Source of the DNA: a virus
IMG/VR virus record: IMGVR_UViG_3300030107_004847
Location: 1 to 28,193 of that record
Length of the DNA: 28,193 nucleotides
Strand: one strand, 5' to 3'
A program made the translations under genes and the position numbers. The stretch's first letter is position 1; each line of letters begins with the position of its first letter. The notes beneath the pieces were generated by a model that had not been told where the DNA came from, did no database searches, and worked only from the letters and a program-made list of their open reading frames with translations. Shown here one piece after another: positions 1-28,193 of the stretch.

Positions 1-44
1 CTCCGATTATGAGTCGGGTACTCTGACCGCTGAGTTACCGGCCC
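1..44 (-). tRNA. Partial tRNA gene, CAT anticodon (Met or lysidine-type Ile)
   Basis: Read leftward, the sequence gives the 5' part of a tRNA: acceptor strand GGGCCGG, T8-A9, a D arm with ACTC pairing GAGT around an AGCGGTCA loop, and an anticodon arm with loop CTCATAA. The anticodon CAT lies at 11-9. Four of the five anticodon stem pairs are good and the outermost is C-A. The variable loop, T arm and 3' acceptor lie outside the window. CAT cannot by itself separate elongator Met, initiator Met and lysidine-modified Ile. The first base could be at 44 or 45. Confidence 0.72.
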
Positions 45-52
45 CACGATAA

Positions 53-388
53 TTATTTTCTATACTCTACTTCACCCAAATATTTGTAATCATCTATATC
101 TTTGACTGGTATTTTAACCCAACCAACAGAGGGATCAAGATCATTGTAGATATTTTTGTTAAATGCCCAAACTAAAATGCTATCTTGATTAGTGGATGGG
201 GGATCACGATATAATCCAGAATCCCTGCCCGGCACAGCGTTCTCTGCTAACGTACAATATACATGTATAATCTTTGCCGTTTTTTCCTTGAGAGTAATTT
301 TACACATGCCATTCTTGAGATTTTCGATCAATTCGGAATGAGACTCTGATCGTTTACGAATTCTTTTTTTACCACATCCACAACTCAT
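53..388 (-). CDS. Hypothetical 111-residue protein with MSCGCGKK start
   Basis: I do not recognise the family. The N-terminus MSCGCGKKRIRKR is cysteine-rich then basic, and the rest is a mixed, soluble-looking sequence without membrane segments. The start is well supported by GAGAGGAG seven bases upstream and by an ATGA overlap with the stop of the preceding leftward gene, so the two are probably translated together. The CGC-plus-lysine start resembles that of the tiny protein at 25363-25503 (MGCGCNKNKN). This may mean a shared metal-binding or modification signal, or only chance. The stop lies just upstream of the partial tRNA. Confidence 0.7.
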   Translation of the reverse strand: MSCGCGKKRIRKRSESHSELIENLKNGMCKITLKEKTAKIIHVYCTLAENAVPGRDSGLYRDPPSTNQDSILVWAFNKNIYNDLDPSVGWVKIPVKDIDDYKYLGEVEYRK

Positions 389-750
389 TTTTTCTCCTCT
401 CGAATAGCTCTCAAGGTAAACTTAAGTTTGTTAATTAAATTATTATTGTTCTTTTCCTCTGCAAGTTCGACGATTGATTTCTTCCAGAATTTCATCACCG
501 CTGTTAATTCATTTTCATCATTTACAACGTAATGAAATTCTCGTACTCTGTTATTTTGAGAATATTCTCTCTTCGAAGCAGGCATAGGACACTTCATATC
601 AATTTTATTCAAATCTGATATTTCAAATATTTCACACTTCATAAACACAACGAAAAGTCTAGGAAATGGTCTATTTTTAGGGACTTCCCTCTTTACTTCT
701 CTAGGTTTAAAGTTTTTTCGTTTCTTAACTTCTCTTGTTCTAAATTTCAT
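385..750 (-). CDS. Hypothetical basic 121-residue protein
   Basis: Unknown function. The first 30 residues are very basic (many K and R with interspersed F and P), which could bind nucleic acid. The remainder is a mixed globular-looking sequence ending in a lysine-rich helix. The start has a good ribosome site (AGGAG about eight bases upstream) and a late-promoter-like octamer 22 bases upstream at 772-779. It overlaps the following gene by ATGA, so it probably leads a two-gene transcript that continues towards the tRNA. Confidence 0.68.
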   Translation of the reverse strand: MKFRTREVKKRKNFKPREVKREVPKNRPFPRLFVVFMKCEIFEISDLNKIDMKCPMPASKREYSQNNRVREFHYVVNDENELTAVMKFWKKSIVELAEEKNNNNLINKLKFTLRAIREEKK

Positions 751-771
751 AACAAATCTCCTATGACCTAT

Positions 772-779
772 TATTTATG
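772..779 (-). promoter_or_regulatory. Candidate T4-type late promoter (CATAAATA)
   Basis: On the leftward strand this reads CATAAATA, one base from the T4 late consensus TATAAATA. It lies 22 bases before the ATG at 750, with the AGGAG ribosome site between. It also follows directly after a leftward terminator, which is where a new transcript would start. Late promoters have no -35 element, so the octamer is the only sequence evidence. Confidence 0.5.
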
Positions 780-780
780 A

Positions 781-811
781 AAAGAAAACGAGTGCCTTTC
801 GACACTCGTTT
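781..811 (-). terminator. Rho-independent terminator, leftward
   Basis: Stem ACGAGTG / CACTCGT (788-794 with 803-809, extendable by two A-T pairs) encloses an eight-base loop. On the leftward strand it is followed by TTTCTTTTC. It lies just after the stop of the gene at 829-1038 and separates that operon from the late-promoter-like start of the next gene pair. Confidence 0.85.
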
Positions 812-828
812 CCGGGAAGGGTATAGAA

Positions 829-1038
829 TCACAAGTTTGAAGACAATGCGATTCCTCCATTCCGACCACGCTTAAAGGTGATCTTCTCGCCGTACTTCTC
901 CTCTAGGAGGCGGCGGACGATTGGTGCAGAAACACCAGCCGATTTTGCAAGATTCTTGACAGTGACACGTTCACCGTTTGCAATCCTGTTCTCAATTTCA
1001 TCATAAGACATATTCGTAACAGTAATCATACTACGCAT
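829..1038 (-). CDS. Small helix-turn-helix-like protein, 69 residues
   Basis: Residues about 12-50 (YDEIENRIANGERVTVKNLA followed by KSAGVSAPIVRRLLEE) have the length and pattern of a winged-helix or helix-turn-helix DNA-binding domain: a first helix, then VTVKNLAKSAGVS as the turn and APIVRRLLEEKY as a recognition-like helix. A basic glycine-rich tail follows. AAAGGAG lies seven bases before the ATG. A leftward terminator follows closely, so it ends its operon. The likely role is a small transcription regulator. The fold is inferred from pattern only. Confidence 0.75.
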   Translation of the reverse strand: MRSMITVTNMSYDEIENRIANGERVTVKNLAKSAGVSAPIVRRLLEEKYGEKITFKRGRNGGIALSSNL

Positions 1039-1066
1039 TGCTTTCTCCTTTGAAGAAAATAGTTAA

Positions 1067-1243
1067 TCACGGACTCTGCGTAAAAGTCAGTGAGTCGTAA
1101 AGGTCTGTTCTCAACTGCCACAGTTCTTCAAGAGTATCTTTCGGCAAACCGTCCTGTACAGGCTTGACTGCCGGGATATCTTCCGAAAAGAGGAAGTTGA
1201 AAAGTCCAATGAGAAGGTGAATTTGTTCTTCGTTTATCTTCAT
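1067..1243 (-). CDS. Hypothetical 58-residue protein
   Basis: The product begins MKINEEQIHLLIGLFNFLFS and ends in an amphipathic segment rich in E, L and W. No family is recognised. GGAG lies about 12 bases before the ATG, and the start is two bases after the stop of the next upstream gene, so it fits the leftward operon. The sequence looks natural, with helix-forming composition and no odd repeats. The stop is 29 bases before the start of the small HTH-like gene. Confidence 0.6.
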   Translation of the reverse strand: MKINEEQIHLLIGLFNFLFSEDIPAVKPVQDGLPKDTLEELWQLRTDLYDSLTFTQSP

Positions 1244-1245
1244 GT

Positions 1246-1401
1246 CTAAATTTTACTCCAAATAACCCTATTTTCAAGGGATTTCTCAATAATCGGTTGA
1301 ATTTCTTGTTTTAGCCTTCCAAGACTGGCGGCTTTTCTTTGAATCATCACGTTTTCTTTCGCCCCAAGTCTTTGCTCGATGCAATGGTCGCCCGAAATCA
1401 T
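1246..1401 (-). CDS. Hypothetical 51-residue protein
   Basis: The product starts MISGDHCIEQRLGAKENVMI and continues as a basic amphipathic helix. Its ATG overlaps the upstream stop in a TGATG arrangement and its stop is two bases before the next gene, which supports translation within the operon. No ribosome site is needed if it is coupled to the upstream frame. The family is unknown. Confidence 0.5.
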   Translation of the reverse strand: MISGDHCIEQRLGAKENVMIQRKAASLGRLKQEIQPIIEKSLENRVIWSKI

Positions 1402-1529
1402 CACGATTCCAGTTCGATCCCCTCGTTGTTCGTCTCAAGCTCGTTCGTTTTTGCATTTTCTTGCTCCGTAATCATATCTATGATGCCTGGTGTTCCGGAA
1501 AACTGAATAAATGGACCGATAAATAACAT
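1401..1529 (-). CDS. Short frame MLFIGPFIQFSG..., possibly N-terminally disrupted
   Basis: This 42-residue frame runs from an ATG at 1529 to a TGA that overlaps the next gene. The coding-like sequence extends upstream of the ATG (EIKVGVGGIGFADGLEIK) to a TGA with no ATG, GTG or TTG start in that stretch, and the ATG at 1529 has no ribosome site. A different frame opens with ATGAAAAAG directly at the stop of the upstream gene. One base change in the frame would join that start to this sequence. It may be a short gene with an unseen start, a frameshifted gene, or a decaying remnant. Confidence 0.33.
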   Translation of the reverse strand: MLFIGPFIQFSGTPGIIDMITEQENAKTNELETNNEGIELES

Positions 1530-1601
1530 TTTTATTTCTAGACCGTCGGCAAAACCAATGCCACCAACGCCAACCTTTATTTCTCACCCAAACTTTCTTT
1601 T

Positions 1602-1997
1602 TCATTTTATCTTTCGCGTTTTTTGTGCGGTTTTTCCCTTGTTGATAGCGAATCCCGGTCTCTCATAGTTATATCGTTTTAAGCCTGTACGCTCAAAGAA
1701 ATCTGCAACACTTTCACAGAGCGGTTTTTCGCCCATCAGAAACTTCTTTGCTGCAATCACTTCAATCGCGGTACATATAAAACAAATCAAAACAGCCGCA
1801 ATCGCATAAACCTTTCCCCAGCCCATCAACAGATCAAGAACAATCAAGACAACCGCAATAAAGTTCTGGGCTGTAATCGCACCGATCATCGATTGTCCGA
1901 ATTGTGCTTTCGACTCATTCGTATCATCGAACGTCATCGACGTAGCCATCTTATAACAAAAGAACGTAGCGATAGGAATTCCGACGATTGCAATCAT
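1602..1997 (-). CDS. Hypothetical membrane protein, 131 residues
   Basis: The chosen start (MIAIVGIPIATFFCYKMATS) has GGGAG eight bases upstream; an earlier in-frame ATG at 2015 would place that ribosome site inside the gene. The sequence has an N-terminal hydrophobic stretch (residues 1-15), a long one around NFIAVVLIVLDLLMGWG and another around VYAIAAVLICFICTAIEVIA. It ends in a basic soluble tail of about 45 residues. I infer two or three membrane segments. It overlaps the preceding metallopeptidase-like gene by four bases. Function unknown. Confidence 0.7.
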   Translation of the reverse strand: MIAIVGIPIATFFCYKMATSMTFDDTNESKAQFGQSMIGAITAQNFIAVVLIVLDLLMGWGKVYAIAAVLICFICTAIEVIAAKKFLMGEKPLCESVADFFERTGLKRYNYERPGFAINKGKTAQKTRKIK

Positions 1998-2329
1998 AGA
2001 AGATCTCCCTTCCATATTTTATCCGCGATTTTATATTGAAGCCGTAACGCTTCTTTTTCTCCATTCCCGCGCCATTTTCCAAAGACCCACTGACGAACAT
2101 GAACCATCTCATGGACAACAGTAGCCACAAAGTCTCTCAGTGATTGATCGGTAGCCGCGTGAATCACATACGCACCTATCTCCCAATCATGCTGCTCGCA
2201 GGAACCCCAACAGCGAATGTCAGAGTAGTTCACCGGATAGAAATAAATCTCTGGATGTTCGTCGAGAGAATCGAACCATTCATCCGTGAGCATATCAATT
2301 ATTTTATAACCAATTTTTTTGTAATCCAT
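1994..2329 (-). CDS. HExxH metallopeptidase-like protein, 111 residues
   Basis: VVHEMVHVRQW at residues 71-81 is a clear HExxH zinc-binding signature (H73, E74, H77) in the hydrophobic setting usual for metallopeptidases. A glutamate-containing helix (EKEALRLQYKIA) follows about 15 residues later and could supply the third ligand. The start at MDYKKIGYKII is chosen because AGGAG precedes it and the ATG overlaps the upstream stop as TAATG; longer in-frame starts read through the neighbouring gene. The protein is small, comparable to SprT-like or minimal M48-like domains. The substrate is unknown. It sits between two small membrane-protein genes. Confidence 0.72.
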   Translation of the reverse strand: MDYKKIGYKIIDMLTDEWFDSLDEHPEIYFYPVNYSDIRCWGSCEQHDWEIGAYVIHAATDQSLRDFVATVVHEMVHVRQWVFGKWRGNGEKEALRLQYKIADKIWKGDLL

Positions 2330-2535
2330 TATTTCTCTCCTGACATCGCAGCAAGAACAAGTCCAACATTCGCAAGGGCGTAAGAGATCCACACAAGGCA
2401 CCAAGCCCATTCCTTCTTGATTCCATAGCCAATTCCGACAATCGTATAAAGAATTGCCGAGATCAACGGTAGGGCTTTTACGAGAAAGTCAATCACGAAT
2501 AAATCCCATCTGTACGAGTTCCTCCCACCGAACAC
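2329..2535 (-). CDS. Small membrane protein, up to 68 residues
   Basis: Two hydrophobic segments are visible, LVKALPLISAILYTIVGIGY and WAWCLVWISYALANVGLVLA, separated by a short polar KKEW turn, as in a two-pass membrane hairpin. The start is uncertain. A GTG at 2535 gives 68 residues, while a GTG at 2496, next to the stop of the preceding gene, gives 55 residues beginning VIDFLVKAL and looks more natural. The stop overlaps the next ATG. It could be holin-like by size and topology, but nothing specific supports that. Confidence 0.6.
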   Translation of the reverse strand: MFGGRNSYRWDLFVIDFLVKALPLISAILYTIVGIGYGIKKEWAWCLVWISYALANVGLVLAAMSGEK

Positions 2536-2824
2536 GCATTAGCCGCAACGACAGGTGTGTGGGGTTCTCAAGACGCCCAGAAGTGCGGCACTTCCAACCA
2601 GCAGCCTGCACATCTTCAAATGTCAAACGCATGATGATGCGTCCAGGCACTCGGTCCGCAACAGGACAGGGAACCTCTGTAATTGTAAACACAGCACGCA
2701 CCTTTCCTGCGAATCGTGGGTGATCTCCACACAACGTCCAACTGTCTCCTTCTTGGAGATGCCGGAGTTGTCGTTCAATTCGCCCCTGATGGTCGTGCCA
2801 TTGATCAAGTGTCATCTGGGTCAT
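2489..2824 (-). CDS. Hypothetical 111-residue protein
   Basis: The sequence is tryptophan- and arginine-rich, soluble and without recognised motifs; it contains EGDSWTLCGDHPRFAGKVRA and a C-terminal LRLMRVRWEELVQMGFIRD. Its first codons lie inside the end of the upstream gene (20-base overlap). An alternative ATG three codons in is possible. GGATGG is the only ribosome-site-like element. Base composition is more GC-rich than the genes to its right. Function unknown. Confidence 0.6.
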   Translation of the reverse strand: MTQMTLDQWHDHQGRIERQLRHLQEGDSWTLCGDHPRFAGKVRAVFTITEVPCPVADRVPGRIIMRLTFEDVQAAGWKCRTSGRLENPTHLSLRLMRVRWEELVQMGFIRD

Positions 2825-2996
2825 AGGTATCCATCCAACTATTCAAATAACTATTTGCTTCGTACTTCGTAAAGCCAAATGTTTCTTGCAAGTAGGGACC
2901 TGCGCCATACATGTTCGTGATGCCGGAGAGTCTCAGAATATGCAAAAAATTATAAACTTGTTCTTTAGTGGGGGAGGTTTGCTTGTTCGTGTTCAT
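2805..2996 (-). CDS. Hypothetical 63-residue protein
   Basis: The central sequence QVYNFLHILRLSGITNMYGA followed by GPYLQETFGFTKYEANSYLNSWM resembles a small conserved helical protein I associate with phage and plasmid accessory regions, where its function is unknown. It is overlapped by the next upstream gene by 32 bases and overlaps the downstream one by 20, typical of this tightly packed leftward cluster. AGGATGG lies about 12 bases before the ATG. Confidence 0.65.
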   Translation of the reverse strand: MNTNKQTSPTKEQVYNFLHILRLSGITNMYGAGPYLQETFGFTKYEANSYLNSWMDTYDPDDT

Positions 2997-3267
2997 TGGT
3001 TACTTGCCATCCTGCTTTTATAAGTTCTCGGTACTTGGTTCTTGCTTCTTCTTTTGTCCAGCAGTGATTTCCTGCTGGTCCAATTTCAATCCAGTTGCCA
3101 CCCTCTAGATCGAATCGATTGATCTGCACTTCGCCGCTGTTGTATTCTTGAAAGGTGTAGAGTGCATAGTACCCCTGTACTTCGTGAATAAGATAATGAA
3201 TTTTATTATTACTCACTGAGGAGTAGCTTTTCCAGTCTCCGGAAGGTTTGGGAAGATTGCTCATCAT
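2965..3267 (-). CDS. Hypothetical 100-residue protein
   Basis: Unknown family. The sequence is beta-rich looking (IHYLIHEVQGYYALYTFQEY) with aromatic residues and an HCWTKEEARTKYRELIKAGW segment near the end that resembles a small helix. The start is one of two adjacent ATGs (3267 or 3264). GGAGG directly before them favours the second by spacing, and the second overlaps the upstream stop as TGATG. Confidence 0.62.
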   Translation of the reverse strand: MMSNLPKPSGDWKSYSSVSNNKIHYLIHEVQGYYALYTFQEYNSGEVQINRFDLEGGNWIEIGPAGNHCWTKEEARTKYRELIKAGWQVTNEHEQANLPH

Positions 3268-3665
3268 GCCTCCAATGCGTAGTTGTCGTATTTGTAGAAG
3301 TCTTTATCATGCTTCTTTTTATTTTTCATATAAAGAGAATGCATGTCTTTCTTCGGTTTCAAATGTTGATCGATGAATTTATCAAGCCACTCTTTCTCTT
3401 TCTTTCTGATATCATCTTGTACAGATATTCGGTTATCTGTCTTCGTTACAACAATCCATCCTTCGGATACTTTGTTTCTCCAGAAGGCGCGTGCTACGCT
3501 GATCTGCATAAGAGAGTCGAGTCTCTCTTCTCCTGCGAATCCGTATGAACGAATGCGAATGCGTGTAACGGGAGACGCTACTGGCGTGAACTCGTACCGC
3601 TTGTGCTTGTTATCTGGATGGGTGATGATGTGCGTTTTAATAAAGAACCACCTTTCCGTTTTCAA
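3264..3665 (-). CDS. Hypothetical 133-residue basic protein, TTG start
   Basis: The frame runs from a TTG at 3665 that lies inside the end of the upstream gene. No in-frame ATG or GTG occurs before residue 50, so either TTG is used or the start is later. The sequence is KRYEFTPVASPVTRIRIRSYGF, then a charged C-terminal half rich in lysine (KKEKEWLDKFIDQHLKPKKD). No family is recognised. It has no signal peptide or membrane segment. It overlaps the downstream gene by four bases. Confidence 0.52.
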   Translation of the reverse strand: MKTERWFFIKTHIITHPDNKHKRYEFTPVASPVTRIRIRSYGFAGEERLDSLMQISVARAFWRNKVSEGWIVVTKTDNRISVQDDIRKKEKEWLDKFIDQHLKPKKDMHSLYMKNKKKHDKDFYKYDNYALEA

Positions 3666-3960
3666 GTTTCACTTTCATCTTACCAGCTTTGAATCGTTTC
3701 TTCTTGTCTTTCCATTCTTTGACTGTCTTCTGAGCGGATTCGATCTGATCATCGAAGAGAGCTTCAATAGGTGCTGATTCAATGAACGGGAGTTGTGCTT
3801 GACGTTCTTCTTTCTCTCGTTTCTTCTGGAGTCCCGCTTGCTGTTTCTCAGTCATGCAATCCTTACACATTGTATGGTAGCCGTCTGGTTGTCGGTCATT
3901 GCTTTGAAACTGATCCACTGATTTCATTCTTTTACAACATTTGCATTTTTTAGTTTTCAC
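3637..3960 (-). CDS. Zinc-finger protein, 107 residues, GTG start
   Basis: Cysteines C6, C8 or C9 and C32, C35 (KCKCCKRMKS ... MCKDC) with an intervening DGYHT make a small treble-clef or zinc-ribbon fold, of the type often joined to HNH nucleases or found alone in phage genomes. The rest is a charged helix rich in K, E and Q and a basic tail. The GTG start has AAGGA seven bases upstream. With only the zinc module present, the likely role is nucleic-acid or protein binding rather than catalysis. Confidence 0.65.
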   Translation of the reverse strand: MKTKKCKCCKRMKSVDQFQSNDRQPDGYHTMCKDCMTEKQQAGLQKKREKEERQAQLPFIESAPIEALFDDQIESAQKTVKEWKDKKKRFKAGKMKVKLENGKVVLY

Positions 3961-3976
3961 GTTGGTTTCCTTTTTT

Positions 3977-4109
3977 GGAGTCCCGTAGGAGTCCCCATTA
4001 TAATCTGCCGGATGGAACCTGTCTAGGAGTCCCTTGTTATTTTGTTGGGGTCCCCGAATTAAAATTTTAGGATCCGGTTCGCTAGCCGCTGGAACGGGCA
4101 GGGACTCCT
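3977..4109. repeat. Cluster of GGAGTCCC-type repeats in an intergenic region
   Basis: The motif (T)AGGAGTCCC or a close variant occurs at 3977-3984, 3988-3997 and 4025-4033. A GGGGTCCCC palindrome lies at 4047-4055, and the inverted copy GGGACTCCTA at 4101-4110. The surrounding 238 bases (3961-4198) have no credible gene. The block lies upstream of the leftward zinc-finger gene, so it could be an operator cluster, a leader or a small RNA. The copy at 4025 and its inverse at 4101 could pair over a 70-base loop. Confidence 0.5.
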
Positions 4110-4198
4110 ACCGGCTGGCACTGTTCAGTATGAAAGAAGCCGCAAGGGGAGCCGGAGAGACCACCACTCACCCGGCTACAACCCTTACGGCTAGGGAA

Positions 4199-4516
4199 TC
4201 AGATGGCGTCAGCCATCTCGCGTACCGACTGGCACGCTTCGGCTACAGGAGCCGCACAAGAACTATCCATTTCCTCGGTCGCATTCGCAGCAGGCGCTGC
4301 TACTTCAGGAATCAAGAAGATCCCACGCTCTCCACGCCGAGCCAGGTCACGGGCGATCCAGTCCGGGATACGCTTGTTTCCCTTGAACTTGAGCGATACC
4401 TGGCGCATCGACTCACGGGTGAACTTCTCCTGAGTGATGTCCAGTCCCATAGCAGGGCCGTAGGTACGGATGGCGTCGATGAAGGCGATCTGTGCTGGTG
4501 TAAGTGTAATATTCAT
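4199..4516 (-). CDS. Hypothetical 105-residue protein
   Basis: The ATG at 4516 (MNITLTPAQIAFIDAIRTYG) is preceded by GGAG with nine-base spacing. The sequence continues GPAMGLDITQEKFTRESMRQ, then a segment KGNKRIPDWIARDLARRGER that looks like a small DNA-binding or helical domain. It ends in an alanine- and proline-containing tail. No family is recognised. Its base composition is clearly more GC-rich than genes at 53-1250 or beyond 9830, matching the neighbouring AAA+ gene. Confidence 0.62.
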   Translation of the reverse strand: MNITLTPAQIAFIDAIRTYGPAMGLDITQEKFTRESMRQVSLKFKGNKRIPDWIARDLARRGERGIFLIPEVAAPAANATEEMDSSCAAPVAEACQSVREMADAI

Positions 4517-4531
4517 GGTGTCATTCTCCAA

Positions 4532-4753
4532 TCAAATGTTGTTAGTGATCTGTCCAGCAAGGTCACATGCCTCACTGATCATGTCAATCTCAATGTCCAG
4601 AAACATCTCTGGCGGGAAGCGGTCGCATACTTCAGCGACCAGGAACAGTAGGGTCGTAGCGAGTTGGGTGTTCTCCGTACGGCGGAGGTCGTCAATGGCT
4701 ACTTGGATTGCCTCAAGGGCAGAGGTAACGAGCATGTTATTTGGCAGGTTCAA
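4532..4753 (-). CDS. Hypothetical acidic 73-residue protein, TTG start
   Basis: The product is an acidic helical protein (SALEAIQVAIDDLRRTENTQ ... FPPEMFLDIEIDMISEACDL). The TTG at 4753 overlaps the upstream stop as TTGA, copying the ATGA coupling seen elsewhere, and GGGAG lies five bases before it. The first in-frame ATG (4735) is 23 bases from that ribosome site. Function unknown. Confidence 0.6.
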   Translation of the reverse strand: MNLPNNMLVTSALEAIQVAIDDLRRTENTQLATTLLFLVAEVCDRFPPEMFLDIEIDMISEACDLAGQITNNI

Positions 4754-4890
4754 ACGAACTCCCTTCGTGAGTCTTGGTCAGCCAGGTCGGCGATCTCCTC
4801 GTCAGTGAGGTCATAGAGTCCTTCCATGTCCTCGTCGGTGATCTCAGGGCCGTAGTATTCTTCGCAGGTGATATCATCAAAGTGATCCAT
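4750..4890 (-). CDS. Small acidic protein, 46 residues
   Basis: The reading frame MDHFDDITCEEYYGPEITDE continues EDMEGLYDLTDEEIADLADQ and is strongly acidic, as in many small phage proteins that mimic DNA or bind host proteins. The competing frame on the same strand at 4737-4922 gives a basic, threonine-rich sequence with no ribosome site and is less convincing. The start overlaps the end of the upstream gene by 14 bases and the stop overlaps the next gene's TTG. Confidence 0.6.
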   Translation of the reverse strand: MDHFDDITCEEYYGPEITDEDMEGLYDLTDEEIADLADQDSRREFV

Positions 4891-5041
4891 TGTCGGTCTC
4901 CGTCTTGGGTTCGTTCATCCACTCAGACATCAATTCGCTGGTGGGTCGGCCGTCGGTGTATTCGTAAGACTCTTCACCGTCGTTCCATTCGACGTAGCCT
5001 TTTTCTTCACACCACATTACAAATTCTTTCATGGCTCCCAT
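4877..5041 (-). CDS. Small acidic protein, 54 residues
   Basis: The product MGAMKEFVMWCEEKGYVEWN is followed by DGEESYEYTDGRPTSELMSE and a short polar end. A strong GAGGAGG site five to eight bases before the ATG overlaps the stop of the AAA+ gene, so translation is probably coupled to it. It is acidic and aromatic-rich with no recognised family. It may act with the ATPase, judged from position only. Confidence 0.65.
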   Translation of the reverse strand: MGAMKEFVMWCEEKGYVEWNDGEESYEYTDGRPTSELMSEWMNEPKTETDNGSL

Positions 5042-5052
5042 TGGGATCCTCC

Positions 5053-6459
5053 TCAGAATGGGCACTCGACATCTTGGGTCGGTGCAATTGGATTGAACTG
5101 AAGCAGTTCAGAACGGCTGGCGATCTCGCCGGCGTGAGTGTACCAAGTACGCTTGTCGCCGTCCCACCGGCAGCCGAGGGACTTCGCTATATCCTTCTGA
5201 TCATACGACACGTTGAGGTCGATACGAGCATCGGGGTCCATTGAAGACCAGTCGGTCGGGGCGGCTTCGGTGGCGACAACATCGTCGCCATCTACTTTGG
5301 TGTAGAGATTCAGGAATCCCTCTTTCGTATCGTCATCGAAGCGGGCGATAGCCATGTTGATCGCGGTCATCTTATCGTCGAAGATCGCGTAGGCTTTCAC
5401 GATGTCTACCAGACGGCGAGTCGAGATGATCTCATCGACAGCACCCTCGGCGAACGACTTGCGGATGATCTCCGCCCACTTGACGAGGTGATCGCCGAAG
5501 TCGGCGTCGTCGATGCTGACGGCAGCCATAGCTTTGGTCAGAATCTTCTTCTCGGTCGAGCGGCTAGCGTACTCCTGCTCAAGCGTAACAGGGAAACGGT
5601 CGAGGAAGGCCTCGTTCATGACGTTGGTGCCGATGAAGCGACCGTCGTCGGAGCCCTTACCCTTGGTATTCGCAGTAGCGAGAACCGTGAAGCCGGCGGC
5701 GGGGGTCACCCAGCGGCCGATCTTCTTGAGGTAAACGCCCTTACCTTCGAGTACAGACTGAAGGCACATGATGTTGGTCGAACCGAGGTCGATCTCATCC
5801 AGAAGCAGGACGCCACCGGCTGGGTCTTCCATCGCCTTGACGACAGGACCGTCGCACCAAACCGTGTTGCCGTCGATAAGACGGAAACCGCCGAGCAGGT
5901 CATCCTCATCGGTCTGCTTGGTGATGTTGACGCGGTAGCAAGGGCGCTTGAGCTTGGCACAAACCTGCTCAATCATCGTGGTCTTGCCGTTGCCGGAAAG
6001 GCCGGTAACGAACGTGGGATAAAAGATCTTCGCCTTGAGAATCTTCTCGATAGATGAGAAGTGACCCCAAGGAACGTAGGTCGATTCGCGGTTGGGAATC
6101 AGGTGGGCGCGGTCGCCACCAGTCATTCCCATCACAGCGGCGCCAGCCAGGTTCATGGTAGGCGCAGCGGCGACGGTCGCAGGAGCCGGAGCAGGAGCAG
6201 CAACTGGCTCAGCAGCGGCAGCAGCCGGGATCGTATGGACGGCTTCGCGGATCTCAGGAACGTGGTACACGCCGCGAGTATCGGTGCGGCGACGGCTATC
6301 CTGAACGATCCACGCTGGCGGTACAGTGTAGATGTCGGTCGCGTCGATGACATCCAGAAGGTACTGGCGATCCACGTTCGGGTTCTGGGTCTGAGCAGCA
6401 AGGGCATCCACGAACTGGCGCTGGCGCTTGGAAAGGTCGTTGTATCGGAAGGTGGTCAA
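5053..6459 (-). CDS. CobS/MoxR-like AAA+ ATPase with C-terminal DUF5710-like domain
   Basis: With the TTG at 6459 as start (GGAG eight bases upstream) the protein has 468 residues. Residues 1-75 form a charged domain, 78-105 an Ala/Pro linker, and 130-310 the AAA+ core. The core shows Walker A GLSGNGKTT (153-161), Walker B LLLDEID (D221, E222), a sensor ATANTKG (261-267) and an arginine-finger-like FLDRF (R288). Residues 412-440 (RIDLNVSYDQKDIAKSLGCR and WDGDKRTWY) match the short DUF5710 domain. Family members act as MoxR-type chaperone ATPases that remodel or load metal into a VWA partner, as CobS does with CobT. That partner is encoded divergently at 6753. Longer starts translate through a palindrome-rich spacer and are unlikely. 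Confidence 0.87.
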   Translation of the reverse strand: MTTFRYNDLSKRQRQFVDALAAQTQNPNVDRQYLLDVIDATDIYTVPPAWIVQDSRRRTDTRGVYHVPEIREAVHTIPAAAAAEPVAAPAPAPATVAAAPTMNLAGAAVMGMTGGDRAHLIPNRESTYVPWGHFSSIEKILKAKIFYPTFVTGLSGNGKTTMIEQVCAKLKRPCYRVNITKQTDEDDLLGGFRLIDGNTVWCDGPVVKAMEDPAGGVLLLDEIDLGSTNIMCLQSVLEGKGVYLKKIGRWVTPAAGFTVLATANTKGKGSDDGRFIGTNVMNEAFLDRFPVTLEQEYASRSTEKKILTKAMAAVSIDDADFGDHLVKWAEIIRKSFAEGAVDEIISTRRLVDIVKAYAIFDDKMTAINMAIARFDDDTKEGFLNLYTKVDGDDVVATEAAPTDWSSMDPDARIDLNVSYDQKDIAKSLGCRWDGDKRTWYTHAGEIASRSELLQFNPIAPTQDVECPF

Positions 6460-6752
6460 TGTTCGTACTCCGTTAGGGTATCGTCGAAATAGTCCGGGCC
6501 CATCCCGGATATGCTGTAGCCTACCATGCAGAGGGGCAGCCTCAAGGAAAATCCCCGAAATCGGGGGTAAATAAATATATTCTTTTTTCCAACAAAATCC
6601 CCATTTTGGGGTCGTTTGGTATGCGTGTTGATAGCGACCGCGTAACCCCTTGTGGCACAAGGACTTATGGCAGGGGTAAAAATGGGGGTTTTTTATGCTC
6701 AAAATGAGGGATTTTCCTTGCAATTCGAGCAGGGTATGGGACCATACGGGCG
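6460..6752. promoter_or_regulatory. Divergent control region between the CobS-like and CobT-like genes
   Basis: This 293-base spacer holds no credible gene but several inverted repeats: CCCCGA-AA-TCGGGG at 6553-6566, CCCCA-TTT-TGGGG at 6599-6611, CCTTGT-GGC-ACAAGG at 6648-6662 and GTATGG-GA-CCATAC at 6734-6747. The first two are each preceded by AAAAT. AT-rich stretches (6567-6590) may hold promoters for both directions, but I cannot place -35 and -10 boxes with confidence. Shared repeats between two divergent genes suggest joint control of the pair by one repressor or activator. Confidence 0.5.
6734..6747 (+). promoter_or_regulatory. Perfect 6-bp inverted repeat just before the CobT-like start
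   Basis: GTATGG-GA-CCATAC ends five bases before the ATG at 6753, where the ribosome site should be. No good purine-rich site is visible there (only GGGCG next to the ATG). The repeat could be an operator or an RNA element limiting translation. Confidence 0.4.
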
Positions 6753-8909
6753 ATGAATAACACGACCCGAAATAGCGTACAAACCCCTAACATTTCCCGA
6801 ACATCCAAGGATGTCCTTGCCCGCCTGCTGGCGAGCGAGAATCTGATCGTGGAGCATTCCTCCGACGCGGCTACGGCCTCGTTCGATACGAATGCCCGCA
6901 TCCTGACCCTGCCCGTGTGGCAGGATATGTCGAACAGCCTGTATGACATGCTGGTCGGACATGAAGTCGCCCACGCCCTCTGGACCCCGTCCGACGAATG
7001 GCGTGACTCGATGTACCTCAAGGGCGAAGCCCACGCGCCGATCTTCAAGCAGATCGTCAACATCGTCGAAGATGCCCGCATCGAGCGTATGATCAAGGCC
7101 AAGTTTCCTGGTCTTCGTCGTGACTTCTTCGCCGCGTACTCCGATCTGGCTGACCGTGACTTCTTCGGTCTGAACGATACGACGATGGACGACCTGACCA
7201 TCGTTGACCGTCTCAATCTGGAATTCAAGATCGGCTCCCATACGCCGATCCCATTCGCCGCTGATGAGCGAGTCTGGATCGACCGCGTGGCTACGACCAA
7301 GACATTCGCCGATGTCGTTGCTGTATCTTCTGACCTGTTCGACCTGATCGCCCCTGAACTGGATTCCCCAGAGGATTCCCCAGAGGATTCCGCTGATCAG
7401 GATCAGGAACAGGACGAAGACGGCGATGGCGTCGGAATGCCTGCCCCATCGAACGAATCCGGTGGCGACGATTCCGACGAAGATACCGAAGCCGATGGCG
7501 AGTCCGGCGAAAGCGATGCACCAGAAGGTGATCAGCAGGACGACAACAATACGACCAGTATGCATGACGATACCGACGATGGTGAGTCTGCGGACAGCCG
7601 CGAAATCCCTAGCCAGGCAGGTTCAAATGGCGGTGTCGGTTCCACGATGCAATCCTTCGAAGAGGCTGTAAACGAGCTTCGAGACATGGATGCCAAGGAA
7701 CAGGTTTACGCCGACGTTCCAGCGGCGAACATGGATCACATCGTTATCGATAGCCGCAAGGTTCATACGACTCTGTTCGATCATGTCAAGCAGAGCGACC
7801 GATGCCGCAAGTCGTACAACGAAGCCGTACGCGGTCTCGCTCAATTCGAGAACGAATCCAAGAAGACCGTGAACATGATGGCTCAGCAGTTCATGCGGCG
7901 CCAAGCTGCTGACGAACAGCAGCGAACCAGCATCAGCCAGACTGGTGTTCTCGATACGAACAAGATGATCAACTACAAGTGGTCCGAAGACCTGTTCCTT
8001 CGCCACGAAGAGATCGCCGACGGCAAGAATCACGGCTTCGTCCTGTTTCTTGACTGGTCAGCATCCATGTCCAACATCATCAACGAGACCATCCAGCAGC
8101 TTCTTCAATTCGCTATGTTCTGCCGTAAGGTGAACGTACCATTCGAAGTTTATGCATTCACCAGCCAGTCATGGAATGATGACGACGATCTTCAGTATCA
8201 CGACGATGCCCAATCATGCTGGCAGCAGACTGATACCAGCGCCCGCGTTCACGGTTTCCATCTCATGCACCTGCTCTCCAGCACGATGAACAATCGCCAG
8301 ATGAAGACAGCCATGACGAATCTGTTCTACGTCGGCACCGACCGTGCCTACGGTGGTGTTCCTCGTCAGTGGCACATGGGTTCTACGCCCCTGAATGAAA
8401 CCATCGTAGCCGCGATGGACATCATTCCCGCTTTCCGTGCAGCGAACGATCTTCAGATCGTCAATACCATCTTCCTGACCGATGGTGATGCGAGCAGCAA
8501 CATTGCCCCCGGCCATTACCGTGGTAAGGGCTATCTTCGCAAGGGTACGAAGTCCTACTCCTGCGACGATGGTGGCACCGCAGCCGTTCTTGAGATGTTC
8601 AAGGATACTACCGGCTCCAAAGCGATCGGCATCTACCTGAACGACAGCAAGCGGCTTCCCTACTTCTGCGGACTCGACGATGATCTGAAGCAGGAATACA
8701 AGAAGCAGGGTTGGATCGCCACTTCCCGCGACGGTTACACGGAATACTTCGTCATGAAGGCGCAAACCAAAGTCGAGAACGATGCCCTTCAGGGACTCGA
8801 TAAGGATGTTTCCTACACTCGACTGAAGAACGCATTCATGAAAGCATCATCCGGACGAGTCGCAAGTCGAGTAGTCCTCAACCGAGTAGTCGATCTGATG
8901 GCTGTCTGA
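6753..8909 (+). CDS. CobT-like protein with HExxH and VWA (MIDAS) domains, 718 residues
   Basis: The N-terminal part has HEVAHALW (H70, E71, H74), then NIVEDARIER about 35 residues on, a layout like M48-type zinc metallopeptidases where the later ED gives the third ligand. Residues about 200-290 are a very acidic linker with a small SPED repeat. The C-terminal part carries a von Willebrand A domain with MIDAS residues DWSAS (D434, S436, S438) and a later FLTDGDAS. CobT-like VWA proteins work with MoxR/CobS AAA+ ATPases, and such a gene lies divergently at 5053-6459. In T4-like cyanophages similar pairs are annotated as cobaltochelatase subunits, although their real role is unproven. Codon use is GC-rich. 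A strong terminator follows. Confidence 0.85.
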   Translation: MNNTTRNSVQTPNISRTSKDVLARLLASENLIVEHSSDAATASFDTNARILTLPVWQDMSNSLYDMLVGHEVAHALWTPSDEWRDSMYLKGEAHAPIFKQIVNIVEDARIERMIKAKFPGLRRDFFAAYSDLADRDFFGLNDTTMDDLTIVDRLNLEFKIGSHTPIPFAADERVWIDRVATTKTFADVVAVSSDLFDLIAPELDSPEDSPEDSADQDQEQDEDGDGVGMPAPSNESGGDDSDEDTEADGESGESDAPEGDQQDDNNTTSMHDDTDDGESADSREIPSQAGSNGGVGSTMQSFEEAVNELRDMDAKEQVYADVPAANMDHIVIDSRKVHTTLFDHVKQSDRCRKSYNEAVRGLAQFENESKKTVNMMAQQFMRRQAADEQQRTSISQTGVLDTNKMINYKWSEDLFLRHEEIADGKNHGFVLFLDWSASMSNIINETIQQLLQFAMFCRKVNVPFEVYAFTSQSWNDDDDLQYHDDAQSCWQQTDTSARVHGFHLMHLLSSTMNNRQMKTAMTNLFYVGTDRAYGGVPRQWHMGSTPLNETIVAAMDIIPAFRAANDLQIVNTIFLTDGDASSNIAPGHYRGKGYLRKGTKSYSCDDGGTAAVLEMFKDTTGSKAIGIYLNDSKRLPYFCGLDDDLKQEYKKQGWIATSRDGYTEYFVMKAQTKVENDALQGLDKDVSYTRLKNAFMKASSGRVASRVVLNRVVDLMAV

Positions 8910-8928
8910 GCCATTAGATATTCATCAA

Positions 8929-8959
8929 GAAGACCAGCCTTCGGGCTGGTCTTTTTTTT
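8929..8959 (+). terminator. Rho-independent terminator after the CobT-like gene
   Basis: Stem AGACCAGCC / GGCTGGTCT (8931-8939 with 8944-8952) closes a stable TTCG tetraloop and is followed by eight T residues. It lies 20 bases after the stop of the gene ending at 8909. Confidence 0.95.
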
Positions 8960-8962
8960 ATA

Positions 8963-8991
8963 TTGCATTGTTCCGACCCAGGATATATACT
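8963..8991 (+). promoter_or_regulatory. Sigma70-type promoter for the zinc-ribbon gene
   Basis: TTGCAT (8963-8968) and TATACT (8986-8991) are separated by exactly 17 bases, with matches of four and five out of six to the housekeeping consensus. It follows a terminator and precedes the gene at 9032. This would be read by unmodified host polymerase, so early or constitutive expression is likely. Confidence 0.65.
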
Positions 8992-9011
8992 ATATCAACT
9001 CAACCTGGGTC
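8975..9011 (+). promoter_or_regulatory. 8-bp inverted repeat bracketing the -10 box
   Basis: GACCCAGG (8975-8982) and CCTGGGTC (9004-9011) are perfect inverse copies flanking the -10 and probable start site. They could be operator half-sites 29 bases apart, or the second half could lie in the leader RNA. Confidence 0.45.
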
Positions 9012-9031
9012 CAGAATAAAGGAATATTATT

Positions 9032-9328
9032 ATGCCGTTATATGAATACTATTGTGACAAGTGCGATCATGCATTCGACGAAATCCTCACAGTCTCTAAC
9101 CGTAACGAACCAACCAAGCAGCCATGTCCTGAGTGTGGCGAGATGGAAGTCCGGAAGGGCGTATCAGAGACCACAATGGGCGTGGATGCTACACTGACTC
9201 CGGACAAAGTGACAGGTGGCGATTGGTCTCGCCTGATGGATAAAGTCAAGAGCTATACCCCGAAGAAACTCCACGATGGTCTCGACAAGACCAAGTCTAA
9301 TTCGGGACAACAATACGGTCCCCGATGA
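9032..9328 (+). CDS. FmdB-like zinc-ribbon protein, 98 residues
   Basis: The start MPLYEYYCDKCDHAFDE and the second pair PCPECG match the small zinc-ribbon family found at the N-terminus of FmdB regulators: C8, C11, C32 and C35 bind one zinc. The remaining 60 residues are polar and probably flexible (KVKSYTPKKLHDGLDKTKSN). AAAGGAA lies 8-10 bases upstream of the ATG. The gene stands alone between a strong terminator and a 196-base spacer and has its own host-type promoter. Such proteins are thought to bind nucleic acids or regulate transcription; the exact role is unknown. Confidence 0.82.
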   Translation: MPLYEYYCDKCDHAFDEILTVSNRNEPTKQPCPECGEMEVRKGVSETTMGVDATLTPDKVTGGDWSRLMDKVKSYTPKKLHDGLDKTKSNSGQQYGPR

Positions 9329-9386
9329 TCCCCTGCCGACCATGGCTAACCGTGTTTTTCTATGGCTTTTTATTCGCCACACTTCC

Positions 9387-9406
9387 CCCCACTATTCCCC
9401 ACTATT
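9387..9406 (+). repeat. 10-bp tandem repeat CCCCACTATT x2
   Basis: Two perfect adjacent copies lie in the spacer 9329-9525. The spacer also has a loose AACCCA/TGGGTT hairpin at 9418-9446 that is too weak in T residues to call a terminator with confidence. A reading frame across this spacer exists but has repetitive H/P/T composition and no ribosome site. Confidence 0.5.
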
Positions 9407-9525
9407 GCACACAAAAAACCCAACTGGCACACTGACCAAATGGGTTTCTCAATGGGGTCTGAATAAGATTTATACTAAATTTCTATTGCCTTACATACAT
9501 AGTTATAGTCTATCGGAGTGTGAAT

Positions 9526-9825
9526 GTGAAGAAGTATCGTCTAGTTGAGATTGTTTGGGTTGACGCTGAAGAAATTGGTGATGTCGGTTGGAATAGTCTT
9601 AAGGAAATGAAGGTTGCTGCGAAGAAACCATGTCCTACCATGCATACAGTCGGCTACGTTCTCCATGAAGGTCCATATCATATTGCAGTCGTCAGCACAA
9701 TTGGCGATCCTGATAGTTCATCCTTAAATAAAATTCCTACTGCCTTTATTAAAGAGATACGAGAACTGACCGAGGACCCTGGGACACGGCCTCAAAATCC
9801 TCCAGATAAAAATAATAATAAATAA
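9526..9825 (+). CDS. Conserved phage hypothetical protein, 99 residues, GTG start
   Basis: The product KKYRLVEIVWVDAEEIGDVG followed by WNSLKEMKVAAKKPCPTMHT and a KIPTAFIKEIRELT end resembles a small phage protein I associate with T4-like and other marine phages; no function is known to me. GGAG lies seven bases before the GTG at 9526, while the upstream GTG at 9520 is too close to it. The C-terminal asparagine- and lysine-rich end overlaps an AATAAATA run. Only five bases separate it from the next gene. Confidence 0.7.
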   Translation: MKKYRLVEIVWVDAEEIGDVGWNSLKEMKVAAKKPCPTMHTVGYVLHEGPYHIAVVSTIGDPDSSSLNKIPTAFIKEIRELTEDPGTRPQNPPDKNNNK

Positions 9826-9829
9826 TGTT

Positions 9830-10294
9830 ATGAAAACATTCCGTCAATACATCACCGAGAAGCCAGCGAAGTTATCCGCGACTCTCCCTTATAAGGGATC
9901 GAAGTGGGAGGACTTTCGTGGCTTAGAGAATCCTACTGAGCGTGAATTGATTACCTTTCTAAAAAAATCGAAATCATTCGAGTTGCGATTCGTCGTGAGC
10001 AAAGAAGGTCTCATGTGGGTATGGGATAGCAATCACGGGCTACATGAAGCGGTCATATATGCAATGACTGGCGAGAGATACTCCGTGCATAATCTGTATG
10101 CGAAAGGGCTGATTGGCTTTCTTGATCCCGAGCATGATGGCATAGGGACGATGAAGAAAGGCAATCTCAAAGTCTGGGTCATGAATGAACGTGCGGTGGG
10201 TCCAAACTTCGCACTCAAAAATAAATTGTTGAAAGCACTTGCAAAGAGAATAAATAGTGCAGGAAAAGATAAAGTGTACTGGAGCGACGTATGA
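9830..10294 (+). CDS. Candidate internal head protein with capsid-targeting start, 154 residues
   Basis: MKTFRQYITE at residues 1-10 closely resembles the T4 capsid-targeting sequence (MKTYQEFIAE), which directs internal proteins into the prohead and is cut after an (L/I)xE site. Here I8-T9-E10 followed by K11 would be the cut. The mature part is basic with aromatic residues (MWVWDSNHGLHEAVIYAMTG) and has no recognised catalytic motif. It is the first of a run of genes (9830-12093) joined by four-base or one-base overlaps that share this start. I infer packaging in the capsid and delivery to the host. Confidence 0.75.
   Translation: MKTFRQYITEKPAKLSATLPYKGSKWEDFRGLENPTERELITFLKKSKSFELRFVVSKEGLMWVWDSNHGLHEAVIYAMTGERYSVHNLYAKGLIGFLDPEHDGIGTMKKGNLKVWVMNERAVGPNFALKNKLLKALAKRINSAGKDKVYWSDV
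10249..10256 (+). promoter_or_regulatory. Candidate late promoter (AATAAATA)
   Basis: AATAAATA lies 35 bases before the ATG at 10291, within the end of the upstream gene, leaving room for a transcript start near 10262 and the GGAG site before the ATG. It differs from TATAAATA only at the first base, a variation accepted in late promoters of T4 relatives. Confidence 0.35.
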
Positions 10295-10905
10295 AATCAT
10301 TTCTACAATATTCAACCGATGACATCATGCAGGATAATGACTCTTGGGTCATATCCGAAGCTGGCTTGTCTCGCGTTCTCAAACGAACACAAGATGCAGA
10401 TGATCTCGTAATCATTACAGCATATCGTAGCAACCTATCCAAGAAACAGAACATCAGCCGTAATCGTGCATTGCGAGGCGAACTGAATAAGAGAAAGATG
10501 GGTGCGTATCAACTCGTCGGGCATTGGCAGGAATGTCAGGATCCCAACATTGAATACTCCAAGTGTCCGAAGAATCAATTAGTCGATGCGATTGAGCGTT
10601 CCTTTCTCGTAATCAAGCCGGATGATATGTCCTCAGAAGACTTCTTGAAATTCCTTGTAGCCATGGCGAAGAAGTACGATCAGGATGGTATTGTATACAA
10701 GCATGAGAATGAGTACACCATCGTCAACAAGCGTGGTGCAACCGAATTCAAGATCGGCACAAACGTCGGTGTTGGAAAACTAGGACAAGCGTATAGCCAG
10801 TACATAAAGAAATTGGATGTTCCATTCATCTTCGAAGGCATCGATGTTCCCGTGACGAACATCGGCAAGAGAATATTCCAGCAGAATGGGATGTTGTGGG
10901 CATGA
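10291..10905 (+). CDS. Candidate packaged protein, DUF3293-like, 204 residues
   Basis: Residues 1-7 (MKSFLQY) match the capsid-targeting start, but the IxE cut site is displaced to residues 21-23 (VISE then AGLSRV), giving a longer propeptide. The mature part has VIITAYRSNLSKKQNISRNR, GAYQLVGHWQE and ERSFLVIKP followed by KKYDQDGIVY. This order resembles DUF3293, a domain of unknown function. Its start overlaps the upstream stop as ATGA, and its stop overlaps the next gene the same way. The first 21 bases are identical to those of the gene at 11881. Confidence 0.75.
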   Translation: MKSFLQYSTDDIMQDNDSWVISEAGLSRVLKRTQDADDLVIITAYRSNLSKKQNISRNRALRGELNKRKMGAYQLVGHWQECQDPNIEYSKCPKNQLVDAIERSFLVIKPDDMSSEDFLKFLVAMAKKYDQDGIVYKHENEYTIVNKRGATEFKIGTNVGVGKLGQAYSQYIKKLDVPFIFEGIDVPVTNIGKRIFQQNGMLWA

Positions 10906-11108
10906 AATCATTTCTAGAATACATCTCGGAGAGGCTGGTAGTGCATTACAAGAAGGGCAGAAAGGTCAAGGCGATCAAGGGAACCAAGAAGGGTCAGACT
11001 GGAATCGTTGTCTCAATGTGTCCCGGTGATGCGTGTGTGAACATTCGATTGGATGTTGGTGATCGAGTCATACAACAGAATCCTAAGTTCTGGCAGGTGA
11101 TCAAATGA
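10902..11108 (+). CDS. Candidate packaged KOW-like protein, 68 residues
   Basis: MKSFLEYISE followed by RLVV is a clean capsid-targeting start with an ISE cut after residue 10. The mature part KKGRKVKAIKGTKKGQTGIV is a KOW-type pattern, found in proteins that bind RNA or the transcription machinery, followed by VGDRVIQQNPKFWQVIK. The ATG at 10902 is chosen over a GTG six bases upstream because it makes the ATGA overlap with the previous gene. A delivered KOW protein could act on host transcription or translation; this is inference. Confidence 0.72.
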   Translation: MKSFLEYISERLVVHYKKGRKVKAIKGTKKGQTGIVVSMCPGDACVNIRLDVGDRVIQQNPKFWQVIK

Positions 11109-11881
11109 AACGAATATCAGAAGTGTACAAGAAATCAGGTCTCGGTAAATGGTTTCATAGCCAGTCTGCTGGTGGTAAGCCGGGATGGGATCGTTACAAT
11201 ACCAAGGGTGAACGAGTCGGTGAATGTGGCGACAGAAAACCCGGAGAAGGTAAACCAAAGTGCCTCTCTCGTCAGAAGGCTGCAAAGATGAGCAAGAAAG
11301 AAATCGGAAATGCAGTCCGACGTAAGCGTGCAAAGGATCCAGACACAGATCGACCTGGAACTGGCAACAAACCAATCAACGTATCAAATCGAATCGGGGA
11401 GAGTGCAATGAAATCATTCAAGCAGTTTATATCTGAGAAGAACAAACCAACCAATCCATCGCTGTGGTCCTCATGCATAGCACAAGCGAAGAAGAAGTTT
11501 GATGTCTATCCATCAGCATACGCGAATGCATGGGCATCTAAATGCTACAAAGGCAAAGGTGGAGGTTGGAGAGTAGAAGATTCAGTCGAACATGATTGTG
11601 GCTGTGTGGATGAGAAGACAGCAGCATGGACACGCAAAGCTGGAAAGAATAAAGAGGGTGGCTTGAATGCGAAGGGTAGAGCATCATACGAACGAGAGAA
11701 TCCCGGTAGCGATTTGAAAGCCCCTGTCTCCGCGAAGACTGCGAGGAAGAATCCTGATGGTAAGGCTGCTGGCAGAAGAAAATCATTCTGTGCAAGAATG
11801 GGTGGCATGCCTGGTCCAATGAAAGGCAAAGACGGCAAACCAACACGCAAGGCATTAGCACTTCGTAAATGGGATTGTTGA
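11105..11881 (+). CDS. Three-module fusion with an internal capsid-targeting start, 258 residues
   Basis: Module 1 (residues 1-95; SGLGKWFHSQSAGGKPGWDR, CLSRQKAAKMS) resembles DUF5872-type basic proteins of marine phages. Residues 102-111 are MKSFKQFISE, a complete capsid-targeting start in the middle of the frame, with its own GGGGAGAG ribosome site at the DNA level. Module 2 (to about 155) contains KKKFDVYPSAYANAWASKCY, a short motif shared by many marine phage proteins. DSVEHDCGCVDE (159-170) separates it from module 3 (KAGKNKEGGLNAKGRASYER, SFCARMGGMPGPMKG, TRKALALRKWDC), which matches DUF6321. The whole is strongly basic. I read it as a fused or nested pair of packaged proteins. Confidence 0.8.
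   Translation: MKRISEVYKKSGLGKWFHSQSAGGKPGWDRYNTKGERVGECGDRKPGEGKPKCLSRQKAAKMSKKEIGNAVRRKRAKDPDTDRPGTGNKPINVSNRIGESAMKSFKQFISEKNKPTNPSLWSSCIAQAKKKFDVYPSAYANAWASKCYKGKGGGWRVEDSVEHDCGCVDEKTAAWTRKAGKNKEGGLNAKGRASYERENPGSDLKAPVSAKTARKNPDGKAAGRRKSFCARMGGMPGPMKGKDGKPTRKALALRKWDC
11396..11410 (+). promoter_or_regulatory. Internal ribosome site and ATG inside the 258-residue gene
   Basis: GGGGAGAG (11396-11403) is followed after four bases by ATG (11408), which opens MKSFKQFISE in the same frame. Spacing and strength equal those of true starts here, so a shorter 157-residue product from 11408-11881 is likely. Confidence 0.6.
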
Positions 11882-12093
11882 TGAAATCATTTCTACAATA
11901 TATTTCAGAAGACTGGCTTTATGCCATACCATCATACCCTGTACAAGTAGATACAGATAAGGATGATGGTGAATGGATCACGGGAGATCCACCAATGCCG
12001 ATTGAGATAGGCAAGAATGCGAAAGCTGATATAGCAAGGGCAAATAAGCAAGTAGATAGGGATCGAAAGACAACACAAAAAAACCCCGGATGA
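11881..12093 (+). CDS. Candidate packaged protein, 70 residues
   Basis: MKSFLQYISE followed by DWLYAIPSYP is another capsid-targeting start with an ISE cut after residue 10. The mature peptide of about 60 residues is charged with no recognised domain. The ATG overlaps the upstream stop as TGATG. The stop codon lies inside the downstream terminator hairpin, so the gene ends the transcript. Its first 21 bases repeat exactly those at 10291. Confidence 0.7.
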   Translation: MKSFLQYISEDWLYAIPSYPVQVDTDKDDGEWITGDPPMPIEIGKNAKADIARANKQVDRDRKTTQKNPG

Positions 12094-12110
12094 ACCGGGG
12101 TCTTTTTTTT
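12077..12110. terminator. Bidirectional Rho-independent terminator
   Basis: Stem ACCCCGG / CCGGGGT (12083-12089 with 12095-12101) has eight T residues on the right side and seven A residues on the left. It can therefore stop the rightward transcript of 9526-12093 and the leftward transcript of 12126-12446. Confidence 0.93.
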
Positions 12111-12125
12111 GAATTATATTTGAAA

Positions 12126-12446
12126 CTAATTCAATCCATGCACTGTACAGTTTGTCACGTTCAGGACGGACTTACATTGTAATGGAATAATTATTGGTCC
12201 GCCATCATGAGTGCCACCATGATAAGGAATGGTATCTCCTGATGTTCCAGTGGGTCCTACCAGTGTATTGTTGATTGGTTTACCACCAGCACCATATTGT
12301 GTTCCGTCTCCGTATGGAACTAATTCTGCTGTAAAGCCTCTAGTGTGACCTAATTGTGCGGTGGGAGTAATCATAACAGCATCATGCTGTCTAATATTGT
12401 GTGTATTTGCAGTAATGCTGAATGATCTTGTGTATTTATCTTTCAT
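12126..12446 (-). CDS. Conserved phage hypothetical protein, 106 residues
   Basis: The product begins MKDKYTRSFSITANTHNIRQ and contains DAVMITPTAQLGHTRGFTAE, a sequence type I associate with marine phages without known function. It is rich in G, T and P with no charged helices, as in a beta-structured decoration or fibre-related protein, but this is a guess. CAGGAG lies six bases before the ATG. It is a single leftward gene between rightward ones. It shares a 67-base AT-rich spacer with the divergent gene at 12514 and ends at the bidirectional terminator. Confidence 0.7.
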   Translation of the reverse strand: MKDKYTRSFSITANTHNIRQHDAVMITPTAQLGHTRGFTAELVPYGDGTQYGAGGKPINNTLVGPTGTSGDTIPYHGGTHDGGPIIIPLQCKSVLNVTNCTVHGLN

Positions 12447-12513
12447 CTTATTCTCCTGGCGTTTATATAATTATATATAATGTGATAATACTTATGAATA
12501 GAAAGGTACTAAA

Positions 12514-13551
12514 ATGAGTTCAAATCCGTTCAACCCAATGAATCCCTCCGCAAATGCTTTTGCGAAGAAGATAAAGAATGAATATAAATTTGAAGATCAT
12601 AACGTCATGGGACAGTTTGTGAAGAAATTATCTCGCAACCCTGGCGTTTCAAAGGTTGATCTGAAAGGCAAAGATACCCTTGAGGTGAGCTATCGCAGTC
12701 AAGAGACTATGGATGCCGTAGATAATTTTTATAAAGAATCATACCAGCCAATCGAAGAGTTCAAAGGTAAGGTTGATGTGGGATGGGCCGAGAGAGAAAG
12801 AAAAAAGCATGACGCTAAATATGGTGCAGGTAAACCCGGCGATGATACTGCTGCCAATCGAGAACGTCGTAAAGCGAAGATGGATAAGATTGCATCAGAC
12901 GAGAGAGAAGTCAGAGCTAGAAAGCAAAGAGAGATCAAGCGAGCTAGAGATGCAGAGTCTCGCCGAAAAGGCGAAGAGGCTAAGAGAAAAAGACTTAGTG
13001 ACTCTGTAGAGCCAGAACTGAAAGAAAAGAAAAAGAAAAAGGGAAAGCATGACTGCGCCACTCATGTAGAACATGCTGAGTTTGGTCAAGGAACAACAGT
13101 CCGAACAATGCACGCTAATCCAGACGAAGATGGCAACATCGCATGGTACGACGTTATGTTTGAACATGGCGTTGAGAAGGGCGTTCCCACTGAAGATCTC
13201 AACATTCTCATGAGTGAAATGCATGAGGATCATGATCACGACTTGGATGAGGCCGAAAAAAAAAATCTGAGTGAAATGGATCCCAAAGAGCATGTCAAGA
13301 AAGAACAAAAGAACGGCGAGACAGTATATTGCGTATATAACAACGACGGCAAGAAGGTGAAAACATTCAAGACTGAGGCAGAAGCAAATAAGTATGCCAC
13401 TGAGAACCACGATTCACTCATGGAGTATGGAAAGCCTGGAAAGCCTCGTTTGGCTAATCAGCCACTCGTCAAGACAGGACAGGGCGACTATGAGAAAAAC
13501 ATTCGTCCAAGTGACCTTCTAAAGAAAATGAGAAAAAAGAAGAAGCGATAG
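12514..13551 (+). CDS. Candidate modular head-associated protein, 345 residues
   Basis: The first 90 residues look globular. Residues about 95-165 are a K/R/E-rich coiled coil (KAKMDKIASDEREVRARKQR). DSVEPELKE (163-171) and DHDLDE (about 241-246) carry LxE motifs like those in the 1417-residue protein. The segment HDCATHVEHAEFGQGTTVRT ... GNIAWYDVMFEHGVEKGV resembles a small conserved domain of T4-like marine phages. The C-terminal 90 residues include a GETVYCVYNNDGKKVKTFKT beta-like motif and a lysine-rich end. A run of ten A residues at 13256-13265 lies next to the second LxE site. Role unknown; packaging and cleavage are inferred. Confidence 0.72.
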   Translation: MSSNPFNPMNPSANAFAKKIKNEYKFEDHNVMGQFVKKLSRNPGVSKVDLKGKDTLEVSYRSQETMDAVDNFYKESYQPIEEFKGKVDVGWAERERKKHDAKYGAGKPGDDTAANRERRKAKMDKIASDEREVRARKQREIKRARDAESRRKGEEAKRKRLSDSVEPELKEKKKKKGKHDCATHVEHAEFGQGTTVRTMHANPDEDGNIAWYDVMFEHGVEKGVPTEDLNILMSEMHEDHDHDLDEAEKKNLSEMDPKEHVKKEQKNGETVYCVYNNDGKKVKTFKTEAEANKYATENHDSLMEYGKPGKPRLANQPLVKTGQGDYEKNIRPSDLLKKMRKKKKR

Positions 13552-13575
13552 CACGCAGATTGTGATACACTATAC

Positions 13576-14235
13576 ATGATGAAAAAACACTTTACACATA
13601 TAAAACCAGCAATCGTCCTTGAGGAGTTGACTACATCTGAGTCAGACTCCGGACGCTGGTATAATTCTCCAATCGGCAGTCTGCCGAGTGTTACGACTGT
13701 GACTGGCTGGAAGAAGTCAAAGTTCTTCGCCAAATGGAGAAAGGAAAACCCTCAAGAATCTAGACGAGTTTGCACTCGCGGCAATACACTTCATAAAATA
13801 ATTGAGGATTATCTAAACAACGAATTCGATCCCGAGGGCGTAGATCCCAACGTCATGGAGTTATTCATTCAACTGAAGCCGGAGTTGGATAAGATTGATA
13901 ACATACATGCTCTTGAAGTGCCGCTGTGGAGCGAAGCGATGATGATGGCTGGTCGTGTCGATTGTGTTGCCGAGTATGATGGTAAGCTATCGATCATCGA
14001 CTTCAAGGGCAGCACCAGAGCAAAGAACGCAAAAGACATTGAAAATTATTTCATGCAAGCGACAGCATACGCAGTGGCATGGCAGGAGAGAACAGGACAA
14101 GCAATCGACAACTTTGCGATTCTGTTAGCAAGTGAAGAGGGAATCAATCAAGTATTCCAAGGTAATCCCGTGAAGCATGTGAAGCCTCTTCTTGAAACCA
14201 TCGAAGAATACCATAAGTCTATGCAACCAATCTGA
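13576..14235 (+). CDS. PD-(D/E)XK exonuclease, MGME1/RecB-like, 219 residues
   Basis: The family motifs appear in order: RGNTLHKIIEDYL (H73), GRVDCVAEYDG (D129), IDFKGS (D142, K144) and QATAYAVAW (Q161, Y165). This matches single-strand exonucleases of the Cas4, RecB and MGME1 type, with two-metal catalysis at D129, D142 and K144. Length agrees with minimal members. The likely role is DNA end processing in replication, recombination or packaging. The start is one of two adjacent ATGs. No ribosome site is visible, but TACACTATAC lies directly upstream, so translation from a short leader is possible. Confidence 0.85.
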   Translation: MMKKHFTHIKPAIVLEELTTSESDSGRWYNSPIGSLPSVTTVTGWKKSKFFAKWRKENPQESRRVCTRGNTLHKIIEDYLNNEFDPEGVDPNVMELFIQLKPELDKIDNIHALEVPLWSEAMMMAGRVDCVAEYDGKLSIIDFKGSTRAKNAKDIENYFMQATAYAVAWQERTGQAIDNFAILLASEEGINQVFQGNPVKHVKPLLETIEEYHKSMQPI

Positions 14236-14251
14236 GCCTGTTTCATAATCC

Positions 14252-14259
14252 TATAAATA
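14252..14259 (+). promoter_or_regulatory. Candidate late promoter (TATAAATA)
   Basis: A perfect TATAAATA lies 18 bases before the ATG at 14278, between two genes. The predicted transcript start (about 14265) would fall next to the GGGAG ribosome site, leaving a very short leader, which lowers my confidence. Confidence 0.42.
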
Positions 14260-14277
14260 AATAGGGAGAAGCAGAAT

Positions 14278-15306
14278 ATGATTCAGAAGCCAGTCAAGAA
14301 AAATAGAGAAGTTCCAAAACCATCAAACACTACTAAGGCAGATGTAAATGAAATTCTGTTTGGTTATTTTATAAACCCCGGCACAAAAACTAATCCATTC
14401 TCAGGATACTCAAATCAAGCAGAAGTTGAGAGGGCATATAAGGACAAGGCAGAACAACTTCCATATGATCTATGGTACATGGAGATGCGTAGAGCCGAGG
14501 AAATGGCCAAAGAATTTATAAAGTATGCTAAACAGCATGGATATGGAACGAAGATAAAAGAGGTTGTCTGGACGGCAAGAAACGGATCTATGACAGATGC
14601 CGTTGGTTATCCTGTGCCACAGACAGGAACAGGCAAAAATCCATCTGATGTTCTTGTTTGTTTTAGTAATCCTAAGTCAAGAGGATCTGGGAAGAAATCA
14701 AAGAAAGGATGCTCTTGGTTGGGGGTATCTGCAAAATCAACTGCTAAGTTTCAAGACATTGGATTCGCAAACCCAGGTCTCGGAGTCATATCACAAGATC
14801 TTTTTAAAAACAAATCACACTTGCCAAACATAGTTGAGAAATGTAAAGATAAGTTCACGGACAAATATATTGAACTAAAAGGCAAATCCAATGTTGAGAT
14901 TAAGAAAATTTTGAAACAAAATGATGCGTTGAAAGTTGAAGCTAGAGCGGCTGGCTTAGAATGTTTACAACAAATAAGAAATGAGATGATAGAAAAAGTT
15001 GTAAAGATGCAATATCATGAGTGGCAAGATTTCATGATGGACTTTGTTCAAGCAACATTTGAAGGTCCCCACTACATAAAGCTCACCGGCCAGGGAGCCA
15101 AGGAACCATTCAGGGCTGTTCTAGAAGATCCAATAGTGAATAAAAAAACAAGAGGAATCAAAGGCCCTCAGGTTCTACTCGAAGAGTCTGGAGACACATC
15201 AATAAATGTTTATTCATATGAAGATAAACCTCTATTCAAGATAAGAATGAAATGGGAGTCCTCTCCCCTATCAAGCACCGTAAAACTATCCGGTGATCCT
15301 CTATGA
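14278..15306 (+). CDS. Conserved phage hypothetical protein, 342 residues
   Basis: I do not know a function. The order of blocks is DVNEILFGYF, then KIKEVVWTARNGSMTDAVGY, then NPSDVLVCFSNPKS, then CSWLGVSAKSTAKFQDIGFA, a helical lysine-rich middle and a beta-rich C-terminus. The pairing of PSDVLV with a following strand ending in SAKS resembles the D...xxK layout of restriction-endonuclease folds, but the acidic residue usually present before K is a serine here. A nuclease call is therefore only a suggestion. GGGAG precedes the ATG by about ten bases. Confidence 0.7.
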   Translation: MIQKPVKKNREVPKPSNTTKADVNEILFGYFINPGTKTNPFSGYSNQAEVERAYKDKAEQLPYDLWYMEMRRAEEMAKEFIKYAKQHGYGTKIKEVVWTARNGSMTDAVGYPVPQTGTGKNPSDVLVCFSNPKSRGSGKKSKKGCSWLGVSAKSTAKFQDIGFANPGLGVISQDLFKNKSHLPNIVEKCKDKFTDKYIELKGKSNVEIKKILKQNDALKVEARAAGLECLQQIRNEMIEKVVKMQYHEWQDFMMDFVQATFEGPHYIKLTGQGAKEPFRAVLEDPIVNKKTRGIKGPQVLLEESGDTSINVYSYEDKPLFKIRMKWESSPLSSTVKLSGDPL

Positions 15307-15339
15307 TAATTATACATATAATGTAAAAGGAGATGCAAT

Positions 15340-15711
15340 ATGCCCCATGATATCCCCGAAGAGTACCTAAGTGGCGATTTTGATTATGGTTTCACAAGTG
15401 TAGATGAAGACGAACTCAATCGATTGATGGATGGCGCCGATCCATCTACATCAGAAGAAATACAATCAATTAAAGAAAAACTAGATCTAGTATTGCAGAT
15501 GAACTCAACTTGCGAAGGAGCAGGAGAGGTCAAAGAGCAATACGATGAATTAATGTCAGCAAAAATGGAAGAGGTTGAGAAAATTATCCTCCCTCTGCTG
15601 ATAAATCTCAAGAAGAATAAAGCGAAGGATTATTTGTACTGGCCTGGAACACAAAGGGCTACTGCATGTGATCTACAGATTCAAAAAATATTATCAATCA
15701 CACGTTCATGA
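15340..15711 (+). CDS. Conserved phage hypothetical protein, 123 residues
   Basis: An acidic N-terminal half (IPEEYLSGDFDYGFTSVDED) is followed by helices (EEIQSIKEKLDLVLQMNSTC) and a C-terminal motif AKDYLYWPGTQRATACDLQI. The YWPG-R motif recurs in small proteins of T4-like marine phages. AAGGAGA lies six bases before the ATG. It is followed after 14 bases by the HNH gene. No enzymatic motif is seen. An adaptor role in a complex is possible but unsupported. Confidence 0.7.
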   Translation: MPHDIPEEYLSGDFDYGFTSVDEDELNRLMDGADPSTSEEIQSIKEKLDLVLQMNSTCEGAGEVKEQYDELMSAKMEEVEKIILPLLINLKKNKAKDYLYWPGTQRATACDLQIQKILSITRS

Positions 15712-15725
15712 CATAGGGAGAAAGC

Positions 15726-16247
15726 ATGTCGAAACAAGTTCTTTTGCTAAACGCAAGTGAAGAAATACTCAAGGTAATTAGTTGGAAGAAAGCAGTCCTC
15801 CTGTTAGAAACCGGCAAAGCAAAAAAACCATTTGCTTATAACAAGAAACACTCCATAAAACTTATCAATGGAGAGTATGATTTACCCGCAGCACTGATAC
15901 TTGTTCGATATGTAAAATTGCCATACGCTAAAGAATCTTCGATGCCGACACGGAGGAATGTATTCAAACGAGACAACTGGACATGTCAATACTGCGGCTT
16001 CACCTCAAAGAATCCAAAGAGTCTCACAGTCGATCATGTTTATCCCAAGTGTAAGGGTGGTGGAACACAGTGGACAAATCTGGTAACAGCCTGCCCCAAG
16101 TGTAATTCGAAGAAGGGAAATAAGACACTCAAAGAATGGGGTGTTAGGTTGAAAAATAAACCTCAAAGACCCTCTGTATATGCCCTTCAAATCGTTGGCA
16201 TCGATGATCAGGGAAAAGAACTATGGAGTAGATGGTTGATTGACTAA
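15726..16247 (+). CDS. HNH endonuclease, 173 residues
   Basis: C87xxC90, the catalytic LTVDH (D103, H104), N118 and C123xxC126 form the zinc-stabilised HNH nuclease fold. The N-terminal 75 residues (LLLNASEEILKVISWKKAVL, SMPTRRNVFKRDN) match the usual companion region of bacterial and phage HNH proteins of this size. It could be a free-standing homing endonuclease or a phage DNA-processing nuclease. GGGAGAAAGC precedes the ATG. It lies in a rightward run with small gaps. Confidence 0.88.
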   Translation: MSKQVLLLNASEEILKVISWKKAVLLLETGKAKKPFAYNKKHSIKLINGEYDLPAALILVRYVKLPYAKESSMPTRRNVFKRDNWTCQYCGFTSKNPKSLTVDHVYPKCKGGGTQWTNLVTACPKCNSKKGNKTLKEWGVRLKNKPQRPSVYALQIVGIDDQGKELWSRWLID

Positions 16248-16254
16248 ATAGAGT

Positions 16255-16425
16255 ATGGATTATCTACAGAATAAGTTGTTTCTAAAAAATTTAGAAGAGT
16301 TTGATAACAGATTAGGGCTATTGTTGAAATTAGCGGAAGAAGAAAAGCTCACAGCAGAAGATTGCTTCATCCGAGTGGCACGCCTATTTGAAGAGTTTAA
16401 GGAATCATTCAAAGGCTTAAAATGA
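16255..16425 (+). CDS. Small helical protein, 56 residues
   Basis: The product MDYLQNKLFLKNLEEFDNRL continues as helices rich in L and E (LAEEEKLTAEDCFIRVARLF) ending EEFKESFKGLK. Its stop overlaps the next ATG as ATGA, which strongly supports it as a gene. No good ribosome site is visible (GAG next to the ATG). The family is unknown. Confidence 0.65.
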   Translation: MDYLQNKLFLKNLEEFDNRLGLLLKLAEEEKLTAEDCFIRVARLFEEFKESFKGLK

Positions 16426-16697
16426 CAATAGACTGGATGGACATTGCAGTTACCATATTGACCACGGGCGTATTCTCATTGATAGGCTTCGTGTGGAGAT
16501 ATTCTCATAAGGTGACGCAGATGGAACAACAACTAAATGAACTGACAAGTAGAGTCAGGAAAATGGAGAGAGATCACGACAAAGTGATGGACAGAGTTTA
16601 CTCTCTGGCTAAAAGCAGATCCGAATTCGTGACAAGACAAACATATAATCAAGATAAAAATATCAATGCATTGATGTATGACAGCAAAGGAGACTAA
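16422..16697 (+). CDS. Membrane-anchored coiled-coil protein, 91 residues
   Basis: Residues 4-25 (DWMDIAVTILTTGVFSLIGF) form one membrane segment, followed by a heptad-patterned coiled coil (VTQMEQQLNELTSRVRKMER) and a polar tail. The layout resembles small phage inner-membrane proteins and some spanin or holin-partner proteins, but no specific signature allows a choice. It is coupled to the upstream gene by ATGA and followed at once by another membrane protein gene. Confidence 0.7.
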   Translation: MTIDWMDIAVTILTTGVFSLIGFVWRYSHKVTQMEQQLNELTSRVRKMERDHDKVMDRVYSLAKSRSEFVTRQTYNQDKNINALMYDSKGD

Positions 16698-16698
16698 G

Positions 16699-17034
16699 AT
16701 GCCGCAGGACATCAAATGTGATAACTGTCAGAAACAAGAACTGACACAACTAAAGAATGAATTACATTTATGTCGAAAGAGTAGTGAATCGAAAGATAGG
16801 AAAATAAAAGCCCTTGATAAGAAGGTTTTTGTTCTCACAATAATCGCAGTAGGAATAGCAGCCATATTCGGAAAGGAAGCCCTCGATGTTGTCATTGAGT
16901 GGATGGAGAGCATTGGCAAATTCAACTCTGGTGTGAATAACATATCCGCAACAGGAAATGTGCCACATCCCGGCACACTTGCAGTCTTCGGAGCATTTGC
17001 TATAATGACCCGTAAGAGTCGAAAGAGAAAGTGA
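16699..17034 (+). CDS. Membrane protein with PEP-CTERM-like C-terminus, 111 residues
   Basis: The N-terminus has a CDNC pair and a K/E/L-rich helix. Residues about 50-65 (VFVLTIIAVGIAAIFG) are hydrophobic. The last 24 residues read VPHPGTLAVFGAFAIMTRKS then RKRK: a P-x-P motif, a hydrophobic stretch and a basic end. This is the layout of PEP-CTERM sorting signals (VPEP, then hydrophobic, then RRRR) recognised by exosortase, with H replacing the usual E. AAAGGAG lies seven bases before the ATG at 16699. If real, the tail would route the protein through a host sorting system. Otherwise it is a second membrane segment with positive-inside charge. Confidence 0.68.
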   Translation: MPQDIKCDNCQKQELTQLKNELHLCRKSSESKDRKIKALDKKVFVLTIIAVGIAAIFGKEALDVVIEWMESIGKFNSGVNNISATGNVPHPGTLAVFGAFAIMTRKSRKRK

Positions 17035-17046
17035 CTATATAGTTAC

Positions 17047-18246
17047 ATGAAAAGATTTAAGCAATTCATCATGGAAGGTAAGAATCTACATCTTACCCAT
17101 GCGGCCGACTTTTCCTTTGAGGGGAAGGAGAGAGCGTCACAAGCGATTCAATTCATCGAATCTCTCACAGACATGCTCCAAGGTTCCTCAAAAACAAAAC
17201 TGAATGTTACACGCAAATGGGATGGTGCCCCTGCTATATTTGCAGGGACAAATCCAGAAAATGGCAAGTTCTTTGTTGGAACTAAGAGCGTTTTCAATAA
17301 GACTCCAAAGATAAATTACACAAACGCAGATATTAGTCGCAATCATGGCGGAGGATTAGCGGCTAAACTAAAAGTCGCACTCAAACATTTACCTTCTCTT
17401 GGAATCAAAGGAATTCTACAGGGAGATTTGCTGTTTGGACCAGGAGATATAACAAAAGATAATATTGACGGAGAGTCATACCTCACATTCACTCCCAATA
17501 CGATTACATATGCTGTCCAGTCTGGTTCCAATTTAGCCAAAAAAATAACCAAGGCTAAAATTGGTATTGTTTTCCATACAAAATATACAGGAAAACAAAT
17601 GACAAACATGAAAGCATCATTCAACGTGACTGATTCCGATTTCGGATCCTCCTCGTCAGTTTGGGCAGAGGATGCCAGATATAAAGATCTGACAGGTAAT
17701 GCTACCTTTACATCTAAAGAATATTCTAAGATGCTGTCCCTAATAGACAATGCAAAAGCAGCGTTGAAGGGTGCATCTAAAGGATCGAACTTTTTGGCTA
17801 GCAGTCCTGAAATACAAATGCACATAAACACATACACAAATGCAAAGGTTAGGGCAGGGAAATATTCATTCTCTGTTAGAGAATTTATCAGTTTTGTTAA
17901 TGATAAGTTATCTAAACAGGCAAATGCCCTCAAGACAGAAAAGGGCAGAGAAAGAAAACTAAAACAAGTCAACTCTATAGTTTCTGCTATAAGTAGCAGA
18001 ACTAGGGACATAGATGCAGTGTTCAAATTAAATACTGCCTTACAAAAATGCGTAATGATGCTGGTAAATAAATTACAAAAGGTTCAGTCAATGAGGACAT
18101 TCCTCAAGACATCAAATGGCTTTAAAGTTACGAGTGACGAAGGTTTTGTTGCCAGTGATAAAGTAGGGACTGCGATAAAACTCGTAAATAGACTAGAATT
18201 TTCAAGAGCTAATTTTGCTCTTGCAAAGAATTGGGTGAAAGGATAA
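17047..18246 (+). CDS. DUF6267-like candidate packaged protein, 399 residues
   Basis: MKRFKQFIME at 1-10 with an IME cut before GKNLHLTHAAD is a capsid-targeting start. The mature protein matches the DUF6267 type known from T4-like marine phages: THAADFSFEG, TRKWDGAPAIFAG (K57-x-D59-G60), KFFVGTKSVFNKTPKINYT, ILQGDLLFGPGD and TFTPNTITYAV. The KxDG and the later QGDLLF resemble motifs I and III of ATP-dependent ligases and other covalent nucleotidyltransferases, where K57 would carry AMP. That is inference, and motifs IV to VI are not clear to me. The C-terminal 180 residues are helical and lysine-rich. If packaged, it could act on ejected DNA. Confidence 0.8.
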   Translation: MKRFKQFIMEGKNLHLTHAADFSFEGKERASQAIQFIESLTDMLQGSSKTKLNVTRKWDGAPAIFAGTNPENGKFFVGTKSVFNKTPKINYTNADISRNHGGGLAAKLKVALKHLPSLGIKGILQGDLLFGPGDITKDNIDGESYLTFTPNTITYAVQSGSNLAKKITKAKIGIVFHTKYTGKQMTNMKASFNVTDSDFGSSSSVWAEDARYKDLTGNATFTSKEYSKMLSLIDNAKAALKGASKGSNFLASSPEIQMHINTYTNAKVRAGKYSFSVREFISFVNDKLSKQANALKTEKGRERKLKQVNSIVSAISSRTRDIDAVFKLNTALQKCVMMLVNKLQKVQSMRTFLKTSNGFKVTSDEGFVASDKVGTAIKLVNRLEFSRANFALAKNWVKG

Positions 18247-18251
18247 AAAAT

Positions 18252-18605
18252 ATGGGATATAAATTAAACAAAGAAGATGTAAATAAAATCAACACCTACA
18301 CATGGGTAAAAATGAATGATGATGCAAGAAAAAATTCTTGGAGGCAGCAATTCATCTCTCAATTTGGTGGACATTTTGAGGGTGAATTGTGGAAAGAAAC
18401 TATAACAGAACCCGAACCTAAGCCAGAAGTGAAAGAAACAAGAAAAATTTTGGTAATAAATCCAGATGGTGAGGTAGATACAGTAGAGAACTTTACTAAA
18501 TACTGTAGAGAAAGAGAATTGAGTAGATCAGCAATGTATGAAGTCATGAAAGGTCTACGCAAACAACATAAAGGCTATAGAGCCAAAAAGGAGAATGAAC
18601 AATGA
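18252..18605 (+). CDS. Protein with NUMOD-like DNA-binding tail, 117 residues
   Basis: The C-terminal 50 residues (ILVINPDGEVDTVENFTKYC, then ELSRSAMYEVMKGLRKQHKG) have the pattern of the small helix-turn-helix repeat found at the end of HNH and GIY-YIG homing endonucleases (NUMOD1-like, ending in hKGy). The N-terminal half is unrelated and has no nuclease motif, so it may be a free-standing DNA-binding remnant or regulator. AAAGGA lies eight bases before the ATG at 18252, which is preferred over an earlier frame start inside the previous gene. Confidence 0.68.
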   Translation: MGYKLNKEDVNKINTYTWVKMNDDARKNSWRQQFISQFGGHFEGELWKETITEPEPKPEVKETRKILVINPDGEVDTVENFTKYCRERELSRSAMYEVMKGLRKQHKGYRAKKENEQ

Positions 18606-18730
18606 TTTTAGCAAGCATCGCATCAGCAGTAGGTACAGTATGGTGGTCAATTTTAATGTTTATTCTCGGCGGTTTAATCGGAGTCCCGTGTTGGAACTGG
18701 ATTAAATCTAAACTTCCTTGGTCCAAATGA
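18602..18730 (+). CDS. Small membrane protein, 42 residues
   Basis: One hydrophobic segment (SILMFILGGLIGVPCWNWIK) is preceded by a polar start and followed by a basic end. The ATG overlaps the upstream stop as ATGA, and its own stop overlaps another ATG the same way. It resembles short membrane proteins of T4-like marine phages. No function can be given. Confidence 0.68.
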   Translation: MILASIASAVGTVWWSILMFILGGLIGVPCWNWIKSKLPWSK

Positions 18731-18798
18731 AAGAAGGATACTTCATTAGATTTCCAATGGAAGAATTAAAACACAAATTGAAGGAGGTGATCCAGTAG
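18727..18798 (+). CDS. Possible 23-residue peptide
   Basis: MKEGYFIRFPMEELKHKLKE then VIQ starts in an ATGA overlap with the previous gene. Its last codons contain a 14-base perfect complement of the 16S rRNA 3' end. It may be a real tiny protein or a leader whose translation brings ribosomes to that site. Confidence 0.4.
   Translation: MKEGYFIRFPMEELKHKLKEVIQ
18781..18794 (+). promoter_or_regulatory. 14-base match to the full anti-Shine-Dalgarno region, no start codon after it
   Basis: AAGGAGGTGATCCA is fully complementary to the conserved 3' end of bacterial 16S rRNA (UGGAUCACCUCCUU). Normal sites use 4 to 7 of these bases. There is no ATG, GTG or TTG at a useful distance that opens a frame of any length. 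The nearest real gene starts 110 bases later, beyond a terminator. Confidence 0.5.
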
Positions 18799-18842
18799 CA
18801 GTTATTTCGTTGTAATTGCGATTGGAAATCATGAAGTTCCTC

Positions 18843-18874
18843 GGGGTCGTGGGTAAAACCACGACCCCTGTTTT
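18843..18874 (+). terminator. Rho-independent terminator before the polyprotein gene
   Basis: Stem GGGGTCGTGG / CCACGACCCC (18843-18852 with 18859-18868) with loop GTAAAA is followed by TGTTTT. It ends the transcript of the 17047-18798 genes, so the 18905 gene needs its own promoter, perhaps the TATACATAATATAC run at 18874-18887. Confidence 0.92.
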
Positions 18875-18904
18875 ATACATAATATACAAGATAAGGGATA
18901 TAAA

Positions 18905-21900
18905 ATGAGTGCAGCAGTCTTTACATTCGGAAGGTTTAATCCCCCAACGTCAGGTCATATGGCTCTTGTAAATAAAATAAAGGACGTTGCCAGTAAAAAG
19001 AAAGCAACCGGCTACGTCTTCACAGGTCAGAGTGTTGATGCTGAGAAGAATCCACTCGACTACCGAACAAAAACCTCCCTCATGAAAAAAGCATTCTCGG
19101 GTGTAAAGGTTGTTAGTAACAAATCAATCAAACAGATATTTGACGCTATACAATTTTTAGATGGAAAGCACGATGAAATAATTTTGGTTGTTGGTTCGGA
19201 TAGAGTCAGAGAATTCAAAAGACTCATTCCAAGATATTTAAAAGATTATAACTTTAAGAAGTTTGATGTTGTTTCAGCAGGTGCAAGAGATCCGGATGCT
19301 GGAGGAGTAAAGGGAATGTCTGCATCTAAGATGAGGGCAGCGGCCGGACGAGGCGACTATAACGCATTCCGTCTCGGGTGTCCTGAAACTTTGTCGAAAA
19401 AAGATTGCATGACGATGTTCAAGTCTGTACAGAAAGGAATGGGCATGAAAGAAAATGTTGATGTTGATTGGTTCTCTATGGATGAGTTTAATGAATTTCT
19501 TGAAGAAAGAACACTGTCTCTTCAAGCAAGAAAGAAGATGGCAAGGGTGGCAAAGAAAACAGCTAAAAGAAGAGCAAGAACAAGAAAAAGAAAAGAGAAG
19601 ATTCGAAAATCCGGAGAGCAGTTAAAACTAAAAGCAAACAAGCAAGCTAAAATGACTTTGCGGAAAAAAATTCTAGGTGATCAGAAATGGTCAAAGCTGT
19701 CAGTGTCACAGAGGACTAGAATTGATCAACTTCTTCAAAAGAAAGAAAAAGCAATAAAGAGAATCTCTAAAAAACTACTACCGAAAGTTAAAAAACAAGA
19801 GAGAGAAAGACTACAGAAGGTGAGAGGTAAGACTCCCGGTCAACCCAATAACCTGTCTGATTCTTATAAATATATTAACCCTACTATAGAGGAAAATAAA
19901 ATGGCTGACGAAAAACCCTTGATGAGATGGATGGCTTCATTTCGTGCAGAGTTGAAGAAACTCGGTTCTTCATATGGTAAAGTAAAACCAGAAGACGCAC
20001 TGAAACTATATTACAAAAAGATAGATCCCAAGAGGGCTGCAAAGCAACTCAAGGAGTCTGTTGAATTGACAGAGAAGCCTTCAAATGAAATGAGAGAAAC
20101 AGGAAGACAAATGCTTCGTTCGATGCCAAGAGACATGAAGTCAAAGGTAGAAAAGGGTCAGTATAAAGTCGTTGCATCTGCTCCATCATGGCTCGGAGGC
20201 AATTCAGAGTTCCAAGTTCTCAAGTGGAGCAATAAGCCAAACGTAGATCCATACATCATGGTAATCGTCAGCAACCCGAAACATAAGCCAATGCAAGTGT
20301 TCGCATACTACGGAACACACCCATCTCGTAATGCAATTCAGTTTGCAAAGGGCAATGGTCTTCTTGAGTCCGTTGAACTGGATGAAGGCTCATTGGGATA
20401 CAAGAGAGCTTTGCGTGCCAGAAGGAAGAATCCTAAGAAAGAAAAGAAGATGGATTTCAGACGTTACGAGAAAGAAAAAGCTCGCGGGAATATAAAAGAT
20501 ATAAAAGATTCTGTTGAACTGGAAGAGGACAACACCGCCGCAGTTGCAAAGTTAGTCAAGAAAGCAGTGAAGAAGTATGTCACTGGTACTCCCAGAGTCC
20601 GATCCAAAGGCGGCAAGGCTCGTTTCATCATGTTAAGAGCAGACAAGATTGATAACAAATTGCGTAAGATGGTGCTTGATGTTGAACATCCAAACGCAAA
20701 TGTCAAGAAGATGGATGACATTCACTATGCTAACATCAGTGATAGAATCATCAGTGCGGGTGCCGATGTGTGGATAGATGCACTTGGATTGAAAGTGGAT
20801 GAAGCAGCAATCGATCTTGCAAGAGTTCCCCTTCGCACTCCAAAGGTAAAGACAGGCATCAAGAAGTCAACCAACATTCGTTTGGTTCTTCCAAATGCAC
20901 CCGAAGTCAAAGCAAAGATGGATCGCGTTCTAAAGAAAGATCCTAAATTCAGAAGACAGATGGCAAACCTAGTCGTAGATCGAGAGACGAGAGGAAAGGA
21001 CCTTGTCCTATACTTCAAGAGTACCAGAGGTCGAGAGAAGTTCCATCAGTTGTTGAACATGACAGAGGAATTCAACACAGAGGCAGTCGGAGCCGTCGTT
21101 AAAACGGCAGCGAAGGTTGCCGCTAAAGTTGCCGCTAAAGCAGCAGCGGACAAGATGAAAAGAAAACGTGATGAAATAGCAAAGAAGAGAGAAAAACTCT
21201 CCAAAGAGCGAGAGGATCTTGATGAAGTAGTTAATCTTTCACGTTACCGCGATAAAGCGAGAGCAGAGATTCAAAAAAGAGACAATAAATTTATTGTGAA
21301 GCATCGGGACGGCCAGTACGTTTCTAAAATGGACGGCAAGAAAATAAAAGGTGTTCTCAATGATCCTGACAAAGCTATGAGATTCAACAAGAGAGATGCA
21401 GACCGCGTTGCTAAGATTGAAAGAGGCAGTAAGGTAATTAAACTTGATGAAAGAAAGATGACTGATTCGGAAATTAAAAAAAAAGAAGAGATAGTAAAAG
21501 CTCTTAAGAGAAACAAGGATGAATTTGATAGACGTTACGGCGATGCGTCGAAGAACGTGATGTACGCGACTGCGACTAAGAACGCGATGAAGGATCACGT
21601 TGAGGTTGATGAAGATACCTTCCAGAAGAAAGCAGCACAGGATGCCGCTGCAAAGTTTGATGTTGAAATTGACAAAATCAAACAGAAAATCTCTGACAAC
21701 CAAGCACGAATGGATGCTGCGAAGAGTGCCGTGCAAGGTCAATCAAATTTAGATGCCCTGAGAAAACAAAAAGAGGCTGCAACAAAGAAGAAAGAAGAAG
21801 CAAAGAAAAAAATAGAGGCTATAAAGGCAAGAATGGCAGCAAGACGGGAAACCATGAGAGATCACGTTGAACTGGATGAAGCATGGACAGCAGACAGTGT

Positions 21901-23158
21901 GAAGAAGAATGCTGAAATTGGTTCTAAAAAAGGTTATGGTATCACCATCAAAAAAACTGGCGGAATTACCAAAACCCCATACAAGCACATGCTTATGACA
22001 ATGCGGCGTGACAAGAGTGTCAGAGTAACTTTCGATCACGGTAAAAATGAGTTTGAAGGAACTCCCGAATCAGTTGCCATCTATCTAAATAAACTTCTTG
22101 GTATCAAAGAATCCGTTGAACTGGATGAACGAAGAAGACAAGATGTCTATGCAATCGTAGACAAGAATGGTAAAGTTGTTTCATCGAAACTTACAAAGAA
22201 AAACGCACACAAAGAAATCGCAAAATACCGATATGCTTCTGATGCGACAATCGTTCTTGACCCCGATGCAAAAGATGGTGATATCCTAAAGGCATATGCG
22301 AAAAAGAAAAATAAGAAATCCGACCCTGAATTAGATTTAAGAAGACTACGCAGTGGTGCGTATGTTAGTAAGAGGGAATCCGTTGAACTGGATGAAAATA
22401 AGCGTGTGAAAGACTTAGTTGCTAAATACAACAAAGCAGGAAGAGTCGCATTTCACTATCCTAGAAAGAAAAAGGTATCCCTTGATGGTGGAAGACTAAT
22501 GAGTGAAAAGGATGCCATTGAAAAAATGAAAAGTGTTCTTGGTGAAGCAATCGGTGATGGCAAAAAGAAAGACATGAGACAGCGTAAACTTGATGTCGCA
22601 CTTGCGAAAATTGATAAGACATTCAAGGAACCTTACAAGCCCATGACACATAGAAAGGGCATCGCTGCAAAGGGTCATGAAAAAACTAGATTAAATCCTC
22701 AAGGTAATCTGTATAAGGATATAGGGAGAAACAAGAGGATAGATGATATAAAACTAATCTCTAGAATGTTGAAGAGAGGCATGAAGCCTGCTGAGATAAG
22801 GAAAAAAGGTTATAAGCAAAACCAGATTAGATCAGCACAGAGATATCTGAAAGATGATGTCAACGAGAATCATGCGTCTCTCGCAGATCGTAGAGCATAC
22901 CTTAAAAAAACTGTTGATGATCGTAAAGCAAGAGTCAAGGCTCGAAGAGAGATGATCAAACAGGGCCGTGCAAAAGTAGGTGATGGTAAGGATGTAGATC
23001 ATAAGAATGGAAATCCACAGGATAATAGTTCTACAAATCTTAGAATGTCCAGTGTAAATAATAATAGAAGCAGAAACAACAACGAGGAAAATGGAGCAGG
23101 CGACGAAGGTACAAATAAGTTGCTCAAGAAATACAAGAAAGAAACACCGGGCGCATGA
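18905..23158 (+). CDS. Candidate internal-head polyprotein: nucleotidyltransferase, basic modules, HNH-like end (1417 residues)
   Basis: Residues 1-180 are a cytidylyltransferase-type domain: GRFNPPTSGH (9-18) is the HxGH-like motif and SASKMR (139-144) the ISSTxxR-like motif. MDEFNEFLEE (192-201) is an internal capsid-targeting-like sequence with a LEE cut. Linkers of the form (S/H)VEL(D/T/E)E end at E390, E494, E541, E992, E1075 and E1164, and a VEVDE variant ends at E903. Other LxE candidates end at E774, E849 and E1214, and a weaker VDE at E633. They separate modules of about 45-230 residues, mostly lysine-rich, including a coiled coil (904-992) and a KNVMYATATKNAMKD motif (850-903) known from marine phages. 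The end has DVDHKNGNPQDNS (D1363, H1366) and NRSRN, an HNH-type pattern. ATAAGGG precedes the ATG. I infer cutting by the prohead protease into about ten products. Confidence 0.82.
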   Translation: MSAAVFTFGRFNPPTSGHMALVNKIKDVASKKKATGYVFTGQSVDAEKNPLDYRTKTSLMKKAFSGVKVVSNKSIKQIFDAIQFLDGKHDEIILVVGSDRVREFKRLIPRYLKDYNFKKFDVVSAGARDPDAGGVKGMSASKMRAAAGRGDYNAFRLGCPETLSKKDCMTMFKSVQKGMGMKENVDVDWFSMDEFNEFLEERTLSLQARKKMARVAKKTAKRRARTRKRKEKIRKSGEQLKLKANKQAKMTLRKKILGDQKWSKLSVSQRTRIDQLLQKKEKAIKRISKKLLPKVKKQERERLQKVRGKTPGQPNNLSDSYKYINPTIEENKMADEKPLMRWMASFRAELKKLGSSYGKVKPEDALKLYYKKIDPKRAAKQLKESVELTEKPSNEMRETGRQMLRSMPRDMKSKVEKGQYKVVASAPSWLGGNSEFQVLKWSNKPNVDPYIMVIVSNPKHKPMQVFAYYGTHPSRNAIQFAKGNGLLESVELDEGSLGYKRALRARRKNPKKEKKMDFRRYEKEKARGNIKDIKDSVELEEDNTAAVAKLVKKAVKKYVTGTPRVRSKGGKARFIMLRADKIDNKLRKMVLDVEHPNANVKKMDDIHYANISDRIISAGADVWIDALGLKVDEAAIDLARVPLRTPKVKTGIKKSTNIRLVLPNAPEVKAKMDRVLKKDPKFRRQMANLVVDRETRGKDLVLYFKSTRGREKFHQLLNMTEEFNTEAVGAVVKTAAKVAAKVAAKAAADKMKRKRDEIAKKREKLSKEREDLDEVVNLSRYRDKARAEIQKRDNKFIVKHRDGQYVSKMDGKKIKGVLNDPDKAMRFNKRDADRVAKIERGSKVIKLDERKMTDSEIKKKEEIVKALKRNKDEFDRRYGDASKNVMYATATKNAMKDHVEVDEDTFQKKAAQDAAAKFDVEIDKIKQKISDNQARMDAAKSAVQGQSNLDALRKQKEAATKKKEEAKKKIEAIKARMAARRETMRDHVELDEAWTADSVKKNAEIGSKKGYGITIKKTGGITKTPYKHMLMTMRRDKSVRVTFDHGKNEFEGTPESVAIYLNKLLGIKESVELDERRRQDVYAIVDKNGKVVSSKLTKKNAHKEIAKYRYASDATIVLDPDAKDGDILKAYAKKKNKKSDPELDLRRLRSGAYVSKRESVELDENKRVKDLVAKYNKAGRVAFHYPRKKKVSLDGGRLMSEKDAIEKMKSVLGEAIGDGKKKDMRQRKLDVALAKIDKTFKEPYKPMTHRKGIAAKGHEKTRLNPQGNLYKDIGRNKRIDDIKLISRMLKRGMKPAEIRKKGYKQNQIRSAQRYLKDDVNENHASLADRRAYLKKTVDDRKARVKARREMIKQGRAKVGDGKDVDHKNGNPQDNSSTNLRMSSVNNNRSRNNNEENGAGDEGTNKLLKKYKKETPGA
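19865..19903 (+). promoter_or_regulatory. Late promoter, ribosome site and in-frame ATG inside the polyprotein gene
   Basis: A perfect TATAAATA (19865-19872) is followed by TATAGAGGA (19884-19892) and ATG (19901), in the same frame as the large gene (codon 333, MADEKPLMRWMASF). The other two frames are closed by several stops here, as expected for former intergenic DNA. A shorter 1085-residue product starting at 19901 is likely. Confidence 0.6.
20369..22396 (+). repeat. Dispersed linker repeats TCCGTTGAACTGGATGAA
   Basis: The 18-base sequence is identical at 20369-20386, 22112-22129 and 22379-22396. A 15-base core GTTGAACTGGATGAA also occurs at 21866-21880. Degenerate forms lie at 20057-20074, 20510-20527 and 21596-21613. 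Each encodes the (S/H)VE(L/V)(D/T/E)E linker between protein modules. Confidence 0.9.
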
Positions 23159-23823
23159 TAGGAACTACTGATCTTACCGAATTGAATAAAATTGATGTGT
23201 TTGGTTCATGGATGGAAATTGGTATGGCTGCTGCCGTGGTTCTTATCGGCATGGCCTGCGTCTTTATTCCAATTATACGAAAACTTCGACTGGATAAATC
23301 AATGATTACACTCAAATATCCTACCAGTTTCAACTGGGACATACACACAAGAGTACATGAAACTCTTACAGAACTGAGGGTAAAAACCGATTCGGCAAGA
23401 ACTCAAGTAATACAATTCCATAATGGAGGACAGTTTCTTGACGGCATATCAATGAAGAAATTCTCTTGCACCCATGAATCTATAAACGTGGGTGTTTCCC
23501 CAGAAGGTGATTTTAAGAAGGACTTATTGATAACCAGATTTATGCCCCTCCTCGATTTGGTAAAAAATAATGATCCAGAATTGTATATAGTTGATGCTCT
23601 AGAGGATACATATACGAAACAATACTTACAGAATACAAATGTAATTGGATTTTCTGTTCTTCCCCTGAGAAAAAAGAATGAAATACTAGGTTATTTAATG
23701 TGTGAATGGTGTAGTTGGGGGAAGGTAGATGAGATTGACGAAGCAGCAATCAAAGAAGAAATGATAGTAGCCAGAAATTCTGTAGAAGTGCAGCTAAATG
23801 AGCAATCTGATTTGTATAAATAA
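23155..23823 (+). CDS. Membrane-anchored GAF-like protein, 222 residues
   Basis: One membrane segment (MAAAVVLIGMACVFIPIIRK, about 24-43) is followed by a soluble domain with QVIQFHNGGQFLDGISMKKF, SCTHESINVGV and later VIGFSVLPLRKKNEILGYLM. This strand pattern and the ending LGYLMCEW resemble GAF-type sensory domains, and similar proteins occur in T4-like cyanophages without known function. The start overlaps the polyprotein stop as ATGA. It has no catalytic motif. A role in sensing or binding a small ligand at the membrane is inferred only. Confidence 0.7.
   Translation: MIGTTDLTELNKIDVFGSWMEIGMAAAVVLIGMACVFIPIIRKLRLDKSMITLKYPTSFNWDIHTRVHETLTELRVKTDSARTQVIQFHNGGQFLDGISMKKFSCTHESINVGVSPEGDFKKDLLITRFMPLLDLVKNNDPELYIVDALEDTYTKQYLQNTNVIGFSVLPLRKKNEILGYLMCEWCSWGKVDEIDEAAIKEEMIVARNSVEVQLNEQSDLYK
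23815..23822 (+). promoter_or_regulatory. Candidate late promoter (TATAAATA)
   Basis: A perfect TATAAATA overlaps the stop of the upstream gene, 30 bases before the ATG at 23845. The predicted transcript start (about 23828) leaves the AAGGAGA ribosome site (23833-23839) in a short leader, the geometry expected for a T4-type late gene. Confidence 0.6.
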
Positions 23824-23844
23824 TAAAGAATCAAGGAGAAAAAG

Positions 23845-24336
23845 ATGAAAACCTTTAAAGAATTGAAAAGTAAATTAGATGGAATCATGGAATACAATAC
23901 CTTATCCCAGACCGCTGCATGGCAGGTGGTGAACGGTACTGGTGCCCATGTAGTAGAAGATCCTGCTAGACTTGCAGAAGTAAACATGTTCATTGCAAGA
24001 AATCTCAATAGACGTTTCTCTGATCCTGTAAGTGCGATCAACATGTTAAGATCTAAACTGAATTTCATAGGTATTGACTTCGAAGCTAATCCTCAAGAGT
24101 TAGCAACAGAGGGAACTGTTAGCTTTCCTGTTACTCGACATGGTGGTTCATTTGGAACTACACCGGATCACGATTTGAGAAATGGTTTTTATCGTGACAA
24201 TGGAATTCGAGGTTTAGAAATGGCAATAACAGGGGACATTGTTCTAGAAGCAACTGGTTATAGAATTTCTCTGAAGATTATCCCAACAGAAGGAACTGGA
24301 ATTCAACCAGAAAATCCTGATCCCGCTGAATCTTGA
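23845..24336 (+). CDS. Candidate packaged protein, 163 residues
   Basis: MKTFKELKSKLDGIME followed by YNTL resembles a lengthened capsid-targeting start with an IME cut after residue 16. The mature part contains VSFPVTRHGGSFGTTPDHDL, NGIRGLEMAITGDIVLEATG and YRISLKIIPTE, a beta-rich sequence that suggests a structural protein. No enzymatic motif is visible. It has its own late promoter and a strong ribosome site, so high late expression is expected. The packaging idea rests on the N-terminus alone. Confidence 0.68.
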   Translation: MKTFKELKSKLDGIMEYNTLSQTAAWQVVNGTGAHVVEDPARLAEVNMFIARNLNRRFSDPVSAINMLRSKLNFIGIDFEANPQELATEGTVSFPVTRHGGSFGTTPDHDLRNGFYRDNGIRGLEMAITGDIVLEATGYRISLKIIPTEGTGIQPENPDPAES

Positions 24337-24355
24337 TAAAATAAGTTTTTAAATT

Positions 24356-24742
24356 ATGAGTGATGTTGATCCATTGAATGATAAAACCTTTCTATTATTT
24401 GCTATGAAAAATTATAGCAACAGTAGTAACACAGAGGAAGAATTTTACGAAGACATAAGTAGAATAAGATACATTAAAAGATTGTTAGGAAGGTATGAAA
24501 CTAAGAAGGTTTTGAAGGAGAGACTTATACTAAACCACATAATTATACTAGGTAATGTTTTTGGACCACTGAACACTAGCAGAATACTCTTCTATAAAAT
24601 AGAGAAAAAATTACACTCATATTTAAAAACCTTTTTGTTATTTTTAAACTACCTTCCAGAAAATAATCAAGAGATACCAGAAGTCAACATAGATCAAATA
24701 CCAGTCGAATTGAATATAGTAAAAGTTTTGAGGGAAATTTGA
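24356..24742 (+). CDS. Conserved T4-like phage hypothetical protein, 128 residues
   Basis: The helical sequence EEFYEDISRIRYIKRLLGRY, LKERLILNHIIILGNVFGPL and LHSYLKTFLLFLNYLP is of a type I associate with marine T4-like phages, where it lies next to the gene type that follows here. It is rich in I, L and Y but too charged for a membrane protein. No ribosome site is evident in the short AT-rich spacer upstream. The stop overlaps the next ATG as TGATG, so the two products may act together. Confidence 0.7.
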   Translation: MSDVDPLNDKTFLLFAMKNYSNSSNTEEEFYEDISRIRYIKRLLGRYETKKVLKERLILNHIIILGNVFGPLNTSRILFYKIEKKLHSYLKTFLLFLNYLPENNQEIPEVNIDQIPVELNIVKVLREI

Positions 24743-25143
24743 TGAATAGAATAGTAAACGCTTTTGTAATATACAAATTTTTAAAACTTCTTGTCTTACC
24801 ATTCAATAAGACAAAGGCATATCAACTTGGAATTATAGATGCAAAAGGAAACTACCTTAAAAAACAAAAAGATCTAAAGACTTCAGAAGAAAAATTAGCG
24901 AGTAATATATTTACTCGACTCGTATGGAACATAAGAAAACTTCTACTAAAATTCCCACAAGGAACTAGAACTATAGCAGGTTTAGCCACTGCACTTTACC
25001 TCATAAAAGAAGAAGCAGAAAAAATTGGTGCAGATGGTGAACTTATTGAGCAAGCATTTAATGAATTTATGATAAATAATTATGGCATCGATTACATAAA
25101 AGAATTAAACGAACAAAAGGAGAACTGTCATGGCAACACCTGA
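24742..25143 (+). CDS. Conserved T4-like phage hypothetical protein, 133 residues
   Basis: The order FLKLLVLPFNKTKAYQLGII, DAKGNYLKKQKDLKTSEEKL, FTRLVWNIRKLLLKFPQGTR and TIAGLATALYLIKEEAEKIG resembles a small helical protein family seen in T4-like marine phages beside the preceding gene. No function is known to me. The ATG at 24742 is used because it overlaps the upstream stop; a TTG three bases earlier is possible. It overlaps the next gene by 14 bases. Confidence 0.7.
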   Translation: MNRIVNAFVIYKFLKLLVLPFNKTKAYQLGIIDAKGNYLKKQKDLKTSEEKLASNIFTRLVWNIRKLLLKFPQGTRTIAGLATALYLIKEEAEKIGADGELIEQAFNEFMINNYGIDYIKELNEQKENCHGNT

Positions 25144-25363
25144 ATGGGTAAAATTTAATCAATCTGCAAAAGCAGGGAGACATAGAGAGAAACATGTAGC
25201 GGAACATGGAGGAGAGTTTGTGAAGACTCCAAAGAATGGTTGGCACTGGGTAGCTCCTGTAGAAGCACCAGTACAAGAAAAACCAAAACCAAAGAAAGAA
25301 AAAGTAGCAGTCGAGTCTAAGACTAAGAAGAAATCTTCACGAACAAAAAAATGGAGTGACTGA
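25130..25363 (+). CDS. Small basic protein, 77 residues
   Basis: The N-terminal half (MATPEWVKFNQSAKAGRHRE, GEFVKTPKNGWHWVAP) looks folded. The second half is a P/K/E-rich basic tail (KPKPKKEKVAVESKTKKKSS). AAAAGGAGAA lies seven bases before the ATG. Composition suggests binding to DNA or an acidic partner. It overlaps both neighbours (14 bases and one base), so it belongs to the same transcript. Function unknown. Confidence 0.66.
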   Translation: MATPEWVKFNQSAKAGRHREKHVAEHGGEFVKTPKNGWHWVAPVEAPVQEKPKPKKEKVAVESKTKKKSSRTKKWSD

Positions 25364-25503
25364 TGGGCTGCGGCTGCAATAAAAACAAAAACTTACCTAG
25401 AGGTCGAAATACATCTCCTGCAAAACTTAAACCAAAACCAAAAGCAAGTTTAAGAACAAGAGATATACGAGGGCCTATGCCAAGTAAACCAAAGAGAAGA
25501 TAA
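25363..25503 (+). CDS. Tiny cysteine-then-basic protein, 46 residues
   Basis: MGCGCNKNKNLPRGRNTSPA is followed by a proline- and lysine-rich tail. The ATG overlaps the upstream stop in a TGATG arrangement, and only two bases separate its stop from the next gene, so it is a plausible coupled gene. The start resembles MSCGCGKKR of the leftward gene at 53-388. Role unknown. Confidence 0.62.
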   Translation: MGCGCNKNKNLPRGRNTSPAKLKPKPKASLRTRDIRGPMPSKPKRR

Positions 25504-25505
25504 AA

Positions 25506-25850
25506 ATGAAAAAGTGGAATGAAATAAAAGAATCTATGGAAGAAGATTTTCCTCTCAATGTTGCTTCGAGTGGAGCTATAAAGGGTTTGGGAAAACCGCC
25601 TGAGGATGGTCCCCCTGTCAAAAAGAAAAAGAGAAAGAAATTTGCTGGCTCAGAAGTATTTGAAGTCACAGAAGATGAGTATATGAAATGTATGCATGGC
25701 AGGAATAAACATGAGAGATGGTCTCGAAAATTCGATATGGGTAAATTGGAAAATGTAGAGTTAAGAAAATTTGCCCAAAGACATCCCGGAAAGTCAATCG
25801 TTCTTCAAAATGAAAGAACAGGAGAGATGATTTATTTAAGAAGATTCTGA
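25506..25850 (+). CDS. Conserved phage hypothetical protein, 114 residues
   Basis: The sequence starts MKKWNEIKESMEED, which loosely resembles the capsid-targeting pattern but lacks a clean IxE. It continues NVASSGAIKGLGKPPEDGPP, a KKKKRKK tract, and FAGSEVFEVTEDEYMKCMHG, then HERWSRKFDM and NERTGEMIYLRR. The GLG..P linker plus VFEV..E domain is of a type I associate with marine phage proteins of unknown function, often present as modules in larger proteins. No strong ribosome site (AAGA) is seen. It is coupled by position to neighbours. Confidence 0.66.
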   Translation: MKKWNEIKESMEEDFPLNVASSGAIKGLGKPPEDGPPVKKKKRKKFAGSEVFEVTEDEYMKCMHGRNKHERWSRKFDMGKLENVELRKFAQRHPGKSIVLQNERTGEMIYLRRF

Positions 25851-25851
25851 A

Positions 25852-26730
25852 ATGAAAATTGTATCATTATTATTTGTAAGTATGTTGTTGTTAGGTTGTA
25901 AAACATTGGATAGCCCATCTGTGGGAAACATCTCGGCCGATTTCAAAAATAGCGTACAAGAGCAAATAGAACAAACAGAAGAAATTAAAAATGCCACCGA
26001 GTTGATCGCAAGACAACTCGGTGATATTGATTTACAAGCAGAGAATATACTTAATGAAATTGCTTTGATGCCCGAAGATCAGATTAACAATGGTATAGTT
26101 TCAATCGAAGATTCAGCCGAGACAATTAAAGAGACTGTGGATGACGCACAGAAAGAACATATAAGAATAGACGAATCATTAGAGGATTTAGAATCCGCTA
26201 ATCGTCGTTCGAGTTCTCTTCTAACTCAAACAAAAAAATTAGAGCAATTATTAGAAGAATATAAAGAAAGTGATCGTGAAGTTCGGCGAGAAGCATTAGA
26301 AAATCTCCATAGTTACATTACATTATTTTTCGTGATAGGGTTCGCAACAGTTTTAATTGGTGCGTTCTTAACATTCTGGGTTAGCGGCAAACTAGGTGGA
26401 GTAGTTCTAGGCGTCGGTGTTCTTACAGTAGGTTTCGCGGCTGCATCTCAATATTATTTACAGGAGATAGCAGTCGTTGGTCTGATTGTTTTGATCTTAG
26501 GATTCGTCGTAACTCTTGGAGTGATAATTTGGTTGTTGCTTGATGGTAAGAACGACAAGGTAGCGATGAAAGAGATTGTATCTCTGGTAGAAGCCATGAA
26601 ACATCATCTGACAGAAGAAGAAAGAAAACAAATATTTGGTCCAACAGGTTTGGCATCTCGCATGACCTCCGATCTAACTAAGAGAGTTATTTCTCAAATA
26701 AAAATCAAAAATGGTTTGAATAAACCATAG
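25852..26730 (+). CDS. Coiled-coil lipoprotein with three membrane segments, 292 residues
   Basis: MKIVSLLFVSMLLLGCKTLD is a lipoprotein signal with lipobox LLGC (C16). Residues about 30-150 are a long charged coiled coil. Three membrane segments follow (about 156-176, 181-201 and 206-230), then a polar tail containing EERKQIFGPTGLASRMTSDL. A lipid anchor at one end and membrane spans at the other would tie two layers together across a periplasm, as spanins do in lysis, though spanins are usually much smaller. Superinfection exclusion is another possibility. It ends one base before the convergent resolvase gene, with no terminator between them. Confidence 0.7.
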   Translation: MKIVSLLFVSMLLLGCKTLDSPSVGNISADFKNSVQEQIEQTEEIKNATELIARQLGDIDLQAENILNEIALMPEDQINNGIVSIEDSAETIKETVDDAQKEHIRIDESLEDLESANRRSSSLLTQTKKLEQLLEEYKESDREVRREALENLHSYITLFFVIGFATVLIGAFLTFWVSGKLGGVVLGVGVLTVGFAAASQYYLQEIAVVGLIVLILGFVVTLGVIIWLLLDGKNDKVAMKEIVSLVEAMKHHLTEEERKQIFGPTGLASRMTSDLTKRVISQIKIKNGLNKP

Positions 26731-26731
26731 T

Positions 26732-27295
26732 TTACTTCATCATCAAGTTGTTGTAAAGATACTTACAAACATAAAATGAATCGACGATATCCGAAACGGG
26801 ATTTGTTATCTCTTTCGTTCCGGGACTCATTTCAGTCTTTATTTTATACTGTGTTTCCTTGAGAAAAGCCATGTACATATTCTCTTTACTTGCATTTCCC
26901 TTGTCGGTTGCAAATTTCTTAACTGATGTTGGTGGTATGACTTCTAACGGAATTCCTTTTTGGTATATCTTATATTTAAGAATGCCTGTGTTTTCTGCTA
27001 TCTGAAACAGTCGATTTCCTTTGGATCCAAATGAGTAGCCTTCTAGTGCTATTTGATCGCAGTTCTCTACTTTTTCTAATGCCCAATCCGCAATACTTTC
27101 ATACCTTTGAGAATCTTGATCCCAATCTTCAAATGACTCACCAAAGATATTATTGCCCCATTGTTTGGCATATTTTTTAACATGCGTTAGGAAATAAATC
27201 TTGCAACTTTTCAATTCAAACTTCTCTGCATAATCTCCAGTGAAAATGCAGACTGCGGGTCCTCTTAAGCTGTAGTCTATTCCTGCAATGTTCAT
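26732..27295 (-). CDS. RuvC-like Holliday junction resolvase, 187 residues
   Basis: The RNase H-fold motifs of RuvC appear in order: MNIAGIDYSLRGPAVCIF (D7), DQIALEGYSFG (E85), the conserved GNRLFQIAENTGILKYKI helix, EVIPPTSVKKFATDKGNASK, and SDIVDSFYVCKYL (D169, D172). Such phage enzymes resolve branched DNA before packaging, replacing the role of T4 endonuclease VII in relatives that lack it. Length fits the family. CAAGGAAAC precedes the ATG and an AATAAATA octamer lies 16 bases upstream. It converges on the lipoprotein gene with a one-base gap. Confidence 0.82.
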   Translation of the reverse strand: MNIAGIDYSLRGPAVCIFTGDYAEKFELKSCKIYFLTHVKKYAKQWGNNIFGESFEDWDQDSQRYESIADWALEKVENCDQIALEGYSFGSKGNRLFQIAENTGILKYKIYQKGIPLEVIPPTSVKKFATDKGNASKENMYMAFLKETQYKIKTEMSPGTKEITNPVSDIVDSFYVCKYLYNNLMMK

Positions 27296-27310
27296 GTTGT
27301 TTCCTTGAAC

Positions 27311-27318
27311 TATTTATT
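27311..27318 (-). promoter_or_regulatory. Candidate late promoter (AATAAATA), leftward
   Basis: On the leftward strand AATAAATA overlaps the stop of the protease gene and lies 16 bases before the resolvase ATG, with AAGGAAAC between. The leader would be very short, so the call is tentative. Confidence 0.33.
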
Positions 27319-28081
27319 CTTGTGTTATGGTATTTATCCATGAATAATAGAATGGAATGCTAGAAAATCCATTTTCATAATATACGCCGTTCTTTTGGGC
27401 TAGGTATGATGTTATTCCTATTAATTTGCCATTCTTAGTTACTAACGCTCCACCCGAGTCGCCAAACCAAACTGTGTCTGTGATTGGAAGACAAATTTCA
27501 AATTGAGGTCTTCCAATTAATCTACCAAAATACCAGAAAACATCATCCTTACTATATCTTTTCATTCCTCCACTATATCCTATCACGGTAAGTGGCGATC
27601 CTTTATAAATTCTATCCTGTTTAGGATCAAACAACTCTACTGGTATTTCATCACATTCCTCTTCAAGAATTAACATTGCAATGTCATAGTGTTCTGACCA
27701 ACATGGATTGAAAAGAAAGTAATCTGGTTTTGGTACAGGATAGTATATCACTTCTGCAATACAATGTCTATCTCCATCTTGTGTAATGAATACTAAATCC
27801 TCTGGATCATGATCATCAGATACATGTGCGGCTGTTAAGACAACAAGAGGATCAATTACTACTCCACTTCCGATGAGACGCTCATCTTCTGAGAAATTTA
27901 TAGAACCAACAAAAGGATATGGATCGGGATCATCATAAATGACACGTTGAAAATTCTGTGGAATTTTCTGAATGAAACTTATAATTGTTTCTTTTGGTTC
28001 CGGTGGTGTTTCGGAAACAGATGGTGTTCTGCAACCGCTTAAGCATAACAAAAGTGTTAAGATTGCGGAATACAATTTCAT
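27314..28081 (-). CDS. Trypsin-like serine protease lipoprotein, 255 residues
   Basis: MKLYSAILTLLLCLSGC is a lipoprotein signal with lipobox LSGC (C17). The chymotrypsin-fold triad is complete: TAAH (H86), HYDIAML (D133) and FGDSGGAL (S209). The segment IGSGVVIDPLVVLTAAHVSD and the later GKLIGITSYL are typical of S1 proteases. The mature enzyme would be lipid-anchored and act outside the cytoplasm on an unknown substrate, perhaps host surface proteins, a competing phage receptor, or a lysis partner. Cysteines at 107, 127, 143 and 197 could form disulfides. No good ribosome site is seen; TATATAATATAG lies directly before the ATG. The gene lies downstream of a terminator, so it must have its own promoter. 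Confidence 0.85.
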   Translation of the reverse strand: MKLYSAILTLLLCLSGCRTPSVSETPPEPKETIISFIQKIPQNFQRVIYDDPDPYPFVGSINFSEDERLIGSGVVIDPLVVLTAAHVSDDHDPEDLVFITQDGDRHCIAEVIYYPVPKPDYFLFNPCWSEHYDIAMLILEEECDEIPVELFDPKQDRIYKGSPLTVIGYSGGMKRYSKDDVFWYFGRLIGRPQFEICLPITDTVWFGDSGGALVTKNGKLIGITSYLAQKNGVYYENGFSSIPFYYSWINTITQE

Positions 28082-28123
28082 CTATATTATATAGAGGTGA
28101 AATGGCACTTTTGTTCGATAAAA

Positions 28124-28161
28124 ATATAAAAAAAACAACCCCCGTCCGAAGACGAGGGTTG
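28124..28161 (-). terminator. Rho-independent terminator, leftward
   Basis: Read leftward, stem CAACCCTCGTC / GACGGGGGTTG (28161-28151 with 28146-28136, one mismatch) with a TTCG loop is followed by eight T residues and an AT-rich tail. It would stop transcripts entering from the right before the protease gene. Confidence 0.9.
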
Positions 28162-28171
28162 CTTGAAGTGT

Positions 28172-28185
28172 CGGGATAAATCCCG
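28172..28185. repeat. Perfect 6-bp inverted repeat CGGGAT-AA-ATCCCG
   Basis: This 14-base palindrome lies just beyond the leftward terminator at the window edge. It could be an operator or part of a structure continuing outside. Too little sequence remains to judge. Confidence 0.45.
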
Positions 28186-28193
28186 TGAATCAG

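Follow-up and report, generated by a model that had tools for sequence, protein, structure and literature searches.

A candidate T4-like phage polyprotein whose exchangeable cassettes are joined by putative prohead-protease sites

The heads of T4-like phages contain proteins that are cut during assembly. In T4, the prohead protease gp21 cuts after Glu in L/I-X-E, and the first cut site to be found was a Glu-Ala bond (PMC9026906). Internal protein IPIII carries a leader in which residues 4 and 7 serve targeting and residues 8 and 10 cutting, and gp21 cuts three core proteins, gp22, gp67 and another one, into several fragments each (PMC9026906). In phage 201phi2-1, 29 cuts were recorded in 19 proteins (PMC9026906). 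The T4 internal proteins Ip1-3 are restriction inhibitors, which block host restriction enzymes (PMC12373910). A polyprotein analogy was drawn by the authors who described the polyvalent proteins of phages (PMC5512222).

Here we examine a protein, labelled P0001, encoded in a 28,193-base IMG/VR virus record; this whole stretch is referred to as the window. Its reading frame is intact, comprising 1417 codons without a stop when counted from the first possible start. The original prediction, made from the DNA alone, had noted seven copies of (S/H)VE(L/V)(D/T/E)E in the protein. All seven were located, starting at residues 385, 489, 536, 898, 987, 1070 and 1159, and none appeared in 2000 residue shuffles. 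Further LxE sites end at residues 201, 774 and 849. The short motif [LI]xE alone is not in excess in P0001 (14 occurrences against 9.8 expected from shuffles), so LxE counting was dropped as evidence; the signal lies in the longer linker and its placement. One linker, HVEVDE (E903), departs from the T4 rule in having Val at P3. Cutting at the nine LxE sites first listed and at E903 is predicted to yield 11 pieces of 47-253 residues, all of them basic (pI 9.0-10.7). The original prediction had given about ten mostly basic products of about 45-230 residues, from a cut list that omitted E903.

In the model proposed here, a T4-superfamily phage makes P0001 as a precursor polyprotein, which would enter the prohead core while the head is being assembled, probably by means of an internal targeting-like motif at residues 192-201. 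A gp21-type protease would then cut the L-X-E linkers after Glu and release about 11 small basic proteins, a nucleotidyltransferase (NTase) and an HNH protein among them. The products would stay in the head, enter the cell with the DNA and act on the host or its defences, and cassettes would be gained, lost and exchanged by recombination within linkers. We infer cutting, packaging, retention and injection on different grounds: entry into the prohead core and cutting from sequence comparison, retention and injection by analogy with T4 internal proteins. The probability of this model as a whole is, in our estimate, about two in three. Features of the window and of related contigs are collected in Table 1.

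Table 1. Positions of features in the window and, in the last three rows, in related contigs
Feature	Position	Strand	Basis or remark
154-aa ORF, leader MKTFRQYITE	9830..10294	+	motif
70-aa ORF, leader MKSFLEYISE (from residue 3)	10896..11108	+	motif
258-aa ORF, internal MKSFKQFISE and DUF6321; PHROG families 727/3477 in common with MS-detected S-CREM2 gp160	11105..11881	+	Pfam, PHROG, motif
74-aa ORF, leader MKSFLQYISE (from residue 5)	11869..12093	+	motif
DUF6267 protein, leader MKRFKQFIME; fused to NTase in PHROG 455	17047..18246	+	Pfam, PHROG, motif
Proposed polyprotein ORF, 1417 aa	18905..23158	+	ATG 18905 to stop 23158; orthologue L137 has same ends, different middle
NMNAT/NadD-like nucleotidyltransferase domain, residues 1-178, GRFNPPTSGH and SASKMR	18905..19438	+	profiles, AlphaFold, Foldseek to NadD (E 3.9e-5)
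Motif MDEFNEFLEE resembling a capsid-targeting sequence, internal, residues 192-201; its last residue is the proposed cut E201	19478..19507	+	pattern match; WFxxxEFxxF kept in leaderless homologues; AlphaFold short helix after disordered stretch
Basic helical module, residues 202-310	19508..19834	+	AlphaFold; [LI]xE just upstream in 18/21 homologues
Linker SVELTE, proposed cut after E390	20057..20074	+	same upstream module ends in SVELDE in L020, L137
Linker SVELDE, proposed cut after E494	20369..20386	+	motif scan
Linker SVELEE, proposed cut after E541	20510..20527	+	in L009, ESVELDE stands before the downstream DNTAA module
LDE site, proposed cut after E774	21218..21226	+	MDE at same place in L007
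LDE site, proposed cut after E849	21443..21451	+	extra cassette inserted here in L007
Module RKMT..VMYATATK with linker HVEVDE (E903)	21452..21613	+	relatives in 530 viral contigs
Linker HVELDE, proposed cut after E992	21863..21880	+	relatives; AlphaFold low-confidence gap
Module AWTADS.. with linker SVELDE, proposed cut after E1075	21881..22129	+	missing in L007 exactly between linkers
Module RRRQDVYAI.. with linker SVELDE, proposed cut after E1164	22130..22396	+	relatives; AlphaFold
C-terminal part, net charge +36, HNH motif DVDHKNGNPQDNS	22397..23155	+	profiles; kept in L137, L124, L135, L144, L147, L148
gp67-like core protein with ESVELDE and cassettes (L134, in G016)	9260-9835	-	upstream of gp21
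gp67-like core protein with ESVELDE and cassettes (L117)	3327-4145	-	upstream of gp21
gp67-like core protein with ESVELDE and cassettes (L170)	1365-1727	+	upstream of gp21

The enzyme-like ends, first recognised by their motifs, were examined by independent searches. At the N-terminus, Pfam CTP_transf_like matches residues 7-107 above its cutoff (E 4.5e-6), the PHROG cytidyltransferase families 3041 and 395 match with E 8.3e-54 and 1e-38, and AlphaFold predicts a folded domain in which the NTase motif residues are conserved. A PDB sequence search with a profile of the NTase plus basic module gave no matches; the fold search (Foldseek) matched NadD/NMNAT structures. The model of residues 1-332, built from 13 homologues, is compact over 1-178, disordered over 183-192, forms a short helix at 192-202 and a helical part at 206-308, and ends in disorder. 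The basic helical module occurs as a stand-alone gene in phage Melnitz. At the C-terminus, in addition to the HNH motif itself, there is a match to an HNH endonuclease family (PHROG 4578, E 6.7e-5), and Pfam HNH_3 lies just under its cutoff (residues 1360-1387, E 3.6e-5, 23.7 bits against 24.8). Pfam finds only these two domains in P0001, and no embedded peptidase, ParB, ART or similar domain.

AlphaFold renders residues 838-1170 as folded modules, with minima of confidence at segment residues 149-152, 233-239 and 316-326. These coincide with the linkers ending at 992, 1075 and 1164, the linker ending at 903 showing a shallower dip. The model thereby places the linkers in predicted gaps between folded modules. 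A structure search of this segment against the PDB returned nothing significant.

Next, we looked for capsid-targeting sequences. The pattern M.{1,2}[FYW]..[FYHW][LIM].E is present six times in ORFs of the window, where 0.1 would be expected: at or near the start of four ORFs, once inside the DUF6321 ORF and once in P0001 at 192-201. At its N-terminus (MSAAVFTF), P0001 has no sequence of the form M..[FY]..[FY][IL].E. Most NTase homologues do have a capsid-targeting leader or a related one, 21 of 67 carrying the N-terminal motif proper and many others a looser version such as MKSFLQIIEE. In homologues devoid of the leader, WFxxxEFxxF is often retained directly behind the NTase (P0001, L137, L124, L144, L148, L154, L135, L114 and L064). 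The two Phe of this internal motif are kept in homologues, and the cutting residues L and E occur only in the window and in L144. Since the two conserved Phe are the targeting positions, we propose that the motif may act as an internal targeting signal of P0001. Three other polyproteins (L141, L025 and L159) begin with a capsid-targeting motif. It could be argued that P0001 is both made and cut in the cytoplasm, by a host protease or another phage protease, and never becomes part of the virion; the lack of any head gene in the 28-kb fragment and of an N-terminal leader on its NTase would agree with that. However, the leaders of most homologues, together with the occurrence of the linker in gp67-like proteins next to gp21 (see below), make such a course of events highly improbable.

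Targeting-like motifs were also noticed at the extreme C-terminus of three ORFs (FKSFREFINEQ, NEFSQFILEAE and REFNQFILEQAE, in L002 282-1754, L002 3010-5160 and L003 2547-4646). Such C-terminal motifs are rare, 3 among 1526 ORFs against 0.2 expected. T4 Alt is cut at its C-terminus.

The published virion proteome of phage S-CREM2 includes a homologue of the cytidylyltransferase (PMC10665884), and the literature reports one in S-SM1 virions as well. In S-CREM2, the strict leader is carried by 3 of 28 non-structural virion proteins but by only 1 of 167 undetected proteins (P 0.0097); the three are a SAM hydrolase, an APH-like kinase and the cytidylyltransferase. The authors of the proteome consider that non-structural proteins could be carry-over (PMC10665884). 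No ESVELDE strings were found in S-CREM2. Inspection by eye of S-CREM2 (L010-L013) suggested variant leaders in more of its virion-detected proteins, gp12, gp13 and gp136 (RFASFMAE, MKDLHSFLTE and MQTFSMFFSE), including a nuclease annotated as Cas9. The window itself encodes, at 10291-10905, an ORF resembling S-adenosylmethionine lyase (Pfam E 5.9e-10) with the imperfect leader MKSFLQYSTD, and the SAM hydrolase contained in S-CREM2 virions has a proper one.

Comparison of linkers preceding the same module showed which residues are retained. Nine different linker sequences precede the AWTADS module; Glu stands at P1 in all nine, and P3 is Leu in seven and Met in two. Upstream of the basic module (residues 204 on), [LI]xE is found in 18 of 21 homologues as against 0.187 of random windows, a window being 22 residues long and reaching from 18 residues before the module, and these junctions otherwise differ widely in sequence among the 21 homologues. 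What the varying junctions keep, P1 Glu and P3 Leu or Met, is the T4 gp21 rule, L/I-X-E. Directly after the linker, Ala is found in 31 of 67 cases. In the T4 gp23 sequence, FLTE stands before AEIGG, and this is the cut site.

The linkers are also alike at the DNA level. The sequence GAATCCGTTGAACTGGATGAA recurs among them, codon identity between the linkers of the P0001 ORF is 0.71 where codon usage predicts 0.43, and within each phage the observed values are 0.71-1.00 against 0.43-0.60 expected. Their conservation may therefore partly reflect DNA recombination and not cutting. A frame-blind search with 21 nt of linker DNA retrieved 64 viral stretches, where long ORFs contain 99 of the 102 copies in frame (a weak indication, as most phage DNA is coding). 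The same search of a prokaryote genome collection gave one match, in an alphaproteobacterial genome bin; it was rejected as a relative because it lies in an unrelated ORF reading like a serine recombinase. If the linkers were never cut, they could serve as flexible spacers and as short stretches of DNA homology for recombination of modules, P0001 remaining one multi-domain protein in the manner of polyvalent proteins. The unusual similarity of linker codons within each phage would then be expected, as would the location of linkers in disordered gaps. Nevertheless, P3 Leu and P1 Glu persist where the remaining junction sequence changes, these phages encode a protease whose specificity is this very motif, and nearly all linker copies are in frame, for what this last point is worth. 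As some junctions keep only P3 and P1, the idea of uncut spacers is weakened, and we consider it unlikely. We read the linker as having a double role, that of a probable cut site in the protein and of a seam in the DNA.

Exchange of cassettes at these seams is apparent among relatives. In L007, HVELDE runs directly into RRQDVYAI, the module 993-1075 being absent exactly between linkers, and extra modules follow VIKLDE and precede AAIDLAR. In L009, the RRQDVYAI module is joined to the DNTAA module. Strings of modules joined by ESVELDE are encoded in L008, L018, L020, L111, L132, L141, L153 and L156, and L105 encodes a string of likewise 1417 residues with at least nine linkers, mostly of the form E[ES][VIF]ELDE. 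The nearest orthologue, L137, shares the NTase, the basic module and the HNH end with P0001 and has different cassettes in the middle; L124, L135, L144, L147 and L148 likewise combine homologues of the two ends of P0001.

This impression was borne out by the breakpoints of local alignments. Among 18 polyproteins, 64 of 159 alignment ends lay no more than 4 residues from a linker; with shifted linkers, 2000 trials averaged 7.0 such ends and never exceeded 21. For alignment starts, the count was 33 of 139, against 6.5 with shifted linkers. For P0001 alone, ends and starts were both significant (P about 0.002-0.008) when the nine listed sites and 903 were used. With the seven linkers only, ends were significant and starts were not, because the commonest module (VMYATATK) starts at an LDE site; the test across the 18 proteins gives the clearer result. 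Evidently, linkers are conserved while modules are swapped in homologues, a check that the original prediction had proposed: L007, L137, the nine AWTADS junctions and the breakpoints of the 18 proteins give a clearly positive answer.

Several neighbouring observations deserve mention. Relatives of the VMYATATK module in the 530 viral contigs often lie in the gene directly after the NTase gene. By eye, a 1799-aa ORF of L124 (minus strand), which encodes an NTase-HNH polyprotein, has between its cassettes a stretch (FCRFTNHSHKNANLT..GEELFIDY) resembling a SET domain, and the NTase homologues at L002 3010-5160 and L020 3563-5674 appear to continue into an ATP-grasp and pepsin-like region, not into cassettes. 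Beside the polyprotein region, the window contains an ORF resembling a secreted trypsin-type protease (27314-28081, minus strand, GDSGGAL), and a similar ORF occupies the same place in L002.

The 28-kb window has no recognised gp21, MCP or other head gene, and the protease is therefore deduced from relatives. Among those longer than 73 kb, 10 of 11 encode gp21 (Peptidase_S77). Peptidase_S77 was found in G002 (86.8 kb), G003-G008, G014 (134.8 kb), G015 (157 kb), G016 (74.7 kb) and G022, as well as in the isolates DLP_6, Melnitz, MS29 and P-RSM1, and is absent from the 114.9-kb G009 and from shorter fragments. The AWTADS polyprotein is carried by G002; G003-G008 carry the VMYATATK module and not VELDE strings.

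In three relatives, ESVELDE and cassettes are attached to gp67-like proteins (Table 1). In the N-terminal domain they show a relationship to T4 gp67, weak by single-sequence PHROG scan (E 0.016) and clearer by profile comparison (hhalign probability 92.7%, against 0.4% for the reversed control). One of their cassettes is shared with polyproteins in L017, L111, L002, L141 and L020. Since the annotation of T4 gp67 is that of a prohead core protein giving rise to internal peptides, the linker would here occupy the position of a known gp21 substrate. P0001 itself has no gp67 N-terminal domain and is not the gene just upstream of gp21.

The same association raises the question of whether P0001 is simply cut by gp21 as a component of the prohead core, like T4 gp67 and gp22, most of its fragments being spacers lost from the head, and injected effectors being few or absent. 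Its modules are small and basic, and in T4, core proteins yield several fragments, most of which do not stay in the head (PMC9026906). A folded NTase with conserved motif residues and an HNH motif are hardly what such a role calls for, however; cytidylyltransferase homologues stay in S-SM1 and S-CREM2 virions, and the turnover of cassettes resembles an accessory arsenal more than a scaffold. Such a core role without injected products seems rather improbable to us. We favour injected products, and are inclined, by a slight balance, towards a still broader view: that T4-superfamily phages run a combinatorial payload, in which cassettes are joined by short DNA seams doubling as prohead-protease sites and any string, polyprotein or gp67-like, may be packaged, cut in the head and injected as separate proteins.

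If the proposed model is true, one gene delivers about 11 proteins per copy into the cell at infection, and recombination can bring in further payloads with no need for another packaging signal. A sequence rule, made up of the leader M..F..FIxE and of VELDE or LxE linkers separating folded modules, would then serve to find many so far unknown injected proteins in environmental T4-like phages. As T4 internal proteins block restriction enzymes, the cassettes are candidate anti-defence proteins, and the NMNAT-like N-terminal domain may point to action on host NAD.

Earlier work has described injected T4 internal proteins, core proteins with multiple cuts, and polyvalent proteins. The original claim that multi-cut precursors are undescribed was too strong, since T4 gp22, gp67 and another core protein (PMC9026906) and proteins of 201phi2-1 are known to be cut at multiple sites. 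What we have not found described is the cassette string with enzymes and the exchange of its pieces at cut sites. Our literature search, with most subscription papers outside its reach, turned up no account of such strings being exchanged at sites for a prohead protease, and a search for the linker string gave surnames and unrelated matches only.

The nearest known systems each share some of these traits. T4 IPI-III and Alt have in common with P0001 the L/I-X-E cut rule and, as predicted here, basic products, while the 10-residue leader M..F..FIxE is found in the neighbours and homologues of P0001, and delivery with DNA would be expected. But each of those T4 proteins has its own gene and a single leader, whereas P0001 strings together about 11 predicted products and has an internal targeting-like motif. 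With T4 gp22, gp67 and gp68 it would share several gp21 cuts per chain, and the linker occurs in gp67-like proteins of relatives; T4 core fragments, in contrast, are mostly lost from the head and lack enzyme domains. The virion cytidylyltransferase of Kyanoviridae (T4-GC190; PHROG 3041/395/455) is homologous to the N-terminal domain of P0001, although in three Synechococcus phages it is a protein of 286-435 residues that starts with a leader and lacks the cassette string. Polyvalent proteins (Iyer et al. 2017, PMC5512222) likewise unite numerous domains in a single phage protein presumed to enter the cell along with the DNA. Their release has been proposed to proceed via embedded peptidase domains, whereas none was found in P0001, whose sites fit a prohead protease acting in trans. 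Finally, in phiKZ, SPN3US and 201phi2-1, a gp21-related protease cuts many head proteins, including ejection proteins, some at multiple sites; unlike the cuts proposed for P0001, these mainly remove N-terminal propeptides, and the specificity in SPN3US is A-X-E.
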